Below, piece after piece: positions 1 to 64,000 of a stretch of 64,000 nt of DNA. This DNA is from an uncultured Anaerolineae bacterium (GTDB lineage: Bacteria; Chloroflexota; Anaerolineae; J036; Brachytrichaceae). A program made the position numbers and the translations under genes. The stretch is taken from contig CALBEF010000021.1 of assembly GCA_937927775.1 (NCBI GenBank), positions 1-64,000 of the forward strand, read 5' to 3'. Each line of letters opens with the position of its first letter. Positions within the stretch are counted from its first letter, which is position 1. The notes under the pieces are model-generated. The model made no database searches and was not told the origin of the DNA. It saw nothing but the letters and a program-made list of their open reading frames with translations.

Positions 1-1076
1 AGCAGACGCTTGGACTTGACGCCCAGTTTCCTGGTTTTGTCGGACTTGAGCAGGTTGAGGGCGATGTGGCGAAGAACGGCGAAGTTTTCAGCCGCGTAGC
101 GCAGACGCGCGCGCGACTGATCCTCGCGGAAGGCAATGTCCAGACGCCAATGCAGGGCATTCTCCACCTCCCAATGCGAGCGGATGGCATGCGCAAGCTG
201 CTCAGCCGAGCCGGTTAAGCTGGAGCTGTAGTAGGCGGTGTTGCGCTCGACTTTGTCGCCACGCTTCCGTTCGCGTTCGACACGGCACAGGCTGCCCAAC
301 CTGGCCCAGCGGCCATCGGGGTTCAGATAGGCGATATAGGCCGGATCGTCAATCAGCACATAGCGTCGCGTCTCACTCCGCCCATGACCGTGCTCAACGG
401 TCTCAAAGGTGCTGTGTCGCACATGACGAAAGTCGGTCTGCGCCTCGCTCTCAAAAGCCTTTTGCACCTCGGCATACAGGGCCGGGTGATTCTCCTTGAG
501 AGGGAACACATAGTCTCCGCCGCGTTCCACGATGATCTGCGCGTTTTTGGTCTGGCAGTTGGCTGCGTCCACGGTCACAATGCAGCCCTGCAGCATGAGC
601 ACTTTAAGCAGTTCCGGCACGACCGCGATTTCGTTGCTGCCTTCCGGCGTGTGCTTCTGCCCGATCACCAGCCCGGCGCTGGTCGCCCAGGCGCTGATGA
701 TCTGGGCCGCCTTGCCCGACCAGCTATCCAGCGAGCCGTTGAGTTTTTTACCGTCGACGGCGATCACCTCGCCCAGCTTGAGCTGAGCCACATCACGCAC
801 CCAGTTCAAGAAGCACGCCTGGAACTGCGCCGGATCGAGCAGCGACAGCACTCGCCCAAACGTGTCATGCGAGGGGATGCCGTTAGGCAACTCCAGAAAC
901 GTGCGAAACCACGCTTCTTTGGCCTTCCCAAACGCCTCCATTTCGGTAAAGTGCTCGGCGCCGCAGATCACGGCGCTTAGTGCAATGACCAGGATATCGA
1001 TGAGCTTGTGTTGGCGTGTCCGCTCAACACGTGGGTCTACCAGGATGCTGAAGTGAGCGTGAATACTTGTGTCCAT
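1..1076 (-). CDS. ISAs1-family transposase (3' end missing)
   Basis: DDE transposase that would catalyse movement of its own IS. The frame is open from ATG at 1076 to the window edge: 358 codons with no stop, so the gene looks intact but is cut off at its C terminus. The catalytic residues are visible: first Asp in IAVDGKKLNGS, second in VTVDAANCQTKNAQ, and Glu in a HWEVENALHWRLDIAF block followed by EDQSRAR. The last readable residues (AENFAVLRHIALNLLK) are the usual C-terminal signature of this family, so only a few dozen residues are probably missing. Orientation is away from the puf operon. Confidence 0.9.
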   Translation of the reverse strand, partial: MDTSIHAHFSILVDPRVERTRQHKLIDILVIALSAVICGAEHFTEMEAFGKAKEAWFRTFLELPNGIPSHDTFGRVLSLLDPAQFQACFLNWVRDVAQLKLGEVIAVDGKKLNGSLDSWSGKAAQIISAWATSAGLVIGQKHTPEGSNEIAVVPELLKVLMLQGCIVTVDAANCQTKNAQIIVERGGDYVFPLKENHPALYAEVQKAFESEAQTDFRHVRHSTFETVEHGHGRSETRRYVLIDDPAYIAYLNPDGRWARLGSLCRVERERKRGDKVERNTAYYSSSLTGSAEQLAHAIRSHWEVENALHWRLDIAFREDQSRARLRYAAENFAVLRHIALNLLKSDKTRKLGVKSKRL

Positions 1077-1128
1077 GCTGCTATTAGACCGCAGTCCGTC
1101 CCCATGTTTATGTGATGCGTTAGCCCTG
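1..1128 (-). mobile_element. ISAs1-family insertion sequence, cut by the window edge
   Basis: Most of the element is one transposase gene read leftward; its 3' part and far end lie outside the window. The end inside the window is placed near 1128 because the minus strand there begins CAGGGCTAACGCATCAC, which I recall as resembling ISAs1-type terminal repeats. The other terminus cannot be seen, so no inverted-repeat pair or target duplication could be checked. The puf promoter (-35 at 1148) starts about 20 bp beyond this end. Confidence 0.6.
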
Positions 1129-1147
1129 CGGCCAGACGGCCAGCCAG

Positions 1148-1176
1148 TTGACAATCCTGGGCTGGGTTACTACAAT
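1148..1176 (+). promoter_or_regulatory. sigma-70 promoter for the puf operon
   Basis: TTGACA at 1148-1153 and TACAAT at 1171-1176, separated by exactly 17 bp: full -35 consensus and 5/6 at -10. Transcription would start near 1183, giving a leader of about 80 nt before pufB. It lies between the IS end and the first light-harvesting gene and is the only strong promoter seen upstream of pufBALMC. Confidence 0.75.
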
Positions 1177-1263
1177 TATCAGTGCGTCCCCTCTCACAGG
1201 ATCATGCAAACGAGGTGCAGTAAGGCGCCGAAGCATGTTCAAACTTTATAGGAGGCAACACAG

Positions 1264-1419
1264 ATGAACGATCAGGTACCGGCGAAGTGGAAGTCGCTGT
1301 TCACGAATGAAGAGTGGCTGGAGCACCAGTTGGTCGTGTACGGCTCGTGGGCGTTCTTTGCCGTCGCGGTCATTCTCCACATCGTCTTCTTCAGCGTGAA
1401 GCCGTGGGTTACCCAGTAG
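1264..1419 (+). CDS. pufB: light-harvesting protein beta subunit (51 aa)
   Basis: Beta polypeptide of the antenna around the reaction centre; one membrane helix that binds bacteriochlorophyll. Translating 1264-1419 gives 51 residues: a polar N terminus with an EEWLEHQLVVYG segment, a helix at about residues 23-43, and a C-terminal KPWV. His39 in AVILHIVFF is the expected bacteriochlorophyll ligand, and a second His lies 18 residues earlier (His21), the spacing typical of beta chains. AGGAGG at 1250-1255 is the ribosome site. It is the first gene of pufB-A-L-M-C, 60 nt before pufA. Too short for ordinary ORF length filters. Confidence 0.93.
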   Translation: MNDQVPAKWKSLFTNEEWLEHQLVVYGSWAFFAVAVILHIVFFSVKPWVTQ

Positions 1420-1479
1420 AGACGGAAAGTCTCTCCAGCCTGCTTGTGTGAATCGCATGCAGAAAGGGAAAAGGCAGAC

Positions 1480-1611
1480 ATGAAAGAATCCAAGTATCTG
1501 GAATTCCGCACGACTCTGATTCTCTACATGGTGCTCGGAGCGGTGATGGCCCTGCTGATCCACTTTGTGGTGCTCAGCTCGGACTACAACACCTTCTGGC
1601 TCAGCAAGTAG
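1480..1611 (+). CDS. pufA: light-harvesting protein alpha subunit (43 aa)
   Basis: Alpha polypeptide pairing with PufB in the antenna ring. The 43 residues comprise a short charged N terminus (MKESKYLEFRT), one hydrophobic helix at about 12-33 with His28 in ALLIHFVVL as the likely bacteriochlorophyll ligand, and a short aromatic tail. The start is weakly marked: AAAGG about 5 nt upstream and no full Shine-Dalgarno. It follows pufB in the same orientation and is separated from pufL by a 275-nt gap holding a long-range hairpin. Position and paired helices leave little doubt about the call. Confidence 0.9.
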   Translation: MKESKYLEFRTTLILYMVLGAVMALLIHFVVLSSDYNTFWLSK

Positions 1612-1630
1612 TCTCTTAGTTATTATTGTT

Positions 1631-1711
1631 GCCGGCGAGTCGGCAGGGTCTCCTGGTGCGCGGTCGAGAAGGGTGAGAGAGGGCGTCGGGAGAATGGGTC
1701 GATTCGCCGGC
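1631..1711 (+). terminator. hairpin in the pufA-pufL gap
   Basis: Arms 1631-1642 (GCCGGCGAGTCG) and 1700-1711 (CGATTCGCCGGC) pair over 12 bp with one G-U, enclosing 57 nt. No U-tract follows, so it is more likely an mRNA 3'-end stabiliser or partial terminator than a full stop. In purple bacteria a hairpin at the same place lets pufBA mRNA outlast pufLM mRNA; that role here is inference. The rest of 1612-1886 shows no gene. Confidence 0.5.
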
Positions 1712-1886
1712 ATTATCGTAACTCGCACAGTCAACAGTTCATTGCGAGCGTGCGCCGGCCGAGCCAGAGGGAGTTCAGTACAACCGAACGCGATTATCCC
1801 TGATCATTTGTTTGCTCAGCCAGTCCTCCCCGGCTCCCGCGAACCACACTCGCCCTGCAAGATGCAACCTCATAAGGAGACGAGCG

Positions 1887-2741
1887 ATGCTTTCATTTGA
1901 AGCAAAGTATCGTCGTGAGGCGATGGACGTCCCCGGCATGCCGCTGTTGGGGCTGGGCCTGCTTAAGTTCTGGGTAGGCCGGTTCTATATCGGTTTCTGG
2001 GGCCTTATCGCGCTTCTGTTTGGTCTGATTGGAGCTGGTGTCTGGTTCTGGCGCGTTGTTCTTCTCGACGCCACTCGCACCGGGAATCCAATCATCAACT
2101 TCGTGCGCGGCCAAATTGAAGTGCCATCGCCTGACGTCGGCCTGGGATTAACCACTGATCCATCGAAAGGTTTGTGGTGGCTGGTGGTTATGTTCTGCGC
2201 CACCATCACGTTCATCGCCTGGATGATGCGCCAGGTGGATATTTCGCGCATGTTGAAGATGGGCTACCAGGTGCCCATCGCATTCGGCGTTGCTGTGTCG
2301 GCCTGGGTGACCATCCAGATCGTGCGCCCTATTCTGCTCGGCCACTGGTCAGAGGGTTTCCCCCTCGGCGTGATGGCCCATCTGGACTGGTTGTCGGTCT
2401 TTGGCTATCGCTTCTTCAACTTCTACTACAACCCATTCCACGCGCTGGGCATTGCTCTGTTGTTCGGCAGCGGTCTGGTGCTGTCTCTGCACGGCGCAAC
2501 CATTCTCAGCGCCGCCGGCAGGAAGAAGGAAGGCGTCACAGAGCATAATATCAACGTGTTCTACTGGGACTTCCTGGGCTATAGCATCGGCGAGATCGGC
2601 ATTCACCGCCTGGCCTTCTGGACGGCGCTGATGTGTGTGTTGCTCAGCAACCTGTGTCTGGTGCTGTCCGGCACCCTGGTTCAGGACTGGAGCGCATTCT
2701 GGAACTTCTGGAACAAACTCCCGTTCTGGAGCGGATTCTAA
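1887..2741 (+). CDS. pufL: photosynthetic reaction centre L subunit
   Basis: L subunit of the type II reaction centre: five membrane helices holding half of the special pair, the active-branch pheophytin and quinone. ATG 1887 is chosen over the upstream ATG at 1812 because AAGGAG lies 7 nt before it; the product is 284 aa. Visible ligands: His of HLDW (accessory bacteriochlorophyll, L153 in purple numbering), His of YYNPFH (special pair, L173), His of LHGATIL (iron, L190) and His of IGIHR (iron, L230). It is a separate gene, not fused to pufM as in Roseiflexus. 13 nt separate it from pufM. Confidence 0.97.
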   Translation: MLSFEAKYRREAMDVPGMPLLGLGLLKFWVGRFYIGFWGLIALLFGLIGAGVWFWRVVLLDATRTGNPIINFVRGQIEVPSPDVGLGLTTDPSKGLWWLVVMFCATITFIAWMMRQVDISRMLKMGYQVPIAFGVAVSAWVTIQIVRPILLGHWSEGFPLGVMAHLDWLSVFGYRFFNFYYNPFHALGIALLFGSGLVLSLHGATILSAAGRKKEGVTEHNINVFYWDFLGYSIGEIGIHRLAFWTALMCVLLSNLCLVLSGTLVQDWSAFWNFWNKLPFWSGF

Positions 2742-2754
2742 GTAGGAGGCAGCC

Positions 2755-3669
2755 ATGGCATCAGAGATAACGCGCGTTGAATCGGCTGACTGGCGGACGA
2801 CCAGGCGCTTCTACCTCAAGTTCCTCGAAGGATTGGCCGACACGCAGATCGGCCCGATCTACATCGGGGTATGGGGCGTCTTTGCGCTGTTCTTTTTCGC
2901 CATCACCGTTTTTGTCATTCTGTTTGGGTATCTCCAGCAGGTGGGATATAACCCCATCCTGTTCGTGCGGGAGTTCCCTGTGTTGAGCGTCGAGCCGCCG
3001 GCCCCCGGCTATGGCCTCAAGCTTGCGCCGTTGGCGGAGGGTGGATACTGGCAGATTGCCACGTTCTTCCTGACGCTGTCGATCGTGTTTTGGCTTATCC
3101 GCATCTGGTCGCGCGCCATCGCCAATGGGCTGCGCCCGACTGTGCCCATCGTCTTCACGTCTGCCATCTTCCTGTACGCCGCCATCTACATCATCCACCC
3201 CATCTCGATGGGCGCCTGGAACGAAGCGCCGGGGCATGGTCTGCGCGCCCAGCTCGTGTGGGCCAATGCGTTCAGCATCAAGTACGGCAACTTCTACTAC
3301 AACCCGTTCCACATGGTCTCGATCTTTGGCCTGCTCGGCTCTTGTCTGTTGCTGGCTATGCACGGCGCGACCATTCTGGCGGTTGTGCGGCTGAACGCGC
3401 ATCGCGAGATCGACGAGGCTGAGAACAGCACCGAGGGCACGCACCGCGCCCAGTTGCTGTGGCGCTGGGTGATGGGCTTCAACGCGACAGCCACCAGCAT
3501 TCACACCTGGGCGATCGCCATCGCCGTAGTGTCCATGGTGACCGGCGCGCTTGGCGTCATCTTCTCCGGCACCCTCGAGCCGGACTGGTTCCAGTGGGCG
3601 TGCCGGGCCGGCATTGTGCCTGGTGTGATCCAGCCCGGCGCTGCCAACGTGGCCGCGTGTTTGCGATAG
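2755..3669 (+). CDS. pufM: photosynthetic reaction centre M subunit
   Basis: M subunit, partner of PufL; 304 aa with five membrane helices and AGGAGG just upstream of ATG 2755. Counting back from the iron-ligand His of AMHGATIL (M219), the special-pair His of NPFH falls at M202 and the Glu of HREID at M234; the second iron His is in TSIHTW. The position equal to M182, which binds the B-side accessory bacteriochlorophyll in purple bacteria as His, is Gln here (RAQLVW). Loss of that His is expected where a bacteriopheophytin replaces the pigment, as known for Chloroflexota centres. Numbering is by hand alignment from memory. Confidence 0.97.
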   Translation: MASEITRVESADWRTTRRFYLKFLEGLADTQIGPIYIGVWGVFALFFFAITVFVILFGYLQQVGYNPILFVREFPVLSVEPPAPGYGLKLAPLAEGGYWQIATFFLTLSIVFWLIRIWSRAIANGLRPTVPIVFTSAIFLYAAIYIIHPISMGAWNEAPGHGLRAQLVWANAFSIKYGNFYYNPFHMVSIFGLLGSCLLLAMHGATILAVVRLNAHREIDEAENSTEGTHRAQLLWRWVMGFNATATSIHTWAIAIAVVSMVTGALGVIFSGTLEPDWFQWACRAGIVPGVIQPGAANVAACLR

Positions 3670-3681
3670 GAGGAGCATGCC

Positions 3682-4827
3682 ATGAGCGCTCAACAAGACA
3701 CCACCCCGCAAGGGGCCATCGCTGTGTACGATGAGAAGCAGGCCGGCATCCTCCGTTTGGAAGCGTTCGGCCTCGTCGCAGTCAGCATTGTTGTGCTCGG
3801 TCTCGTTGTTCTGGCGTTTCTGTTGTCCAGGGGCCTGGCGTCGGCGTTCACGTATCGCGGTGAGCACACCTACAACTACGCCGGCATCCAGATGGTTGAC
3901 ATCAACGCCTACATTCAGCAGCGCAAGGTGCAGGTGCAGCCTGTTAGCGCCGAGGCGCTGACCGCCTACAACGAGTGGGCAAGCCAGAATCCCAGGACCG
4001 TTAATGTTCAGGTGCTGAACCAGTACCTCGGCGACGACTACAACAACACCGGCACGATCTTCAACTACATGATTACATACTTCTCCGGCGGTTTGGGGGT
4101 GAGCTGCGAGTACTGCCACAATTTGCAGAACTTCGCTGCTTATGAGCTGCCCCAAAAAACAACCGCCAAGAACATGTTAGTCATGCAGTTCGAAGTCAAC
4201 AACAAGTGGATCAACACTGTGCCCCGGCCCGAAGGCCAGCCTCTGTACCAGATTCAATGCGCCACATGCCACGTCGGCGCGCCGAAGAACTGGAACAACG
4301 CGCTGAAGGCCAGCAACCCGGCCGCGTTCGGCATTGAAGGCGGCGGCCTGCCGTATGGCTATGACATGCTCGACGAGCAGTTGCTGAAGACCCGCCCCGA
4401 CCCGCAGACCGGCGAGGTGAACTACTACAAGGTCACGGCGACTAAAGACACGCCGGCCGGCCTGAACGACACCTATCGCAACCAGAACCAGATGTATCAC
4501 CAGACGGTCGCGCTCGGCGTTGGGTGCGATTTCTGCCACTACGGCGGCTATTTCGCGTCCTACTACGTCGAGAATGGCAGCTTCAAGTGGCCGAAGGCCC
4601 AGGCCCGGCACATGATCGGTATGGTGCAGGACCTCGCCATCAACTGGTGGCCGCAGATGCAGTTCCCCGCGCCGGACACGGTCGCGCAGCCCAACTGCTA
4701 CATGTGCCACCGCGGTCTTGTCGTGCCGCCTGGCGCGTCGAACACCGCTCCCCAGCCGGCCCAGGTCAGCGCGCCGTTGATCAGGCCGCTCGAGGCGTTG
4801 CCCATCCCGAAGCCGGTGACGCCGTAA
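3682..4827 (+). CDS. pufC: tetraheme cytochrome c of the reaction centre
   Basis: Bound cytochrome that re-reduces the special pair. The 381-aa product has one N-terminal membrane helix (about residues 27-50) and no lipobox, so it is anchored by the helix, followed by a periplasmic domain. Four haem motifs are present: CEYCH (residue 142), CATCH (193), CDFCH (282) and CYMCH (339). GGAGG lies 10 nt before the ATG at 3682. It is the last gene of the pufBALMC run; a perfect hairpin follows its stop. A Pro-rich tail closes the protein. Confidence 0.96.
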   Translation: MSAQQDTTPQGAIAVYDEKQAGILRLEAFGLVAVSIVVLGLVVLAFLLSRGLASAFTYRGEHTYNYAGIQMVDINAYIQQRKVQVQPVSAEALTAYNEWASQNPRTVNVQVLNQYLGDDYNNTGTIFNYMITYFSGGLGVSCEYCHNLQNFAAYELPQKTTAKNMLVMQFEVNNKWINTVPRPEGQPLYQIQCATCHVGAPKNWNNALKASNPAAFGIEGGGLPYGYDMLDEQLLKTRPDPQTGEVNYYKVTATKDTPAGLNDTYRNQNQMYHQTVALGVGCDFCHYGGYFASYYVENGSFKWPKAQARHMIGMVQDLAINWWPQMQFPAPDTVAQPNCYMCHRGLVVPPGASNTAPQPAQVSAPLIRPLEALPIPKPVTP

Positions 4828-4843
4828 GGCGTTGAGCCGCAAC

Positions 4844-4871
4844 GCTGAGGCGCAGCCGGCTGCGCCTCAGC
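4844..4871 (+). terminator. perfect hairpin after pufC
   Basis: Thirteen-bp perfect stem (GCTGAGGCGCAGC and its complement) with a 2-nt loop, 16 nt after the pufC stop and 22 nt before the next start. No U-run follows, so it may be a processing or stability element or a weak terminator that ends the puf transcript. Confidence 0.6.
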
Positions 4872-4893
4872 CAACGTTCAACCGTCTCAGTCG

Positions 4894-6222
4894 ATGTCAA
4901 TCAACAAACGCCTGCTGCGCCTGAGCCTGTTCCAGTTCGGACTGGGGTTCAGTGTGGTCGTCTTCAACGGCGCGCTCAATCGCGTGCTGATCGCAGAGGA
5001 GGACATCCCCGCCTCGATCGTGGGCTGGCTGCTCAGCCTAAGCCTGTGGGTGGCGCCGGTGCGCGTGCTAATGGGGGTGTGGTCTGACCGCGAGAAGCGC
5101 ACGTTCGGCTTCCGCCGGCTGCCTTACATCTGGTACGGCATGATGATGGTGTTCGCGGGGTTGTCGGCTTCACCTCTGACGCTGTGGCTGCTCAGCCGCG
5201 CATCTCAGTTCGGGCCGGGACATACGCCTTTTACCATCTCTGTAGCCGTTTGCACGTTCATCTTCTTCCTGTACGCGATCGGCTCGCACATCGCCCAGAC
5301 GGCCTATCTGGCCCTCGTCACCGACCTGACGCCCAAACAGGAGCGCGGCAAAGCCGTCGCCTTCCTGTGGATCATGCTCATCATCGGCCAGATCGTCAGC
5401 GCCCTGATCATCGGCGTCTGGCTGACGGACTTCTCTCCCTTCAAGCTGATCCAGGTCATGCAGACCGGCGCAGTCGTGTTCATCGTGTTTGGCCTGGTTG
5501 CCATTTACCGTCAGGATCGCCCTGTTCACCTTGAAGAAGACCCTGAAGGCGGCGCCAAAAAGCTGTTCGCCCTGCTCTCCAAACCCGCCAACCGGCTGTT
5601 CTTCCTCATTGTGTTTGTGGGCACGCTGGGTCTCAACGCGCAGGATGTGCTGCTTGAACCCTATGGCGGCCAGGTGCTGGGCATGTCGGTCACTGAAACT
5701 ACGCGCCTGACGGCCCTGTGGGGCGTTGGGATGCTGGCGGCGATGTTGATCGCCTCGCGCGTTGTCCCACGCCTGGAATCGCCCCTGCCGGTTACGCTGG
5801 CCGGCTGCCTGATCGGCCTAACCGGTTTTCTGCTCATCAGCACCACAAGCCAGATGAAATCTGTGCCACTGTTCGCCCTTGGCGCAACCATTGTCGGGCT
5901 GGCCGGCGGCTTGTTCCTCATCTCCACCCTGTCTCTGGTGATGGGGCTGGCCGACACCAGAACAGCCGGCCTGTACGTTGGCCTGTGGGGATTGATGCAG
6001 ACCACGGCCATGGGTCTGGGCAGCATCACCGGCGGCGGCGTGCGCGACCTGGTCTTTCACACATGGGGCGATGTCACGCTGGGCTACGTCGCCGTCTACG
6101 CCGCCGAAGTCGTGTTGTTGATCGTCACGTTCGCGCTGTTGATCGCCATGCCGCGCAAGGCATTTGTGTCACGTCCAGCGGAGAAGTCCGCGTTCGCAGG
6201 CTTGACCGACATCCCCGGCTAG
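4894..6222 (+). CDS. PucC/LhaA-type (BCD family) MFS protein, copy 1
   Basis: Twelve-helix major-facilitator protein of the bacteriochlorophyll-delivery group, whose members PucC and LhaA help assemble light-harvesting complexes in purple bacteria. The 442 aa begin with a helix containing FGLGFSVVVFNGALNRVLI, and a loop with GVWSDREKRTFGFRRLPYIW matches the family signature after helix 2. It follows the pufC hairpin closely and belongs to the photosynthesis run. No clear Shine-Dalgarno precedes ATG 4894. Cargo (pigment or antenna protein) is not determined. A second member lies at 7576-9000; the two are clearly different sequences, not a recent duplication. Confidence 0.88.
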   Translation: MSINKRLLRLSLFQFGLGFSVVVFNGALNRVLIAEEDIPASIVGWLLSLSLWVAPVRVLMGVWSDREKRTFGFRRLPYIWYGMMMVFAGLSASPLTLWLLSRASQFGPGHTPFTISVAVCTFIFFLYAIGSHIAQTAYLALVTDLTPKQERGKAVAFLWIMLIIGQIVSALIIGVWLTDFSPFKLIQVMQTGAVVFIVFGLVAIYRQDRPVHLEEDPEGGAKKLFALLSKPANRLFFLIVFVGTLGLNAQDVLLEPYGGQVLGMSVTETTRLTALWGVGMLAAMLIASRVVPRLESPLPVTLAGCLIGLTGFLLISTTSQMKSVPLFALGATIVGLAGGLFLISTLSLVMGLADTRTAGLYVGLWGLMQTTAMGLGSITGGGVRDLVFHTWGDVTLGYVAVYAAEVVLLIVTFALLIAMPRKAFVSRPAEKSAFAGLTDIPG

Positions 6223-6244
6223 CCTGCAAGATGGAGGACAACGT

Positions 6245-6424
6245 ATGATATCCGGCACCGAGACCGTTCTGTGTCTCGTCTTGTTGGCTTTCGGCGCCGT
6301 CGGTTTCCTGGTCGCATTCATCTTCACCGATCGCAATGCTGTCCAGGAAAGCGGAATGCCAGAACATGCCGAGGCTGAAGTTTCTGAGCAGCCGGCAGCC
6401 AGTGCTGCCCAGTCGGAAGCCTGA
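6245..6424 (+). CDS. small single-helix membrane protein (59 aa), unrecognised
   Basis: Not recognised. ATG 6245 has GGAGG at 6233-6237, a good ribosome site, which argues the gene is real. The 59 residues hold one strongly hydrophobic helix (about residues 7-27, LCLVLLAFGAVGFLVAFIF) and an acidic Ala/Glu-rich tail. It sits 22 nt after the first PucC-like gene, on the same strand, inside the photosynthesis cluster. Single-helix accessory subunits (PufX/PufW types, subunit X of the Roseiflexus core complex) are known in reaction-centre complexes, so an accessory or assembly role is a reasonable guess from size and place, not from sequence similarity. Confidence 0.7.
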   Translation: MISGTETVLCLVLLAFGAVGFLVAFIFTDRNAVQESGMPEHAEAEVSEQPAASAAQSEA

Positions 6425-6516
6425 ACATCCAGGACGTGCAGCCGGCCTCGCGCGCTCATCAAAGCTGCCGGCCGGCTGCGCGCGCTGGAGCGCGCGCTCC
6501 CCGGCGCGCTGAACCC

Positions 6517-7038
6517 ATGTCCGAGAGCACCGATTCCATCGTCTACAGCCTGGTTGCCTGTGCAGGCACGCTGGTCCTGGCGCTGCTGGTCGTCACCTTT
6601 GTGGTGTCTGCCACTGCCCGACGCATCACCCTGCATCGCGCCCGCGTCGTCCAGGCCTGGAAGCGCCAGGGGATGCGCTTTGTGCTTGGCCCTGCCCACG
6701 CCAATTTCCTGAACCGGCCCCGCAGCATTGGCTCCGGCGGCAACGGCACACTCCTGCTCAGCGCCGACGCTCTGCGCTTTGCGCAAGTGACGCCCGACCG
6801 CGAGATTGTCATCCCGCTGCGAGACATCCGCCGCGCTGTGCTGGCGCGCGCGTTCAATGGCCGGCGCGGAGGGCCTTTCCTCATCATCGAGCGCGCCATC
6901 GGCGACCTGACCGGCTTTCAGATCGAACAACCCGAACGCTGGGCAGATGCCATCAATGCCGCGCTGGCCGGCGCGGCGTCCGGCGCTTCAGACTCATCTT
7001 CTGCGGCGCGCGCGCCCGCCCCGGCCACCGCATCCTGA
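6517..7038 (+). CDS. membrane-anchored protein with a possible PH-like domain, unrecognised
   Basis: 173 aa from ATG 6517, preferred over 6436 because the extra N terminus is Arg/Ala-rich and lacks a hydrophobic start. One N-terminal helix (about 9-30), then a cytoplasmic domain with GSGGNGTLLLSADALRF and VIPLRDIRRAVL, a pattern of short strands resembling bacterial PH/GRAM-like folds, then an Ala/Ser-rich tail. Function unknown. The coding-like codon use and position between two PucC-like genes suggest it is part of the same transcript. The PH-like idea is weak and rests on reading the strand pattern by eye. Confidence 0.6.
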   Translation: MSESTDSIVYSLVACAGTLVLALLVVTFVVSATARRITLHRARVVQAWKRQGMRFVLGPAHANFLNRPRSIGSGGNGTLLLSADALRFAQVTPDREIVIPLRDIRRAVLARAFNGRRGGPFLIIERAIGDLTGFQIEQPERWADAINAALAGAASGASDSSSAARAPAPATAS

Positions 7039-7042
7039 CGCC

Positions 7043-7576
7043 ATGTCTACCGCGCCATCCACCGGAATTGCCTCTGATTGCCTGCGCTGGCTGGTCTGCC
7101 TGCTGGCGTCTTTGTTGCGCGGATGCGGCAGCCGGCTGATTGCGCCTGGACAGGCGACGGCCGTCAGCTATAGCAGCCTGGTGCACCGTGTCCATACGCC
7201 AATCCTGATGATCGGCCTTGTGGCTCTGCTGGGCGTGTGGCGCGATCCGGCGCACCTGGCGATTGTGGTCGCCGCTGCGTTTGGCATGACCTGCCTTTTC
7301 CTCATCCAGCGTTTCTTTGACCGCGAGCGCCGGCCTGTTCAAACTATCCAGCCTCGCCATGCGCTCATCACGCACTGCCGCGCCACAGAATCGAATTCGC
7401 TCGCTCCTGTGGAATGGCGCTGCGCCATGAGCCGCTCCGGCGGCGCGCCCCCGCCCGCGCCGGCCTTTTTCGCGTCTGGTCAACTCACAGGACGCCATGC
7501 CTGCCATTCGACATCTGGCTCGCGTGGCGTCTTGTTTGTTGGTTTACCCAATCTTTTCTTTTCAGGAGGTTTGTGA
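7043..7576 (+). CDS. possible small membrane protein, unrecognised
   Basis: Open frame of 177 codons starting 4 nt after the previous stop and ending in TGATG, so its stop overlaps the ATG of the next gene. Residues 1-100 look coding, with two hydrophobic segments (about 49-65 and 70-90, then a basic RFFDRERRP). The last 75 residues are low-quality; the final FFSGGL is simply the translated ribosome site of the next gene, so the real protein may be shorter or the reading frame may have decayed. No family recognised. If real, translational coupling to the second PucC-like gene is likely. Confidence 0.4.
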   Translation: MSTAPSTGIASDCLRWLVCLLASLLRGCGSRLIAPGQATAVSYSSLVHRVHTPILMIGLVALLGVWRDPAHLAIVVAAAFGMTCLFLIQRFFDRERRPVQTIQPRHALITHCRATESNSLAPVEWRCAMSRSGGAPPPAPAFFASGQLTGRHACHSTSGSRGVLFVGLPNLFFSGGL

Positions 7577-9000
7577 TGTTTCGTTCTCGTTCACAGTCGT
7601 CGTCCTCTGCTACAGACAAAGTGTCTGCCCTGTCGATCCTGCGGCTGACACTGCCGAAGCTGGGCGTGGCCTTTTCGTTTGCCATGCTCCTGAGCGTCTT
7701 CAACCGCGTCATGATCGAGGAGCTGGCCATCATGCCCATCATCGTTGGCGCCATGTATCTGGTCTACAACATCGTCAATGGCTTCGGCCAGGTGACGGTT
7801 GGGCGCATTTCTGATCGCCGGCCCATTTTGGGCCTGCGCCGCACGCCGTATTTGCTTGCCGGGCTGCTGCTCTCCTCGCTTGCGCTGATGCCTCTGCCGG
7901 CTGTCGCGACGGCAGTCAGCGCCGATTCTGCGCTTGTCCCACTGCTCTTTGTGGTCATGCTTGTCTTTGGCGCCGGCTTCGCGATGGCCGGTGACTCGCA
8001 CAACGCCCTAATCGCCGAGATGACCGCTGGCAGGAAGAACCGCAGCGCGGTCATCGCAGTGGTCTGGTTCTTCCAGATTTTCGCTTCCATTGTTGTGGCG
8101 ATTGCCGTGTCCATCGTCCTGCAGGTGGCCGATCAGGCTGCCGGCGCCGCGCGCGGGTGCATGACCGAAGCGTGCCATCTGATTCGCAAAGAGGTCGCTC
8201 TGCAACTGATGCCCGGCATTTTCGCGCTCGGCCCGATTATCGCTTTCATCGGCTGGTTGCCGCTGATCGGCCTCGAGCCGCGTCTGACCCGCGCCCAGGC
8301 GCAGGGGGTCGCGCCGCGCCCGCCGCTCCATCTCCAACAAGCCTACACGCGCATCTTCTCCAACACGCAGGCTCGCATTTTCTTCTTCTTCGTGTTCATT
8401 TCCATCTTTGCGCTGTTCGTTCAGGACGACATCCTGGAGCCGTTCGGGGCTAAAGTGTTCGCCCTGCCCGTGTCTGCGACCACGCAGTTCCAGCCCATCA
8501 TGGGCGGCGCTACCCTGGTCGCCATGCTGGTGATGGGCTTCGTCGCCGGCGCGCGCTCCATCTCCAAGCGCAAGATCACCAACTTTGGCGCGGCCATATC
8601 CGGCGCCGGCCTGTTGACGCTGGGACTGTCCGCTATCTTCCACGTCCTGCCGCTCATGTACGCCGGCATCGCCGTTCTCGGCCTGGGCATGGGCGTCTTC
8701 AACATCGGCGCGCTGTCCATGATGATGGACATGACCATCCCCGGCGAAACCGGCTCGCTCATGGGCGCCTGGGGCATGGCTCAGGCGGTTGCCACCGGCC
8801 TGGCGAACTTCCTCGGCACTTTCCTGTTGCAAGCCGGCCTGGCCCTCACCGGCGACAACGCGCCCCTCACCTACGCGCTGATCTTCGGCTTCTCCGCCGT
8901 GTTGTGTGTGACGGCCATCTGGCTGGTGCTGCGCGTCAATGTCGAGCAGTTCCAGAAGATGTCCAGAGAGCAGATTGCGCTCACGCTCGAAGCCGCTTAA
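7576..9000 (+). CDS. PucC/LhaA-type (BCD family) MFS protein, copy 2
   Basis: Second bacteriochlorophyll-delivery-type MFS protein, 474 aa, twelve predicted helices. Start ATG 7576 follows AGGAGG with normal spacing; the longer frame from 7414 is rejected. Family marks: LLSVFNRVMIEELAI in helix 1 and GRISDRRPILGLRRTPYL after helix 2. Compared with copy 1 it has a longer central loop (a hydrophilic stretch with GCMTEACHLIRKEV). It probably assists antenna or pigment assembly; which copy serves which complex cannot be told. It is the last gene before the bch block, with a perfect hairpin downstream. Confidence 0.88.
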   Translation: MFRSRSQSSSSATDKVSALSILRLTLPKLGVAFSFAMLLSVFNRVMIEELAIMPIIVGAMYLVYNIVNGFGQVTVGRISDRRPILGLRRTPYLLAGLLLSSLALMPLPAVATAVSADSALVPLLFVVMLVFGAGFAMAGDSHNALIAEMTAGRKNRSAVIAVVWFFQIFASIVVAIAVSIVLQVADQAAGAARGCMTEACHLIRKEVALQLMPGIFALGPIIAFIGWLPLIGLEPRLTRAQAQGVAPRPPLHLQQAYTRIFSNTQARIFFFFVFISIFALFVQDDILEPFGAKVFALPVSATTQFQPIMGGATLVAMLVMGFVAGARSISKRKITNFGAAISGAGLLTLGLSAIFHVLPLMYAGIAVLGLGMGVFNIGALSMMMDMTIPGETGSLMGAWGMAQAVATGLANFLGTFLLQAGLALTGDNAPLTYALIFGFSAVLCVTAIWLVLRVNVEQFQKMSREQIALTLEAA

Positions 9001-9021
9001 GCGCTATTTTTTGCCCGATCC

Positions 9022-9053
9022 GATGTCGGGCTTCCCTGCCGAAGCCCGACATC
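9022..9053 (+). terminator. perfect 13-bp hairpin upstream of bchF
   Basis: GATGTCGGGCTTC at 9022-9034 pairs perfectly with 9041-9053 across a 6-nt loop. It lies 21 nt after the stop of the second PucC-like gene and 18 nt before bchF. No U-tract follows; the T-run lies before it. It could cap the upstream mRNA or modulate bchF, which has no visible Shine-Dalgarno. Confidence 0.55.
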
Positions 9054-9071
9054 TTGCCCATCTTGCAAGCG

Positions 9072-9575
9072 ATGCGATACACCCCCGAACAACTTGAGCG
9101 GCGCAACCGCTCTATCTGGACGCCGGTGCAGGCTATCGGCGCTCCCATTCAGTTGCTGGTTTTCCTTGTCAATGTCGTCCTGGTCGTTCGCTTTCTGGCC
9201 ACCGGCGCAGACTACGAACTGGCCCATGCCGTGTCGGTCGTCAAGGTGCTCATGCTCTACTTCATGACGATCACCGGCATGTTCTGGGAGCGCGAGGTGT
9301 TTGGCGCCTGGTTCATGGCCAAACAATTCTTCTGGGAAGATTTTGTCAACCTGATTGCGCTCATCGCGCACACGGCCTTTCTGCTGTCCGGCTGGCTGGG
9401 CGCCGAGCCGACGACGCAAATGTGGATCATGTGCGTCGCTTTCCTGACCTACCTCGCCAACTTCACCCAGTTCGTGCTGCGAGGCGTGCGCGCTGGCATG
9501 CAGAAGCGGGCTGCGCAACGCGCCGGGCAGAGCGCCTCCCCGGCCGCTGCTCAAACTGGAACGCTGCCATCATGA
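9072..9575 (+). CDS. bchF: 3-vinyl bacteriochlorophyllide hydratase
   Basis: Hydrates the C3 vinyl group to hydroxyethyl on the way to bacteriochlorophyll a; BchC then oxidises it. ATG 9072 is chosen because the family N terminus (RYTPEQLERRNRSIWTPVQ) begins there; the longer frame from 8904 overlaps the previous gene. 167 aa, close to the usual length, with about four helices; IWTPVQ and FFWEDFVNLI are the family's conserved stretches. It ends in an ATGA overlap with bchI, so the two are translationally coupled. The last 25 residues are an Ala/Gln-rich variable tail. Confidence 0.9.
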   Translation: MRYTPEQLERRNRSIWTPVQAIGAPIQLLVFLVNVVLVVRFLATGADYELAHAVSVVKVLMLYFMTITGMFWEREVFGAWFMAKQFFWEDFVNLIALIAHTAFLLSGWLGAEPTTQMWIMCVAFLTYLANFTQFVLRGVRAGMQKRAAQRAGQSASPAAAQTGTLPS

Positions 9576-10648
9576 GCCGGCCCGCCATTGCCAATCAACC
9601 GGCAGTCGAACCGGCCTTCCCCTTCACCGCCATCGTCGGCCAGGACGAGATGAAGTTGTGCCTGCTGCTCAACGTCATCGATCCGCGCATTGGCGGCGTG
9701 CTGGTGATGGGGCATCGCGGCACCGGCAAGAGCACCACCGTGCGCGCCCTCGCTGCCGTTCTCCCGTCCATCACGCGCGTCGCCGGCGATCCCTATAACC
9801 GCGCCCCCGAAGACATCCAGGAAGCGCCCAGCACCCTGCCCGTGAACGGACGCGCCAACGGCTGCGCGGCTGGCCGGCCCAAAACAGAGCGCATTCCGGT
9901 TCCTGTCGTCGATCTGCCGCTCGGCGCAACGGAAGACCGTGTGTGCGGCACGATCGACATCGAACAGGCTCTGACGCGCGGGGTCAAGGCGTTCGAGCCG
10001 GGGCTGCTGGCGCAGGCCAATCGCGGCTTCCTGTACATCGACGAGGTCAACCTGCTCGACGATCATCTGGTGGACGTGCTGCTCGATGTCGCTGCCAGCG
10101 GCTGGAATGTGGTCGAGCGCGAAGGCGTCAGCGTTCGCCATCCCGCCCGTTTCGTGCTGGTTGGCTCCGGCAACCCTGAAGAAGGCGACCTGCGCCCGCA
10201 ACTGCTCGACCGCTTCGGGATGCACGCCCGCATCACCACGATCACCGATGCCGCTCTGCGCGTCGAGATCGTCAAGCGCCGGCGCGCTTTCGATGCCGAT
10301 CCGTTTGCTTTTGCCGCTGCGTGGGAGAAGGAGCAGCGCGCGCTGCGCAATCGCATCACCCGCGCGCAGAAAGCGCTGGCCGGCGTCGAGTTGCCCGATG
10401 AAGTGCTGACGCGAATCGCGCAGGTTTGCATGCGCCTCGGCATCGATGGGCATCGCGGCGAGTTGACCCTGGCGCGAGCGGCAGCGGCCCTGGCCGCTTT
10501 CCACCACAGCCCGCGTGTCTCGTGGCAGGACGTGGTTGCTGTCGCCCCGGCCTGTCTGCGTCACCGGCTGCGGCGCGACCCGCTGGAGACGGTCGATTCC
10601 GATGACAGGATCGAGCGCGCGCTTCAGGCATCTGCCGCCGAGGCTTGA
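9572..10648 (+). CDS. bchI: magnesium chelatase subunit I
   Basis: AAA+ ATPase of the Mg-protoporphyrin chelatase; works with BchD as a ring complex that drives BchH. 358 aa. Walker A is GHRGTGKST, Walker B is LYIDEVNLLDDHLVD, and a sensor stretch VGSGNPEEGDLRPQLLDRFG follows, all in expected order. The gene overlaps bchF by 4 nt and ends 1 nt before the bchD start, so bchF-I-D-H form one tightly packed unit. The N terminus, starting at ATG 9572, is about 18 residues before the conserved FPFTAIVGQ. Confidence 0.96.
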   Translation: MSRPAIANQPAVEPAFPFTAIVGQDEMKLCLLLNVIDPRIGGVLVMGHRGTGKSTTVRALAAVLPSITRVAGDPYNRAPEDIQEAPSTLPVNGRANGCAAGRPKTERIPVPVVDLPLGATEDRVCGTIDIEQALTRGVKAFEPGLLAQANRGFLYIDEVNLLDDHLVDVLLDVAASGWNVVEREGVSVRHPARFVLVGSGNPEEGDLRPQLLDRFGMHARITTITDAALRVEIVKRRRAFDADPFAFAAAWEKEQRALRNRITRAQKALAGVELPDEVLTRIAQVCMRLGIDGHRGELTLARAAAALAAFHHSPRVSWQDVVAVAPACLRHRLRRDPLETVDSDDRIERALQASAAEA

Positions 10649-10649
10649 C

Positions 10650-12548
10650 ATGTCCATCTCGTTGACACAGCGCATTCAACCGCCGGCTGCGCTTCGTTTC
10701 AATGAAGTGGTTGGGTTGGATGTCGCCAAACAGGCGCTGCTCTTTCTGGCTGTTGATCCGTCGCTGGCCGGCGTTGCGTTGGCCGCGCCCGTCGGCGCCG
10801 GCAAGTCCACCCTGGCGCGCGCCTTCGCCGCCCTGTTGCCCGACGACGCGCCGTTCGTGGAATTGCCGCTCAACGTCACCGAAGATCGCCTGATCGGCGG
10901 CCTCGATCTGGAAGCGACCCTCGCGCGCGGCGAGCGCGTGGTCGAAGCCGGCCTGCTGGCGCGCGCGCATGGCGGCGTTCTCTACATTGACGGCCTGAAC
11001 CTGCTCGACCCCGGCGTGGCCGCGCACATCATGGATGCCATGGCGCGCGGCGTTGTGCATGTTGAGCGCGACGGAATTAGCGCCGTCCATCCCGCCCGCT
11101 TCAGGCTGATCGGCGCGTTTGACCCCAGCGATGGCCCCGTGGCCGGCAGCCTGCTCGATCGCATCGGACTGATCATCCCCTTCGCCCCACAGGGCGATGC
11201 CGCGATCCGCGCCGAAGTGGTGCGCCGCAATCTGCGGCCCGCCGGCGCGGCGGAAACGGACGAGGCCAACGATGACGCGATGCTGCGCGCGCTGATCGAG
11301 CTGGCGCGCGAGCAGTTGCCGCAGGTCGCCATCCGCGATGAGCAGATGGAGGCGCTGGCCCGTCTGGCGCTCAGCCTGGGCGTCGAGGGCAATCGCGCCG
11401 ATGTGTTTGCCGTCAAGGCTGCGCTCGCCAGCGCCGCATTGGCCGGGCGCGCCGATGTCAGCGACGCTGATCTGGAAGTGGCGGCCAGGCTGGTCCTGCT
11501 GCCGCGCGCCACGCGCTCGCCGCAGCCGGCGCAGGTTGAGCAACAGCCGCAACCCGCCCCAAACCTCGCGCCGAATCCCGACCATCCCGCCGACGACCCG
11601 TCCAATACGCCCGCTGACCAGAAGCAGACGCCAGAGCAGATCGAGGAGCTGCTGATGAGCGCCGTCGAGGCCGATTTGCCCGCCGATCTGTCGAACCTGC
11701 CCTTTGCCACACAACGGCGCGGCAGGACCGGCAGCCGGGGCGTTGCGCTCAACGACCGGCGCGGGCGTTTTGTGCGCGCTGTGCCCGGCCCGTTGCGCGG
11801 CCACAAGATCGCCCTGCTGCCCACGCTGCTGGCTGCTGCGCCCTGGCAGGCGCTGCGCGCAACAGCCGGTGACAGACTGCCGGATGCAGTTAATCATCCC
11901 GCGCCGGTTGTCCGCATCACGCGCGAGGATATTCGCGTCAAACGCTTCCGCGACAAGGCCGGCGCGCTCTTCATCTTCGTGGTGGACGCCTCCGGCTCAA
12001 TGGCGCTCAACCGTATGCGCGAAGCCAAAGGCGCGACGGTGCGCCTCTTGCAGAACGCCTATGTCCACCGCGATCAGGTCTCGCTGATTGCGTTTCGAGG
12101 CCGGGCGGCTCAGGTTCTGCTCCCGCCCTCGCAGAGCGTTGATCGCGCCAAACGCGAGCTGGATGTGTTGCCGACCGGCGGCGGCACCCCCCTGGCGTCG
12201 GCTTTGTGGCTGGCCTGGCAGACTGTGCGCCAGGCGCGCAGCCGGGGCGTCGAGCAGGCCACGCTGGTCTTGATGACCGACGGGCGCGCCAACGTCGCGC
12301 TGGACAGCGCTCACCCTGACAGCGGCGAGGCCGGCCCCGAACCAGCCGGCGCCGACAAAGAACAAATCGTTCGGCAAGTCCAACAGCTTGCCCGACGCAT
12401 CGCCTGCGACCGAATCAACGCGGTGGTCATCGACACGCAGGCTGGCTACCTTTCACGTGGCGAAGCGCGCGCGCTGGCCGGCTATCTCAACGGCCGCTAC
12501 GTGTATTTGCCCAACGCGAAAGCGCATCAGATTGCGGAGGCAATATGA
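10650..12548 (+). CDS. bchD: magnesium chelatase subunit D
   Basis: Second AAA+ subunit of Mg chelatase, 632 aa. Domain order: AAA+ module (about 15-330), Pro-rich acidic linker (about 290-345), von Willebrand A domain (about 420-632) with MIDAS motif DASGSM. Walker A (GAGKST) is kept, but the Walker B Glu seen in BchI (IDEVNLL) is Gly here (IDGLNLL), as expected for an ATPase-impaired partner. The integrin-I domain is thought to contact BchH. Start ATG 10650 lies 1 nt after bchI; the stop overlaps the bchH start by 4 nt. Confidence 0.96.
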   Translation: MSISLTQRIQPPAALRFNEVVGLDVAKQALLFLAVDPSLAGVALAAPVGAGKSTLARAFAALLPDDAPFVELPLNVTEDRLIGGLDLEATLARGERVVEAGLLARAHGGVLYIDGLNLLDPGVAAHIMDAMARGVVHVERDGISAVHPARFRLIGAFDPSDGPVAGSLLDRIGLIIPFAPQGDAAIRAEVVRRNLRPAGAAETDEANDDAMLRALIELAREQLPQVAIRDEQMEALARLALSLGVEGNRADVFAVKAALASAALAGRADVSDADLEVAARLVLLPRATRSPQPAQVEQQPQPAPNLAPNPDHPADDPSNTPADQKQTPEQIEELLMSAVEADLPADLSNLPFATQRRGRTGSRGVALNDRRGRFVRAVPGPLRGHKIALLPTLLAAAPWQALRATAGDRLPDAVNHPAPVVRITREDIRVKRFRDKAGALFIFVVDASGSMALNRMREAKGATVRLLQNAYVHRDQVSLIAFRGRAAQVLLPPSQSVDRAKRELDVLPTGGGTPLASALWLAWQTVRQARSRGVEQATLVLMTDGRANVALDSAHPDSGEAGPEPAGADKEQIVRQVQQLARRIACDRINAVVIDTQAGYLSRGEARALAGYLNGRYVYLPNAKAHQIAEAI

Positions 12549-15500
12549 AAGTGAAGCGCACCCCCGATACCCACAAACAACCCGCCGCGCCGGCGACGGA
12601 TGAGGGCCGGCTGAACGCAGTTGCCGTCGTCGGCATGGAAAACTTCAATCGCAGCGTGTGGACGCAGGTCAAAAGCGACCTCGCGCCCGATATTCACCTC
12701 CAGCAATGGACCGACCTTGACCTTGACCGCAAGCCGCCCGAACTGGCCCAGGCGATTCAGGAAGCCGACTGCCTGTTCCTCACCATGATTAATTTCAGGG
12801 AGCAGGCGGATTGGCTGCGCGAACAGGTCGCCCGTTCACGCGCGCAGACGATCTTCGCCTACGAATCGATGCCGGAGATCATGGCGTTGAACAAAGTCGG
12901 CGACTACGCGGTCAGCGGCAAGGGCGGGATGCCGGAGCCGATCAAGCGCGTGGCGCGCCTGCTGGTGAAAGGCCGTGAGGAAGACACGCTGTACGGCTAC
13001 ACCAAACTGATGAAGCTCATGCAGACCATGATGCGCTTCATGCCGGACAAGGCGCGCGACTTCAAAAACTGGATGACGGTCAACATCTACTGGAACCAGC
13101 CGCTGCCGCGCAACATCGTCAACATGTTCCGGCTGATCGCCCGCGAGTACTTTGGCCGCCCGCTGCCGGTCGAACCGGTGGTCGAAGTGCCGATGATGGG
13201 CCTGTATCACCCCGACGCGCCCGGCTTTTTTAAGGATATGAAATCCTTCCGCGAGTGGGAGCGCCGCCGCAAGCCGGAAGTCAGAAGTCAGAACACAGAA
13301 GTCAGAAGTCAGACGGCTGAAGACGCGCCACCCAACACCCAACACGCAACACGCAACACGCAACATGCAATACGCACTACGCGACACGCAACACGCAAAT
13401 CAACCGTCGGCCTTCTCTTTTTCCGCAAACACCTCGTGCAGGAGCGCGGCTACATCGACGACGTGATTCGCGCCTTCGAGAACGCCGGCCTGTCGGTGCT
13501 GCCGATGTTTGTGGCCGGCATCGAGGGGCATGTGGCCGTGCGCGACTGGCTGGCCAAAGAGAAGATCGATCTGCTGGTCAGCACGATCGGTTTTGCCCTG
13601 GTGGGCGGGCCGGCCGGCTCTACCGCCCCCGGACTGTCGGTCAAAATCGCCAACGACATTCTGGGCGGCATGAACGTCCCCTACATCGTCGCGCAACCCC
13701 TGTACGTGCAGGACTTCGACGCCTGGCAGCGCGTGGGTGTTGGGCCGATGCAGTCCACGGTGTTGTACGCGCTGCCGGAGATGGATGGCGCAATCGACCC
13801 TGTGGTGATCGGGGCGTTGCACAACGGCGGCTTCCGCACCGCCCCCGACCGGCTGGAGCGTCTGACAACGCTGGCGCGCAACTGGATTGCGTTGCGCCAC
13901 ACGCCCAACAAAGACAAGCGCCTGGCGATTGTGGCGTACGACTACCCGCCCGGCCTGGGCAGGAAAGCCACCGCCGCTTTGCTCGATGTGCCGCGCAGCC
14001 TGCTCAACCTGCTGCGTCGTTTGCAGGCTGAGGGCTACCACACCGGCCCGCTGCCCGAAACGCCCGAACGTCTGTTTGAAATGCTCGATGCGGCCACCGG
14101 CGCCAACGCGGACGGTGTCTGCGTCACCGCCGATCAATACCGCGCCTGGGTTTCGCCCGATGAGCGTGAGCGTATCGAAGCGCGCTGGGGCGCGTTCCCC
14201 GGCGAGATTGCCCCGCAGGGCCGCGATCGTGTCTTCATCGGCGGGCTGCAACTCGGCAACATTTATATCGGCGTGCAGCCGCGCTTTGGCGTGCAGGGCG
14301 ACCCGATGCGCCTGTTGTTCGACAAGGCCAACACCCCGCATCATCAGTACATCAGCTTTTACCGCTGGATCGCGCGCGGCTTTGGCGCGCATGCGCTCAT
14401 CCATGTTGGCATGCATGGCTCGGCGGAATGGATGCCCGGCCTGCAACTGGGCCTGACGCGCCAGTGCTGGTCAGACGCGCTCCTCGGCGAATTGCCGCAT
14501 CTTTATCTCTATCCGGTCAATAACCCCAGCGAGGCCAACATCGCCAAGCGGCGCGGCTACGCTGTGATGATCTCGCACGCCACGCCGCCGATGACGCGCG
14601 CCGGCCTGTACAAAGAGCTGGCCGCGCTCCGCGAGATGCTGGATGACTATCGCCAGCGCGCCGCCGACCTGCGCCAGGCCGGCCAGACTGCCGACGCCAC
14701 ATTTGAAGAGGCCGTGCTGCGCAAGGTCGCGCTGGTCAACCTTGACAACGATTGCCCGCGCCATGCCGATGAGCCGTTCGACGATTACGCCAGCCGGCTG
14801 TACGCCTATCTGCGCGAGCTGGAAGACCGCCTCATCACCGGCGCGCTGCATGTGCTCGGCGAAGCCTCGCCGATTGACACACAGGCCGTGGTCATCACCG
14901 AACTGTTGAAGGCGCGCGGCAACGGCCATTCGCTGGCTGCGTTGACGATGCGCGCGCTGGACGGCGGCTCAGCGCCGTCGGGCTATGCCGACCTCGCCGC
15001 GCGCGCGCGCCAGGGCGACCCCGCCGCGCTGCAACGCCGCGAGCAGGTTGATCGCGCCTGCCGCGAGTTTGTGGAGTGCAGCATTCTGGGCGCTGAGCAG
15101 CCCGGCCCGGCCTTCAGTCGCGCCACCGGCGCCCAACAAGTGGATAGCGAGACCGCACAGGCCCTGGACGCCATGACCCGCGCCGGCCGGGAACTGGCGC
15201 GCGCGTTGTCCGATCATCGCGCCGAGGTAGACGCCGTCGTGCGCGCGCTGGCCGGCGGTTTCATCCCCTCCGGCCCTGGCGGCGATCTCATCCGCGATGG
15301 GATCAACGTGCTGCCCACCGGCCGCAATATCCACGCCATTGACCCCTGGCGCATTCCGTCTGAACTGGCGTTTGCGCGCGGCGCGCAGATCGCCGATGCG
15401 ATTCTGGCCCGCCATCTTGAAGAGAACAACGGCGCTTACCCGGAGACCATCGCGCAGGTGCTGTGGGGCCTCGACACCATCAAGACAAAGGGCGAGGCGA

Positions 15501-16507
15501 TCGGCACAGTGCTGCGGTTGATCGGCGCGCGCCCTGCCTACGACGGGCAGGGCAAGATCAGCCACTATGAGTTGATCCCGTTGAGCGAACTCGATCGCCC
15601 GCGCATTGACGTGCTGATGAATCTCAGCCCGGTCTTCCGCGACACGTTTGGAATTGTCATGGATCATCTGGATCGGCTGGTGCGCGCCGCCGCGCAGGCC
15701 GATGAGCCGCCGGAGCTGAACTTCATCCGCAAACATGTTCAGGAACAGATGGCCGCCGGCGCGGATTTTGACTGCGCCACCGCCCGTCTGTTCACCCAGT
15801 CGCCGGGCAACTACGGCACGTATGTGGATGACATGATCGAAGACTCCGCCTGGCAGACTGAAGACGATCTCGACGCTTTGTTCATTCGCCGCAACGCCTA
15901 CGCTTATGGCGGCAAGCGACACGGCGAACACGCGCCCGAAATCTTCCAGCGTTTGCTGGGCACGGTGGGCCGCGTGGTGCAGGAGATCGACTCGGTGGAG
16001 TTTGGCGTGGCTGACATCGATCATTACTTCGCCTCCTCCGGCGCGCTGCATCTGGCGGCCCGCCGGCGTCATCACAACGGCGTCCCCGTCAAGCTGAACT
16101 ACATCGAATCGTTCACCGCCGAAACCCGCGTTGACGACGTGGACAAAGTGCTGCGCATGGAATACCGCTCCAGGCTGCTCAACCCGCGCTGGTACGAGGG
16201 CATGTTGCAGCACGGCCACAGCGGCGCCGCAGAGATCAGCAACCGCTTTACCTACATGCTGGGCTGGGACGCCGTGAGCAACAGCGTGGATGACTGGGTG
16301 TACACGCAGGCCGCGCAGACATACGCGCTCGACCCGGCCATGCGCGAGCGGCTGGCCAAAGCCAACCCCCAGGCGATGCGCAATATCGTCGGCCGGCTGC
16401 TTGAGGCGAACGGGCGCGGGCTGTGGCAGGCCGATGACGCGATCATTGAGCAGTTGAGGGAGATGTACGCCGATCTGGAAGACCGGCTGGAAGGAGTGCC
16501 GGCGTGA
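12545..16507 (+). CDS. bchH: magnesium chelatase subunit H (with an in-frame repeat tract)
   Basis: Large porphyrin-binding subunit that inserts Mg2+ into protoporphyrin IX. 1320 aa; GGAGG 4 nt before ATG 12545, which overlaps bchD. Conserved blocks such as NPSEANIAKRRGYAVMISH and NRFTYMLGWDAVSN show the CobN/BchH fold is complete. Residues about 245-285 are foreign-looking: a Gln/Thr/Arg-rich stretch containing NTQHATRNTQHAIR, encoded by tandem short repeats of the kind found in nearby intergenic gaps. It falls in a linker before the conserved STVGLLFFRKH strand, so the enzyme may tolerate it. The total frame is preserved. Other BchH paralogues may exist elsewhere; only one is here. Confidence 0.96.
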   Translation: MKVKRTPDTHKQPAAPATDEGRLNAVAVVGMENFNRSVWTQVKSDLAPDIHLQQWTDLDLDRKPPELAQAIQEADCLFLTMINFREQADWLREQVARSRAQTIFAYESMPEIMALNKVGDYAVSGKGGMPEPIKRVARLLVKGREEDTLYGYTKLMKLMQTMMRFMPDKARDFKNWMTVNIYWNQPLPRNIVNMFRLIAREYFGRPLPVEPVVEVPMMGLYHPDAPGFFKDMKSFREWERRRKPEVRSQNTEVRSQTAEDAPPNTQHATRNTQHAIRTTRHATRKSTVGLLFFRKHLVQERGYIDDVIRAFENAGLSVLPMFVAGIEGHVAVRDWLAKEKIDLLVSTIGFALVGGPAGSTAPGLSVKIANDILGGMNVPYIVAQPLYVQDFDAWQRVGVGPMQSTVLYALPEMDGAIDPVVIGALHNGGFRTAPDRLERLTTLARNWIALRHTPNKDKRLAIVAYDYPPGLGRKATAALLDVPRSLLNLLRRLQAEGYHTGPLPETPERLFEMLDAATGANADGVCVTADQYRAWVSPDERERIEARWGAFPGEIAPQGRDRVFIGGLQLGNIYIGVQPRFGVQGDPMRLLFDKANTPHHQYISFYRWIARGFGAHALIHVGMHGSAEWMPGLQLGLTRQCWSDALLGELPHLYLYPVNNPSEANIAKRRGYAVMISHATPPMTRAGLYKELAALREMLDDYRQRAADLRQAGQTADATFEEAVLRKVALVNLDNDCPRHADEPFDDYASRLYAYLRELEDRLITGALHVLGEASPIDTQAVVITELLKARGNGHSLAALTMRALDGGSAPSGYADLAARARQGDPAALQRREQVDRACREFVECSILGAEQPGPAFSRATGAQQVDSETAQALDAMTRAGRELARALSDHRAEVDAVVRALAGGFIPSGPGGDLIRDGINVLPTGRNIHAIDPWRIPSELAFARGAQIADAILARHLEENNGAYPETIAQVLWGLDTIKTKGEAIGTVLRLIGARPAYDGQGKISHYELIPLSELDRPRIDVLMNLSPVFRDTFGIVMDHLDRLVRAAAQADEPPELNFIRKHVQEQMAAGADFDCATARLFTQSPGNYGTYVDDMIEDSAWQTEDDLDALFIRRNAYAYGGKRHGEHAPEIFQRLLGTVGRVVQEIDSVEFGVADIDHYFASSGALHLAARRRHHNGVPVKLNYIESFTAETRVDDVDKVLRMEYRSRLLNPRWYEGMLQHGHSGAAEISNRFTYMLGWDAVSNSVDDWVYTQAAQTYALDPAMRERLAKANPQAMRNIVGRLLEANGRGLWQADDAIIEQLREMYADLEDRLEGVPA
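13277..13398 (+). repeat. heptamer-type repeat tract inside bchH
   Basis: First part is AAGTCAG-type units (13277-13310), second part is CGCAACA-type units with a 7-bp period (about 13330-13398). Read on the minus strand the order is TTGCGTG units, then a linker, then CTGACTT units, the same order as the tracts at 17499 and 18798. It is translated as a 7-residue periodic peptide because 21 nt equals three units. Confidence 0.9.
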
Positions 16508-16535
16508 GGGCGCCCGCTCAGGCGAGTGAAGTCCG

Positions 16536-17498
16536 ATGAAGACGAAAGCGATTGTGTTTCCTGCTGCGCAGACGGTTGAACTGCGCGAAGTCGAGCTGAA
16601 GGCGCTGGGCGATGAGGACGCGCTGATTCGCACCCATCTCACGTCGATCAGCGCCGGCACAGAGCGCATGTTGTTTCGCGGCGTCATGCCGCATCCGATG
16701 TTGCAATTCCCGGTTGTGCCGGGCTATGAAACGGTGGGCGAAGTGATCGAGGCCGGGCCGGCGGCGCGCAGTTGGCTTGGCAGGCGCGTCTATGTCGGCG
16801 GCAACTACGGCTTTGTCGGCGTCAACCCCGCCTTCGGCGGCCAGAGCGCGCACATCGTCGCGCCGCAGTCGCATCTGACCGAGCTGGGCGCGTTGACCGA
16901 CGCGCAGGGCGTCATGCTGGCGCTGGCGGCCACGGCGCTGCACGGCGTGGATCAGGCCGGTATCCAGGCCGGCGCGCGCGCGCTGGTGCTGGGGCAGGGC
17001 GTTGTCGGCCAACTGGCCGCGCGGATTGCCAAAGCGCGCGGCGCGCATGTCACCGTCACCGACAAAGTTGAGCGCCGGCTGACGCTCTCGGTCGCCGATG
17101 ACAAGTGGCTGATCGGCAACGCGCCGCCTCCCGTTAATCCCCACGCGCCTTTTGATGTGTTGATTGACGCCACCGGCAAGATGGAGGCTATCGCCCCGTT
17201 TCTGATGGCGACGCAGAAAGGGGGGCGCGTGGTATTGCTGGGCTATTACGACGCGGTTCACCTGCCGTATATGCCCATCTTCCTGCGCGAACTATCGCTG
17301 GTCGCCAGCAAGGAATGGGCGGCCGGCGATCTGGCCCGCGCGCGCGATTTGATCGCTGCCGGCCAGCTCGAGGTGGATTCGCTCATCACCCATCGTCTCA
17401 GCGCCGATGACGCCCCGCGCGCCTTTGACATCGCCTTCAACGACCCGGCCTGCGTCAAGCTGGCGCTCGACTGGGAAGGAGTGGAGGTTGAGGGCTGA
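16536..17498 (+). CDS. bchC: bacteriochlorophyllide 3-hydroxyethyl dehydrogenase
   Basis: Oxidises the C3 hydroxyethyl group (made by BchF) to acetyl. 320 aa, medium-chain dehydrogenase fold: catalytic half with SAGTERMLFRG and FPVVPGYETVGEV, then a Rossmann half with ALVLGQGVVGQLAARIAKARGA binding NAD(P). It lacks the zinc-binding Cys pattern of typical alcohol dehydrogenases, as is usual for BchC. 28 nt separate it from bchH. A related MDR protein of unknown substrate occurs at 36079-37065. Confidence 0.93.
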   Translation: MKTKAIVFPAAQTVELREVELKALGDEDALIRTHLTSISAGTERMLFRGVMPHPMLQFPVVPGYETVGEVIEAGPAARSWLGRRVYVGGNYGFVGVNPAFGGQSAHIVAPQSHLTELGALTDAQGVMLALAATALHGVDQAGIQAGARALVLGQGVVGQLAARIAKARGAHVTVTDKVERRLTLSVADDKWLIGNAPPPVNPHAPFDVLIDATGKMEAIAPFLMATQKGGRVVLLGYYDAVHLPYMPIFLRELSLVASKEWAAGDLARARDLIAAGQLEVDSLITHRLSADDAPRAFDIAFNDPACVKLALDWEGVEVEG

Positions 17499-17617
17499 GG
17501 GGTGCGTGTTGCGTGTTGCGTATTCCGTATTGCGTGTTGCGTATTCCGTATTCTGCAGTCTGTCATCTGACTACTGACTACTGACTACCGACTACTGACT
17601 ACTGGCTATTGACCACC
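17499..17617 (+). repeat. two-module heptamer repeat between bchC and bchX
   Basis: From the bchC stop to just before the bchX ribosome site. Left module: units such as TTGCGTG/TTCCGTA with a 7-bp period (about 17504-17553). Linker: CTGCAGTCTGTCATC. Right module: GACTACT units (about 17568-17608). No promoter is evident in it. The same arrangement recurs upstream of bchY. Confidence 0.92.
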
Positions 17618-17627
17618 GGAGGCTCCC

Positions 17628-18797
17628 ATGACCCCGCGCATGATCGCCATTTACGGCAAAGGCGGCATCGGCAAAAGTTTCTTCACCGCCAACCTGACCG
17701 GCAAAATGGCGCTGAAGGGATTGCGTGTGCTGCAACTTGGATGCGACCCGAAACATGATTCGTGCAACGCCCTGTTCGACGGGCGCAGCCTGCCCACCAT
17801 CGGCGATCAGTGGCGGCTGATGAAGGAGGCCGGCCACGAGAAAGAACTGGATGTCAGTCACCTGATCTATCGCACCGACCTGACCGGTCGGGGGCATGTG
17901 GTGTTTGGCGCGGAACTGGGCGGGCCGGAAGTCGGGCGCGGCTGCGGCGGGCGCGGCATCTCATTCGGCTTTGGCCTGCTTGAGGAGCGCGGCATGGCCG
18001 GCTGGGCGCTCGACTACATCGTGATGGACTTCCTGGGCGATGTGGTGTGCGGCGGCTTTGCCACGCCCATCGCCAAAAGCATGGCCGAAGAGATCATCAT
18101 CGTCGCCTCGCACGATCGCATGAGCCTGTACGCGGCCAACAACATTGTTCGGGCCGTGAACTATTTCGCCGGCATGGGCGGCAAGTCGCGCGTCATTGGC
18201 ATGGTGCTGAACCGCGACGATGGCAGCGGCGTAGCTGAGCGATTCGCCGCGCAGGTTGGGCTGCCCATCCTGCTCAAAGTGCCCTATAGCCCGGCTGCCC
18301 GCGCCCTCAGCGACCGCTGCAAGCTGCTGTTCGAGTTGCCGGAGATGGACGCGCTGTTCGATCAGTTTGTCAACAAGATTCATTACCGCGACTACGCCAC
18401 CCCCGAACGCCTGACGCCGCTGGAATACGGCGAGTTTCTGGAGGTGTTTGGCGCTGCCGAGCCGCCCGACTTGCCGCAATCGGCCACCCTCCAGGAGTTG
18501 ACCGGCCGCGCCGCCGGCCCTGCGCAGGGGGTTGACCTCAACAGCCCTGAGTACAGCGACGATGCGCGTTTGATCGTGCGCCGCATCATGGCCGACATGG
18601 GCCTGACTGTCACGCGCCTGGTTGAAGAGCCGGAGCGCGGCGTGGTTGTCACCAGCGATCAGGGCTGGGAAGCCATCTTCGGCAATCCGCGCGAAGAGAT
18701 CGACGCCAAGATTGCCATTTTGTCCGCCCTCAGTCACAGCGGCGAAAAGTTCCACCTGGCCGACCTGCGCCACACCGCCGCTCCGTTTTACGAGTGA
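17628..18797 (+). CDS. bchX: chlorophyllide reductase iron protein
   Basis: ATP-dependent Fe-S electron donor (NifH-like homodimer) of chlorophyllide a reductase; passes electrons to BchYZ for ring-B reduction. 389 aa, ATG 17628 preceded by GGAGG. P-loop YGKGGIGKS at residues 9-17; 4Fe-4S ligand Cys in GRGCGGRG and DVVCGGFATP. Compared with BchL/NifH it has the C-terminal extension typical of BchX (about residues 285-389). Flanked on both sides by heptamer repeat tracts instead of ordinary spacers. Confidence 0.96.
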   Translation: MTPRMIAIYGKGGIGKSFFTANLTGKMALKGLRVLQLGCDPKHDSCNALFDGRSLPTIGDQWRLMKEAGHEKELDVSHLIYRTDLTGRGHVVFGAELGGPEVGRGCGGRGISFGFGLLEERGMAGWALDYIVMDFLGDVVCGGFATPIAKSMAEEIIIVASHDRMSLYAANNIVRAVNYFAGMGGKSRVIGMVLNRDDGSGVAERFAAQVGLPILLKVPYSPAARALSDRCKLLFELPEMDALFDQFVNKIHYRDYATPERLTPLEYGEFLEVFGAAEPPDLPQSATLQELTGRAAGPAQGVDLNSPEYSDDARLIVRRIMADMGLTVTRLVEEPERGVVVTSDQGWEAIFGNPREEIDAKIAILSALSHSGEKFHLADLRHTAAPFYE

Positions 18798-18946
18798 TGA
18801 GTGATGAGTGCGGAGTACGTGTTCCGTATTGCGTGTTGCGTGTTGCGTATTCCGTATTGCGTGGCTCGCAATCCCCGCTCTTTCATCTGCACTCCGCCAT
18901 CTGACGACTGACTACTGACTACTGACTACTGACTACTGACGACTCC
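18798..18946 (+). repeat. two-module heptamer repeat between bchX and bchY
   Basis: Same design as the tract before bchX: TTGCGTG/TTCCGTA units (about 18828-18865), a linker containing CATCTGCACTCCGCCATCTGA, then CTGACTA/CTACTGA units (about 18902-18943). It ends 2 nt before the bchY ATG, so the last unit (GACGACTCCCA) occupies the ribosome-binding region and no Shine-Dalgarno is left. Confidence 0.92.
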
Positions 18947-18948
18947 CA

Positions 18949-20322
18949 ATGGAAACCCAACCAACCACCCCCTCGCACGATGTGTCTGTGTCGCCCGATC
19001 AGGCGTTGACGCCGCAGACGATGTGCCCGGCCTTTGGCAGCCTGCGTGTGCTGACGCGCATCGATGGCGTGCAGACGGCTATGGTCACCGACACCGGCTG
19101 TTTGTACGGCCTGACCTTTGTGACGCACTTCTACGCCGCCCGCAAATCCATCGCAGCGCCGGCGCTGGGCACGCAGGAGCTGATGGCCGGCAACATTGCC
19201 GAGGCCGCGCGCGCGGCCTGTGAAGAAGCCGCCCGCGCGCCTGGCACAAAGCTGGTTGCTGCGCTGTCCTTGTGCGTAGCCGAGACCGCCGGCCTGACCG
19301 AGGAGATGTTGCCCCCGCAGATCAACGGCGCGGATGTGGTGCTGGTGCGCGTGCCGGCCTACGCCATTCACTCGCACCCCGAAGCCAAAGATGTCGCCAT
19401 CAGCGCGCTGTTGAAGAAGTTCACCGCGCCGGCCCGTCCTGCCGATGCGCAGGGCGTCGAACAGCCCCTGACCTGGGATCAGCCCGCAACCTCGGCAGAA
19501 GACCTGAGCCGCAAGGTCATCATGCTGGGCGAGGTCTTCCCCGCCGACCCGATCACGGTAGACGCGGCGCTGAAGAAGATGGGCGCATCGCTGGCGGCTA
19601 ATTTGCCCTCGCGCAGCCTGGATGATTACAGGATGGCCGGCAAGGTGGGCGCGATTGCCGCGCTGCACCCGTTCTACGCGCAGAGCGTGGCGACGCTGCG
19701 CGCCGCCGGCGTGCCAATTGTCAGCGGCGCGCCGATCGGCGCAGAAGGCAGCTATGGCTGGCTGAAAGGCATCGGCAACGCGCTCAAGCTCGATCCTGAT
19801 CTGGTCGAGGCCGTTGCTGTCGAAGAGCGCGACAAATGCCGCGCCATCATCGCCGCCAATCCTCTCAGCGGGCGCATTCACATTTGCGGCTACGAGGGCA
19901 ACGAGCTGGGCTATGCCCGGCTGCTGGTCGAGGCCGGCGCGCAGGTGCCCTACATCAGCACGTCCATCGAAAAGTCGCTCTACACCGCCGCCGACGAAGC
20001 CTGGTTGAAGGCGCATGGCACGATTGAAGTGGTGTATCGCAAGAAACTGGAGCAGGACATGGCGGCGCTAGATCGCTACCATCCCGATCTGGTGCTGGGC
20101 ACTACGCCGCTTTCGGCGGCGGCGAAGGCGCGCGGCATCCCCGGCCTGTACTACACCAACATGCTCAGCGTGCGCCCGCTGTTTCTCAGCGCCGGCCTGG
20201 CCGGGACCATCGGCCTGATTCGCGACGCCCTGTCGCGCGCGCCGCGCTATCAGTGGATGCGCGAGTTCTTCACCGGCGAGGCAGCCCCCGTCGTCTCTGC
20301 TCCTGTCAATACGCTGGACTGA
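18949..20322 (+). CDS. bchY: chlorophyllide reductase subunit Y
   Basis: NifD-like catalytic subunit of chlorophyllide a reductase, pairing with BchZ. 457 aa from ATG 18949. Likely Fe-S ligand Cys residues occur in TMCPAFG, TDTGCLYG and LSLCVAE in the N-terminal third. The following Rossmann-like domains contain VAALSLCVAETAG and IHICGYEGNELGYARLL. The start abuts a repeat tract and has no visible ribosome site, which may lower translation or mean the true start is slightly different. 35 nt separate it from bchZ. Confidence 0.94.
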   Translation: METQPTTPSHDVSVSPDQALTPQTMCPAFGSLRVLTRIDGVQTAMVTDTGCLYGLTFVTHFYAARKSIAAPALGTQELMAGNIAEAARAACEEAARAPGTKLVAALSLCVAETAGLTEEMLPPQINGADVVLVRVPAYAIHSHPEAKDVAISALLKKFTAPARPADAQGVEQPLTWDQPATSAEDLSRKVIMLGEVFPADPITVDAALKKMGASLAANLPSRSLDDYRMAGKVGAIAALHPFYAQSVATLRAAGVPIVSGAPIGAEGSYGWLKGIGNALKLDPDLVEAVAVEERDKCRAIIAANPLSGRIHICGYEGNELGYARLLVEAGAQVPYISTSIEKSLYTAADEAWLKAHGTIEVVYRKKLEQDMAALDRYHPDLVLGTTPLSAAAKARGIPGLYYTNMLSVRPLFLSAGLAGTIGLIRDALSRAPRYQWMREFFTGEAAPVVSAPVNTLD

Positions 20323-20357
20323 TTCGCTCAATCCATCACATCTCACAACAACGCGCT

Positions 20358-21848
20358 ATGGACCAATCCAAAATCGAGCTGATCCGCGACCTGGACACCA
20401 CCAGCGGCTACTGGGCGGCGGTGTGGACGATGTGCTGCCTGCCCGATGTCCATGTGGTCTGTGACGCGCCGATCGGCTGCTTCAACCTCGTCGGCACAGC
20501 CGTGCCCGATTACACCGACGCCATCCCGCACATTGACAACCTGACGCCCTCGGTGATGCGCGAGCAGGAAGTGACCATGCTGGGCACCGCCGGCGCCGTG
20601 CGCCGCGCGGTCGAGGCTGTTCGCGCCCGGCATCCCGACCGGCAAATCATCGTGGTCAGCACTGCCGAAAGCGAGATGATCTCGTCCGATCACGCCGACT
20701 GGTTGGACAAGCTCGACCCGCCCGTGCCGTTTTACTGGAGCCGCTCGCTGGAGGAAGATGAATGGGCCGGCCGCGACCGCGCCCTGCTCTGGTTATGGGA
20801 ACGCTTTGGCGCGGCGCAGGCCGGCAGCATTGCGCCGCAGGCCGGCGTGGTCAACATCATCGGGCCGACGTATGGCTGCTTCAACGCGCCGGCTGATCTG
20901 CACGAGATCAAGCGATTGATCGAAGGCGCCGGCGGACGGGTCAATCTCGTGTATCCCTTTGCGGCGCGCCTGAGCGACACGCTTCGCCTGATCGAATCCG
21001 CCGTCAACGTGGTGATGTACCGCGAGTTTGGCGAAGGGCTGGCGCAGGCGCTGGGCCGGCCTTATCTCTTTGCCCCGCTCGGCATCCGCGAGACGACCGA
21101 CTTCATCCGCGAGCTGGGCCGGCTGTTGGGAACCGAAGCGCAGGCCGAAGCCTTCATCGAACAGGAGAAGCGCGACACGCTGCAACCGCTGTGGGATTTG
21201 TGGCGCGGGCCGCAGGGCGACTGGTTCCCCACCACCGAGTTCGCTGTTGTGGCCGGGCGCACCTATGCTGACGGGCTGGTGAAATTCCTCGGCGATGAGC
21301 TGGGGATGCGGCCTGTGTTTGCCACCGGCCGGCCGGTCAAAGCCGGCGAAATGGACAACCTGGCCGCGCGCGAATTCCTGCACAAGCGGCAGCCCGGTTT
21401 TGTCTTCGGCAGCATCAACGAGAAGATTTACCTGGCCGAGGCCGGCGCGCGCGCCACGCACTTCATCCCGGCCAGCTTCCCTGGCCCGATCGTGCGCCGC
21501 GCGCTGGGCACGCCCTTCATGGGCTATTCCGGCGCGGTGTACCTCGTTCAGGAAATGGTCAATCGGTTCTACGAGTCGGTCTTCAACTTCCTGCCGATCG
21601 ACACGGTGAAGCCTGCGGCGCCGGCCGGCCCGCCCGGAGCGCCTGTTGCGCAGCCGGCCGGGCGGGTGGCATGGACTGACGCCGCCCGCGCGCAGCTTGA
21701 TGCGCATTTGGAAAACATCCCCTGGCTCAGCCGCATCAGCGCCAGCCGCGATCTGCGCGCGCAGGTCGAGGGCTATGCCCTGCGCAATCAGATCGCCGAA
21801 GTGACGCCCGAAGTGGTCGAGCGCGCGCTGCAGGGAGCAGCCATCTGA
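20358..21848 (+). CDS. bchZ: chlorophyllide reductase subunit Z
   Basis: NifK-like subunit; with BchY forms the tetramer that reduces the C7-C8 bond of chlorophyllide a. 496 aa from ATG 20358; the longer frame from 20253 overlaps bchY and is rejected. An N-terminal Cys-rich stretch (TMCCLPDVHVVCDAPIGCF) supplies the Fe-S ligands. The C-terminal 100 residues include an Ala/Pro-rich linker and then a three-helix tail with AQLDAHLENIPWLSRISASR, which is conserved in protochlorophyllide and chlorophyllide reductase large subunits. Confidence 0.95.
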   Translation: MDQSKIELIRDLDTTSGYWAAVWTMCCLPDVHVVCDAPIGCFNLVGTAVPDYTDAIPHIDNLTPSVMREQEVTMLGTAGAVRRAVEAVRARHPDRQIIVVSTAESEMISSDHADWLDKLDPPVPFYWSRSLEEDEWAGRDRALLWLWERFGAAQAGSIAPQAGVVNIIGPTYGCFNAPADLHEIKRLIEGAGGRVNLVYPFAARLSDTLRLIESAVNVVMYREFGEGLAQALGRPYLFAPLGIRETTDFIRELGRLLGTEAQAEAFIEQEKRDTLQPLWDLWRGPQGDWFPTTEFAVVAGRTYADGLVKFLGDELGMRPVFATGRPVKAGEMDNLAAREFLHKRQPGFVFGSINEKIYLAEAGARATHFIPASFPGPIVRRALGTPFMGYSGAVYLVQEMVNRFYESVFNFLPIDTVKPAAPAGPPGAPVAQPAGRVAWTDAARAQLDAHLENIPWLSRISASRDLRAQVEGYALRNQIAEVTPEVVERALQGAAI

Positions 21849-21918
21849 AGCCGCCAACTTTCCCAACTTTGCGAACCTTACCAACCTTACCAACTTTACC
21901 AACCTTCCTGACCCACTC
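21849..21918 (+). repeat. short tandem repeat after bchZ
   Basis: About six loose copies of an ACCTTACCA/ACTTTACCA unit with a 9-10 bp period. It fills almost the whole gap between bchZ and the next ATG (21921) and leaves no Shine-Dalgarno. Different unit from the heptamers but the same habit of filling spacers. Confidence 0.75.
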
Positions 21919-21920
21919 CC

Positions 21921-22526
21921 ATGCACAACTACTTCATCGGCGACAACGGCGTGTTCGACACGCCCCTGGCAGCGGCGCTGTTCTCGATCATTCTGATCGG
22001 CTTCATGCTGATCGAAACCCGTTTTAAGATTCGCGCCCCGCGCGACGCCAAACGGGAATCCGCGCGCACTTTTCTGCCGCTGGCGGTTGCCATTCCCATC
22101 AGTCTGCTTGCTCCGTTGATGTGCGGATTTTTGAAACTGGGCGTGATACGCGGCGACATGCGCGGCACATGGGTGACGCTGGGCGTGCTGATGATGGCCG
22201 GCGGGCGCTTGTTGCGCGCGTGGGCGCAGATGCACATGCGCCATCTGTACATCGGCGAAGCTGCCGTGCAGCCGGGGCATCGCGTGGTGGACACCGGCCC
22301 CTACCGCTGGATTCGCCATCCCGGCTATGTCGGCGGCACGCTGACTGCCATCGGCATCGGCCTGGCGTTGTCGAGCTGGCTGGGCGCACTGTTGGCGGGG
22401 CTGGTTCTGGCCGCTGCTTATACCATTCGCATCCCACGCGAGGAAGCATTGCTGGCGCAGGAAATGGGCGACGCCTATCGCACTTACATGGCGCGCACCA
22501 AACGGTTCATCCCGTATTTGTTTTAA
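21921..22526 (+). CDS. isoprenylcysteine-carboxyl-methyltransferase-like membrane protein
   Basis: 201 aa, four to five membrane helices. The C-terminal half has the ICMT/phospholipid-methyltransferase signature: GPYRWIRHPGYVGG (SAM/headgroup region) and a closing RIPREEALLAQEMGDAYRTYMARTKRF, rich in the usual E-E-x-x-L pattern. Bacterial members methylate lipids or are of unknown substrate; no prenyl-cysteine proteins are expected. Its position directly after bchZ suggests it may act in pigment, quinone or membrane modification, but this is context only. Confidence 0.8.
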   Translation: MHNYFIGDNGVFDTPLAAALFSIILIGFMLIETRFKIRAPRDAKRESARTFLPLAVAIPISLLAPLMCGFLKLGVIRGDMRGTWVTLGVLMMAGGRLLRAWAQMHMRHLYIGEAAVQPGHRVVDTGPYRWIRHPGYVGGTLTAIGIGLALSSWLGALLAGLVLAAAYTIRIPREEALLAQEMGDAYRTYMARTKRFIPYLF

Positions 22527-22542
22527 GATCAGGAGGCAGGTG

Positions 22543-23328
22543 ATGGATTTGCAAACCTGGCGCGCGGCCCAGCACAGGCCGGTTGACCGCGCGCGGCTGT
22601 ACGACATTCTGAAAAACAAGATGCGCCTGAAGCGCGAGCCGGTGGCGATCACCTATTGCGATGGCGCGCCGCCGGCCGGCTACGCGCCCGCCCGTGTGCC
22701 GGTGTGCGCCATTGTGCATCTCGCGGAGCAGGGGCAGAAAGTCTATGTGGACGCCGAGCATCATGATTGCTTTGTCGGGCAATATCATCTCGGCCTGATG
22801 ACGCCGGAACAGGCCGGCCCGCTGATCTGCGACGGCGAGTATCTGGCGCTGGAGCAGGGCTTCTTCACCCCCGAGGCCGCCCGGCGCAACAAGCAGAACA
22901 GCTTCACTTTGCCGGCTGGAACCATTCAGGCCATCGCCGCTGCGCCGTTGAAGGATTTGCCCGAAGACGCGCCGATGGATTTGCTCATTGCCATCACCGA
23001 CGCGCTGCGCGCCATGCAACTGGCCGGCGCGGCTGCCGTGCGCGAGGGCACACCGCCGCATGGCGAGCTGGGGCCGTCTTCGTGCTCGTCTATCTTTGCC
23101 GCGCCGTGGCTTACTCAGAACACGGTCTTTGCGCTGGGCGAGGGTGGGGGCCGGCGTTTTAACGCGCTGGACGCCAGCGAGCTGTTTGTCGCGTTGCCGG
23201 CGGGGCACATCCCCTGCGTGATCGAGATGTTCGACAATTTTTGGTTCAAGCCGGACGCGGTGCATCATTTGCTGATGCCCAGCCACGCCCGGCCAAACCC
23301 GGATCAATCACTGCCCGATCGCGGCTGA
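22543..23328 (+). CDS. DUF169 family protein
   Basis: 261 aa; start at ATG 22543 with AGGAGG six nt upstream (a GTG at 22540 is also possible). Resembles the DUF169 (COG2043) group: an N-terminal KREPVAITYCDG strand, several Cys residues (ITYCDG, PVCAIVH, HDCFVGQYH, LGPSSCSSIF) and the block GHIPCVIEMFDNFW. No biochemical role is known to me. Cys clusters hint at metal or cofactor binding. It is the last plus-strand gene of the first bch block and overlaps the convergent hydrolase gene by 25 nt. Confidence 0.75.
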   Translation: MDLQTWRAAQHRPVDRARLYDILKNKMRLKREPVAITYCDGAPPAGYAPARVPVCAIVHLAEQGQKVYVDAEHHDCFVGQYHLGLMTPEQAGPLICDGEYLALEQGFFTPEAARRNKQNSFTLPAGTIQAIAAAPLKDLPEDAPMDLLIAITDALRAMQLAGAAAVREGTPPHGELGPSSCSSIFAAPWLTQNTVFALGEGGGRRFNALDASELFVALPAGHIPCVIEMFDNFWFKPDAVHHLLMPSHARPNPDQSLPDRG

Positions 23329-24098
23329 TTCGCCAGGCGCTCAGCCGGCGTCTCGGCGGCCAGATTGAGAATGAGCGCGGCAGTGGCTTCCACGACTGCC
23401 TTGCGTTGCGTTTCTGCGGAGATGTCAGCCGGCGAATCTCCATTCTGGAAGCCATATGCGCCAAAGCCGGAGTGATTGCCGCCTTCGATGCGGATCAGTT
23501 GCGCGTCGGCAGGCAATCCCTTCAGTCGTTCGGCGTCGGTCAGGTTGGGCGGCGCGATGCCATCGCGCGTGCCGTAGATTGACACAGCCTCGATCGGCAG
23601 GTTGGACAAATCAGCGCTGTCGGGCGCGCGGCTGCCCCACAAGATCAGCCCGCGCACGCGGTCGGCCAGCGCCGGGCGATTCGACAAGTACAGCGCCGCC
23701 ATAGCCCCGCCAAGCGAGTGTCCGCCGATGGCCCATGTTTGAATTTCCGGGTAGGCCGCAATCACCTCGTCTGCGCGGTTCGGGTTGAGGATTGCCAGGT
23801 CGAGCGGCATGGGCACGATGACGGTCTTGATGCCGCGCTGGGCCAGCGCCTGAGCGGCCGGCGCATACGCGACCGGATCGACCAGACCGCCGGGATAGAA
23901 AATGAAGCCGGCGGTAGTTGGGGAGGGCGGGTCAAACACCAGCCAGCCTTGAGAAGCGCGCCGGTCAGGCGTGACCAGCGCAACAGCCTCGGCAGTCGCC
24001 GGATAGCGATTGAGTTGCGTCCAGCCGACGAATCCCGCGCCGGCCAGAAGGATCGCGCCGATCAGCGCCACAACAGCGCGCTTTGCCCATGTCACCAT
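23304..24098 (-). CDS. alpha/beta hydrolase, membrane-anchored or secreted
   Basis: 264 aa. N-terminal hydrophobic segment (about residues 7-26) with no clear cleavage site, so anchored or exported. Alpha/beta hydrolase fold: nucleophile Ser in GGHSLGGAMAALYL, Asp probably in YGTRDGIA, His in EGGNHSGFG. Similar single-domain proteins are often annotated as carboxylesterase or alpha/beta hydrolase. Substrate unknown. It runs against the bch block and its 3' end overlaps the DUF169 gene by 25 nt. Confidence 0.8.
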   Translation of the reverse strand: MVTWAKRAVVALIGAILLAGAGFVGWTQLNRYPATAEAVALVTPDRRASQGWLVFDPPSPTTAGFIFYPGGLVDPVAYAPAAQALAQRGIKTVIVPMPLDLAILNPNRADEVIAAYPEIQTWAIGGHSLGGAMAALYLSNRPALADRVRGLILWGSRAPDSADLSNLPIEAVSIYGTRDGIAPPNLTDAERLKGLPADAQLIRIEGGNHSGFGAYGFQNGDSPADISAETQRKAVVEATAALILNLAAETPAERLANQPRSGSD

Positions 24099-24238
24099 AG
24101 TGCTTTGAAAACTCCGTGCGTATCAGGATACGGCGTTGAACACGCCTTCACAGCCTGATATAGATTCCACGGCAGTCTGTGATGCGTCTGAGCGCGACCT
24201 GGGCGCTTGCTGAGAGGGTGCCGGCGCTTGCAAACGCG

Positions 24239-24275
24239 ACGACCTCAGCCACCCGGCGCGAATGGCTGAGGTCGT
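24239..24275 (-). terminator. terminator hairpin downstream of thrS
   Basis: ACGACCTCAGCCA (24239-24251) pairs perfectly with 24263-24275; 13-bp stem, 11-nt loop, about 20 nt beyond the thrS stop. No U-run on the minus strand. It may serve the hydrolase/thrS boundary. Confidence 0.65.
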
Positions 24276-24294
24276 TGTTGGGGCTGAGTCGGGC

Positions 24295-26094
24295 TTACAG
24301 TTCGGTTTTGTGCTCGGCGATGATCGGCTGAACGCGCGCGATGAATTGCTCGACCGGCATCGCCTTCAGGTCTTCGCCGGTGCGCAGGCGCACGGCTACT
24401 GCGCCGGCGTCGCGCTCCTTGTCGCCGGCCACCAGCATGTAGGGAATCTTCTGCCCCTGCGCCTTGCGAATCTTGTTTTGCATGCGCTCGCTGCTATCGT
24501 CGATCTCGACGCGCAGGCCGGCCTCCCGCAAACGCTCCGCCACCTGCTGGCAATACGCAATATGCCGGTCGGCGATCGGAATGAGCATAGCCTGTACCGG
24601 CGCCAGCCAGACCGGGAACGCGCCGCTGTAGTGCTCGATCAGCACGCCCATGAATCGCTCCATCGAGCCGAGCAGCGCGCGGTGGATCATGTAGGGGCGC
24701 TCGCGCTCCCCCTTCTCATTGACAAAGGTGAGATCGAATCGCTGCGACAGGTTGAAGTCGAACTGGATGGTGCTGCATTGCCACTCGCGGCCAATCGCGT
24801 CGCGGATCTTCAGGTCGATCTTGGGGCCGTAGAAAGCCCCGCCCCCCTCGTCGATTTCGTAGGGCAGGCCGGCGCGCAGCAGCGCCTGGCGCAGCGCCTC
24901 GGTTGCGTCGTCCCACTGCGCAGGATCGCCCACAGCCTTCTCCGGTCGCGTCGCCAGGTAGGCGTTGAACTGCTCGAAGCCGAACGCGCGCAGGATATAC
25001 AGACAAAAGCTCAGTGTGCGGTCGATCTCCGCCGGCATCTGAGCCGGGCTGCAGAAGATGTGCGCGTCGTCCTGCGTGAAGCCGCGCACGCGCATCAGGC
25101 CGTGCAGCACGCCGGCGCGCTCGAAGCGATACACCGTGCCCCACTCGGCGTATCGGATCGGCAGATCGCGGTACGAGCGGATCGCGCTGTTGTAGATCAT
25201 GATGTGAAACGGGCAGTTCATCGGCTTGACATAGTATTCCGTCTCGTCCATCTCCATGCCCGCGTACATGTTCTCTTTGTAGAAGCTCAGATGCTGGCTG
25301 GTCTGCCACAGCTCTGCCCGGCCTACATGCGGCGTGGACACGATCTGATAGCCGTTGGCCAGGTGTTCGCGTTTGCAGAATTCTTCTGCCAGGTGTTTGA
25401 CCAGCGCCCCCTTCGGATGCCAAAGCACCAGGCCCGGCCCGACGGTCGGATCGATGTGGAACAGGTCGAGTTCCCTGCCCAGCCGGCGATGGTCGCGTTT
25501 CTCGGCTTCCTCCAGCATCTTCAGATAGGCGTCCAGTTCCTCCTGCGTCTCGAAGGCGACGCCATAGATGCGCTGCAACATCGGGTTGCGCTCGTTGCCG
25601 CGCCAGTACGCGCCGGAGGATGTGGTCAGCTTGAACGCCTGCGGGTTGATCTCTCTGGCAGAGGCCACGTGCGGCCCCCGGCACAGATCGGTGAATGTGT
25701 CTTGCGTGTAGATGGAAATTGCCGATTGTTCGGCGGGCGCTTCTTCCTCGCTTTCACCCATGTCGTCGCCGGCGCCGGAGACCAGCCCCTCAATGAGTTC
25801 GAGCTTGAACGGATTGCTCGCAAACAGCCGGCGCGCTTCCTCTGCGCTGACCTCTCTGCGCTCGAACGAGACGCCTTTCTGAATGATTTCCTTCATGCGC
25901 CGCTCAAAGGCTTCGAGGTCCTCCGGTGTGAAGGGCTGGGGCACGGCGAAATCGTAATAGAAGCCATTCTCGATGGGCGGGCCGATGGTGGGCCGGGCGT
26001 CGGGATAGCGTTCGGTGACCGCCTGGGCCATGATGTGCGCCAGCGAGTGCCGAATCTTAAAAAGCTGTTCCGGCATAGTCTGTTGTTTTGGCAT
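24295..26094 (-). CDS. thrS: threonyl-tRNA synthetase (no TGS domain)
   Basis: Charges tRNA-Thr. 599 aa: the protein starts directly with the editing-domain-like segment (HSLAHIMAQAVTERYP), so the N-terminal TGS domain found in many ThrRS is missing. The class II catalytic core has motif 2 (YRFERAGVLHGLMRVRGFTQ) and motif 3 (GSMERFMGVLIEHY), with zinc-binding Cys in KPMNCPFH. The C-terminal anticodon-binding domain is complete. ATG 26094 is preceded by AGGAGG. Expression is likely governed by the T-box leader just upstream. Confidence 0.97.
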   Translation of the reverse strand: MPKQQTMPEQLFKIRHSLAHIMAQAVTERYPDARPTIGPPIENGFYYDFAVPQPFTPEDLEAFERRMKEIIQKGVSFERREVSAEEARRLFASNPFKLELIEGLVSGAGDDMGESEEEAPAEQSAISIYTQDTFTDLCRGPHVASAREINPQAFKLTTSSGAYWRGNERNPMLQRIYGVAFETQEELDAYLKMLEEAEKRDHRRLGRELDLFHIDPTVGPGLVLWHPKGALVKHLAEEFCKREHLANGYQIVSTPHVGRAELWQTSQHLSFYKENMYAGMEMDETEYYVKPMNCPFHIMIYNSAIRSYRDLPIRYAEWGTVYRFERAGVLHGLMRVRGFTQDDAHIFCSPAQMPAEIDRTLSFCLYILRAFGFEQFNAYLATRPEKAVGDPAQWDDATEALRQALLRAGLPYEIDEGGGAFYGPKIDLKIRDAIGREWQCSTIQFDFNLSQRFDLTFVNEKGERERPYMIHRALLGSMERFMGVLIEHYSGAFPVWLAPVQAMLIPIADRHIAYCQQVAERLREAGLRVEIDDSSERMQNKIRKAQGQKIPYMLVAGDKERDAGAVAVRLRTGEDLKAMPVEQFIARVQPIIAEHKTEL

Positions 26095-26109
26095 TGCGCT
26101 GCCTCCTCT

Positions 26110-26475
26110 GGATCATCCGCCCCGCTTCGTGGAAATGGGGCAGGTGTGACAAACGAAAAGTCCTTCGCCCATGATTGGGGCGAAGGACTTTTGACTTCGC
26201 GGTTCCACCCAGGTTGCGATTTGTCTGTGTGTGTGACACGGACGCGCCGCATCTCATTGTTCGCGCTAACGGGCGAATCCCGGCGCGCTTGCGTGGGCTT
26301 GTGTGGCCGCACTTTCTCGCCGCGCGTTCACGGGGGGTGCGCTCGCCGCGCCGGTTGCCGCACTCTCACCGTGCCGTCGCTCACGATGCATTCTGATGCG
26401 CTGGCGTGTGCTGCTCTCTGATACCGCTGTCGGCGCGCGCGTGTCCCGATCAAGACGTTCACATATTCGACTGTG
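26110..26475 (-). promoter_or_regulatory. T-box leader of thrS
   Basis: The minus strand between the promoter and thrS carries the T-box core TGGGTGGAACCGCG (plus-strand 26198-26211), whose UGGN pairs with the uncharged tRNA 3' end, followed directly by a perfect terminator hairpin (26156-26192). An AGAGAG stretch (about 26410-26417) fits the distal loop of stem I. Mechanism: uncharged tRNA-Thr stabilises the antiterminator and allows thrS transcription. The specifier codon was not fixed with confidence; ACG in GTGAACGCG is one candidate. Confidence 0.9.
26156..26192 (-). terminator. T-box intrinsic terminator
   Basis: Perfect 15-bp stem (AAAAGTCCTTCGCCC and its complement) with a 7-nt loop. 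The 3' arm ends in TTTT on the minus strand. The 5' arm is adjacent to the T-box motif, so antiterminator and terminator are mutually exclusive. Confidence 0.9.
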
Positions 26476-26481
26476 GACGGA

Positions 26482-26509
26482 ATTGTAGCCTGCCTGAAGC
26501 GCGTGTCAA
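26482..26509 (-). promoter_or_regulatory. sigma-70 promoter of thrS
   Basis: On the minus strand TTGACA (26504-26509) and TACAAT (26482-26487) with 16-bp spacing. Transcription starts near 26475, giving a leader of about 380 nt, enough for a full T-box. Confidence 0.8.
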
Positions 26510-26685
26510 GGACAGCTCCGTCTGGGGAGGTCGGGAGGTCATGAAAACCAGTCCGCCCGGGTTTTCCGGAAATTTCGCTTACTCATAGTCAAATTGACAC
26601 CAGCGGTCGGCGGAATATCACTTCCCGCGCCGCTTGCTCGCATGACAAATCATCATCTGTTGAATGTTTGCCCAAAGCAAGCAGG

Positions 26686-26715
26686 TTCGCACATTCGACC
26701 GTCCCGTTGTATGAT
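26686..26715 (+). promoter_or_regulatory. possible promoter of bchG-bchP
   Basis: TATGAT at 26710-26715 with TTCGCA at 26686-26691 and 18-bp spacing; five of six at -10, weak -35. It lies in the divergent region between the thrS promoter and bchG, about 60 nt before the bchG start. The rest of 26510-26774 shows no gene. Confidence 0.4.
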
Positions 26716-26774
26716 TCCGGCCAGCCGACTGGCATATGCTTGTCGGTCGATCGGCGAAATACGGAGGACCCTTC

Positions 26775-27719
26775 ATGCTCAAAGACGCCCCTATATCGGT
26801 ATCGCGGACGGCCAGCGCCAGAGCAGCGCTGAACAAGAGCCTGACGTTGATGAAGCCGCACACCTGGTTCGCCCCGGCCTGGGCGTTTATGGTCGGCGCG
26901 GTTGCGAGCCACAGCATCTATTTCAACCTGTCGGCTGAAGGTGACATCTGGCTCAGCGTGCTCAACATCGGCAAGCTTGCCATCGGCATAGGCATGGCCG
27001 GCCCGCTGCTCACCGGCTTCTCGCAGGTGCTCAACGATTACTGCGACCGCGATGTGGATGCCATCAACCAGCCCGACCGGCTGATTCCCTCCGGCAAGGT
27101 GAGCAATGCACAGGTGTACATCACCATCTTCGCGCTGGCAATTGCAGCATTGCTGGTCGGACTTTTTCTCGGCCCCCCGGTCATGCTGATGTGCGCGATC
27201 GGGCTGGGCCTGGCCATCTCCTACTCCGTGCATCCGCTGCGCTTCAAGCGCAACGGCTGGGTCGGCAATCTGACCGTCGCCATCGCCTACGAAGGGCTGG
27301 CCTGGATCGCCGGCCATTTGACTTTTCAGGTTCCCATCACCGGCCCCAGCCTGGCCCTGGCGATCATCTATTCGCTGGGCGCGCACGGCATCATGACCAT
27401 CAACGACTTCAAAAGCGTGAGCGGCGACCGACAGATGGACATTCTCTCGATCCCCGTGTTGTACGGTGAGCAGATGGCGGCGTGGCTGGCCGTCATCACC
27501 ATCAACGCCGCTCAGATCGTCGCTATTGTCCTGCTGCTGATCTGGGGCAGCCCAATTGCCGCCGGCGCTGTAGCCCTGTTCACGCTCGGCCAGTGGCCGT
27601 CGCAGATTCAGCTCATCAAAAATCCGGTGAACGCCATGGCCGTGAAGTACAACATCGTGGCCATCCCGCTTTACGTGTGGGGTATGCTGGCGGCGGCAAT
27701 TGGACTTGGCGTGTTGTGA
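26775..27719 (+). CDS. bchG: bacteriochlorophyll synthase
   Basis: Membrane prenyltransferase that esterifies bacteriochlorophyllide with geranylgeranyl or phytyl diphosphate. 314 aa with about nine helices. ATG 26775 has GGAGG 7 nt upstream; the longer frame from 26736 lacks one. The Mg-prenyl-diphosphate motif is NDYCDRDVDAINQPDRLIPSG-like (Asp-rich, about residues 85-105), and the second conserved loop is GIMTINDFKSVSGDRQMD. Chloroflexota can have two such enzymes (bchG and bchK for bacteriochlorophyll c). Here the neighbour bchP and the bacteriochlorophyll a genes favour bchG. Confidence 0.92.
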   Translation: MLKDAPISVSRTASARAALNKSLTLMKPHTWFAPAWAFMVGAVASHSIYFNLSAEGDIWLSVLNIGKLAIGIGMAGPLLTGFSQVLNDYCDRDVDAINQPDRLIPSGKVSNAQVYITIFALAIAALLVGLFLGPPVMLMCAIGLGLAISYSVHPLRFKRNGWVGNLTVAIAYEGLAWIAGHLTFQVPITGPSLALAIIYSLGAHGIMTINDFKSVSGDRQMDILSIPVLYGEQMAAWLAVITINAAQIVAIVLLLIWGSPIAAGAVALFTLGQWPSQIQLIKNPVNAMAVKYNIVAIPLYVWGMLAAAIGLGVL

Positions 27720-27734
27720 CCTGAAGCAGGGCGT

Positions 27735-28985
27735 GTGACACGGGAGTGGCAGGAGATGAAGCCGGTATTGGTTGTGGGAGCGTCGGTCGGCGGCAGCATC
27801 GCCGCCTGCACGCTGCGCGCGCTGGGCGTCGATGTCATTCTGCTGGAGCGCGACCTGAACTACATCAAGCCGTGCGGGGGCGCTGTGCCGCCGCTGGTGT
27901 TCAACGAATATGATCTGCCGGAAGACCTGATTGATCGCAAAGTGACGACGGCTGTGGTGGCGTCCTCGCGCCATATGGCCGAGTTCCCCGTTGCCAGCAG
28001 CCACCCCTCTGACCGCGACTTCATCGCCATGGTGCGGCGCGAGAAGTTCGACCGCTACATCCGGCAGCGCGCAGTCGATCAGGGCGCGACGCTGATCGAG
28101 GGCAAGTTCATCGGCATGGAGATCAGCTCACAGGGCGTGCGCGCAACCTGCGAGGACAAAAGCCGGCGCGCGCATGTCCTGGAAGTCAGCGCCGTCATCG
28201 GCGCAGACGGCGCTTACTCGGCCGTCGCCAAAGCGCTCGGCCTGGAGCGGCTGCCCATGGCCGTCGCCTATCAGGAGCGCATCCATTTGCCCGACGACGC
28301 CATGCGCTACTGGGAGACCCGCGCGGCGCTGTACCTGGGCGATGAAGTCAGCCCGGATCTGTACGCCTGGGTCTTCCCGAAGTACGACCATGTGGCAGCG
28401 GGCATCGGGGCCGGCGCCGGCAAAACGCAGCGCGCCCGCGCGTTGCTCAACAACCTGAAAAGCCGGCTGAAAGATCAACTGGGCGCGGGCGAATCCATCC
28501 TGTTCGAAGCGCACCATCTGCCCATGCACCCGCGCAAGCATCTGTCGTATGATCGCGTCGCGCTGATCGGCGACGCAGCCGGCCTGGTGCAGGCCACCTC
28601 CGGCGAGGGCATCTACTGGGCAATGAAATCCGGCGAGATGGCCGCGCGCGCCATTGCCGCGCACATTGCCAATCCTTCTGCCGCTGCCCTGCGCCGCGAT
28701 TACGACGCCCAATGGTGGAAACGCTATCGCCCCACCTACACGTTTCTGCAGCTCTTGCAGCGCATCTCCTACAACGGCGACATTCAGCGCGAGATCTTCG
28801 CCGCCATGTGCCAGGACCCGGATGTGCAGCGGCTGACTTTCGACAGCTACCTGGCCAAGCACATCGAGCCGGCCCCCTGGAGTGTGCAGATGAAGATCAC
28901 GGGCCACTGGCTCAGCGCAGCCGTCCGCGAACTGATCGTGGCGCGCTTTGGCCCGCCGCGACGAAGCGCGCCCCAGCCAGAGTAA
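27735..28985 (+). CDS. bchP: geranylgeranyl reductase
   Basis: Flavoprotein that saturates the geranylgeranyl tail of bacteriochlorophyll to phytyl. About 416 aa. Start GTG 27735 is preferred; the ATG at 27756 has its GGAG directly touching it, so spacing is poor, but it cannot be excluded. FAD-binding VVGASVGGSIAACTLRA near the N terminus, substrate-binding PCGGAVPP, and second FAD motif RVALIGDAAGLVQATSGEGI are in family order. 15 nt after bchG, same strand, so co-transcribed. Its stop abuts the convergent ABC permease gene with no gap. Confidence 0.92.
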   Translation: MTREWQEMKPVLVVGASVGGSIAACTLRALGVDVILLERDLNYIKPCGGAVPPLVFNEYDLPEDLIDRKVTTAVVASSRHMAEFPVASSHPSDRDFIAMVRREKFDRYIRQRAVDQGATLIEGKFIGMEISSQGVRATCEDKSRRAHVLEVSAVIGADGAYSAVAKALGLERLPMAVAYQERIHLPDDAMRYWETRAALYLGDEVSPDLYAWVFPKYDHVAAGIGAGAGKTQRARALLNNLKSRLKDQLGAGESILFEAHHLPMHPRKHLSYDRVALIGDAAGLVQATSGEGIYWAMKSGEMAARAIAAHIANPSAAALRRDYDAQWWKRYRPTYTFLQLLQRISYNGDIQREIFAAMCQDPDVQRLTFDSYLAKHIEPAPWSVQMKITGHWLSAAVRELIVARFGPPRRSAPQPE

Positions 28986-29771
28986 CTACGAGCTGGCGCT
29001 GCTGTAACTGCGCACAGCGTGCCGCCAGAAGAGCGCGCTGACTGTGAACAGCCCCACCCCCATCGCCACAGCCGCCAGCAGGGTCGTCGCGTCGAGCCGG
29101 CCCAGCACGCTTTGAGCCGGAAACGTGGTGATAAAGGCAATGGGAATGATGAAGGTCAGCGCCAGCCGGATCAGGCCCTGAAACGTTGTCACCGGGAAAC
29201 GGCCGGTGTCGTACACCGAATTGAACAACTCGGCCATATTGTTGACTTTCACCAGCCAGAATGCCAGCGTGGCGATCACCATCCAGATGCTGTAAACGAT
29301 GAGCACAGCCATGCTGAGCATGATGGCAAACTGGGCCAGGGTCACAGGCGCCGGCGCATAGCCCAACCGAATGCACGCCCACACCACAATGCCGGCCCCC
29401 AGCAGCATGTCCACCATGCTGAACATCTGCGAGTAGCGCAGCGACGCCATGAACTGGCTGTTGATCGGCCTGGTCAGCACGAAGTCGAGCGTGCCAAGCC
29501 GGATCATTTCAATAATGCGCTGCACGTTGGGCTGCAGAAAGGTCTGGATGAAACCGCCCATGAAGGTGAACAGGCCAATGATGACCAGCGCCTCATTGAA
29601 CGTCCAGCCGCCGATCGTCTCGGTGTGCGAGAAGAACACGCCGGCCCCCACCAGCGTGACGCCGGCCCAGAACACCGACACCATCGCCCGCGCGGCGAAG
29701 TTGGCGCGATACTCCAACTCCACCAGAAAGCTGGCCTTCAAAAACAGCGCAAACAGTCTGACATACCGCAT
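28986..29771 (-). CDS. ABC-2 type transporter permease (second of pair)
   Basis: Membrane subunit of a drug/lipid-type ABC exporter. 261 aa with six helices. Start ATG 29771 (MRYVRLFALF) is preferred to 29798 because the extra residues are only Arg-rich and would overlap the upstream gene. Conserved GGFIQTFLQPNVQRIIEMIRLGTLDFVLTRPIN after helix 2 resembles the DUF990-type ABC-2 permeases. The neighbour at 29779 is a paralogue, so the exporter is probably a heterodimer of the two permeases plus one ATPase. Substrate unknown. Confidence 0.85.
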   Translation of the reverse strand: MRYVRLFALFLKASFLVELEYRANFAARAMVSVFWAGVTLVGAGVFFSHTETIGGWTFNEALVIIGLFTFMGGFIQTFLQPNVQRIIEMIRLGTLDFVLTRPINSQFMASLRYSQMFSMVDMLLGAGIVVWACIRLGYAPAPVTLAQFAIMLSMAVLIVYSIWMVIATLAFWLVKVNNMAELFNSVYDTGRFPVTTFQGLIRLALTFIIPIAFITTFPAQSVLGRLDATTLLAAVAMGVGLFTVSALFWRHAVRSYSSASS

Positions 29772-29778
29772 TCTGCGC

Positions 29779-30567
29779 CTACGCTCCCACCGCGCCATAG
29801 CTGCGAATGCCCAGCCGCCACAACCCCCGCATCAACAGCCAGAGCGCCAGCACCCACGCCCACTGCGCGGCCAGACCAAACAACAGGCGTTCTCCCGTCG
29901 CCTGGCCAAGCGCGATCTCGCTGCTGAAGGCCAGCATGTACTTGAAGGGCAGCCATTCGAGAAGAGACTGGATCGCCGGCGGAAACATCTGGATCGGGGC
30001 CAGAATGCCGCCCAGCACGATCTTCAGGCCATACAACACGTTGCTGAACGCGGTGGCCTGTGTTGTCCAGAACGCCAGGATGCCAACGCAGTAATCGGCC
30101 AGGAAATAGATCGCCCACGCCCCGGCCACAGATATCGCAAACGCAAGCAACGACGCCGGCGTGACATGCAGACTGACGCCGGGCGTGAGAATCAAGACAG
30201 CAACCACAATCGGCAGCAGGAGGATCATGCGCAACACCTTTTCGGACCAGTTGACCGTGATCTCCTGATGAATGGGATGGATGGGCCGCAGCAGTTGCGG
30301 CGACAGCCGGCCCTCGCTGATGGCAAACGACAATTCCCATGACGACCACGCGGCAGTCAACTGGCGCACGATCAGGCCAATCATGTAATAGGCCACAAAA
30401 TCGGCGGACGAGAAACCATTCACCGGGCCGGCCTGGCTGATGCTCAGCCACACCAGCAGCATGATGACGTTGAACAGGTTCGTCATCAGCCAGATGAAGC
30501 CCTCGGCGCGATACTCCAGCGACAGCCCCCAGCTTAACCGCATCAATGCCAGATACTTGCGCGCCAT
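29779..30567 (-). CDS. ABC-2 type transporter permease (first of pair)
   Basis: 262 aa, six helices; start ATG 30567 (MARKYLALMRLSW). The longer frame up to 30708 is rejected because it overlaps the ATPase gene and is Arg/Ser-rich. The block ISEGRLSPQLLRPIHPIHQ matches the same place as the TLDFVLTRPIN block in its partner. The gene lies 43 nt after the ATPase stop; the gap contains a short run of CACGCAC/TACGCAA heptamers (about 30590-30614). Confidence 0.85.
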   Translation of the reverse strand: MARKYLALMRLSWGLSLEYRAEGFIWLMTNLFNVIMLLVWLSISQAGPVNGFSSADFVAYYMIGLIVRQLTAAWSSWELSFAISEGRLSPQLLRPIHPIHQEITVNWSEKVLRMILLLPIVVAVLILTPGVSLHVTPASLLAFAISVAGAWAIYFLADYCVGILAFWTTQATAFSNVLYGLKIVLGGILAPIQMFPPAIQSLLEWLPFKYMLAFSSEIALGQATGERLLFGLAAQWAWVLALWLLMRGLWRLGIRSYGAVGA

Positions 30568-30610
30568 CCCCACACCCCGGTAATACCCAACACGCACTAC
30601 GCAACATGCG

Positions 30611-31621
30611 CTACGCCGACTCCACTTCTGGCGACAGGCCATCGACCTTGCCGGCAAACACCTGGCGGACGATATCCTCGACCGCCGGCTCCTCAAAGTT
30701 GATGTCATCCACCTCGATCTGCGAGAGCAGGCGAGCGGCGGTGTCGGCGGCGTGCGCGCGCGGCACGTGCAGCACCGCTGTCAGGCCATCGGCGCGGGCC
30801 ACCGCGCCAAACTGAGCCAGCGCCGACAGATCCGGCTGCTGCTCGAATTGCAACTTCAGCACCTTGTAGGGCGCGACCCGTTCGATCAGCGCGCGGAAGT
30901 TGCCGTCGTAGAGCAGACGCCCCTTGTCGATGACGATGATGCGGTCGCACAACGCCGTCACATCGGCCATGTAGTGGCTGGTGAGAATGACAGTCGCGCC
31001 ATGCCGGCGGTTGTACTCGGCGATAAAGTCGCGGATGCGCGCCTGCATCGTCACGTCCAGGCCGATGGTTGGCTCGTCAAGGAAGAGCACTTTGGGCCGG
31101 TGCAGCAGCGCCGCCGCCAGCTCGCACTTCATGCGTTCGCCCAGCGACAGTTTGCGCACCTGCTTCTTCAGCAGAGGCCCCAACTCGAGCAGGTCATCCA
31201 GTTCTTTCAGAATGGCCTGAAAATCAGCCCTGGGCACTTCATAGATCGCCTGATTGACCAGAAAAGTCTCCATGGGCGGCAAGTCCCACATGAGTTGCTG
31301 CTTCTGGCCCATCACCAGCGTAAACTGCTTCAGATATTCATTCTGGCGCCTGTGCGGCGTGAAACCCAGGACATTCGCCCGGCCGCTGGTGGGATACAAC
31401 AAGCCGGATAACACCTTGAGCGTGGTCGTCTTGCCGGCGCCGTTCGGGCCGAGAAACCCCACCATCTCGCCGGCGTCGATGTTGAAGGACACCGCTTCCA
31501 CAGCCTTCACCACGCGATACTTGCGGGCGAAAAACGCGCGCAGGCTGCCGGCCAGGCCCGGCTCCTTTTCATGCACCTGATAATGCTTGGACAGCCGCTC
31601 TACTTCGATTTGATGCGCCAT
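30611..31621 (-). CDS. ABC transporter ATP-binding protein
   Basis: ATPase of the exporter with the two following permeases. 336 aa from ATG 31621; the longer frame to 31747 reads through the spacer and tRNA and is rejected. Walker A GPNGAGKTT, signature LSLGERMKCELAAALLHRP, Walker B VLFLDEPTIGLD, switch His in LTSHYMAD. The C-terminal 100-residue extension is like daunorubicin-resistance (DrrA-type) ATPases. The insertion LAGSLRAFFARKYRVVKAV near the N terminus is typical of the DUF990-linked subset. Confidence 0.92.
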   Translation of the reverse strand: MAHQIEVERLSKHYQVHEKEPGLAGSLRAFFARKYRVVKAVEAVSFNIDAGEMVGFLGPNGAGKTTTLKVLSGLLYPTSGRANVLGFTPHRRQNEYLKQFTLVMGQKQQLMWDLPPMETFLVNQAIYEVPRADFQAILKELDDLLELGPLLKKQVRKLSLGERMKCELAAALLHRPKVLFLDEPTIGLDVTMQARIRDFIAEYNRRHGATVILTSHYMADVTALCDRIIVIDKGRLLYDGNFRALIERVAPYKVLKLQFEQQPDLSALAQFGAVARADGLTAVLHVPRAHAADTAARLLSQIEVDDINFEEPAVEDIVRQVFAGKVDGLSPEVESA

Positions 31622-31624
31622 GGC

Positions 31625-31705
31625 TGAAAAACAATCAAGGATGAAGGCGGAGAGAAGAAGATGAACGGCTTCATCCTTCATCCTTCCGGCTTCATCCTTC
31701 AGAGG
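31625..31705 (-). repeat. TTCATCC repeat between tRNA-Arg and ABC ATPase
   Basis: Contains CTTCATCCTTCATCC, a spacer, then CTTCATCCTTC again, with the reverse form AAGGATGAAGG at about 31637-31646, so the tract can fold as an inverted repeat. 7-bp unit TTCATCC. It is the spacer between the tRNA and the ATPase start. Confidence 0.7.
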
Positions 31706-31778
31706 TGCCCCAAGAGAGACTCGAACTCCCGACCTTTTGGTCCGCAACCAAACGCGCTATCCACTGCGCCATTGGGGC
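31706..31778 (-). tRNA. tRNA-Arg (anticodon GCG)
   Basis: Full cloverleaf on the minus strand, 73 nt without encoded CCA. Acceptor GCCCCAA/TTGGGGC, discriminator A, D-stem GCGC/GCGC, anticodon stem TTTGG/CCAAA with loop TTGCGGA, T-arm GGGAG-TTCGAGT-CTCTC with one G-U. Loop positions 34-36 are GCG, reading CGC and CGU. Most bacteria read these with tRNA-Arg(ACG) modified to inosine; GCG is less common. Located upstream of the ABC ATPase gene. Confidence 0.95.
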
Positions 31779-32131
31779 AACACACACAGTATACCACCAT
31801 TTGCGTGGCGCATCGGGGCGCATTTCCCGGCAGAGAGTGCTGCGCGCAGCGGGTATGCCTGTAGGGCAAGCCGCCGGGCCTGCCCTGCTTTGCAGGCCAA
31901 CTGGCACACAGGAAAATGCGGTCCACATTTCCGATCAGGGGCAATCCACCGATGTGCGCGGCGGATAAATCTGTGCGCAACCGTTGCGTAGAGACGTTGC
32001 AATGCAACGTCTCTACCGGGCAGACCGCCGGGCGACATGCCCCCACACCCCCACAGAGAAATACACCCATTGCCATATAATGCGGCCTCGCATCTTGAAA
32101 CAGACATGAACCATACGCTGTAGGAGCCATC
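31779..32131. other. intergenic region without a gene
   Basis: About 350 bp between tRNA-Arg and the sensor gene. It contains a palindrome at 31988-32016, short G/C-rich echoes (GCCGGGC twice) and a TATAAT at 32076-32081 with no good -35, which may be the sensor gene promoter. No protein-like frame was found. Confidence 0.6.
31988..32016. repeat. REP-like palindrome GTAGAGACGTTGC
   Basis: Fourteen-bp arms around one base (GTAGAGACGTTGCA and its complement). I recall palindromes beginning GTAGAGACG as common dispersed elements in cyanobacteria and some Chloroflexota; only one copy is seen here. Confidence 0.75.
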
Positions 32132-34750
32132 ATGGATGATCATGCGCCCACTCGCCAGATCATCGCACTCATGGCACTGGGAGCGATCGCAGTCACAATT
32201 ATCGTCCGGTCTGTGGCTGTCCTTCCATCTGCCGGCGCACATGAGCAAAGCCATCTTGCGTGGGCTGTGGCTGCCTTCTGCGGACAAGGCCTGGCGGCTG
32301 CCCTGGTATTTGATGTTGCGCGACGCGCGCGCCATCACACCCGACATGCGTGGATGCTGTTGGGCGCTGCGATCGCAATACTCGCCATCAGGTCCGCATG
32401 GGACATCGTCGCCGGCGCCGTGGCAGCGCGCCACCCGCAGGCGCAGACACCGGCTGGCGACCTGCCATCGCTCGTCATCTGCTACGCGCTGATCGCCGCA
32501 AGCCTGCTGAGAATGCCGGCCAGCCCCTTAAAGGGAAAAAGCCGGCTCCTCGGCTTCCTGGACAGCCTGAACATCATTCTGGCAAGCGCGCTCGTGTTCT
32601 TCGCGCTGCTGATCGAGCCGCTTGCCACCCTCACCCCTGTGCCTGGCCCATTGGCGCGCGGTCATTTGCTGGCCGCATCGCTTGCCGACCTTTTCCTGCT
32701 CTGGATTGCCCTGACCTCGCTCGCGCGAGAGTCTGCCGCCGATCCCGCCGCGCTTCAGACTCTGGCTGCCAGCGTCGCGTTGATGGCAGCCGGCAATGCA
32801 GTCTGGAAAGCGGACGTTCTCGCTCCCGGCGCAGGTCTGGGGGCGATCGGCGAGCTGCTCGTTGCAATCAGCCTGTTTGGATTCGCGTTCGTCGCGGTCG
32901 CGCGCCGTCTGCGCCCGGCGACGGGCGAACCAGCCGGCGCGCAGGCGGAACAGCCAGCGCCCCGCGTCCACTGGACGCGCTACCTGCCCCTCATCTGCGC
33001 GGAGATCGCCTTTCTGATGCCCATTGTGTATGTGTCACGCGCCGGCCTGGCCGCCGAAACCGACACTTTCATGGCCTTGTCCGTAGCCGTGGCGATCATC
33101 ATCGGCCTGACCCTGCTGCGCGTCGGGATCACGCTCCGCGACAACTATCAGCTTTCGGTCGAAATGGCGCTGATCGCAGAGCGCCATCAGCAGAACGCTG
33201 AAGCATTGCGCCTGCTGAAGGACGAGCTTGAGCAACGCGTTGAACAGCGCACCGCAGAGATTCGCCAGGTCAACGACGCTCTGAAGCGGGAGATCGACGA
33301 ACGCCGCCAGGCGCAGGCCAGGGTCGAGGAACAACGCGCATTCCTGCAACAAGTCATCGACCTCAACCCGAATCACATCTTCGCCAGGGACGCCGGGGGC
33401 CGCTTCACCCTGGTGAATCGCGCGCTGGCCGAGGCGCGCGGCTACGACGTGACAGAGATGCTGGGCAAAACCGAATCCGATCTCAATCCTGCGCTGTGCG
33501 ATGCCGACCGGCGCAGCAGCGACGACCGTGAGGTGTTGGACGCCCGGCGAGACAAGATCATTGGCGAAGAGATGTGTCTGGACCGCTTCGGACAGCCGGC
33601 CTGGTTCTACACGGTGAAACGGCCCATCCTGGACGCCGAGGGCAACGCGCGCCAGATCCTCGGCGTGTCGGTCGATATCACCCAGCGCAAACACATGGAG
33701 GAACAGTTGCGGCGCAGCGAACAGCGCCTGCGCATGATTACCGATAACATGATCGACCTTGTCACACAGCTCGACCGGCGCTGGGTTGTGCAGTATGCCA
33801 GTCCTTCCCATCAGGCGGCTCTGGGCTACGCGCCAGAAGACATACTCGGCAGATCCGTTGCTGATTTTCTGCATCCCGAAGAAACGCCGGACATCCTGGC
33901 CGATCTGACAGAATTGTTCGCGGAGCGCCAGCCGGCCAGCCGGCGGTTGCGCATTCGCCACGCCGACGGTCGCTGGATCTGGATGGAAGCCATCGCCAGG
34001 ACGCTGCTCGACGAGCGAGATGAAATCATCGGCCTGATCGTTGGCGCCCGCGACATCACAGCCACAATCGAGGCCGAGACCGCCCTGCAAACAGCCAATC
34101 AGGAACTGGCGCAGGCCTATCAATCCACACTCGAAGGCTGGATGCGCGCGCTTGACCTGCGCGACAAATCCACCGAGGGACACAGCCAGCGCGTCAGCGA
34201 ATTGACCGTGCGCCTGGCGCAGGCCATGAACGTGCCGGAGGATCAGTTGATTCACATTCGTCGCGGGGCTTTGCTGCACGACATCGGCAAGATGGGCGTG
34301 CCCGACGCCATATTGATGAAGCCGGGGCCGCTCGATGAACAGGAGATGAACATCATGCGCCGGCATGTGGACTACGCCCGCGACATTCTGTGGCACATCC
34401 CCTATCTGCGCCCGGCGCTCGACATCCCTTACTGCCATCACGAACGCTGGGATGGCAGCGGCTATCCACGCGGACTGCGCGGCGAGGAAATCCCGCTGGC
34501 GGCGCGCATCTTCGCGGTGGTGGACGTGTGGGACGCGCTGCTGTCACACCGCCCGTATCGCCCCGCGTGGCCGGCGCATCAAGTCCTCGACCTCATCCGC
34601 GCCGGCGCAGGCTCGGCCTTTGATCCGCGCGTCGCGCAGGTCTTTCTCGATCTGTGCGCGCGCGGGGAAATCGCGCCGCCGGCTGCGCCTGGAGATGGCC
34701 GCGCCGTTAAGTGCCTGCCCATTGCGCTGGATCTGACCCGTTCTGGTTGA
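32132..34750 (+). CDS. membrane sensor with two PAS domains and HD-GYP phosphodiesterase
   Basis: 872 aa. Domain order: about eight membrane helices (residues 10-335), coiled coil with EQRVEQRTAEIRQVNDALKREID-like heptads (about 350-400), PAS 1 (about 405-525), PAS 2 (about 530-650), HD-GYP domain (about 670-850). Catalytic marks are intact: HDIGK at 716-720, and GYP at 777-779 in GSGYPRGL. HD-GYP enzymes hydrolyse cyclic di-GMP, so this protein probably lowers c-di-GMP in response to a membrane or redox/light signal. No GGDEF or kinase domain. ATG 32132 has AGGAG upstream; TATAAT at 32076 may be its promoter. Confidence 0.92.
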   Translation: MDDHAPTRQIIALMALGAIAVTIIVRSVAVLPSAGAHEQSHLAWAVAAFCGQGLAAALVFDVARRARHHTRHAWMLLGAAIAILAIRSAWDIVAGAVAARHPQAQTPAGDLPSLVICYALIAASLLRMPASPLKGKSRLLGFLDSLNIILASALVFFALLIEPLATLTPVPGPLARGHLLAASLADLFLLWIALTSLARESAADPAALQTLAASVALMAAGNAVWKADVLAPGAGLGAIGELLVAISLFGFAFVAVARRLRPATGEPAGAQAEQPAPRVHWTRYLPLICAEIAFLMPIVYVSRAGLAAETDTFMALSVAVAIIIGLTLLRVGITLRDNYQLSVEMALIAERHQQNAEALRLLKDELEQRVEQRTAEIRQVNDALKREIDERRQAQARVEEQRAFLQQVIDLNPNHIFARDAGGRFTLVNRALAEARGYDVTEMLGKTESDLNPALCDADRRSSDDREVLDARRDKIIGEEMCLDRFGQPAWFYTVKRPILDAEGNARQILGVSVDITQRKHMEEQLRRSEQRLRMITDNMIDLVTQLDRRWVVQYASPSHQAALGYAPEDILGRSVADFLHPEETPDILADLTELFAERQPASRRLRIRHADGRWIWMEAIARTLLDERDEIIGLIVGARDITATIEAETALQTANQELAQAYQSTLEGWMRALDLRDKSTEGHSQRVSELTVRLAQAMNVPEDQLIHIRRGALLHDIGKMGVPDAILMKPGPLDEQEMNIMRRHVDYARDILWHIPYLRPALDIPYCHHERWDGSGYPRGLRGEEIPLAARIFAVVDVWDALLSHRPYRPAWPAHQVLDLIRAGAGSAFDPRVAQVFLDLCARGEIAPPAAPGDGRAVKCLPIALDLTRSG

Positions 34751-34837
34751 CCTGCGCCCGGCCGGCATGAGGACTGCCGCATTCATCTGACATCCGCCCG
34801 CTCACGGCATACAACCGGGCCGGCGCGCCTCATCGGT

Positions 34838-35137
34838 ATGAAACAATTCTTCATCGATCTGTTTTCGCTCGACCGGCCCTTCCCCGGCCACGGCATGCGC
34901 GTGTCGCCGCCGGGTGTGTACGATCAGGCCGTGCTGCGGCATGGCAACATCGAAGATCGCGCCCGGATGGGCAGGCGCGTTCTGGAACACGACCTGCGCT
35001 GCCTGGAAGAAATCGGCGACGATCGCGTGCGGCTGGCCCGCCCAAACACGCGCTTCTTCTTCAGCCTCGGCGCCGAGGACATGCGGCAGGCGCGCGAACC
35101 GGCCGGCGAGGTCAAGCGCCTGTGCGGCCGCTCGTGA
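34838..35137 (+). CDS. hypothetical protein (99 aa)
   Basis: Not recognised. It begins MKQFFIDLFSLDRPFPGHG and continues with an Arg-rich, mostly soluble sequence (EHDLRCLEEIGDDRVRLARPN). Codon use looks coding. No clear ribosome site, no membrane helix, no known motif. It stands alone between the sensor and the epimerase gene. A chance frame is possible. Confidence 0.45.
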   Translation: MKQFFIDLFSLDRPFPGHGMRVSPPGVYDQAVLRHGNIEDRARMGRRVLEHDLRCLEEIGDDRVRLARPNTRFFFSLGAEDMRQAREPAGEVKRLCGRS

Positions 35138-35185
35138 CACAGCCAACCCTGACCAGCTTTAAAAACCTTAAAAACTTTACCCGCA

Positions 35186-35214
35186 TTACAAACCTGCCCG
35201 CTTCAGGCTATAGT
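35186..35214 (+). promoter_or_regulatory. probable promoter of the epimerase-dehydrogenase pair
   Basis: TTACAA (35186-35191) and TATAGT (35209-35214) with 17-bp spacing, 31 nt upstream of the start at 35246. The AAAACCTTAAAAACTTTA-type repeat lies just upstream (35160-35180). Confidence 0.55.
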
Positions 35215-35245
35215 GGCGCTTCAGAAAAGCCACGGAGGATGGGTT

Positions 35246-36082
35246 ATGAGACTTGGAGGACCGGTTTTCACGTCAACCGCCGACCCCGACGCCTGGGTGA
35301 AGGCGCACCTGAGCAAGGGCTACACCGCCGCGTACTGTCCCATCGACGCTTCGGCGCCGGCTGAGCTTGCGCGCGCCTATGCCGCCGTTGCCGAGGCCGC
35401 CGGCATCGTCATCGCCGAGGTCGGCGCATGGAGCAATCCCATCAGCCCGGACGACGACATCCGGCGCAAGGCAATCGCCCACTGCCAGGCGCAACTCGAT
35501 CTGGCCGACCGCATCGGCGCGCTGTGCTGCGTCAACATCGCCGGCTCGCGCGACAAGCAGTGGGACGGGCCGCACCCCGACAACCTCACGCCCGACACAT
35601 TCGACCTGATCGTCGAGACGGTGCGCGCCATCATCGACGCCGTCAAACCCACCCGCGCGTTCTACACGCTGGAGACCATGCCCTGGATATATCCCGACTC
35701 CGCCGACGCTTACCTCAAGCTGATTCACGACATCGACCGCAAACATTTCGCCGCGCATCTCGACCCGGTCAATCTGGTGTGCAGCCCGCAACGCTATTTC
35801 GCCAACGCTGCGCTGATACGCGAGTGCTTCCAGAAGCTCGGCCCGCACATCAAGAGCTGCCACGCCAAGGACATCACGCTGAGCAACAAGTTGACCGTGC
35901 ATCTCGACGAAACGCGCCCCGGTCTGGGCAGCCTGGACTACGTTACGTTCTTACACGAACTGGACACCCGCGCGCCGGACGCGCCGCTGATGCTGGAGCA
36001 TCTGTCGAACCCTGAAGACTACGATCTCGCCGCCGGCTACATCCGCTCGGTGGCCGAACAAGTGGGAGTGACCCTCGCATGA
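35246..36082 (+). CDS. sugar phosphate isomerase/epimerase family (TIM barrel)
   Basis: 278 aa, AP-endonuclease-2/xylose-isomerase-like barrel. Start ATG 35246 has GGAGG 7 nt upstream. Likely metal ligands: Glu in YTLETMPW, His and Asp in AAHLDPVN, His in CHAKDI, and Glu in MLEHLSNPEDY. Such enzymes epimerise sugars, inositol derivatives or hydroxypyruvate. The stop overlaps the next gene by 4 nt, so epimerase and dehydrogenase are coupled and probably act on the same carbohydrate, whose identity is not visible. Confidence 0.85.
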   Translation: MRLGGPVFTSTADPDAWVKAHLSKGYTAAYCPIDASAPAELARAYAAVAEAAGIVIAEVGAWSNPISPDDDIRRKAIAHCQAQLDLADRIGALCCVNIAGSRDKQWDGPHPDNLTPDTFDLIVETVRAIIDAVKPTRAFYTLETMPWIYPDSADAYLKLIHDIDRKHFAAHLDPVNLVCSPQRYFANAALIRECFQKLGPHIKSCHAKDITLSNKLTVHLDETRPGLGSLDYVTFLHELDTRAPDAPLMLEHLSNPEDYDLAAGYIRSVAEQVGVTLA

Positions 36083-37065
36083 GCGACACGTATGCCGTCA
36101 CCTTCACCGCGCCGGGCCAGGTCGAATTCCTGCCCCGCGCGTTCGACACACGCCCGCCCGGCCCGCGCGAGGTCATCGGACGCACGGTGCGCTCGCTGAT
36201 CAGCCCCGGCACAGAGATCGCCGGCCTGCTGGGCCAGTGGCCGGGCGGCACACAGTACCCGGCTGTGCCGGGCTACGCCGCCATCTTTGAAGTCAGCGCG
36301 GTCGGCGTGGAAGTGGACGATCTGAAGCCGGGCGATCTGGCCTTCTGCATGGGCGGTCACCAATCGATGCAGCGCGCCGGGCGCGAGCATGTCGTGCCGC
36401 TGCCGGCCGGCCTGTCACCCGACAGCGCGCCATTTGCCCGGTTGATGTGCGTCACCATGAGCACGCTCACCACCACCACAGCCCGCCCGCCGGCAACCGT
36501 CATGGTCACCGGCCTCGGCATCGTGGGGCACCTGGGCGCGCAGATCTTCGACGCCTGCGGCTACGACGTGATCGCCGTCGATCCCGTGGCTGCCCGGCGC
36601 GACATCGCGGCCCGCGCCGGCATCAGGACAGTCCTGCCGGCCATCCCGCTCGACGATCCGCGCGTGGCCGGCCATGTGGCGCTGGTGGTCGAGTGCTCCG
36701 GCCACGAGCAGGCCATCTTCGACGCATGCAGAGTCGCGCAAAAGCGCGGCGAGGTCGTGCTGGTGGCGGCGATGTGGCAACGCAAGACCGACCTCTACGC
36801 CTACGATGTGCTGCACGCCATCTTCAACCGCTACGTGGTGGTGCGAAGCGGGTGGGAATGGGAAGTGCCGCTGCTGCCGACCGACTTTCGCCCCAACAGC
36901 ATCTATGGCAACATCGCCGGCGCCATGCGCTGGCTGGCCGAGGGCCGTGTGCGTGTGGATGGGCTGGCCGAAAGCATCTCACCCCGCGACGCGCAACATG
37001 CCTACGAACAATTGCGAGGGCGACCGGAGCAGGGATTGACGTTCCTGCTCGACTGGACGCGCTGA
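36079..37065 (+). CDS. medium-chain dehydrogenase lacking zinc sites (BchC-like fold)
   Basis: 328 aa MDR protein. The N-terminal half resembles BchC (SPGTEIAGLLGQ and YPAVPGYAAIFEV against SAGTERMLFRG and FPVVPGYETVGEV), the Rossmann half begins VMVTGLGIVGHLGAQIFDACGY. No catalytic Cys/His zinc pattern. It is coupled to the epimerase by a 4-nt overlap, so it is more likely a sugar-alcohol oxidoreductase than a pigment enzyme. A strong hairpin follows its stop. Confidence 0.83.
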   Translation: MSDTYAVTFTAPGQVEFLPRAFDTRPPGPREVIGRTVRSLISPGTEIAGLLGQWPGGTQYPAVPGYAAIFEVSAVGVEVDDLKPGDLAFCMGGHQSMQRAGREHVVPLPAGLSPDSAPFARLMCVTMSTLTTTTARPPATVMVTGLGIVGHLGAQIFDACGYDVIAVDPVAARRDIAARAGIRTVLPAIPLDDPRVAGHVALVVECSGHEQAIFDACRVAQKRGEVVLVAAMWQRKTDLYAYDVLHAIFNRYVVVRSGWEWEVPLLPTDFRPNSIYGNIAGAMRWLAEGRVRVDGLAESISPRDAQHAYEQLRGRPEQGLTFLLDWTR

Positions 37066-37098
37066 GACTTAGCGAAGAATCCAGCGAAAAATCCAGCG

Positions 37099-37133
37099 AA
37101 GAATCCCAGAGCCTTTGAGACTCCGGGATTCTT
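37099..37133. terminator. bidirectional terminator hairpin, copy 1 of a family
   Basis: AAGAATCCC...GGGATTCTT stem enclosing AGAGCCTTTGAGACTCC. It lies between the convergent dehydrogenase and Gfo/Idh genes. Sequence is closely similar to hairpins at 39594 and 40883. Confidence 0.8.
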
Positions 37134-37139
37134 TATCCG

Positions 37140-38396
37140 CTACTGAATCCCCCAGCGCGCGTTGATGCTGCGCTGGTAGTCCTCAACGCGCCCGGCCTCG
37201 ACATCGGCCACTTTCACCGGCCGGCCCAGCGCCGATGATTCGAGAATAGCCAGCCCCGGCGCGATATCCTTCAACCCCTCGACGCCGCTGGTTTCCGGCT
37301 GGCGCCCCTGCTCCACAGCGGAGATGAACTCCAGCAACTCAAGCGCGAACGCATCGGTGACGCCATGCGGGAAGAAGCGCGCGCGGTCAGCGGCATCTGC
37401 TTCTTCACGGAAGCGCGCCACTGCCTCAACCGGCGCCTGTCCATCCAGAATCAGCCGGCCTGCTTTCAAACAACCCCGGCTGCCGTAGATCGCGCCGCCG
37501 CCCTCGAAATGTGTTTGCTCGCCGTGGCCGGCCCACGAGAACACGATGTTGCCAACCGCGCCCGACGCGAACTGCAACAGCGCAAAGAACGTGTCATCGG
37601 CGTCGCAGTGAACCTGATCGACGATCCGGCCCGCGTCATCCCGCGTGACCCGCAGCGGCTCGATCGTGCGCGCCAGCGCCATCACCTCGTCGATCTCGCC
37701 GCACTGATAGCGCAGCAGGTCGAACAGGTGCGCGCCGATGTCCATCGCGCCACCGCCGCCGGCCTCGTCCTTCACATGCCGCCAGGGGGTGCGCGCCACG
37801 ATCAGATCGGGCGACCACACGTTGCCCACCCCGCCGGACACCACCATTTGAATCGCGCCGAGCAGCCCGGTGTGAATGGCCCAACCGCCGGCGCGCGTGC
37901 TCTCGAAGTAGCGCAGGTTCTCGGCCACGCCCAGCGTCAGGCGCCTCGCCTCGGCCTTTTCGATCAGCCGCAGCGCGGCGCGCGCCGTGAGCGTGAACGG
38001 CTTTTCGATGAAGGCGTGAACGCCGGCGTCGAGCGCATCGCCGGCCACCGTGTGATGCGCTGACACGGCCGACAGAATGACCACGGCATCGACTGCGCGA
38101 TCGGCCAGCATGTCGCGGTGATCGGTGTACACCTTCGGCGCAGCCGGCTGAAAGTCGCGCACCCACACATCCCGCGCGTTGAGCGGGTCGTCCGGCCAGG
38201 CCGACACCGCCGGCAACGGGGCCGGCCCCTTGCCGCGCTCAATCCAACGCTCAGCATTCTCGCGGTTGCGCGAACAGAGCGCCGTCACCTCGAACGTGTC
38301 CACACCGCGCTCGCGCAATATCTTCAGCCCGCGCAAGTGCGCGCCGGTGATGTAGCCCAGCCCAACAAACCCCAGCCGGATCCTGCTCGCAGCCAT
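37140..38396 (-). CDS. Gfo/Idh/MocA family oxidoreductase
   Basis: 418 aa NAD(P)-dependent dehydrogenase of cyclic or aldose sugars. N-terminal Rossmann GFVGLGYITGAHLRGL, then the conserved EKPFTLTARAALRLIEKAE (catalytic Lys in EKP) and the substrate half with MDIGAHLFDLLRYQCG (D and H in the family position). Divergent from the formamidase gene; the 258-bp gap 38397-38654 holds no gene. Substrate not identifiable. Confidence 0.88.
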   Translation of the reverse strand: MAASRIRLGFVGLGYITGAHLRGLKILRERGVDTFEVTALCSRNRENAERWIERGKGPAPLPAVSAWPDDPLNARDVWVRDFQPAAPKVYTDHRDMLADRAVDAVVILSAVSAHHTVAGDALDAGVHAFIEKPFTLTARAALRLIEKAEARRLTLGVAENLRYFESTRAGGWAIHTGLLGAIQMVVSGGVGNVWSPDLIVARTPWRHVKDEAGGGGAMDIGAHLFDLLRYQCGEIDEVMALARTIEPLRVTRDDAGRIVDQVHCDADDTFFALLQFASGAVGNIVFSWAGHGEQTHFEGGGAIYGSRGCLKAGRLILDGQAPVEAVARFREEADAADRARFFPHGVTDAFALELLEFISAVEQGRQPETSGVEGLKDIAPGLAILESSALGRPVKVADVEAGRVEDYQRSINARWGIQ

Positions 38397-38654
38397 GTTC
38401 GACTCTCCTTTGCTGATCTAAGGACGGTGCTATAAAAACACGTGTCCAGCGGCCCGCGTGCGCAGGATGATAGCACCGGGCGCACGGCAGAACATCACAC
38501 TGCGGCGTGTGACTGCGGCACGTGTGGGACAATCCTTTGACAGGGAGTTCACGGGCATGGCGAGGTGAAGATTCTAAAGAGATCGCAGGGGATGGCGCAG
38601 GTTCAGCCCGTCATTCCCGCGAAGGAAGTTTTGAGGAAGTCAGGAGCCTGAACA

Positions 38655-39566
38655 GTGACCACACACCACTTCAAACCCGCGCATTACCACACAACACTCG
38701 GCGCGCACGAGCCGGTGTTGCGCATCGCCGACGGCGATTCAGTCGTGACCACTACCCTCGACGCCGCTGGCTGTAATGAGCGCGGGGAACAAGCCGGGCC
38801 GCCCGGCAACCCCCAAACCGGGCCGTTCTACGTCGAAGGCGCAGAGCCGGGCGACACGCTGGCGCTCACCTTCGATCACCTGTGGCCCAACCGCGACCAC
38901 GGCTACACCAGCACGATGATCGCCGCCAACGTGGTCGATCCAGACTTTGCGCGCGAGCTGCCGCCCCGCGAGCGGGCCGAATGGCGCATCGACCGGGAGC
39001 GGGGCACAGCGACGCTGGTGAAGCCCGACACCCGGCTGGGCGCGTTCACGCTGCCGCTGGCGCCCATGTTGGGTTGCTTCGGCGTCGCGCCGGCGAATGG
39101 CGAGGCCATCCACACCTCGACGCCGGGCCGGCACGGCGGCAACATGGACTATCGCGGTTTTCGCGCCGGCGTGACGGCTTATCTGCCGGTGGCGGTGCCG
39201 GGCGCGCTGGTGTTCGTCGGCGACGGCCACGCCGTGCAGGGCGATGGCGAGATCGTCGGCACGGGCATCGAGACCTCGTTCGATGTGCGCTTCACGGTGC
39301 GGGTGGTGAAAGGCTGGTCCATCAACTGGCCGCGCGGCGAGGACGACGCCTTCATCTTCACCGTTGGCAACGCCCGCCCGCTCGATCAGGCCGCGCAACA
39401 CGCGACCACCGAAATGCTGCGCTGGCTGATAAGCGACTATGGCCTGGACCTGATCGGGGCGAGCACACTGCTGGGCCAGTGTGTGCGCTACGACCTGGGC
39501 AATATGTACGACCCGGCCTACACGATGGTGTGCAAACTGCCGAAGGGATTGTTGCCGGGCCGGTAA
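38655..39566 (+). CDS. acetamidase/formamidase family protein
   Basis: 303 aa, FmdA/AmdA fold; hydrolyses short amides to ammonia and acid in characterised members. GTG start at 38655 with AGGAG about 10 nt upstream. Marks: TGPFYVEGAEPGDTLAL, HTSTPGRHGGNMDYR and VPGALVFVGDGHAVQGDGEI, which is the family's highly conserved block. Convergent with the next Gfo/Idh gene, separated by a perfect hairpin. Amide substrate in vivo unknown. Confidence 0.9.
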   Translation: MTTHHFKPAHYHTTLGAHEPVLRIADGDSVVTTTLDAAGCNERGEQAGPPGNPQTGPFYVEGAEPGDTLALTFDHLWPNRDHGYTSTMIAANVVDPDFARELPPRERAEWRIDRERGTATLVKPDTRLGAFTLPLAPMLGCFGVAPANGEAIHTSTPGRHGGNMDYRGFRAGVTAYLPVAVPGALVFVGDGHAVQGDGEIVGTGIETSFDVRFTVRVVKGWSINWPRGEDDAFIFTVGNARPLDQAAQHATTEMLRWLISDYGLDLIGASTLLGQCVRYDLGNMYDPAYTMVCKLPKGLLPGR

Positions 39567-39593
39567 AACAGGCATCCGACACCCTGAAGGTGG

Positions 39594-39634
39594 AAATAGA
39601 TTCCCGGCGTCTTTCAGACTCCGGGAATCTATTT
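39594..39634. terminator. bidirectional terminator hairpin, copy 2 of a family
   Basis: Perfect 14-bp outer stem (AAATAGATTCCCGG and complement), then a 4-bp inner stem (GTCT/AGAC) around TTC; T-run on both strands. It separates the convergent formamidase and Gfo/Idh genes. Confidence 0.9.
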
Positions 39635-40867
39635 TCATCTCAAACCCGCCGGCGTAGTCGTCATGTCGTAGCGCCGGCCTGTGCGCGCCGACTCGATGGC
39701 TCCGCACAGCATCTCGTTGATATGCCGGCCCCACTCCACATTCAGCAGCGGGTCGCGGTCGCGCAAAATGCAGTCGATCCAGTGGCGCGTGGATTCGTGA
39801 TAATAGTTGAAGCCGCCCGGAACCGGCTGAGGCCATTTGGCCCTGCTGAAATCGCCGCGCGCCGGTATGCGATACCAGCCGTCCGCATCGACATGCGGCA
39901 ACAGCTCGCGCCGGCTGGAGATGATGGCGGCAAATCCGCCCTGCCCCATGAACAGATTGCCCGCCGTGCCATACACGTGCAAGCCGCCCATAAAGCCCTT
40001 CGGCACAGGATGAAAAGGCCGTCCGACATGGAAGACGCCGAGCGCGCCGCTGTCCATCTCGTACAGGCTGAACACATTGTCCGGCGCGCCCATCGTCACG
40101 CGCTCGGTACGGGGCAGATTGAGCACCACGTCCCAGTAATTCGTCTGGGTCGGGTCAGTCGCCTGGGCGAGAAAGCGGTCGTACTCCGTTTCTGGAACGA
40201 TCCAGCGATCGGGCACGGAGATCTTCGCCATCCCCGTCACCGACTTGCACGGGCCGAGCAGGGTAACAATCTCGCTGGGCGCGTAGGGGAAATCGAACAA
40301 CATCCCGCCGCTGTCGGCGCTGAAGAACGCGCCCAGGCCATACGGGTTGCCGCCCAGCGAGGGATGGTAGTGATCCATCGAGCCGGGGATATACGTGAAC
40401 CAGTACGGGTCGCCCAGCGCGCCTTTGTCCAACAGAGCGCGCAGTTCGCGGTATTCCGGCTGCAAAGGTGAGCTGGCGCTCGGCTCGATCAGCGCCTTGA
40501 CGCCGGCCTTGCGAACCGCATCGACGATGGCGTTGGTGTCGGCCATCGTCAGGGCCATGGGCTTCTGCAACAGGACGTGCTTGCCGGCTTCGGCAGCGGC
40601 CAGCGTGAATGCAACATGCGTGCCGGGGCCAGTGAGGATCAACACCGCTTCGATGTCCGCGCGGCGGATCATCTCGTAATAGTCCTGGTACTGCTCGCGG
40701 GCGCCGAACAGACGGACGCAGGCCGCCGTGCGGGCCGGGTTCACATCGCACACGGCTGCCAGATCGGCCTCCGCCATACTCATCAGGCAGGGCAGGTAGT
40801 ACGCGGTGGCGACGACACCGCACCCCACGACGCCCACTTTCACCTTACGCGCTGGTTTCGCTGACAT
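39635..40867 (-). CDS. Gfo/Idh/MocA family oxidoreductase, second copy
   Basis: 410 aa; Rossmann VGVVGCGVVATAYYLPCL, catalytic Lys in LLQKPMALTMADTNAIVDA, and substrate-side GGMLFDFPYAPSEIVTLLG. Weakly similar to the neighbour at 37140, so not a recent duplicate. The stop codon touches the terminator hairpin. It may act with the neighbouring epimerase and oxidoreductases on the same carbohydrate family. Confidence 0.87.
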   Translation of the reverse strand: MSAKPARKVKVGVVGCGVVATAYYLPCLMSMAEADLAAVCDVNPARTAACVRLFGAREQYQDYYEMIRRADIEAVLILTGPGTHVAFTLAAAEAGKHVLLQKPMALTMADTNAIVDAVRKAGVKALIEPSASSPLQPEYRELRALLDKGALGDPYWFTYIPGSMDHYHPSLGGNPYGLGAFFSADSGGMLFDFPYAPSEIVTLLGPCKSVTGMAKISVPDRWIVPETEYDRFLAQATDPTQTNYWDVVLNLPRTERVTMGAPDNVFSLYEMDSGALGVFHVGRPFHPVPKGFMGGLHVYGTAGNLFMGQGGFAAIISSRRELLPHVDADGWYRIPARGDFSRAKWPQPVPGGFNYYHESTRHWIDCILRDRDPLLNVEWGRHINEMLCGAIESARTGRRYDMTTTPAGLR

Positions 40868-40882
40868 GGGTCATCCTTCCCG

Positions 40883-40917
40883 GAGAATCCCGGAGTCTTT
40901 CAGACTCCGGGGTTCTC
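40883..40917 (-). terminator. terminator-like hairpin, copy 3 of a family
   Basis: GAGAATCCCGGAGTC (40883-40897) pairs over 15 bp, one G-U, with 40903-40917. It lies between the aldo/keto reductase remnant (upstream on the minus strand) and the Gfo/Idh gene. Loop TTTCA is identical in position to copy 2. Confidence 0.75.
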
Positions 40918-40945
40918 TGGATTCTGTTTTAGGAAACGGCCGGCC

Positions 40946-41228
40946 TCAAGGCAATGGCGCGCCGCGCGCCGTGACAAACAGATCGCACCACGCTTCGCGG
41001 CTCAAGGTCAGCGCGTCGGCGGCGCAGAAGGCGGCGATGCGCGCTGGCTCGACCGCGCCGATGATGGAGGGTGATCCCCTGCTCGACCGCAGCCATCACG
41101 GCGCGAGTGGCGCGGGCGCGCTCATCGCTCGTGATGGGATTGCGCTCCCACCGGCCGCCAATCTTCATGCAGCCATACGCAACGCGGGTCACTTCCAGGT
41201 TGGCGCGCGGAATGCGATACGTTTTCAC
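40946..41228 (-). pseudogene. aldo/keto reductase, internally deleted and frameshifted
   Basis: The N-terminal part from GTG 41228 (VKTYRIPRANLEVTRVAYGC and on to VMAAVEQGI) is a normal aldo/keto reductase start. After GGGGATCACC the reading frame shifts and the text resumes as the family C terminus: IIGAVEPARIAAFCAADALT then LSREAWCDLFVTARGAPLP and stop at 40946. About 200 residues containing the active site are missing, so the gene is dead. The intact-looking 110-aa frame over this region is a mixture and should not be annotated as a protein. Confidence 0.85.
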
Positions 41229-41304
41229 AGCATATGCCTCCGGCGCAAGTCTACTCAATCTCAGGGGAACAGAGAGTTTGCAGCGCCCGCGCCACAGGGC
41301 GCAT

Positions 41305-41329
41305 AAAAGCCCGCGCGCGGACGCGGGCC
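41305..41329 (-). terminator. intrinsic terminator after the CoA-binding gene
   Basis: On the minus strand GGCCCGCGTCC/GCGCGCGGGC stem followed by TTTT. 36 nt downstream of the stop at 41365. Confidence 0.75.
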
Positions 41330-41364
41330 TTCAGCCAAAGCGGTGAGATGACGCGGGATTGCGA

Positions 41365-41805
41365 TTACAGCTTGCCGAATAGCCTGACAAAGCCGCGATG
41401 CAAGGCATGGAATCCGCGCACCGGCTGGGCGTACATCAGGATGCACTTGCCGGTGACAAGATTCAAGCCCAGTTCGCGCCCGGCGGCAAGCGTATCCGCC
41501 GACTCAGCGCCCTGTTGCAGCCACACATTCCTGATGCCGGCGGCAGCCGCGTCGCGCAGCACCGGCGCGGCCTTTTGAGGCGGAACAGTCACCAGCACGC
41601 CATCGACTTTGCCTTTCAGCGCAGCCAGGTTTGGATAGCACGGCGCGCCCGAGATCTCCTGCGCTTCGGGATGCACCGCGAACACCTGATACCCGCGCGC
41701 TTCCAGCTCGGTGTACGCCATGTTGCCAAACTTCCTGCCACTGCGCGACACACCGACCACGGCAATGCGCTTGCCGCCCACGAAATCCAGTACGGCCTGA
41801 TCCAT
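41365..41805 (-). CDS. CoA-binding domain protein (YccU-like)
   Basis: 146 aa; start ATG 41805 with AGGAG upstream, the longer frame to 41871 rejected. A single Rossmann-like CoA-binding domain: RIAVVGVSRSGRKFGNMAYT, then VFAVHPEAQEISG, VDGVLVTVPPQKAAPVL and NVWLQQGAES. Stand-alone members are common and of unknown function; they resemble the N-terminal domain of succinyl-CoA ligase alpha. Confidence 0.88.
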   Translation of the reverse strand: MDQAVLDFVGGKRIAVVGVSRSGRKFGNMAYTELEARGYQVFAVHPEAQEISGAPCYPNLAALKGKVDGVLVTVPPQKAAPVLRDAAAAGIRNVWLQQGAESADTLAAGRELGLNLVTGKCILMYAQPVRGFHALHRGFVRLFGKL

Positions 41806-41970
41806 GTGTGTTTCTCCTGTTGCTGGCGAACCTGCGTGCGCGTTGTCATTATCCTCCCGCAGGTTCAACAACCTGCGCGAGGCACAATCAGATTTTAGCC
41901 GCGATCACCGCGCCGGCATGGGTCGCGGGAACGACGCGGGTTCCGCCGAAATACCGACACGCAGGCCGGC

Positions 41971-42897
41971 TCATGCTTCGGGGTCGGGGTTCCACCAGCA
42001 CGGCCCCTTGTCGCGGCGCGCATCCACCGCCCGGCGCCGAATGTCCTCCATCTGCGCCGGGGACAGGGGGGCGAAGGATGCAGCCGCCGCAAAGGCGGCA
42101 TCCTGCTCGTTGGGGAAGCTCAAGCCCAGCAGCGCCACATCGGGATCGAGCGTCAGAGTGTAGTGCAAGCACTCACTGACGCTGAGCCGGGGCAGCGCCG
42201 CTTCGAGCGCGTCGGCCCCGCCGGATGACAGCTTGCCGCGCGGCCGGCGTTGCAGGGGCTGGTTATAGCCGGCTGTGTCGCCCAGCAACTTGCCGGCGCC
42301 AAACGTCTTGAAGCACACCGTCCCCACCCCGCGCGCTTTGGCCAGTGGCAGGATGTCGGTGATGTAGCGCGCATCCACAAACGGGCCGACGGGGAACATG
42401 ACGAGGTCGCACAGGCCGGCCTCGATGGCTGCGCGCAGCACGTCGGGATGATGCGACGAAATACCGCCGAAGCGCGTCTTGCCGGCGCGGATGCAGTCTT
42501 TCAGTTGATCGAAGCCGGCGCCGGACTGCGTTAGCCGGCTGAACGTCTCCAGCGACGACAGGCCGTGGAACACGAAGGCGTCGGTATAGTCCAGTTGCAG
42601 CCGGTTCAGCGACGCCTCGATCTGCGGCGCAACCGGCGCTTCCAGGTCGTCGATCTTAGAGATGACAAACATGCGGTCGCGCGCGCCTTGCACGGCGCGA
42701 CCCACAATCTCTTCTGAGTAGCCCTGCTCGTAGCCGGGGGCGGTGTCGATCAGGTTGAGGCCGGCGTCGATGGCGCGGCGGGCGGTCGCCACCAGCGTGT
42801 CGAGCGGCAGGGCGCGGTCGGCCAGATCGCCGATGCCGAGTTGTGTGGCGATGAAGCCGGTGCGCCCCAGCGCGCGGCGGGGATGAAATTGTGTCAT
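41971..42897 (-). CDS. aldo/keto reductase
   Basis: 308 aa from ATG 42897 (GGAGGAG just upstream). The catalytic tetrad is visible: Asp in LIDTAPGYEQG with Tyr a few residues on, Lys in VISKIDD, His in FVFHGLSS. TIM-barrel NADPH-dependent carbonyl reductase; C-terminal Trp-rich CWWNPDPEA. It is the intact relative of the decayed copy at 40946 but not its parent. Substrate unknown. Confidence 0.88.
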   Translation of the reverse strand: MTQFHPRRALGRTGFIATQLGIGDLADRALPLDTLVATARRAIDAGLNLIDTAPGYEQGYSEEIVGRAVQGARDRMFVISKIDDLEAPVAPQIEASLNRLQLDYTDAFVFHGLSSLETFSRLTQSGAGFDQLKDCIRAGKTRFGGISSHHPDVLRAAIEAGLCDLVMFPVGPFVDARYITDILPLAKARGVGTVCFKTFGAGKLLGDTAGYNQPLQRRPRGKLSSGGADALEAALPRLSVSECLHYTLTLDPDVALLGLSFPNEQDAAFAAAASFAPLSPAQMEDIRRRAVDARRDKGPCWWNPDPEA

Positions 42898-42950
42898 CTC
42901 TACTCCTCCAGGCACTGACGTCGCCTGAGCTCGCGCTCAGTGGGAGCGCC

Positions 42951-43559
42951 TCACTCAACAAACGTCCAAACGGAATCACCTTTGCCAGACAACAACGCCC
43001 GCCACTCGACAAAGCCGCAGAACGGGATCATGCCGAGGTGAGTGAGAAAGAACACGAGCCGATTACCGGGCCAGACTGGCAATATGGGCGTGAACCCAAC
43101 CCGGCCCGGCGCGTTCTCTTCGTGGCCGGCGCACACATCGCGGGTCTCGTCGGCGATGCGCATGCGCAGCCAGGTGTGGCCCATCGTCCAGTCGGGTCTG
43201 CGATCCACGCGCACTTTCAATGAGTGAACCGCCTGAGTGTCGAAACCAGGCCGGTCGAGCACCTGCTCGAGAGCGAGACTGTATTGCGTGCAATAGCCCA
43301 TGCCGTGCTCGAAGGCGCGCGCCGGCGTATCCCACCAGTTGCGGGTCGAGTAGACGCCAAACTGGCGCGCGACGAGGCGCTGGGCAAATGCAACGAGATC
43401 CCAGCCCGCCAGGCCGCTGCGCCGACAGGCTGCCACGGCATCGTCGATGGTGGTGATGCCATCAACCGACACGCGCAGGCAGCCGCGCAGCGCCAGCTTC
43501 AGTGTGCCTGGCAACGCCAGGGCGCCCAAGCCCGCAGCAGTTGCGACCGCAACACGCAC
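42951..43559 (-). CDS. transglutaminase-like protein
   Basis: 202 aa; GTG start at 43559 uncertain. A papain-like transglutaminase core: Cys in HGMGYCTQYSLALEQVL, His in MGHTWLRM, Asp in TRDVCAG, in the right order and spacing. N-terminal hydrophobic segment (about 1-25) suggests membrane association, and a second hydrophobic stretch (LVFFLTHLGMIPF) lies near the C terminus. Such proteins are usually proteases or peptidases rather than cross-linking enzymes. Function unknown. Confidence 0.72.
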   Translation of the reverse strand: MRVAVATAAGLGALALPGTLKLALRGCLRVSVDGITTIDDAVAACRRSGLAGWDLVAFAQRLVARQFGVYSTRNWWDTPARAFEHGMGYCTQYSLALEQVLDRPGFDTQAVHSLKVRVDRRPDWTMGHTWLRMRIADETRDVCAGHEENAPGRVGFTPILPVWPGNRLVFFLTHLGMIPFCGFVEWRALLSGKGDSVWTFVE

Positions 43560-43615
43560 CCAGTCTTCTGCGATTTGGCATCAAGGATATCCCCTGGCTC
43601 TCGCCGGGCGCCGGC

Positions 43616-44920
43616 CTATGCTTGCGCCGCGTCTTGCGCCGCGTCTTGCGCCGCGTCTTGCGCCGGCTCAGCCGGATACTCCAGCCCGCCTTTCACCAGC
43701 CGGTTGGACAAGAACAGGAGCGCCACGCCCGCGCACAACAAAGCAATCATGAGCAGGAAAGGCAGTATACGATTCCACTCCGACAACTGGCCGGCAATCC
43801 ATCCGAACGGCGAGGTGAGCACGATCATCACCACGTACAGAATGGCCAGAATGCGGGCGCGCTCTTTCGGGTCGATGGCCGTGATAACCAGCTTGTCGAC
43901 CAGCGTCGTCGCCGCCGGTGTGGCGAACGCTTCCAGCGCAGTGACAGCGAGCAGGATCGCGTAATCGCCCGGCGGCGCGGCAATCAGAAACACCTGGCTC
44001 ACCGTCAGCCCCAGCATGCCCCAGATCAGCGGCGCGCGCACATCCATCCTGTTGAGCCGGGGCATGACCGTGAAGTAGAACACCAGCATGACGATCGACC
44101 GCGCAAAGGTGAAGATCACCAGGTGCTCGGCCGGGATCAGCAGCGTCTCGGTGACGAGGATGGACCAGAACGTTCCCTTCACCGTCCAGACGATGTTGAG
44201 CAGAATCATCAACACAGCGGCGAAGACCGTGGCCGGCATGCGCAGGATTTGCCGCAGCACTTCGGGATACTCGCGCAACATGCCCAGCCACGGTTGATGC
44301 CGGGTCTCCGCCATGCGCGCCACGCCGCGCTGCGTCTCGGTCACCATGTTGTTCATGATGAGAAACTTGGCGGTCATCATCACAAAGGAGAGCAGGTACA
44401 GGCCGCGCATGGTCGGCACGAGCGAGAACCGGTCGATCAGCACGCCGGTGACAGGCGAGACAAACGCCGCGACCAGGCCGGCGATGTAGATGAGCGAGTA
44501 CACATCGATGAGCAGCTTTGGGTCGGTGTCTTCGACCAGCAGGCACGTCCACGAGTTGGCCGACACGCGCCAGATGCTGTTGAAGATGGCGGCCACCAGG
44601 AAATAATTGAAGTCCTGCGCGGCAGCCCAGATCAGGCACGGGATGCTCCACGAGATGAGGTCGGACACGAGCGTTGTGCGCTTGCGCCCGAACTTGTCGG
44701 TGATGGCGCCGCTGACGGCGGTCCAGAACACTTGCAGCAGCAGGCCGATGCTGGTCAACAGGCCGATCTGGCTGTCGGCCAGGCCGAGCGACAGCATATA
44801 GACCGACACATAGGGCGCGTAGAGATTGAACGGGATGCCCCACAGGGGCTCGGTCAGCACGCAGCCGCGCACATTGCCGCGCAGGCTTTTGAGCGTCGAG
44901 ATCAGCGGGTGGTTGGTCAA
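43616..44920 (-). CDS. MFS transporter
   Basis: 434 aa, twelve helices. LADSQIGLLTSIGLLLQVFW and the loop GAITDKFGRKRTTLVSDLISW are the classical MFS signature between helices 2 and 3. Substrate not identifiable. The C terminus ends with repeated AQDAAQDAAQ from a 12-bp tandem repeat, so its length may vary between strains. Confidence 0.85.
   Translation of the reverse strand: MTNHPLISTLKSLRGNVRGCVLTEPLWGIPFNLYAPYVSVYMLSLGLADSQIGLLTSIGLLLQVFWTAVSGAITDKFGRKRTTLVSDLISWSIPCLIWAAAQDFNYFLVAAIFNSIWRVSANSWTCLLVEDTDPKLLIDVYSLIYIAGLVAAFVSPVTGVLIDRFSLVPTMRGLYLLSFVMMTAKFLIMNNMVTETQRGVARMAETRHQPWLGMLREYPEVLRQILRMPATVFAAVLMILLNIVWTVKGTFWSILVTETLLIPAEHLVIFTFARSIVMLVFYFTVMPRLNRMDVRAPLIWGMLGLTVSQVFLIAAPPGDYAILLAVTALEAFATPAATTLVDKLVITAIDPKERARILAILYVVMIVLTSPFGWIAGQLSEWNRILPFLLMIALLCAGVALLFLSNRLVKGGLEYPAEPAQDAAQDAAQDAAQA
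43621..43667 (-). repeat. 12-bp tandem repeat at the end of the MFS gene
   Basis: CTTGCGCCGCGT repeated about 3.5 times, coding for the AQDA unit of the transporter tail. In-frame (12 = 4 codons), so copy number can change without loss of the frame. Confidence 0.9.
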
Positions 44921-45117
44921 CGAATTCCTCTGGCGATGTTATAGCTGAGATGACAGAGCACAGAGAACAGAGCACAGATTACAGATGGCAGCGAGCGCGA
45001 TCGGTCGGAGGGATACAATCCATCAGTGACCGGCATGGCGCCAAAAGACACCGCCTGACGCCATCATCCTGGGCGCCGGCATCTCAGACAAAGGCGCAAA
45101 CGCGCCAGGAGATTCAC

Positions 45118-46512
45118 ATGTCATTCCACCCGCACACCGTCATCGAGCCGTTTCGCATCAAAACCGTCGAGCCGATCCGGCGCGCCACACGCGATGAGCG
45201 CGAGGCAGCGCTGAAAGCCGCCGGCTACAACCTGTTTCTGCTGAAGGCGGAAGATGTGCTGATCGACCTGCTCACCGACTCCGGCACCGGCGCCATGTCG
45301 TCGGCGCAATGGGGCGGCATGATGCAGGGCGATGAATCCTACGCCGGCGCGAAGTCGTTCTACCGTTTCGAGGCCGCCGTGCGCGAGATCACCGGCTTCA
45401 GGCACGTCATCCCTACCCACCAGGGCCGCGCCGCCGAGCGCATCCTGTTTGGCTCCATGCTGAAGCCGGGCGACATCGTGCCCAATAACACGCACTTCGA
45501 CACCACACGCGCCAACGTCGAATATCGCGGCGCGACGGCGCTCGACATCCCCGTGGCCGAGGGACGCCAGCCGGCGCTCATTCACCCCTTCAAAGGCAAC
45601 ATCGACCTGCCGGCGCTGGAGCGCGCCATCACCGACAATCCGGGGCGCGTGCCGCTGGCGATGATCACCGTCACCAACAACTCTGGCGGCGGCCAACCCG
45701 TAAGCATGGCCAACATCCGTGCCGCCAGCGACATCTGTCACAAGCATGGCGTGCCATTTTTCATCGACGCCTGCCGCTTCGCGGAGAACGCCTGGTTCAT
45801 CAAGATGCGCGAGCCGGGCTATGCCGGCAAGTCGCCGCTGGAGATCGCGCAGGAAATGTTCCGCTGCGCCGACGGCTGCACCATGAGCGCCAAGAAAGAC
45901 GGCCTGGCGAACATCGGCGGATTTCTGGCGCTCAACGATGACGATCTGGCCCAACGCTGCCGCAACATGCTCATCCTGACCGAGGGTTTCCCCACCTATG
46001 GCGGACTGGCCGGCTATGACCTGGAAGCCATTGCAGTCGGGTTGAAGGAGGCGCTGGACGAGGATTACCTGCGCTATCGCATCCGCTCGGTGGAGTACCT
46101 GGGCGAAAAGCTGACCGCCGCCGGCATCCCGATCGTGCAGCCGCCGGGCGGACACGCGATCTACCTGGACGCCAAAGCGATGTTGCCGCACATCCCGCAG
46201 TCCGAGTACCCGGCCTGGGCGCTGTCGCTGGCGCTGTATCTGGAGGGCGGCGTGCGCTCGGTGGAGATTGGCTCGGTGATGTTTGGCCGGCAGCCCGACG
46301 GCAGCGAGCAGCCGGCGGCGATGGAACTGGTGCGGCTGGCGTTCCCGCGCCGGGTGTACACGCAAAGCCATGTGGACTACCTGGCCGAAGTGCTGCTGTA
46401 TGTGAACAGCATCAAGGATCGCGTGCGCGGGGTGCGGATGGTGGAGGCGCCGGCGACGCTGCGCCACTTCAGCGCGCGCATGGCGCCGGCGCACGGGGCA
46501 GTGATTGTGTAG
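45118..46512 (+). CDS. beta-eliminating lyase (tryptophanase / tyrosine phenol-lyase type)
   Basis: 464 aa PLP enzyme; start ATG 45118, with CCAGGAG about 7 nt upstream. Schiff-base Lys in SAKKDGLANIGGFL; other family blocks: LTDSGTGAMSSAQWGGMM, PTHQGRAAERILF, THFDTTRANVEYRGA and FPTYGGLAGYDLEA. It would split an aromatic amino acid into the free aromatic, pyruvate and ammonia. Specificity (tryptophan or tyrosine) cannot be settled by eye. Heptamer repeats of ACAGAGC type (about 44949-44985) lie upstream. Confidence 0.88.
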   Translation: MSFHPHTVIEPFRIKTVEPIRRATRDEREAALKAAGYNLFLLKAEDVLIDLLTDSGTGAMSSAQWGGMMQGDESYAGAKSFYRFEAAVREITGFRHVIPTHQGRAAERILFGSMLKPGDIVPNNTHFDTTRANVEYRGATALDIPVAEGRQPALIHPFKGNIDLPALERAITDNPGRVPLAMITVTNNSGGGQPVSMANIRAASDICHKHGVPFFIDACRFAENAWFIKMREPGYAGKSPLEIAQEMFRCADGCTMSAKKDGLANIGGFLALNDDDLAQRCRNMLILTEGFPTYGGLAGYDLEAIAVGLKEALDEDYLRYRIRSVEYLGEKLTAAGIPIVQPPGGHAIYLDAKAMLPHIPQSEYPAWALSLALYLEGGVRSVEIGSVMFGRQPDGSEQPAAMELVRLAFPRRVYTQSHVDYLAEVLLYVNSIKDRVRGVRMVEAPATLRHFSARMAPAHGAVIV

Positions 46513-46658
46513 CGCCGTTCTCAGCGCAGCATACTACCGGGCGGCCTTGCTCGGCTGCGACAATCAAGACAAGCAGTCTACTGGCGCCGGGCATGCGCAA
46601 ATGATGTTCAACCCCGGCTTGACAATCGCTTCAGCCGGCAGCTCGGCGCTGCCCGGAT

Positions 46659-47561
46659 TCATCTCCATATCTGAGACGAGGCTTTCTCCAGAAGACACGG
46701 CTGCGCGCTCTCGCGCGCGTTCGAGTATTGCAGCGGGAGCGTTTTCCTGAGGAATGTCAGCGGGTCGTAATTCGTCCACAAAACCTCCTGACGCATCGCT
46801 TTGGATGAGTGAATGGGCTTGACGGGCGCCTCGGTGCGATGCCAGTCTGCGTACAACTCGTTGAACAGCGGCGAATCATAGCCGGACAAGGCGACCTTCC
46901 CTCGCGCGCGACGCAGAATCGCCGCCAGGTCTCGATGCGCCTGGTCGGACATCTCGCAAGCGTAGGCCTTCACATCTGCGCGCGAATCGTGCGGATAAGG
47001 CGGGTCGCAATAGAAAAGCGTGTCCGGCGAGTCATAGCGTTGAATGACTTCTGCCGCCGGCGCGTGTTCGATCTGCACGCGCAGCAGGCGTTGAGCGATG
47101 GCAGGCAGGTCTTCAACACTGCCCAGCCAGCGCGACACAGCCCCCGCCATGCCGGCGCGTGAGGTCAACACACAATGCGCCCAGCGCCCGACCGAGGCAG
47201 TCTGAGCCAGGCCCGTGCGCACCTGGCGCGCGCGCACGAAGAATCGCCGGGCGCGCTCAATGTCACTCAGGTCAGGGGATGGTTCAGAGCACGCAATCTC
47301 GAGCTCCTCGCGCGAAAACGGCGTCAGCCCGATTGCGCGTATCAACTCATCCGGCTGCTCGCGCAACACCCGAAAGAACAACACGACATCGCCGTACACG
47401 TCGTTGTAGGTTTCCACCGGCGACGGCTTCCGGTTCAGCAGCACTGCCGCCGACCCACCGAATGGCTCACAATAGTGAGTGGTCTCAGGCAGCAACGGCA
47501 ACAGCCAGTCCAGATGACTGAACTTGCCTCCATACCAGCCAAACGCAATCAGCTTACCCAT
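46659..47561 (-). CDS. DNA adenine methylase (D12 class)
   Basis: 300 aa N6-adenine methyltransferase. SAM-binding FGWYGGKF and YCEPFGGSAAVLLNRKP, catalytic DPPYPHDSR at about residue 189. No restriction endonuclease is next to it, so it looks like an orphan (Dam-like) methylase. The sequence normally ends near VLWTNYDP; the last 30 residues here are a basic tail and may be an extension by loss of the original stop. Recognition sequence unknown. Confidence 0.88.
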   Translation of the reverse strand: MGKLIAFGWYGGKFSHLDWLLPLLPETTHYCEPFGGSAAVLLNRKPSPVETYNDVYGDVVLFFRVLREQPDELIRAIGLTPFSREELEIACSEPSPDLSDIERARRFFVRARQVRTGLAQTASVGRWAHCVLTSRAGMAGAVSRWLGSVEDLPAIAQRLLRVQIEHAPAAEVIQRYDSPDTLFYCDPPYPHDSRADVKAYACEMSDQAHRDLAAILRRARGKVALSGYDSPLFNELYADWHRTEAPVKPIHSSKAMRQEVLWTNYDPLTFLRKTLPLQYSNARESAQPCLLEKASSQIWR

Positions 47562-47596
47562 CGTTGAATGCTATTATCCCCTGTTGAGAGCAACCT

Positions 47597-47713
47597 ATGA
47601 CCACTTGCTATGACCTGCCGCGCCGCGAGATCGTCGCGCGCGCCATTCGCTTTCAAACACCGCCGCGCCTGCCCTTCGATCTGCCTGAGCCGTATGGCAC
47701 AGACATCGCCTGA
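47597..47713 (+). pseudogene. possible remnant of a uroporphyrinogen-decarboxylase-like gene (38 codons)
   Basis: ATG 47597 to TGA 47713 reads RREIVARAIRFQTPPRLPF then DLPEPYG, which looks like the N terminus of UroD-like methyltransferases. Then the frame stops. It could be a truncated remnant or chance. Recognition is tentative. Confidence 0.3.
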
Positions 47714-47802
47714 CCGGCGCGTTCAACAGGCTCAGGCAACGCAAGCGCCGAACGAAAGAGTGGTTCTGATCCACAATGGGCGCACTGAAACTAAGGAGGA
47801 TG

Positions 47803-48351
47803 ATGAGCGCGCCCAAACGACAACTCAAGATGCGCCGGCCCGATCTGCTCGACCTGCCGGCGCTCGCTATCAGCCCCGGCTACGTCCTGCGCACCTGGCT
47901 GCCGGGCGACGAACAAGCCTGGGCCGATATCATAAACACCGGCATCGGCGAGGGCTGGACGGTCGATCTGGTGCGGGAGAAGTTTTCGACCCTGCCCCAG
48001 TTCACGCCCGACGCAGTGTTCTTCGCCACGCGCGACGGCCAGCCGGTTGGCACGGCCACAGCCTGGCGCGTGCCGGCAACCGAAACCCGGCAGGGCTACG
48101 TGCACATGGTGTGCGTGCTGCCAGAGCATCGCGGACACAACCTGGGCTACCTGACGACACTGGCCACATTGCACTGGTTCAAGCAGCACGGTTTCAGCCA
48201 CGCCGTTCTGGAAACAGATGACTTCCGCCTGCCGGCGATCAAAGCCTACCTGCGTCTGGGTTTCGCGCCGGCCATCGAGCCGGGCGACGACGAAATGCAT
48301 CAACGGTGGGACAAAATCATGCGCGCGCTGAATCAAACAAGCGGCGCGTAA
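47803..48351 (+). CDS. GNAT family acetyltransferase
   Basis: 182 aa. ATG 47803 is 3 nt after GGAGG (47795-47799); ATG 47800 touches it. Acetyl-CoA-binding VHMVCVLPEHRGHNLGYLTT, then the typical ETDDFRLPAIKAYLRLGF closing block. Substrate unknown. It is followed by a long inverted heptamer repeat. Confidence 0.85.
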   Translation: MSAPKRQLKMRRPDLLDLPALAISPGYVLRTWLPGDEQAWADIINTGIGEGWTVDLVREKFSTLPQFTPDAVFFATRDGQPVGTATAWRVPATETRQGYVHMVCVLPEHRGHNLGYLTTLATLHWFKQHGFSHAVLETDDFRLPAIKAYLRLGFAPAIEPGDDEMHQRWDKIMRALNQTSGA

Positions 48352-48353
48352 AG

Positions 48354-48500
48354 CGCGTTGCGTATCACGTGCTGCGTATTGAGTGTTGCGTATCCGGGCT
48401 CCGTGCGCCCGACTGGGTTTGCTCCAGGCGCTACGAAATGCGCAATACGCAATACGCAATACGAAATACGCAATACGCAATACGCAATACGAGACACGCC
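48354..48500. repeat. inverted heptamer repeat tract between convergent genes
   Basis: Left arm of TTGCGTA-type units (about 48354-48393), a 40-bp centre, and a right arm of ATACGCA-type units (about 48434-48500), which are complementary. It can fold into a long imperfect hairpin between the GNAT and phosphatase genes, and may act as their shared terminator. Confidence 0.9.
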
Positions 48501-48509
48501 CCCTCGCCT

Positions 48510-49121
48510 TCAGCGGGGAACAACATTGACCGCGCGCAGGATAGTCGCGCCGGGGTAGCAATCGATGGCGGTGACACTGCCCAGGTCGATGCGCCAGCGC
48601 CAATGATCGCGCAGCGGCACGCCGGTGAGCATACACAGCACAACCTGAATGGGCGTGGCGTGCGTGACCACGATCACGCGCTGCCTGGGATGCGCATATC
48701 CCAGCCGGCGCCAGGCAGTCATCACCCGCTCGGCCATGTCGGCCAGCGACTCGCCCTGCGCCGGCGCATGGTTGAGCGCGTCGGCGAAGCGGTTGGCGGC
48801 GTCCTGTGGGTAACGTTGCATCACCTCGGCATACGTCAAACCCTCCCACAGGCCATGCGACCCCTCGCGCCAGTCCTCGTTGGCGAGGCAGGGCAGCTTG
48901 CGCGCGCCAACAATCGCGCGCGCGACGGATTCGGCGCGGCTCAATCCGCTGTGAATGACGGCGTCCACTTTGCGGCCGGCGAAATATGAGGCCAGCGCGC
49001 GCGCCTGCCGCCGGCCATAGTCGGTCAGCGGACGGTCGGTATGACTTTGGTACCGGCCGGCCAGATTCCAGTCGGTCTGGCCGTGCCGCACCAGCCAGAC
49101 GCTGCGTGGGATGTTCATCAT
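48510..49121 (-). CDS. histidine phosphatase family protein
   Basis: 203 aa from ATG 49121. Phosphoglycerate-mutase/CobC fold: LVRHGQTDWN (phospho-His) near residue 12, acid in REGSHGLWEGLTYAEV, second His in VVTHATPIQ. Related members are alpha-ribazole phosphatase or phosphoglycerate mutase-like; no cobalamin genes are next to it. Its start and that of the CopD gene are 27 bp apart and divergent. Confidence 0.87.
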   Translation of the reverse strand: MMNIPRSVWLVRHGQTDWNLAGRYQSHTDRPLTDYGRRQARALASYFAGRKVDAVIHSGLSRAESVARAIVGARKLPCLANEDWREGSHGLWEGLTYAEVMQRYPQDAANRFADALNHAPAQGESLADMAERVMTAWRRLGYAHPRQRVIVVTHATPIQVVLCMLTGVPLRDHWRWRIDLGSVTAIDCYPGATILRAVNVVPR

Positions 49122-49148
49122 CTGCTGGCATTCTATACTCTGGCCGAC

Positions 49149-50000
49149 ATGGCAATACAAGTAGCTGCGCACTGGCTGGCGCTGATCGCGTTCACGGCGC
49201 TGGCCGGCGGCATAATCGTTTCGCTGATCGTGATGCGGTCGGCGGCGGCCCGGCCACTCGTCGAAGCGGTTGCTGCGGCGCGGCGGCGCTGGCTGGCCGG
49301 CTGGCTGCTGGCCGGCGCGGTTGCCAGCGCGCTGGCCTGGCTGACTGCGCCGGCTGTGTTTGAAGATGCCCGCGCCGGCTGGCTGCTGGCTGCGCGGCTG
49401 GCCTTGTTGAGCGCAATGGCATGGGCTGTCTGGCGACGCAGGGAAACGGGCGCATGGATCGTTGCGCCGGCTCTGGGGCTGCTGCTCACGCAGAGCCTGC
49501 TGAGCCGCAGCGCAGCCCTGCCCGATTGGATCGGACACACGTTAAACGACTGGTTCCACATGACCCTGACGGCGCTGTGGCTGGGCGGTGTCGCTCTGCT
49601 GGCGTTCGTTGTGATCCCGGCGGTCGCGCAGAGGCCGGCCCTGCTGGGGGCGTTTTCACACGTTGTGGATCGCTTCTCGCCGCTGGCGATGTTCTGTGTG
49701 CTCGGGCTGGGCATCAGCGGCGTCATTCAGGCCGGCGCATTCGTGCGCGACCTGAGCGCGCTGATCGAAACGGACTATGGCCGGGCGCTCTCGGCTAAAC
49801 TGGTGGTTGCCGTTGCGCTGGTTGGATTCGGCGCGCTGCATCAACAGGTGATTGCGCCCCGCCTGCGCCTGTGGCAATTTAAAGCCGGCCAACTTCAGGC
49901 AGAACGGGCAACCTTGCGCTTTAGAATCAGCTTATACGCCGAGGTCGCAGCAAGCATGATCCTGCTGCTGTTTGTGGCGATGATGAAGAGTCGTCAGTAG
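49149..50000 (+). CDS. CopD-like copper resistance membrane protein
   Basis: 283 aa, eight helices from ATG 49149; upstream extension to 49041 would overlap the phosphatase gene. Contains His residues in helices typical of CopD (HWLALIAFTALAGG, DWFHMTLTALWLGGVALLAF, FGALHQQVI). The family takes copper or is part of cytochrome oxidase assembly. No CopC is adjacent. The 3' end runs into a heptamer repeat (TCGTCAG). Confidence 0.8.
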   Translation: MAIQVAAHWLALIAFTALAGGIIVSLIVMRSAAARPLVEAVAAARRRWLAGWLLAGAVASALAWLTAPAVFEDARAGWLLAARLALLSAMAWAVWRRRETGAWIVAPALGLLLTQSLLSRSAALPDWIGHTLNDWFHMTLTALWLGGVALLAFVVIPAVAQRPALLGAFSHVVDRFSPLAMFCVLGLGISGVIQAGAFVRDLSALIETDYGRALSAKLVVAVALVGFGALHQQVIAPRLRLWQFKAGQLQAERATLRFRISLYAEVAASMILLLFVAMMKSRQ

Positions 50001-50158
50001 TCAGTAGTCAGTCGTCAGTAGTCAGTCGTCAGTCGTCAGTAGTCAGTAGTCAGTAGTCAGTCGTCAGTCGTCAGATTAGAGAAGGGCGTCAATCGTCAAT
50101 CGTCAATCGGTCAATCGGCAATGGCTCAATCGGCAATGGCTCAATCGTCAATCGGCAT
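49990..50158 (+). repeat. heptamer repeat tract between copD and the molybdopterin oxidase gene
   Basis: First module: GTCAGTA/GTCAGTC/TCGTCAG units, 7-bp period (about 49990-50078). Second module: TCAATCG units (about 50089-50158), partly inside the next gene's start. It provides the N-terminal MAQSAMAQSS of the next protein. Confidence 0.92.
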
Positions 50159-52445
50159 CTCACTCCCGCGCATTGATGCGCGCGCGAAAGTCACCGGCGA
50201 GGCGCTGTACCCCGGCGACATCAACCTGCCCGGCCAGGCATACGCCAAAGTGTTATGGGCCAAACGCCCGCACGCGCGGGTGCGCGTCATCGACACCCGC
50301 GCCGCCGAGGCTGTGCCCGGCGTGCTGGCGATCTTCACCGGCGACGATGTGCCGGTCAACGAGTACGGCTTGATCGCGTTCGACGCGCCGGTATTGATTC
50401 GGCCAGAGTTCAGATATCGGCTTTCAGAAGTCAGAAGCCCGGAAGCAGAGATTACAGCGCAAAGCGCCGCGCAGTCGTCAATCGTCAATCACTCAATCGT
50501 CAATTCCACAATCCAAAATCCCAAATCCCAAAATTCAAAATCGTTCGACGGGGTTGTGCGGCATGTGGGGGAGAAGGTGGCGCTGATAGTAGCTGAGACA
50601 GAACAGATCGCAGCGCAGGCGCGCGACCTGATCCGCGTGGAATACGAAGACCTGCCGGCTGTCACCTCGATGCGCGAGGCGATTGAGCCGGGCGCGCCGC
50701 AGGTGCATCCGCACTATTCGGGCAACGTGATCAAAAAATACCGCGTGCGCAAAGGGGATGTGGAGGCCGGCTTCGCGCAGGCCGATGTCATCATCGAGGA
50801 CACCTACTTCACCGGCGCGCAGGAACACGCCTACCTGCAACCAGAGGCCGGGCTGGGCTACATCGACGAGCAGGGCCGGGTGACAGTGATGGTGGCCGGC
50901 CAGTGGACGCACGAGGATCAACAGCAGATCGCCCATGCGCTCGATTTGCCGGTTGATCAGGTGCGCGTGATCTACCCGGCCATCGGCGGCGCGTTTGGCG
51001 GGCGCGAGGACATGAGCGTGCAGGTCATCCTGGCGCTGGCGGCGTGGAGGTTGCGCCGGCCGGTGAAGATCATCTGGTCGCGCGAGGAAAGCATCATCGG
51101 CCATCACAAGCGCCATCCGATGTGGTTCCACGCCAGGCTCGGCGCGAAGCGCGACGGCACGCTGGTCGCGGCGCAGGTGGAATTGATATCCGACGCCGGC
51201 CCCTATGCCTACACCAGCGCGAAAGTGCTGGGCAATGCAACGGTGATGGCCGTCGGCCCCTATGACATCCCAAACGTGGCGATCGACGCGCAGACGGTGG
51301 TCACCAACAATCTGCCCACCGGCGCTTTTCGCGGCTTCGGCGCGCCGCAGTCGCTCTTTGTGGCCGAGACGCAGATGAACAAGTTGGCCGCCGCGCTGAA
51401 GATGGACCCGGTCGAACTGCGCTTGAAGAACGCGCTGCGCGACGGCAGTCTGACCGTAAACAACACGCCCATTCGACCCGGCTGCACAATCCGCGATGTG
51501 ATTCAACAGTGCGCCGCGCGCGCTCAATCCAATCCCAAATCCAAAATCGAAAATCCAAAATCGAAGATCGGGCGCGGCTTTGCCTGCGGGCACAAGAACG
51601 TGGGCTTCTCATTCGGCGCGCCGGAGAGCTGCGAGGCTGCGGTCGAATTACACGGCGGCAGAGAAATCGAGCGCGCGGTGGTGTATCACGCCGGCGCCGA
51701 TTGCGGGCAAGGCGCGCACACCGCGTTTGTTCAGATTGCGGCTCATGCGTTGGGGCTGCCGGTGGAGAAGATCGAACTTGTCGCCAGCGACACAGCCAGC
51801 AGCGGCAACAGCGGCTCGGCCTCAGCTTCGCGCATGACGTTCATGGCCTCGCACGCCATCTTTGGGGCAGCGCACGCGGCGCTGGAAAAGTGGAAGGATG
51901 AGGAGCGCCCGGCGCGCGCGCACTACATCTATCGTCCCCCGCCCACCACCGCCATGGACCCTGACACCGGCGCAGCCGATCCCACGGTCAGCTATGGCTA
52001 CGTGGCGCAAGGCGCCGAAGTCGAAGTGGACACAGAGACCGGCCAGGTGCGCGTGCTGCGCCTGGTGTGCGCCGATGACGTGGGCAGGGCAGTCAATCCG
52101 CAGCAGGTCGTCGGTCAAATCGAGGGCGGCGTCGTCATGGGCCTGGGCTGGACGGCGCTGGAGAACTTCGTGCAGCGCGACGGCCATGTGTTGACCGAAC
52201 ACCTCAGCACCTATCTGATCCCATCGGTCATGGATATCCCGGATGTGGTCGAGTCGGTGGTAGTGGAAAATCCCGACCCGCACGGGGCAATGGGGATTCG
52301 CGGCATGGCCGAGATGCCGTTGCTGGTGGTCGCGCCGGCAGTTGTGGCCGCCATTCACGACGCCACCGGCGTGTGGATCAACGAGTTGCCGGTGACGCCG
52401 GAGCGCCTGCTGAACGCGCTGGAGCAGGCCAACTCGGCGCGCTAA
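50121..52445 (+). CDS. xanthine dehydrogenase/aldehyde oxidase-type molybdopterin subunit (with two repeat inserts)
   Basis: 774-aa catalytic subunit of a molybdenum hydroxylase. It has the N-terminal RIDARAKVTGEALYPGDI start, QPEAGLGYID, IGGAFGGRED, the LPTGAFRGFGAPQ block and, near the C terminus, GIRGMAEMPLL with the active-site Glu. No FAD or 2Fe-2S subunit genes are adjacent. Two stretches are encoded by short repeats: residues about 101-141 (contains SSIVNHSIVNSTIQNPKSQN) and about 469-486 (NPKSKIENPKSKI). The start itself lies in a repeat tract, so the true start may be near residue 10-14. Substrate unknown. Confidence 0.88.
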   Translation: MAQSAMAQSSIGISLPRIDARAKVTGEALYPGDINLPGQAYAKVLWAKRPHARVRVIDTRAAEAVPGVLAIFTGDDVPVNEYGLIAFDAPVLIRPEFRYRLSEVRSPEAEITAQSAAQSSIVNHSIVNSTIQNPKSQNSKSFDGVVRHVGEKVALIVAETEQIAAQARDLIRVEYEDLPAVTSMREAIEPGAPQVHPHYSGNVIKKYRVRKGDVEAGFAQADVIIEDTYFTGAQEHAYLQPEAGLGYIDEQGRVTVMVAGQWTHEDQQQIAHALDLPVDQVRVIYPAIGGAFGGREDMSVQVILALAAWRLRRPVKIIWSREESIIGHHKRHPMWFHARLGAKRDGTLVAAQVELISDAGPYAYTSAKVLGNATVMAVGPYDIPNVAIDAQTVVTNNLPTGAFRGFGAPQSLFVAETQMNKLAAALKMDPVELRLKNALRDGSLTVNNTPIRPGCTIRDVIQQCAARAQSNPKSKIENPKSKIGRGFACGHKNVGFSFGAPESCEAAVELHGGREIERAVVYHAGADCGQGAHTAFVQIAAHALGLPVEKIELVASDTASSGNSGSASASRMTFMASHAIFGAAHAALEKWKDEERPARAHYIYRPPPTTAMDPDTGAADPTVSYGYVAQGAEVEVDTETGQVRVLRLVCADDVGRAVNPQQVVGQIEGGVVMGLGWTALENFVQRDGHVLTEHLSTYLIPSVMDIPDVVESVVVENPDPHGAMGIRGMAEMPLLVVAPAVVAAIHDATGVWINELPVTPERLLNALEQANSAR
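50426..50545 (+). repeat. repeat tract inside the molybdopterin gene, site 1
   Basis: TCAGAAG, CAATCGT and CAAAATC-type units in series, coding for the Ser/Gln/Asn-rich insertion at about residues 101-141. Same unit types as intergenic tracts at 50090 and 63935. Confidence 0.85.
51525..51572 (+). repeat. repeat tract inside the molybdopterin gene, site 2
   Basis: CCAAATC/CAAAATC units, 7-bp period, coding for NPKSKIENPKSKI. The same unit lies upstream of valS at 63935-63988 in the opposite strand sense. Confidence 0.88.
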
Positions 52446-52454
52446 CCCTTCCAC

Positions 52455-53420
52455 ATGGCGCTCGAACTGGTCATCGGGGTGGATGGCGGGCAGACCAGCA
52501 CCAGGTGCGCGCTGGTCGCCTGCGACGGTCGTGTGCTGGCCTACGGGCGGGGAAGTGGCCTGCTACACCTGACTACAGCCGATGGACGGGCACGCCACAC
52601 GTCAGCCTTGCGTGAGGCGTTCGAGTCGGCCTGGGCAGCAGCCGGGCTTGAGCCACAGCCGCTTGCAGCAGTGGGCCTGGGACTAAGCGGCGTGGAGAGC
52701 GATTCACCTGAAGCAGAGTTGGCGCGCCAGATTGTCGCCGGACTGGTTGAGACACGCGCCATCGTCGTGCGCAGCGACGCCTATGCTGCGCTCATCGGCG
52801 CGCACGGCGGCCGGCCGGGCATCATCGCCATCAGCGGCAGCGGCTCGCACGCGCTCGGGATGAACGCGGCAGGCGAACTGGCGCGCGCCGGCGGCTGGGG
52901 CTGGCTGCTGGGCGACGAGGGCAGCGCCCTGTGGATCGGGCGCAGCGGGCTGATGGCTGCCCTTCACGCATTCGACGGGACTGCCGAAGCGACGCTGCTC
53001 CAGACTATGATGATCGAGCACTTCAAGGCACAGGGGCCGCATGATGTCAAGCGGCGCGTGTACGAAGCGGATTTTGGCGCCAGAGGCTTTGCCGCCCTGG
53101 CGCCCCTGGTGTCACAGGCGGCGCAGCAGGGCGACACCATCGCGCAAAACATTTTGGCGCAGGCGGCCCAGGACCTGGCCGCGCAGGTGATGGCTGTGCA
53201 ACGCCGGCTGGCGCTGCCGGCGGATGCGCCCATTGCGCCGGTAGGCGGCGCGTATGAGCACGTGCATGGTCTGCGGGCGGGATTCGCAAGCGCGCTGCGC
53301 GCGATGAACCCGCAAGCCAACATCGTCGATGCTCAATTGCCGCCGGCGCTTGGGGCTGCGCTGATTGCGCTTCGAGCGTGCGGCTGTCCGGCAACGATCC
53401 GGCTGGCTGCCACCGATTGA
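52455..53420 (+). CDS. BadF/BadG-type sugar kinase (N-acetylglucosamine kinase-like)
   Basis: 321 aa, ASKHA fold. Phosphate-1 motif VIGVDGGQTSTRCAL at residue 7, phosphate-2 GIIAISGSGSHALG, and GGWGWLLGDEGSALWIGR, the adenosine/sugar region seen in GlcNAc kinases. It would phosphorylate GlcNAc or a related amino sugar in the cytoplasm. It lies convergent to the ABC sugar transporter operon and in the same neighbourhood as NamZ and AnmK-MurQ, which fits amino-sugar salvage. Start ATG 52455. Confidence 0.82.
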   Translation: MALELVIGVDGGQTSTRCALVACDGRVLAYGRGSGLLHLTTADGRARHTSALREAFESAWAAAGLEPQPLAAVGLGLSGVESDSPEAELARQIVAGLVETRAIVVRSDAYAALIGAHGGRPGIIAISGSGSHALGMNAAGELARAGGWGWLLGDEGSALWIGRSGLMAALHAFDGTAEATLLQTMMIEHFKAQGPHDVKRRVYEADFGARGFAALAPLVSQAAQQGDTIAQNILAQAAQDLAAQVMAVQRRLALPADAPIAPVGGAYEHVHGLRAGFASALRAMNPQANIVDAQLPPALGAALIALRACGCPATIRLAATD

Positions 53421-53437
53421 CCAATACGCCGGTTGCA

Positions 53438-54307
53438 CTACCCCTTGATCGCGCCCATGCGCACGCCTTCGAGAAAATACTTCTGAAACGCGAGAAAGAA
53501 CGCGATCATCGGCAGCGCAGCCAACGCGGCGCCGGAGAAGATAACGCCCCAGTCGGTCATAAACTCGCCCTGCAGGTTGGCAACCCCGACAGTGAGCGTG
53601 TAGTTCTGCGCCTTGTTCAGCGCAATCAGCGGCCACAGAAAATCGTTCCAGGAGCGAACAAACGTGAAGATCGCCAGCGCAGCCACAGCCGGCTTGCACA
53701 GGGGCAGGATGATCTCCCGGAAGATGCGCAACTCTCCCGCGCCGTCCACGCGGGCCGCCTCTTCCAGTTCAGAGGGCAGCGTCTGGATGTACTGGCGCAT
53801 CAGAAAGATGCCGAAAACCACAGCCGTGCCGGGCAGGATCACACCACCCAGTGTGTCGATCAGCCCGATACGCCGCGTGATGATGTACAACGGAACGAGC
53901 GTGACGTGGATCGGGATCATCAGCGTGCTGAGCAGAATCCAGAACAAGACATTTCGACCGGGGAAGCGACGCTTGGCAAAAGCATAGCCGGCCATGGTGT
54001 CAAAGACCACATGCCACGCCGTCACTGTCAGCGCGACGATCAGACTGTTGAGCATCCAGTTGGCGTAGTATTTTGTGCCGCCGAGCAGCCGCTGAAAGTT
54101 ATCCAACCGGAACGCCGGCACAAGAATCGGCGTGAGCGGCGGTGTGCCTGAGATCGGCGTAAAGGCGTTGGCGAAGAGCCAGTACATGGGGAACAGCGCG
54201 ATGACGGCGGTGACGATCAACACAACCATTGCGCCAACTTTGCCCCAGCGGATGCGCAGGGCTGCCCTGCGCCGGCTCAGTGGGATAGAGGTGACTGCCT
54301 GTTCCAT
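53438..54307 (-). CDS. carbohydrate ABC transporter permease (MalG type)
   Basis: 289 aa, six helices. The EAA loop (ELEEAARVDGAGELRIFREI) that touches the ATPase is intact. Third gene of the SBP-permease-permease operon. No ATPase gene is in this window; such importers often share a common MsmK-type ATPase. Confidence 0.93.
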   Translation of the reverse strand: MEQAVTSIPLSRRRAALRIRWGKVGAMVVLIVTAVIALFPMYWLFANAFTPISGTPPLTPILVPAFRLDNFQRLLGGTKYYANWMLNSLIVALTVTAWHVVFDTMAGYAFAKRRFPGRNVLFWILLSTLMIPIHVTLVPLYIITRRIGLIDTLGGVILPGTAVVFGIFLMRQYIQTLPSELEEAARVDGAGELRIFREIILPLCKPAVAALAIFTFVRSWNDFLWPLIALNKAQNYTLTVGVANLQGEFMTDWGVIFSGAALAALPMIAFFLAFQKYFLEGVRMGAIKG

Positions 54308-54343
54308 TGGCGCTTCACCTGCCGGACGCGCGCGCCGGCCTGT

Positions 54344-55231
54344 TTAATACTCCACATCGCTGCGCAACACACGAAACTGCAAAACAGCGACTGCTGCGAT
54401 CATCACAAACAAGACGAACGCCTGCGCCGAGGCCACGCCGAAGTTCAAGTCCTTGAAGCCGTTGTTGTAAATCTGCGTGACGATGGTCTGCGTGCTGTTG
54501 CCCACGCCGCTCGGCACCATCACGTAGATGCGCTCGAACACCTCGAAGCTGGCGATGGTGTAAATCACGACCAGATACAGGGTGGTGGACTTGATGAGCG
54601 GCACCGTGATGTGCCGCCAGCGATGAAAGGGGCCGGCGCCATCCAGTTCGGCGGCTTCGTAGTACTCGCGCGGGATGCTGCCGATGGCCGCGCTGAACAG
54701 CACCACTGCCGTTGCCGGCACGGTGAGCACCGCCGATAGCGTGACGCTGCCCAGCGCAATGTCGGGGTCAGACAGCCAGCGCACCGGCGCGAGGCCCACC
54801 AGGCGCAAGAGATAATTGGCAAAGCCCCACTGCGCGTTGAAGATATAGGCCCAGGTCAGGCCGATGATCAGCGCGCTGGTGACAGCCGGCAGGTAGTACG
54901 CCGCTCGAAAAAATGTGCGCAGCCGGTTACTCAGCGGCTGGATCAGGCTGGCCAGGATCAGCCCAACCAGAATGTTGGCCGTGACGGTGAACAACGTATA
55001 GATCAGCGTGTTGCGGATGGCGCTGACAAACACGCCGCTGAACTGGGTGAATGCCGTCACATAGTTCTTGTAAAACGGCGTCACCCAGGCGCCGCCGCGC
55101 ACGAGGCTGTATTCCTGAAAGGAAATGACGAGCGCCCATACCACCGGCGCCAGCACAAACACCGCGAAGGTGAGCAGACTGGGCAGGATGAAGGCGTAAC
55201 TCCAACCGTGCCTGCGGATGAATCGGCGCAT
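54344..55231 (-). CDS. carbohydrate ABC transporter permease (MalF type)
   Basis: 295 aa. ATG 55231 is taken as the start because the longer frame begins in TTG within a hairpin. EAA loop EYYEAAELDGAGPFHRWRHI. Six helices, first at about residues 11-35. It is separated from the binding-protein gene by a stem-loop (55240-55281), a common device to keep permease levels below those of the binding protein. Confidence 0.92.
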   Translation of the reverse strand: MRRFIRRHGWSYAFILPSLLTFAVFVLAPVVWALVISFQEYSLVRGGAWVTPFYKNYVTAFTQFSGVFVSAIRNTLIYTLFTVTANILVGLILASLIQPLSNRLRTFFRAAYYLPAVTSALIIGLTWAYIFNAQWGFANYLLRLVGLAPVRWLSDPDIALGSVTLSAVLTVPATAVVLFSAAIGSIPREYYEAAELDGAGPFHRWRHITVPLIKSTTLYLVVIYTIASFEVFERIYVMVPSGVGNSTQTIVTQIYNNGFKDLNFGVASAQAFVLFVMIAAVAVLQFRVLRSDVEY

Positions 55232-55239
55232 CTCAAATC

Positions 55240-55281
55240 GAGAATTGAGAAAGGCGCGGCGATCGCCTTTTCTCAATTCTC
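55240..55281 (-). terminator. stem-loop between binding protein and permease genes
   Basis: Arms of 17-18 nt (GAGAATTGAGAAAGGCG and its partner) with one bulged base and a 7-nt loop. It lies right after the SBP stop and before the permease ATG. Likely a partial terminator or 3' stabiliser. Confidence 0.8.
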
Positions 55282-55294
55282 AATCCTTCATGTG

Positions 55295-56674
55295 TTACTG
55301 CTCTGCAATGAGCGCGTTAGCCTCTGGCGCAATCTTCTTCATCGCTTCGGCCGGATCCGCTTTTCCGAAGATGATGTTCTGATACTCCGGGTGGAACAGG
55401 CGAGTGAGCTTCGGCCAGGCCGGCGTCAGCGGGGTAATCCACATGTAGTCCAGCATCGGCACGAACTGATCCAACGGCGGCGCAACGTTGACCGACCGGC
55501 GCGCCGCCGGCGCCAGATAGAAGCCGGTGGCTGCCGTCTCACTGGGCGGCACGTCTTCCTGCACTTCGGCGCTGGTCAGATAACGCGCCAGGTCCATCGC
55601 GGCCTGTTCTTTCACTTTGTCGCTGGTAGCGGCCACGGCGATCACGCCGATAGCGCCCACGGTCAGGCGGTTGCCGTTGACGCTGGGCAGCGGATAGATG
55701 GCAAAGTTGATTTTGTCCGCCTTGAGCTGCGGGCTGAAGCCGGTGGCGTCCACGATCATGCCGTATTGCTTGTTCTTGAAGCCGCCCTTCACGTCCGAAT
55801 CCTTCTGCGAGCCAAAGTCCGGCGGTGTGACCTTGTGCGTCAGCGCCAGGTTGGCGAAACGCTTCAGGCCGGCAGCCGCTTTCTCGTTGTCGAAGCCGAA
55901 CTTGCCGTCCACGATCGGGCGCGCAGCCGGGTCTTCGTTCATCCACAGCCCCCAGGTGTTGATCACGCCGGGGTCGATAAAGCCGCTGAAGCCATACACC
56001 TGCTCGCCGTTGGCGCGCTGGAAGGTGAGCTTGCTGGCCGTTTCAACAAACTGATCCCACGTCCAGTCCTTCGACGGCAGGTCCACGCCCGCCTCCTGGA
56101 AAACATCCAGATTCAGGTAGATGCCCATCGGCACGACCCACAACGGCCAGGCATACGCTTTGCCATCCTTGAGTCGCACAGCATCCAGCGTATTGGGCAG
56201 AATGTCGGCCTTGTCGGCGTCGGTGAGGTAGTCGTCAATCGGCGCGATCAGGTCATCCTTCACAAACGCAGGCAGCCGGTCGGAAGGCAAGCGCAGCACG
56301 TCGATGCCCTGGCCGCTCTGCAGGGCAGTGGTGAGCTTGGTGAACCCTTCGTCGTTGGGCGGATAGCCGGTGATCTCAACATTAATATCAGGGTTATCGG
56401 CCTCAAACTGGGCAATTGCCAGGTCGAATGGATTGGCGAACTGGTTGCCGGGCGTGTAGCCCAGCACCCACAGGTTTAATGTTCCCTTGTAGCCGCTGGC
56501 GCTCTTGCGCAGGCCGCCTTTGGGGCTGGCAGCCGGAATCGGCGCAGGCGCAGGGGTGTCGGTCGCTGCCGGCTGCGCCGGGGCCTGAGGCGGCGCCGCA
56601 GGTGGCGCAGCGCACGCCCCTGCCAGCAAAGCGACCACGGCTGTCAGGCTCATGATGGATGCGCGCTTGCTCAT
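55295..56674 (-). CDS. extracellular sugar-binding lipoprotein
   Basis: 459 aa from ATG 56674, with AAGGAG about 9 nt upstream. N-terminal signal with SLTAVVALLAGACAA (lipobox-like, Cys anchor), then a Pro/Ala-rich linker, then an ABC solute-binding type 1 fold (VLRLPSDRLPAFVKDDLIAP, YAWPLWVVPMGIYLN). It would capture a sugar, probably an amino sugar or muropeptide fragment by context. Confidence 0.92.
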   Translation of the reverse strand: MSKRASIMSLTAVVALLAGACAAPPAAPPQAPAQPAATDTPAPAPIPAASPKGGLRKSASGYKGTLNLWVLGYTPGNQFANPFDLAIAQFEADNPDINVEITGYPPNDEGFTKLTTALQSGQGIDVLRLPSDRLPAFVKDDLIAPIDDYLTDADKADILPNTLDAVRLKDGKAYAWPLWVVPMGIYLNLDVFQEAGVDLPSKDWTWDQFVETASKLTFQRANGEQVYGFSGFIDPGVINTWGLWMNEDPAARPIVDGKFGFDNEKAAAGLKRFANLALTHKVTPPDFGSQKDSDVKGGFKNKQYGMIVDATGFSPQLKADKINFAIYPLPSVNGNRLTVGAIGVIAVAATSDKVKEQAAMDLARYLTSAEVQEDVPPSETAATGFYLAPAARRSVNVAPPLDQFVPMLDYMWITPLTPAWPKLTRLFHPEYQNIIFGKADPAEAMKKIAPEANALIAEQ

Positions 56675-56694
56675 TGATCTGCACTCCTTTTCTC

Positions 56695-57543
56695 TCAACT
56701 CTTGAACATTCCTCTTTGCGATGATGCCGCTTTGTCCTCAAACAAACCAGCTTTTGACTGGCTCAGCGTTGATTGACGGCGCGATGGCAATTCAACGCTA
56801 AGCTCGGCGTAGAACACATACTTGTCACCTCGATAGTAAGACTCGACAGTTTCAAACGGATCGTCATTTTGGGAGTATGTGGTGCGATACAAGCGCAAGA
56901 CCGGCCTGCCTTTCGCAATCCCCAGCAGCTTAGCCTCACCTGTCGGACACGGAACTGCCTCAAGCTGCTGCTCGGCTCGCGTTGGCGTCACGTGGTATTT
57001 CTGCGCCAACAACTGGTACAGCGACTGGTTGGACAAGTCCTCGTTCAGGATACCGCGACATAGCTTTTCGCTCAGGTGCGCGGTCTCGACGGCCACCGGC
57101 TCGCCGCTGGCCATGCGCAGTCGCTGCAACACAATCACGTTGCGATGCTGAGCATCCAGCCGGAGGCGATGCGCCACCGGCGCTGTTGCCCGCGTCAGCG
57201 CCAGACGCAATACAACCGAGCCGGGCTTCTGGCCGCGCGCCTGCATGTCCTGTGTGAAACCGGTGAGGCGCGTCAGGTGCTGCGCAATGCGGGGCGGCGC
57301 AATGAAGGTGCCACGCCCCTGGTCACGCACCAATCGGCCCTCCATCTCCAACTCTGCCAACGCCTGGCGCACGGTGATGCGGCTGATGCGGAACTGCTCG
57401 CACAATTCGCGCTCCGAGGGCAGTTGCATGCCTGGCTGCCACTGGCCGGACTCTATGCGCGACAGAATCACCTCCTTCAACTGGCAATACAACGGCGTCG
57501 GATGCTGCTTGTCCAACACAGGAGATGTTTGCCAGGTGCTCAT
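56695..57543 (-). CDS. GntR/HutC-family regulator (UTRA domain)
   Basis: 282 aa. Start ATG 57543. DNA-binding winged helix: PLYCQLKEVILSRIESGQW and LCEQFRISRITVRQALAELE; then a UTRA ligand domain (about 95-245) with TRLTGFTQDM and LRLYRTTYSQNDDPF. The same architecture as NagR/DasR, repressors of amino-sugar genes. First gene of the GntR-SBP-permease-permease run. A palindrome-like site overlaps its own start, suggesting autoregulation. Confidence 0.9.
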   Translation of the reverse strand: MSTWQTSPVLDKQHPTPLYCQLKEVILSRIESGQWQPGMQLPSERELCEQFRISRITVRQALAELEMEGRLVRDQGRGTFIAPPRIAQHLTRLTGFTQDMQARGQKPGSVVLRLALTRATAPVAHRLRLDAQHRNVIVLQRLRMASGEPVAVETAHLSEKLCRGILNEDLSNQSLYQLLAQKYHVTPTRAEQQLEAVPCPTGEAKLLGIAKGRPVLRLYRTTYSQNDDPFETVESYYRGDKYVFYAELSVELPSRRQSTLSQSKAGLFEDKAASSQRGMFKS

Positions 57544-57591
57544 GATGTCATGACCAGTTGGCATTGTAAGGGGAAGTTGGCGCAAAGTCAA
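57543..57591 (-). promoter_or_regulatory. promoter and putative GntR operator
   Basis: Minus strand: TTGACT (57586-57591) and TACAAT (57563-57568), 17 bp apart; start near 57556. The start region contains ACTGGTCATGACATCA (57543-57558), with palindromic core GTCATGAC and a left half matching the NagR/DasR operator consensus (ACTGGTCTAGACC). It lies over the start codon, leaving a leader of about 13 nt and no Shine-Dalgarno. Confidence 0.6.
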
Positions 57592-57641
57592 CCCCACGCG
57601 ATCAGGCGATCAGGCGTCAACCCATCCGGCGATGACTGGAT

Positions 57642-58799
57642 TTACGCATACAGCAGACAGGCTTCGCGCCGGCGGCGAAAGTCGTCTTCCGCCGCCGGCC
57701 AGTCCGCGATGAGCGTCGCAACCGGCGCGCCGGCCTCGATCCCCGCGCGCACTGCGGCGTTGCCGATCAGCAAATCAAAATGCGGCGCGCGCCCCTCCCA
57801 GCTCGAGGTCAGGAAGGCAAATTGATCCGGCTGCGCAGCGCGACAGGCTGCGACGAAATACGCGCCCATGCGCACCGGCTGAAGCGCGTCGCGCGCCAAC
57901 ACGTGCGCCTGCGCACCCTGGCAGCGCTGGCCGGCGTGTTTGCCGGCGCTGGGAATGAAATGCGCGGGCCGAAAACGAATCCCCGGCAAACCCGGCGCGT
58001 TCAGGGCCTGCGCCAGCTTGTGCGCGTCCAGCCACGGCGCGCCGGCCACCTCAAACGGCAGCGCCGTGCCGCGCCCCTCCGAGAGATTCGTGCCCTCAAT
58101 CAGGCACAGGCCGGGGTACAGGACGGCGGTCGTAATATGCGGCATCGCCGGCGATGGAGGCGCCCATGGCAGGCCGGTCTCGTCGAACCACATGGCGCGC
58201 CGCCAACCCCGCATCGGTATCACGGTTAAATCGGCTTGCAGGTTGTGCTCCGCGTTCAGCCAGCGCGCCAGCTCGCCCATTGTCATGCCGTGGCGCACCG
58301 GCAACGAGGCAATGCCAACGAACGACTGAAAGCCCGGCTCCAGCAGCGGGCCTTCAACTGCCACACCGTTGATCGGGTTGGGGCGGTCCAACACGACAAC
58401 CGGCATCCCAAACTGACCGGCGGCGCGCAACGTGTGGAACAGTGTGCTGACATAGGTGTAGAAACGCGCCCCCACATCCTGCATATCGAACACCAATACA
58501 TCCAGGTCGGCCAGCATGGCCGGCGTCGGGCTGTGCGTCTCCCCGTACAGGCTGTGGATCGGGATGCCCAGGCGCGGATGGACGCTGTGAGCGATCGGGT
58601 CAGCATCGGCTGCTGCGCTCTCCAGGCCGTGCTCTGGGGCGAAGAGCGCCCTGAGCGCGACTCCAGCCTGAACCAGCGCATCAGGCGCAGCGTGTAGATC
58701 CGGCGTGACCGCTGCGGCGTGCGTGACCAGGCCAACGCGCCGGCCACGCAGGGCGGCGGCCTTTTCTTTGAGAAGCGAATGCAAACCGGTGATCACCAT
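57642..58799 (-). CDS. namZ: exo-beta-N-acetylmuramidase (DUF1343, NamZ)
   Basis: 385 aa from ATG 58799; the longer frame to 58874 overlaps anmK and is rejected. NamZ releases terminal MurNAc from peptidoglycan fragments. Family marks: RRVGLVTHAAAV, ALFAPEHGL, VLVFDMQDVGARFYTY, VVVLDRPNPINGVAVEGP and LIEGTNLSEGRGTALPFE. No signal peptide is visible, so it may be cytoplasmic, acting after import of muropeptide sugars. Divergent from anmK-murQ by 46 bp. Confidence 0.9.
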   Translation of the reverse strand: MVITGLHSLLKEKAAALRGRRVGLVTHAAAVTPDLHAAPDALVQAGVALRALFAPEHGLESAAADADPIAHSVHPRLGIPIHSLYGETHSPTPAMLADLDVLVFDMQDVGARFYTYVSTLFHTLRAAGQFGMPVVVLDRPNPINGVAVEGPLLEPGFQSFVGIASLPVRHGMTMGELARWLNAEHNLQADLTVIPMRGWRRAMWFDETGLPWAPPSPAMPHITTAVLYPGLCLIEGTNLSEGRGTALPFEVAGAPWLDAHKLAQALNAPGLPGIRFRPAHFIPSAGKHAGQRCQGAQAHVLARDALQPVRMGAYFVAACRAAQPDQFAFLTSSWEGRAPHFDLLIGNAAVRAGIEAGAPVATLIADWPAAEDDFRRRREACLLYA

Positions 58800-58832
58800 A
58801 GTGCCGCACTTATAACCCCGCTTGTGAAGCTT

Positions 58833-58846
58833 TACAATCGCGCTCA
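58833..58846 (+). promoter_or_regulatory. -10 element of anmK-murQ (leaderless start)
   Basis: TACAAT at 58833-58838, 7 nt before ATG 58846, so transcription would begin at or next to the start codon. The -35 (TTATAA 17 bp upstream) is poor. No ribosome site is present, consistent with a leaderless message. Confidence 0.45.
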
Positions 58847-60924
58847 TGCTGGTGCTTGGTCTCATGTCTGGCACGTCGGCGGACGGCGTGGACGCCGCGC
58901 TGGTTGAGCTGCGCGGCGCGCCGCCGCGCCTGCGTTGGCGATTGCTTCATCTAACCTCAATGCCCTACCCCGCCGATCTGCGCGCCGAACTGTTTGCCTG
59001 CTTTCGCCCGGAAACCGGCGCGGTGGATCGGTTATGCGCGCTGAATGTTGCGCTGGGTCGCGCCTTCGCAGACGCTGCGCAGGCGTGCATCCGCGCCGCC
59101 GGCCTGCGACCGAGCGATGTCGATCTGATCGGCAGCCATGGTCAAACCCTGTGGCATATCCCCGCCGGCGCGCGCGCTTCGACGTTGCAACTGGGCGAAG
59201 CGGCCGTCATCGCCGAAGCCACTGGCATCCCCGTCATCAGCAACTTTCGCGCGCGCGACATGGCTGCCGGCGGACAGGGCGCCCCGCTCGTCGCCTGCGT
59301 GGACACGCTGCTGTTCAGCGATGCTGCCCTCACGCGCACGGCGCTCAACATCGGCGGCATCGCCAACTTCACTTACCTGCCGGCCCGTGGCGCATCAGAC
59401 ACAAGCGCGCCGGGCATGAGGGACGCAGTCGAGCCATTCGCCTTCGACACCGGCCCCGGCAACATGCTGATTGACGACGCCGTGCGGCGCCTGACCGACG
59501 GCGCGCAAAGCTATGACCGGGATGGAGCGATTGCCGCACGCGGCCAGGCGCATGATGGCCTGCTGGCCGAACTGATGGCGCACCCCTACCTGGCACAGCG
59601 CCCTCCGAAGACCACCGGGCGCGAGGTGTTCGGCGCGCAATTTGGCGCGCAGGTCTGGGCGCGTGGCAGGGCGTTTGGCCTGAGCGGAGAAGACATCGTT
59701 GCCACACTGACCCTGTTCACAGCGACCTCGATCGCTCAGGCCCATCGCGCCTTCTTGCCCTGTCTCCCCGACGAGGTAATCGTTTCCGGCGGCGGCGCGC
59801 GCAACGCGACGTTAGTGCGCTTCCTGTCTCAGGCGCTTGCGCCGGCGCGCGTGCGCCTATCGGACGAACTCGGCATGCCGGCAGAAGCAAAAGAAGCGGT
59901 GGCCTTTGCTGTGCTGGCTTACGAGACATGGCACGGCCGGCCGGGCAACCTGCCGGCTGCAACCGGCGCGCGCCACGCTGTCGTATTGGGCCACATCACA
60001 CCCGGCGCGCGCAACATCATGACGCGCAGCGAGCCTGCTCAGCAGGTTACGGAAGCGGTCAACCCCAACTCGCGCGAAATTGATCGCTTGAGCGCGCTGG
60101 ACATCGTGGATGTCATTAACAAGGAAGATCGGCGCGTGGCCGAGGCGGTCGCCACACAGCGCGAGGCGCTGGCCCGGGCGATTGACGCCGTCGCCGAGCG
60201 AATGCGTCGGGGCGGCCGGCTGATCTACATCGGCGCCGGCACGTCGGGCCGGCTGGGGGTTCTGGATGCCAGCGAAATGCCGCCGACCTACAACGCCGCG
60301 CCGGGGCAAGTCATCGGGCTGATCGCCGGCGGGCCGGCAGCGCTGACCCAGGCTATAGAAGGCGCAGAAGACGACGCCGAACAGGGACGCGCCGATATCG
60401 CCGCCGTCGAGGTAAGCGCGCGCGATTGCGTGATGGGCATCGCTGCCAGCGGCCACACGCCCTATGTGCTGGGCGCGCTGGCCGAAGCCAGGGCGCGCGG
60501 CGCGCTCACCCTGGGCCTGACGTGCAACGCAGACACGCCGCTGCACCGCGCCGCCGACATTATCATCGCGCCGGTCGTCGGACCGGAGGTCATCAGCGGC
60601 TCCACGCGCATGAAAGCCGGCACGGCCACCAAACTCGCGCTGAATACACTCAGCACCGGCGTGATGGTCAGGCTGGGCAAGACCTTTGGCAACCTGATGG
60701 TCGATTTACAAGCGACGAACAACAAACTGCGCGCGCGGGCGCAGCGCATTGTGGCCCAGGCGTGCAATGTTTCGCTCGAAACAGCCGCGCGCCTGTTGGC
60801 GGAGTGCGACAGCGAGGTGAAAACTGCCATCGTGTCTCACCTGGCAGGGCTGACGCCAGAGCAGGCGCGGGCGCGGTTGCGGCAGGCGGATGGCATCGCG
60901 CGCAAGGCGATCGAACAGAGCTGA
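58846..60924 (+). CDS. anmK-murQ: fused anhydro-N-acetylmuramic acid kinase and MurNAc-6-P etherase
   Basis: 692 aa, two enzymes in one chain. AnmK part (about 1-385): [62 protein letters not shown], all kinase marks; it opens and phosphorylates anhMurNAc to MurNAc-6-P. MurQ part (about 392-692): [53 protein letters not shown] and a C-terminal helical part; it removes the lactate to give GlcNAc-6-P. Both halves look full length. The product of the first is the substrate of the second. Divergent from namZ; no Shine-Dalgarno. Confidence 0.95.
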
Positions 60925-60940
60925 GTTCGCCCAGGCCGCG

Positions 60941-63934
<2,994 letters not shown>

Positions 63935-63988
63935 CTTTTCGATTTTGGATTTTGGATTTGGGATTTTGGATTTTGGATTGAAGAACAC
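63935..63988. repeat. TTTTGGA repeat upstream of valS
   Basis: GGATTTT/GGATTTG units with a 7-bp period, running up to the valS start codon. Same unit (reverse strand sense) as the NPKSKI-coding tract in the molybdopterin gene. 63989-64000 shows nothing further. Confidence 0.9.
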
Positions 63989-64000
63989 CTCCGACGAGGC

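Follow-up and report, generated by a model that had tools for sequence, protein, structure and literature searches.

A 59-residue single-helix protein encoded behind lhaA in a Roseilinea-type phototroph, a putative reaction-centre subunit of the protein Z/protein h family

The window analysed here, 64,000 nucleotides of a contig of an uncultured Anaerolineae bacterium, contains at positions 6245–6424 of the forward strand an open reading frame (ORF) encoding a 59-residue single-helix protein, which groups by sequence with the protein Z/protein h (Z/h) family known from Roseiflexus; the host is a Roseilinea-type phototroph of the class Anaerolineae, the Roseilinea group consisting of hot-spring bacteria. 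Profile comparisons show that this protein is homologous to Z/h and to chain N of PDB entry 8YDM, and the family is strictly linked with reaction centres (RCs). Very probably, the protein is the Roseilinea version of Z/h, a minimal H-like helix of the RC-LH core located between RC-M and the inner ring. In the literature covered (titles, abstract openings and passages), no protein of this family is described from Roseilinea.

The small gene behind lhaA

The ORF belongs to a photosynthesis gene cluster that begins with pufB, pufA, pufL, pufM and pufC, encoding antenna beta and alpha, RC L and M, and the cytochrome (1264–4827, forward strand, upstream of the ORF in the same direction). These are followed by a PucC/BCD-family gene (4894–6222, forward strand), directly upstream of the small ORF, whose product is 37–38% identical to purple LhaA and 25% identical to the second PucC of the window, and which was assigned to the LhaA type since it is nearer to purple LhaA than to its own paralogue. 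Behind the small ORF come two ORFs of no known family, the second PucC gene, bchF, bchI and bchD (the last called from its position and its similarity to bchI), and, further along the cluster at 17628–23310, bchX and bchY with a gene of the DUF169 family, whereas the small ORF lies at 6245. The initial annotation had sited the ORF between genes for antenna assembly, which is correct insofar as PUCC-family genes lie on both sides, the second of them after two intervening ORFs.

The ORF starts 22 bp 3' of the stop of the LhaA-type gene, had been overlooked by annotation tools and is present in a single copy in the 3.55-Mb host assembly, where the window lies on contig 21. Its length is poor evidence for a gene, because 132 ORFs of at least 50 aa overlap the first 20 kb of the window, and it is conservation that decides. 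The LhaA-type PucC has orthologues of at least 61% identity in 13 Roseilinea-family genomes, the host counted, and a small ORF lies directly 3' of the orthologue in 12 of them (11 of 12 without the host); at the thirteenth locus (L008, genome G020) the contig stops 43 bases past the PucC match, so that the spot is missing. The genomes G631, G677 and G697 likewise carry a small ORF 3' of PucC, 26–86 bp past the match. The order of an lhaA-type PucC and a small ORF is thus found in 15 of 16 Roseilinea-family RC genomes and in 15 of 15 where the spot can be read, which is what the initial annotation had proposed to look for in phototrophic relatives. A GGAGG ribosome-binding site (6233–6237, forward strand), already described there as good, precedes the ATG by 7 nt, and similar sites precede the ORFs of the relatives. 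Nei–Gojobori counts for eight pairs gave dN of 0.00–0.10 against dS of 0.27–1.41; between the window ORF and that of Ca. Roseilinea mizusawaensis the substitutions are mostly silent (dN 0.10, dS 1.03), and other pairs within the family gave dN/dS counts of 0.00/0.52 and 0.07/1.41. The conserved position, start and ribosome site, together with the low dN/dS, confirm at the sequence level that the ORF is a real gene under purifying selection, and they leave a negligible chance that it is spurious, even though a G+C-rich window such as this one carries many chance ORFs of similar length.

A strong stem-loop follows the ORF (6425–6520, forward strand; -58.2 kcal/mol, z -3.7) and is probably a transcript 3' end or a processing site. 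Relatives have stem-loops at the same place 3' of the gene, with T-runs in G004, G007 and G011, and this terminator-like arrangement, taken with the stem-loop of the window, suggests that the small gene may end a puf-lhaA-h transcript. The next frame, orfA (6517–7038), encodes 173 aa with a predicted helix and then a soluble part; it has no Pfam or NCBIfam match, and its structure prediction (pLDDT 49) is uninformative. Among the loci examined, orfA neighbours h only in G002 (87%) and G009 (58%). It occupies the place that puhB has in purple bacteria, and a comparison with purple PuhB, PuhC and PuhE revealed no similarity.

AlphaFold2 modelling from an 11-sequence alignment predicted one helix spanning residues 4–36 (codons at 6254–6352, forward strand), presumably transmembrane, with a mean pLDDT of 94–98 across residues 11–30 and a tail of low confidence. 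The single helix noted in the initial annotation is thereby also predicted by modelling; the acidic tail noted with it is not a feature of the family, most relatives having a short tail of mixed charge. The arginine after the helix and the absence of arginine or lysine before it tentatively suggest an N-out/C-in orientation. Scans of the 59-residue protein against Pfam and NCBIfam assigned it to no family, no Pfam family scoring above its cut-off.

Relationship to protein Z/h and to 8YDM chain N

In 2018, the 63-residue protein WP_041331144.1 was put forward as a candidate for the Roseiflexus "subunit X" (PMC5908803), and two papers of 2023 re-assign this former "subunit X" (PMC10516601 and PMC10432797). 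According to PMC10516601, the helix of protein Z lies between RC-M and LH-alpha 11, with a periplasmic N-terminus and a cytoplasmic C-terminus; in PMC10432797, protein h is assigned to the site of the H-subunit helix, and its gene lies 10 kb downstream of puf. The relation to the H helix is disputed, PMC10432797 reporting an exact overlap and PMC10516601 no match. One 63-residue sequence is common to the PDB entries 8HJU, 8HJV, 8IUG, 8IUN, 8J5O and 8J5P, where the chain is called 'SUBUNIT Z' or 'reaction center small polypeptide'; since a single sequence stands under both names across the six entries, Z and h are one protein. Genome G203, which we take to be Roseiflexus RS-1, contains, some 10 kb downstream of its puf genes, a 63-residue ORF that matches the PDB SUBUNIT Z with an E-value of 1.1e-34. 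The entry 8YDM can be recognised as a Chloroflexus RC structure, because its chain M is matched over the full length by the M subunit of a genome that encodes chain N (E-value 1.7e-216). Chain N itself, 64 aa long and deposited as a 'hypothetical protein', has its gene in each of the 23 Chloroflexaceae genomes searched and, judging from the profile comparisons below, belongs to the Z/h family.

The comparisons were based on alignments from which near-duplicates had been dropped, namely of 11 distinct Roseilinea proteins from 12 genomes (A1), six Roseiflexaceae Z proteins from seven genomes (A2) and 14 Chloroflexaceae chain N proteins from 23 genomes (A3). A4 contained Z and N only, with 15 sequences (five of A2 and ten of A3), A5 and A6 contained 14 and 12 sequences, and the joint alignment A7 contained 20 (eight of A1, five of A2 and seven of A3). 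Profile–profile alignment gave an E-value of 3.8e-6 and a score of 32.2 for A1 against A2, 9.6e-6 and 30.8 for A1 against A3, and 6.5e-4 and 22.0, with a probability of 27.6%, for A2 against A3. As controls, 41 membrane-helix segments of Chloroflexaceae PucC were used, cut as 60-column windows with a step of 10 from 23 of 30 PucC orthologues; the best control scores were 19.7 against A1, 19.5 against A2 and 13.4 against A3, the 41 segments not being independent because they overlap each other. All three groups align through the helix in one ungapped register. Across the 20 rows of A7, C10, L14 and T28 do not vary and A32 is present in at least 90% (C10 to A32 corresponds to 6272–6340, forward strand); the residue after T28 is D or N, both of which occur within Roseiflexaceae.

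Genome-wide searches lead to the same gene. In a blind test, the Z/N profile A4 run through the six frames of the host genome had the window ORF as its top match (E-value 0.0028); among 13 genomes, its top match was the ORF after lhaA in six and was not in seven, including G020, which lacks the region. The joint profile recovered a member in a fourth lineage, G579, with an E-value of 1.3e-8. Single-sequence and single-profile searches did not join the three groups at formal significance. A1 against the PDB gave two weak matches, one of them 8ydm_N at an E-value of 1.8, and no match to Z up to E 10; the best non-member for a profile of Roseilinea and Roseiflexaceae was again 8ydm_N (E-value 0.18), and a profile of Roseilinea and Chloroflexaceae did not find Z in the PDB at E 10. 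Against 400 Chloroflexota genomes, A1 was convincing only in the Roseilinea family, the next best match being an 800-aa frame with an E-value of 0.001.

Only about 30 residues can be aligned, the pairwise scores are weak and composition alone can make short helices resemble each other, so that the link to Z and N might be imagined as a convergence of unrelated short helices, in which case the Roseilinea protein would be a lineage-specific RC-associated helix of unspecified place. The ungapped register with its common C, L, T-[DN], A pattern, scores well over those of the membrane-helix controls (32.2 and 30.8 against 19.7 at best), the blind whole-genome matches of A4 and the recovery of G579 make such a convergence very unlikely, and homology is the preferred reading. 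The R. castenholzii protein (63 versus 59 aa) shares with the Roseilinea protein a single helix, a gene in the photosynthesis cluster and an ungapped alignment with equally spaced C, G, T-D and A, but the identity is about 30%, its N-terminus is longer, its tail is different and its gene, as seen in its relatives, stands between bchX-DUF169 and bchY and not after lhaA. Chain N is of similar length and has the helix pattern LC...G...F..T[DN]..A, but it is 13–20% identical over the whole alignment, has Asn in place of Asp after the conserved Thr and a basic tail, and is encoded between bchX and bchI.

Distribution among Chloroflexota and gene neighbourhoods

The type II RC family PF00124, used as the RC marker in a sample of 400 genomes across Chloroflexota, was found in 38 of them. 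The joint profile A7 matched exactly these 38 genomes with E-values of at most 4.2e-16, a count that is not blind, because about half of the 38 supplied rows of the alignment or near copies of rows; the best score among the 362 RC-less genomes was an E-value of 7.7e-5 in a 222-aa frame. Separate searches had first found the groups, in 23 of 23 Chloroflexaceae and seven of seven Roseiflexaceae as well as at the Roseilinea loci. A class sample contained RCs in 17 of 396 genomes, of which nine were new to the count and eight of these nine had a member, the remaining one being the cut locus of G020; 12 RC-less Roseilinea-family genomes gave no family match below E 0.07. In total, 46 of 47 Chloroflexota genomes with an RC encode a protein of the family, against none of the 362 RC-less ones. 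The genome G001, from the genus of the host and 87% complete, showed no RC genes, close LhaA-type PucC or protein h; either the cluster has been lost or the assembly is incomplete.

In 30 genomes of Chloroflexia, the small membrane ORFs detected behind the PucC orthologue were parts of PucC itself and a few dissimilar ORFs, and the relative was therefore sought elsewhere in the genome. All seven Roseiflexaceae genomes show the succession bchX, DUF169, Z, bchY. In Chloroflexaceae, the chain N gene is followed by bchI in all 23 genomes and has bchX upstream in 22, the contig of the remaining genome starting too near; eight of the 23 have a complete DUF169 gene between bchX and chain N, and three have remnants of one. 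Since bchX and DUF169 are neighbours common to both genes, the link between Z and N is supported independently of sequence. The Roseilinea family has the gene after lhaA and not in the bchX-DUF169-h order of Chloroflexia; this order is not a defining feature of Z/h, but the difference counts against the assignment. In the window, a DUF169 gene (22567–23310) sits inside the photosynthesis cluster; considering that DUF169 also lies between bchX and Z or N in many Chloroflexia, its product may act in bacteriochlorophyll or RC biogenesis.

G579, which has a fused pufLM, shows the order bchX, h, bchY. Its member of the family (L218:18680-19201, 174 aa) combines an h-type helix with a helix-hairpin-helix domain (HHH_5, E-value 8e-7) at the C-terminal end and is encoded between bchX and bchY.

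Place in the complex and comparison with the H subunit and other small subunits

Small single-helix core proteins are also known as PufX, PufW and the Roseiflexus subunit X, and the initial annotation had likened the ORF product to these and supposed that it shapes the antenna ring and the quinone path. A ring-gap protein of this kind would agree with the comparable size and single helix and with a gene that follows puf and an LhaA-type gene; in Rhodobacter, pufX likewise ends the puf operon. The Pfam and NCBIfam libraries include a PufX model, and no PufX-type family matched at E ≤ 1; no sequence link to the three proteins was found, and their place in the complex differs from that of Z/h. 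The family profiles searched against the PDB found no 32-residue subunit X chain at E ≤ 10 in a library that may not contain that chain, and led instead to Z/h and chain N. Furthermore, the current Roseiflexus subunit X has only 32 aa (PMC10516601), and its gene adjoins genes of iron-sulfur proteins (PMC10432797). The ring-gap reading is accordingly given very little weight, and nothing was found that ties the protein to a quinone path or a gap. What stands of the earlier proposal is a small subunit of the RC-LH core, still the most likely identity, though one that groups by sequence with Z/h, whose site beside RC-M is remote from the ring gap, and not with PufX, PufW or, very probably, subunit X; the likeness to subunit X holds only for the 63-residue homologue that bore this name in 2018, and the 32-residue protein now so called is a different one.

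The place of the helix can be proposed from the Roseiflexus structures, where Z/h adjoins RC-M and touches an alpha subunit of the antenna (PMC10516601, PMC10432797). By analogy, we infer that the Roseilinea protein sits where Z/h sits, as one transmembrane helix with the N-terminus outside and the C-terminus in the cytoplasm, between RC-M and the inner antenna ring and at or near the site of the helix of the purple H subunit. Its role would be that of a minimal anchor resembling H, steadying the L-M core as a third partner and the contact of the core with its ring, and it would probably be needed early in assembly, alongside the assembly factor LhaA, which is encoded just upstream.

Perhaps the product could instead work with LhaA during assembly without remaining in the core as a permanent subunit, since its gene is directly 3' of lhaA at all 15 readable Roseilinea-family loci and LhaA associates with RCs in Rba. 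sphaeroides (PMC10214105). This seems improbable, given that the homologues Z and chain N were resolved in purified complexes and that Chloroflexia have no such gene after their closest PucC homologue. The order lhaA-h parallels lhaA-puhA, which suggests a shared assembly step.

In six of six purple records, puhA, encoding RC-H, is located directly 3' of a PucC/BCD-family gene, and puhA follows lhaA in Rba. sphaeroides (PMC10214105). PuhA of purple bacteria thus resembles the Roseilinea protein in the position of its gene directly after an lhaA-type gene and, following PMC10432797, in the place of its helix, but its large cytoplasmic domain and its conserved REGYPLE stretch are both absent from the 59-residue protein; with this length and no Pfam family above the cut-off, no cytoplasmic PRC-type domain is present. 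The hhalign comparison of A1, A2, A3 and A7 with seven H N-termini gave E-values of 0.04–0.5 and scores under those of the best controls, and thus revealed no sequence similarity of protein h to the H-subunit helix. The same slot and the same gene order are therefore suggestive of common descent, not proof of it. Another protein to compare is RC-Ht of Gemmatimonas phototrophica (about 7.7 kDa), in which the transmembrane part of a split H subunit forms a protein of its own; it too is short and helix-only, and it occupies the H-helix site of a type II RC or has been proposed for that site (PMC10214105). RC-Ht is probably the 67-residue chain H1 of 7O0U; the sequences of helix-only H chains can be recognised as H-like, whereas protein h shows no such likeness.

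RC-bearing Chloroflexota have been reported in the literature as lacking an H subunit; an H-family search over 43 genomes had no match, and its positive controls had none either. It is tentatively possible, if rather doubtful, that h is the universal minimal H of the H-less type II RCs of Chloroflexota, either as a remnant of an ancestral H or as an independent solution. As a remnant, it would be an ancestral H stripped down, with the lhaA-puhA gene order surviving in Roseilinea; as an independent solution, it would have come to occupy the H site of the complex, with its gene behind the same assembly gene as puhA. The fusion protein of G579 resembles the H subunit in its layout of a helix plus a soluble domain; with the HHH domain on the presumably cytoplasmic C-terminal side, H would be a modular helix with varied cytoplasmic domains.

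In 2023, a Roseiflexus structure paper suggested from a single metagenome sequence of 91% identity that further Chloroflexi may have a helix like protein h (PMC10432797). With the present data, this suggestion becomes a near-universal rule for RC-bearing Chloroflexota of two classes; an unnamed chain of 8YDM obtains a family, and every RC-LH structure from the phylum can be examined for the product of this gene. An old question thereby becomes testable, namely what replaces H in an H-less type II reaction centre.

Follow-up and report, generated by a model that had tools for sequence, protein, structure and literature searches.

Two short gaps flanking bchX in this Chloroflexota genome carry the same two heptamer arrays in the same order, which raises the question of whether they are copies of one composite element that moves or is copied as a unit, as an earlier note had proposed. 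We analyzed the surrounding 64,000 nucleotides (hereafter, the window), which are positions 1-64000 of one contig in a 3.55 Mb draft genome of 135 contigs. BchC, BchX, BchY, BchZ, BchD, and BchH were assigned using TIGRFAM equivalogs above cut-off, and the nearest BchX proteins (96 to 76% identity) belong to Candidatus Roseilinea and other Thermoflexales MAGs of the Chloroflexota. A search of the window with Rfam returned only one tRNA. The elements at bchX and bchH, compared where indicated with the sister species Ca. Roseilinea mizusawaensis (G401, L062), are the following.

17503..17553, + strand: gap 1 (bchC-bchX), TTGCGTG/TTCCGTA arm, inward from the left (sequence and TRF)
17554..17613, + strand: gap 1, in-register transition CTGCAGTCTGTCATCTG and CTGACTA arm, up to just before the bchX start region (sequence and TRF)
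17628..18797, + strand: bchX (TIGR02016), flanked by both elements
18792..18812, + strand: gap 2 (bchX-bchY), short GAGTGAT module, leftmost and outermost, overlapping the bchX stop
18818..18863, + strand: gap 2, TTGCGTG/TTCCGTA arm, missing here in the sister species (sequence, TRF, and sister comparison)
18864..18900, strand not applicable: gap 2, non-periodic linker with CATCTG
18901..18944, + strand: gap 2, CTGACTA arm; the sister has a CTGTCAT/CTGACTA-type arm at the same site (sequence, TRF, and sister comparison)
13277..13313, - strand: bchH-internal element, CTGACTT arm (GAAGTCA on the + strand) (TRF)
13329..13398, - strand: bchH-internal element, TTGCGTG arm, an in-frame expansion (TRF and sister comparison)

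Both the sequence and TRF bear out the layout described earlier for the two bchX gaps (TTGCGTG/TTCCGTA units, linker, and CTGACTA units in the same polarity), and the tract in bchH (13277-13398) does keep this order on its minus strand. Two details can be added to that description. The heptamer register of gap 1 is unbroken (GTATTCC GTATTCT GCAGTCT GTCATCT GACTACT), with CTGACTA units at 17567-17613 that follow TTCTGCAGTCTGTCATCTG and form an arm running inward from the right on minus-strand reading, and GAGTGAT constitutes a third module, found before the second TTGCGTG/TTCCGTA copy in gap 2. At 18938-18951 of the window and at similar sites, CTGACTA arms often terminate with GACTCCC right before a start codon, without a Shine-Dalgarno sequence, and antisense elements show a comparable CCCATG context. 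The gap between bchX and bchY holds only the repeat element in this genome, and about 0.8-0.9 kb of extra, coding-looking sequence in several Roseilinea relatives (L063:11170-12143, L064:11161-12059, L068:11167-12080), which differs between L063 and L064/L068.

Arrays of this kind are frequent in the genome. In a 1.11 Mb sample (the window plus L141-L200), we counted 254 period-7 arrays and at most 39 for each of the other periods between 4 and 13, with the caveat that repeats may be collapsed in draft MAGs; a locally shuffled copy contained no period-7 arrays, hence they are not due to chance. They are dispersed, and most lie between predicted genes (called with a simple in-house predictor), with some inside ORFs such as bchH. 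Recurrent words are designated A (TTGCGTA), B (CTGACTA), C (TTGACGA), D (TTTTGGA), E (CTGTCGT/CTGTCAT), and G (GAGTGAT). Because the sample was partly picked for CTGACTA or TTGCGTA arrays, the frequencies of these two words are inflated, but partner and polarity were not used in picking.

Random order and strand of the two arrays, the outcome that the earlier note had set against a composite, were not obtained in the whole genome. TTGCGTR followed within 0-60 bases by CTGACKACTGACKA gave 31 matches at 11 separate loci, the reverse order none, and the two opposite-strand arrangements 0 and 0 (P = 2e-7 for the 11 loci, assuming four equally likely arrangements). Local slippage alone, already doubted in the earlier note, does not predict an order that is fixed genome-wide. 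The bchX gaps are two among many two-armed heptamer elements, each with a pair of period-7 tracks opposed over a short linker, and the order seen there is one instance of a broader inward-facing rule. About six words run inward from the flank (TTTTGGA, TTGACGA, TTGCGTA, GAGTGAT, TAGTCAG, and ACGACAG), the last two being the reverse complements of CTGACTA and CTGTCGT; therefore, CTGACTA is found on the far side of TTGCGTA.

Within 150 bp, the sample contains 48 head-on (left-right) pairs, no right-left pair, and 24 same-facing neighbours. The first right-left pair occurs at 150-300 bp and further ones beyond, where neighbours are separate elements. Arm sides of four words were set by same-word opposed pairs (C+C- 6, B-B+ 3, D+D- 2, A+A- 1; the reverse never at this threshold), after which all cross-word pairs agreed. 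The sister species has 11 head-on pairs and no reverse pair. The rule is strong, not absolute: with more sensitive word matching, inward exceeds outward by 71:3, and two genuine outward-facing TTGCGTA pairs in the sample (L147:10709-10763 and L180:14950-15059) are both centred on palindromic ACGT, with two more outward pairs in other genomes. Base composition follows the same pattern, in that left arms contain 30% G and 16% C, right arms are their mirror image, and each word reads inward from its own flank 5' to 3' on its G-richer strand. Using an unsupervised GC-skew test of neighbouring arrays, inward arrangements predominated in the sample (45:2), the sister (9:0), and other Chloroflexota (24:5, mostly other words); this test and the sister genome are independent of word learning, whereas the word classes were partly learned from the data. 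A very long element in a Roseiflexus MAG (L103:4794-5229), with (TAAGAGG)n facing (GTTCTCG)n, also pairs unlike words with inward polarity. Further elements in the window are listed below.

48359..48499, both strands: same-word convergent element, TTGCGTA on + (48368-) and then on - (48432-48499)
49989..50155, - strand: convergent element, CTGACTA arm (49989-50074) and TTGACGA arm (50087-50155)
50472..50541, - strand: single arm, TTTTGGA outer and then TTGACGA inner
61780..61966, + strand: convergent element, TTGACGA arm and CTGTCGT arm

Polarity bears no relation to the direction of genes and is identical on the two strands. We rejected gene direction as the factor that sets the order, given that A-B elements occur in both orientations to genes and antisense within ORFs. 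Judged by word orientation, most arrays within predicted ORFs are antisense (48 vs 7 for words A-E in the sample), and this excess also holds for TTTTGGA, a word with no stop codon in either direction.

Polarity extends further across the phylum than the composite does. TTGCGTA arrays were present in 16 of 400 sampled Chloroflexota, with by far the highest number (344 matches) in this genome. In distant Chloroflexota, TTGCGTA is opposed by its own inverted copy, in many cases directly behind a stop codon (8 inward, 2 outward). Outside the genus, the A-B/E composite is essentially absent; within it, the composite occurs in this genome and in G283, which appears to be the same genome as the sister (identical coordinates) and has the composite at four loci in the same order. 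Almost no period-7 arrays were found in 350 kb of cyanobacterial plasmids.

Words also follow one another in a fixed inward succession within an arm. In the sample, TTTTGGA precedes TTGACGA in 13:0 cases and TTGCGTA in 4:0, and CTGACTA precedes CTGTCGT in 20:1; the same successions occur in the sister (D before C 3:0, D before A 2:0, B before E 2:0). Transitions are often in register (e.g., GGATTTT GGATTGA CGATTGA), and the junctions GGATTGACG and AGTCAGAYGACAG recur. Between the left and right arms, the register is kept only in part and is not uniform: of 27 elements, 11 are in phase 3 and none in phase 2. Most elements pair unlike words: ATT-type arms (D, C, A) meet CAG-type arms (B, E) in 45 cases, with 19 ATT-ATT and 7 CAG-CAG combinations. 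The partner of TTGCGTA is CTGACTA or CTGTCGT in 26 of 28 paired arms, which is above random, and A-B elements make up only part of all elements. Thus, the A-B/E composite is preferred, yet there is no single unit. A comparison of linkers likewise speaks against one mobile unit, as a non-periodic linker was common to only two cluster pairs among about 180 clusters. The members of one pair lie 1.8 kb apart on one contig; in the other, the whole element with its linker (order D-C-linker-B) is present at two unrelated loci (L186:13557-13727 and L187:9026-9275), with different flanks on both sides. Whole-element copying therefore does occur, with one clear case, but is rare.

At 34 sites orthologous between this genome and the sister, arms mostly stay in place and words change. 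In the sister, the gap upstream of bchX contains degenerate TTGCGTG units together with TCTGTAA units, and the downstream gap only a CTGACTA-type arm (CTGTCAT/CTGACTG units) with no TTGCGTA arm. At three sites, both arms have switched, with C facing C here and D facing D in the sister (L143:11409, L143:14800, L153:13739). In bchH (reading frame 12545-16507), the sister has TTTTGGA-type words only, and its element is 99 bp shorter (38 vs 137 bp). Relatives carry other short repeats at the position of this insert, and because these differ at the same place, the corresponding loop of the Mg-chelatase H subunit probably tolerates repeat turnover. Among gaps with arrays in this genome, 11 of 17 also have arrays in the sister, compared to 3 of 54 other gaps (p = 1e-6). 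These comparisons point to sites that are inherited and words that turn over.

What the data directly show is that polarity is inward, that arms are modular, that words succeed one another within them, that sites are inherited although their words change, and that whole elements are copied on rare occasions. Our tentative best guess, held at less than even confidence, is that repeats are synthesized inward from both ends of a break. Breaks or stalled forks would recur within an element. At each 3' end, slippage and template switching to copies of the same words at other genomic positions would lengthen the strand inward. Words with a G-rich newly made strand would be favoured in this growth, possibly because slipped G-rich nascent strands are stabilized, and the ends would then be joined, leaving a linker unique to the locus. 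Inward extension of both 3' ends by slippage and template switching would yield inward polarity, successive words in each arm, unlike arms, and locus-specific linkers; it would also explain why words are common to the whole genome, why both arms change in concert, and why a whole element is occasionally copied. Some results run against such growth. The expectation that inner units are the youngest and most uniform found no support: outer units deviate less (1.01 vs 1.42 mismatches per unit, p = 0.01), with the qualification that the next word adjoins the inner ends. The four outward pairs (two here, two elsewhere) do not fit either, and the centre of orthologous gaps did not change significantly more (p = 0.12, 17 gaps).

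Selection for a strand-symmetric spacer or two-way signal is possible, albeit on the unlikely side. Selection would maintain facing arms, as an imperfect hairpin or strand-symmetric signal (e.g., a bidirectional terminator, or a spacer that affects mRNA stability or translation), and let the words drift. Folding of most same-word elements is far stronger than that of shuffles (z about -2 to -9), array density is low in divergent gaps (0.28 per kb) and high in convergent (1.6 per kb) and tandem gaps (1.8 per kb), sites are conserved between species, and the three double switches agree with such maintenance. Elements of different words, such as TTGCGTA-CTGACTA, mostly show no clear gain over shuffles (most z +1 to -2, few lower), however, and pairing does not account for the invariable location of the G-rich word in the 5' arm. 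No intrinsic terminator (G+C-rich stem and T run) was found at the three elements in 12500-22000, a region with 4 such structures vs 7.5 expected, and elements also occur inside bchH and another reading frame. RNA pairing of the arms was rejected as a sufficient cause: most unlike-word elements fold no better than shuffles, and random arm pairs form equal or better duplexes. Moreover, same-word pairs also obey the polarity, and a hairpin would be equally good with its arms exchanged; thus, pairing alone is not the cause.

A slightly more doubtful explanation is historical. A modest number of ancestral inverted heptamer elements would have spread, with arms that drifted by slippage and occasional gene conversion and a polarity that was simply inherited. 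The excess of shared array-bearing gaps and the recurrent junctions accord with this, as does period-7 slippage, a known general trend (PMC4679880, citing Mrazek 2007). However, further families of the phylum show this polarity with other words, so that the same arrangement would have had to be ancestral many times over, and inherited sites at several loci have switched to the same new word.

The proposal of the earlier note, a mobile composite bounded by TTGCGTA and CTGACTA that is copied as a unit, is already weakened and is improbable. What stands is the fixed order at 11 loci, the preference of TTGCGTA for CTGACTA or CTGTCGT partners, the one whole element common to two unrelated loci, and the restriction of the composite largely to this genus. 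A single mobile unit in general is not supported, because linkers are almost never shared, many other word pairs obey the same rule, A-B elements are a fraction of the total, and the sister is single-armed at gap 2 and has other words in bchH. Nor do the elements behave like MITEs, given that a conserved interior was absent (a shared non-periodic stretch in 2 pairs among about 180 clusters), whole-element presence or absence was not the pattern (corresponding sites in the sister carry incomplete elements or different words), and no target-site duplication was seen in the alignments inspected. The repeats resemble modular, fast-changing spacers and not one moving unit. Highly improbable is a dedicated telomerase-like activity that adds G-rich heptamers, with template-set and species-specific words, to 3' ends at chromosome breaks, the capped ends then being fused, in which case the head-on (G-rich)n-linker-(C-rich)n tracts would resemble telomere fusions.

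Heptamer repeats of cyanobacteria bear the name STRR (short tandemly repeated repetitive). The arrays described here resemble these and long SSRs in their seven-base unit, mainly intergenic location, and several words per genome, and they share the strong 7-bp excess and dispersed distribution that define such repeats. In Nostoc, where the heptamer is GGGGA(T/C)T, few inverted pairs were found, and no order between different words is reported there (PMC4692102). The same study describes 70-75 convergent pairs of the Xanthomonas heptamer GGGAATC per genome, few in divergent gaps and none on plasmids (PMC4692102). These are dispersed intergenic heptamer arrays in convergent orientation that are likewise scarce in divergent gaps, and our same-word elements match them in having one word, facing arrays, and the G-rich strand inward. 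In Xanthomonas, however, one word builds both arms and G-quadruplexes are implied (PMC4692102), whereas our elements combine unlike words that are ordered and replaced at inherited sites, and no GGG run that could form G-quadruplexes exists in TTTTGGA, TTGACGA, TTGCGTA, CTGACTA, or CTGTCGT.

Direct repeats of TAACTGA occur before start codons in Beggiatoaceae, Cyanobacteria, and Bacteroidetes, with a possible translational role (MacGregor, PMC4679880). They are similar to our arrays in being heptamers before starts, with mixed heptamers in some species, and TAACTGA differs from CTGACTA by 2 mismatches after rotation; in the available part of that report, they are presented as one word with no opposed partner arm, in contrast to our two-armed arrays. 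Chloroflexus aurantiacus, also a phototrophic member of the Chloroflexota, has heptamer satellites of the single word GATAGRA, the arrangement of which is not reported in the available part of PMC6749651. REP/BIME elements differ in being 20-40 bp palindromes that bear a GTAG or CGTC tag and are accompanied by a RAYT transposase, whereas ours are heptamer arrays and not short palindromes.

Intergenic heptamer repeats and convergent same-word pairs are therefore already known, and the polarity of unlike words, their succession, and their turnover go beyond them; we found no polarity rule for unlike words, in-arm succession, or word replacement at inherited sites among the open-access papers covered by our search. 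In many bacterial genomes, no long simple repeats are commoner than those of period 7 (PMC4679880, citing Mrazek 2007), and the literature cited here offers no consensus on what accounts for their length, their spread, or the words they share. The inward facing of unlike words, their order within arms, and the persistence of sites with word replacement together place a strong constraint on how such arrays originate.
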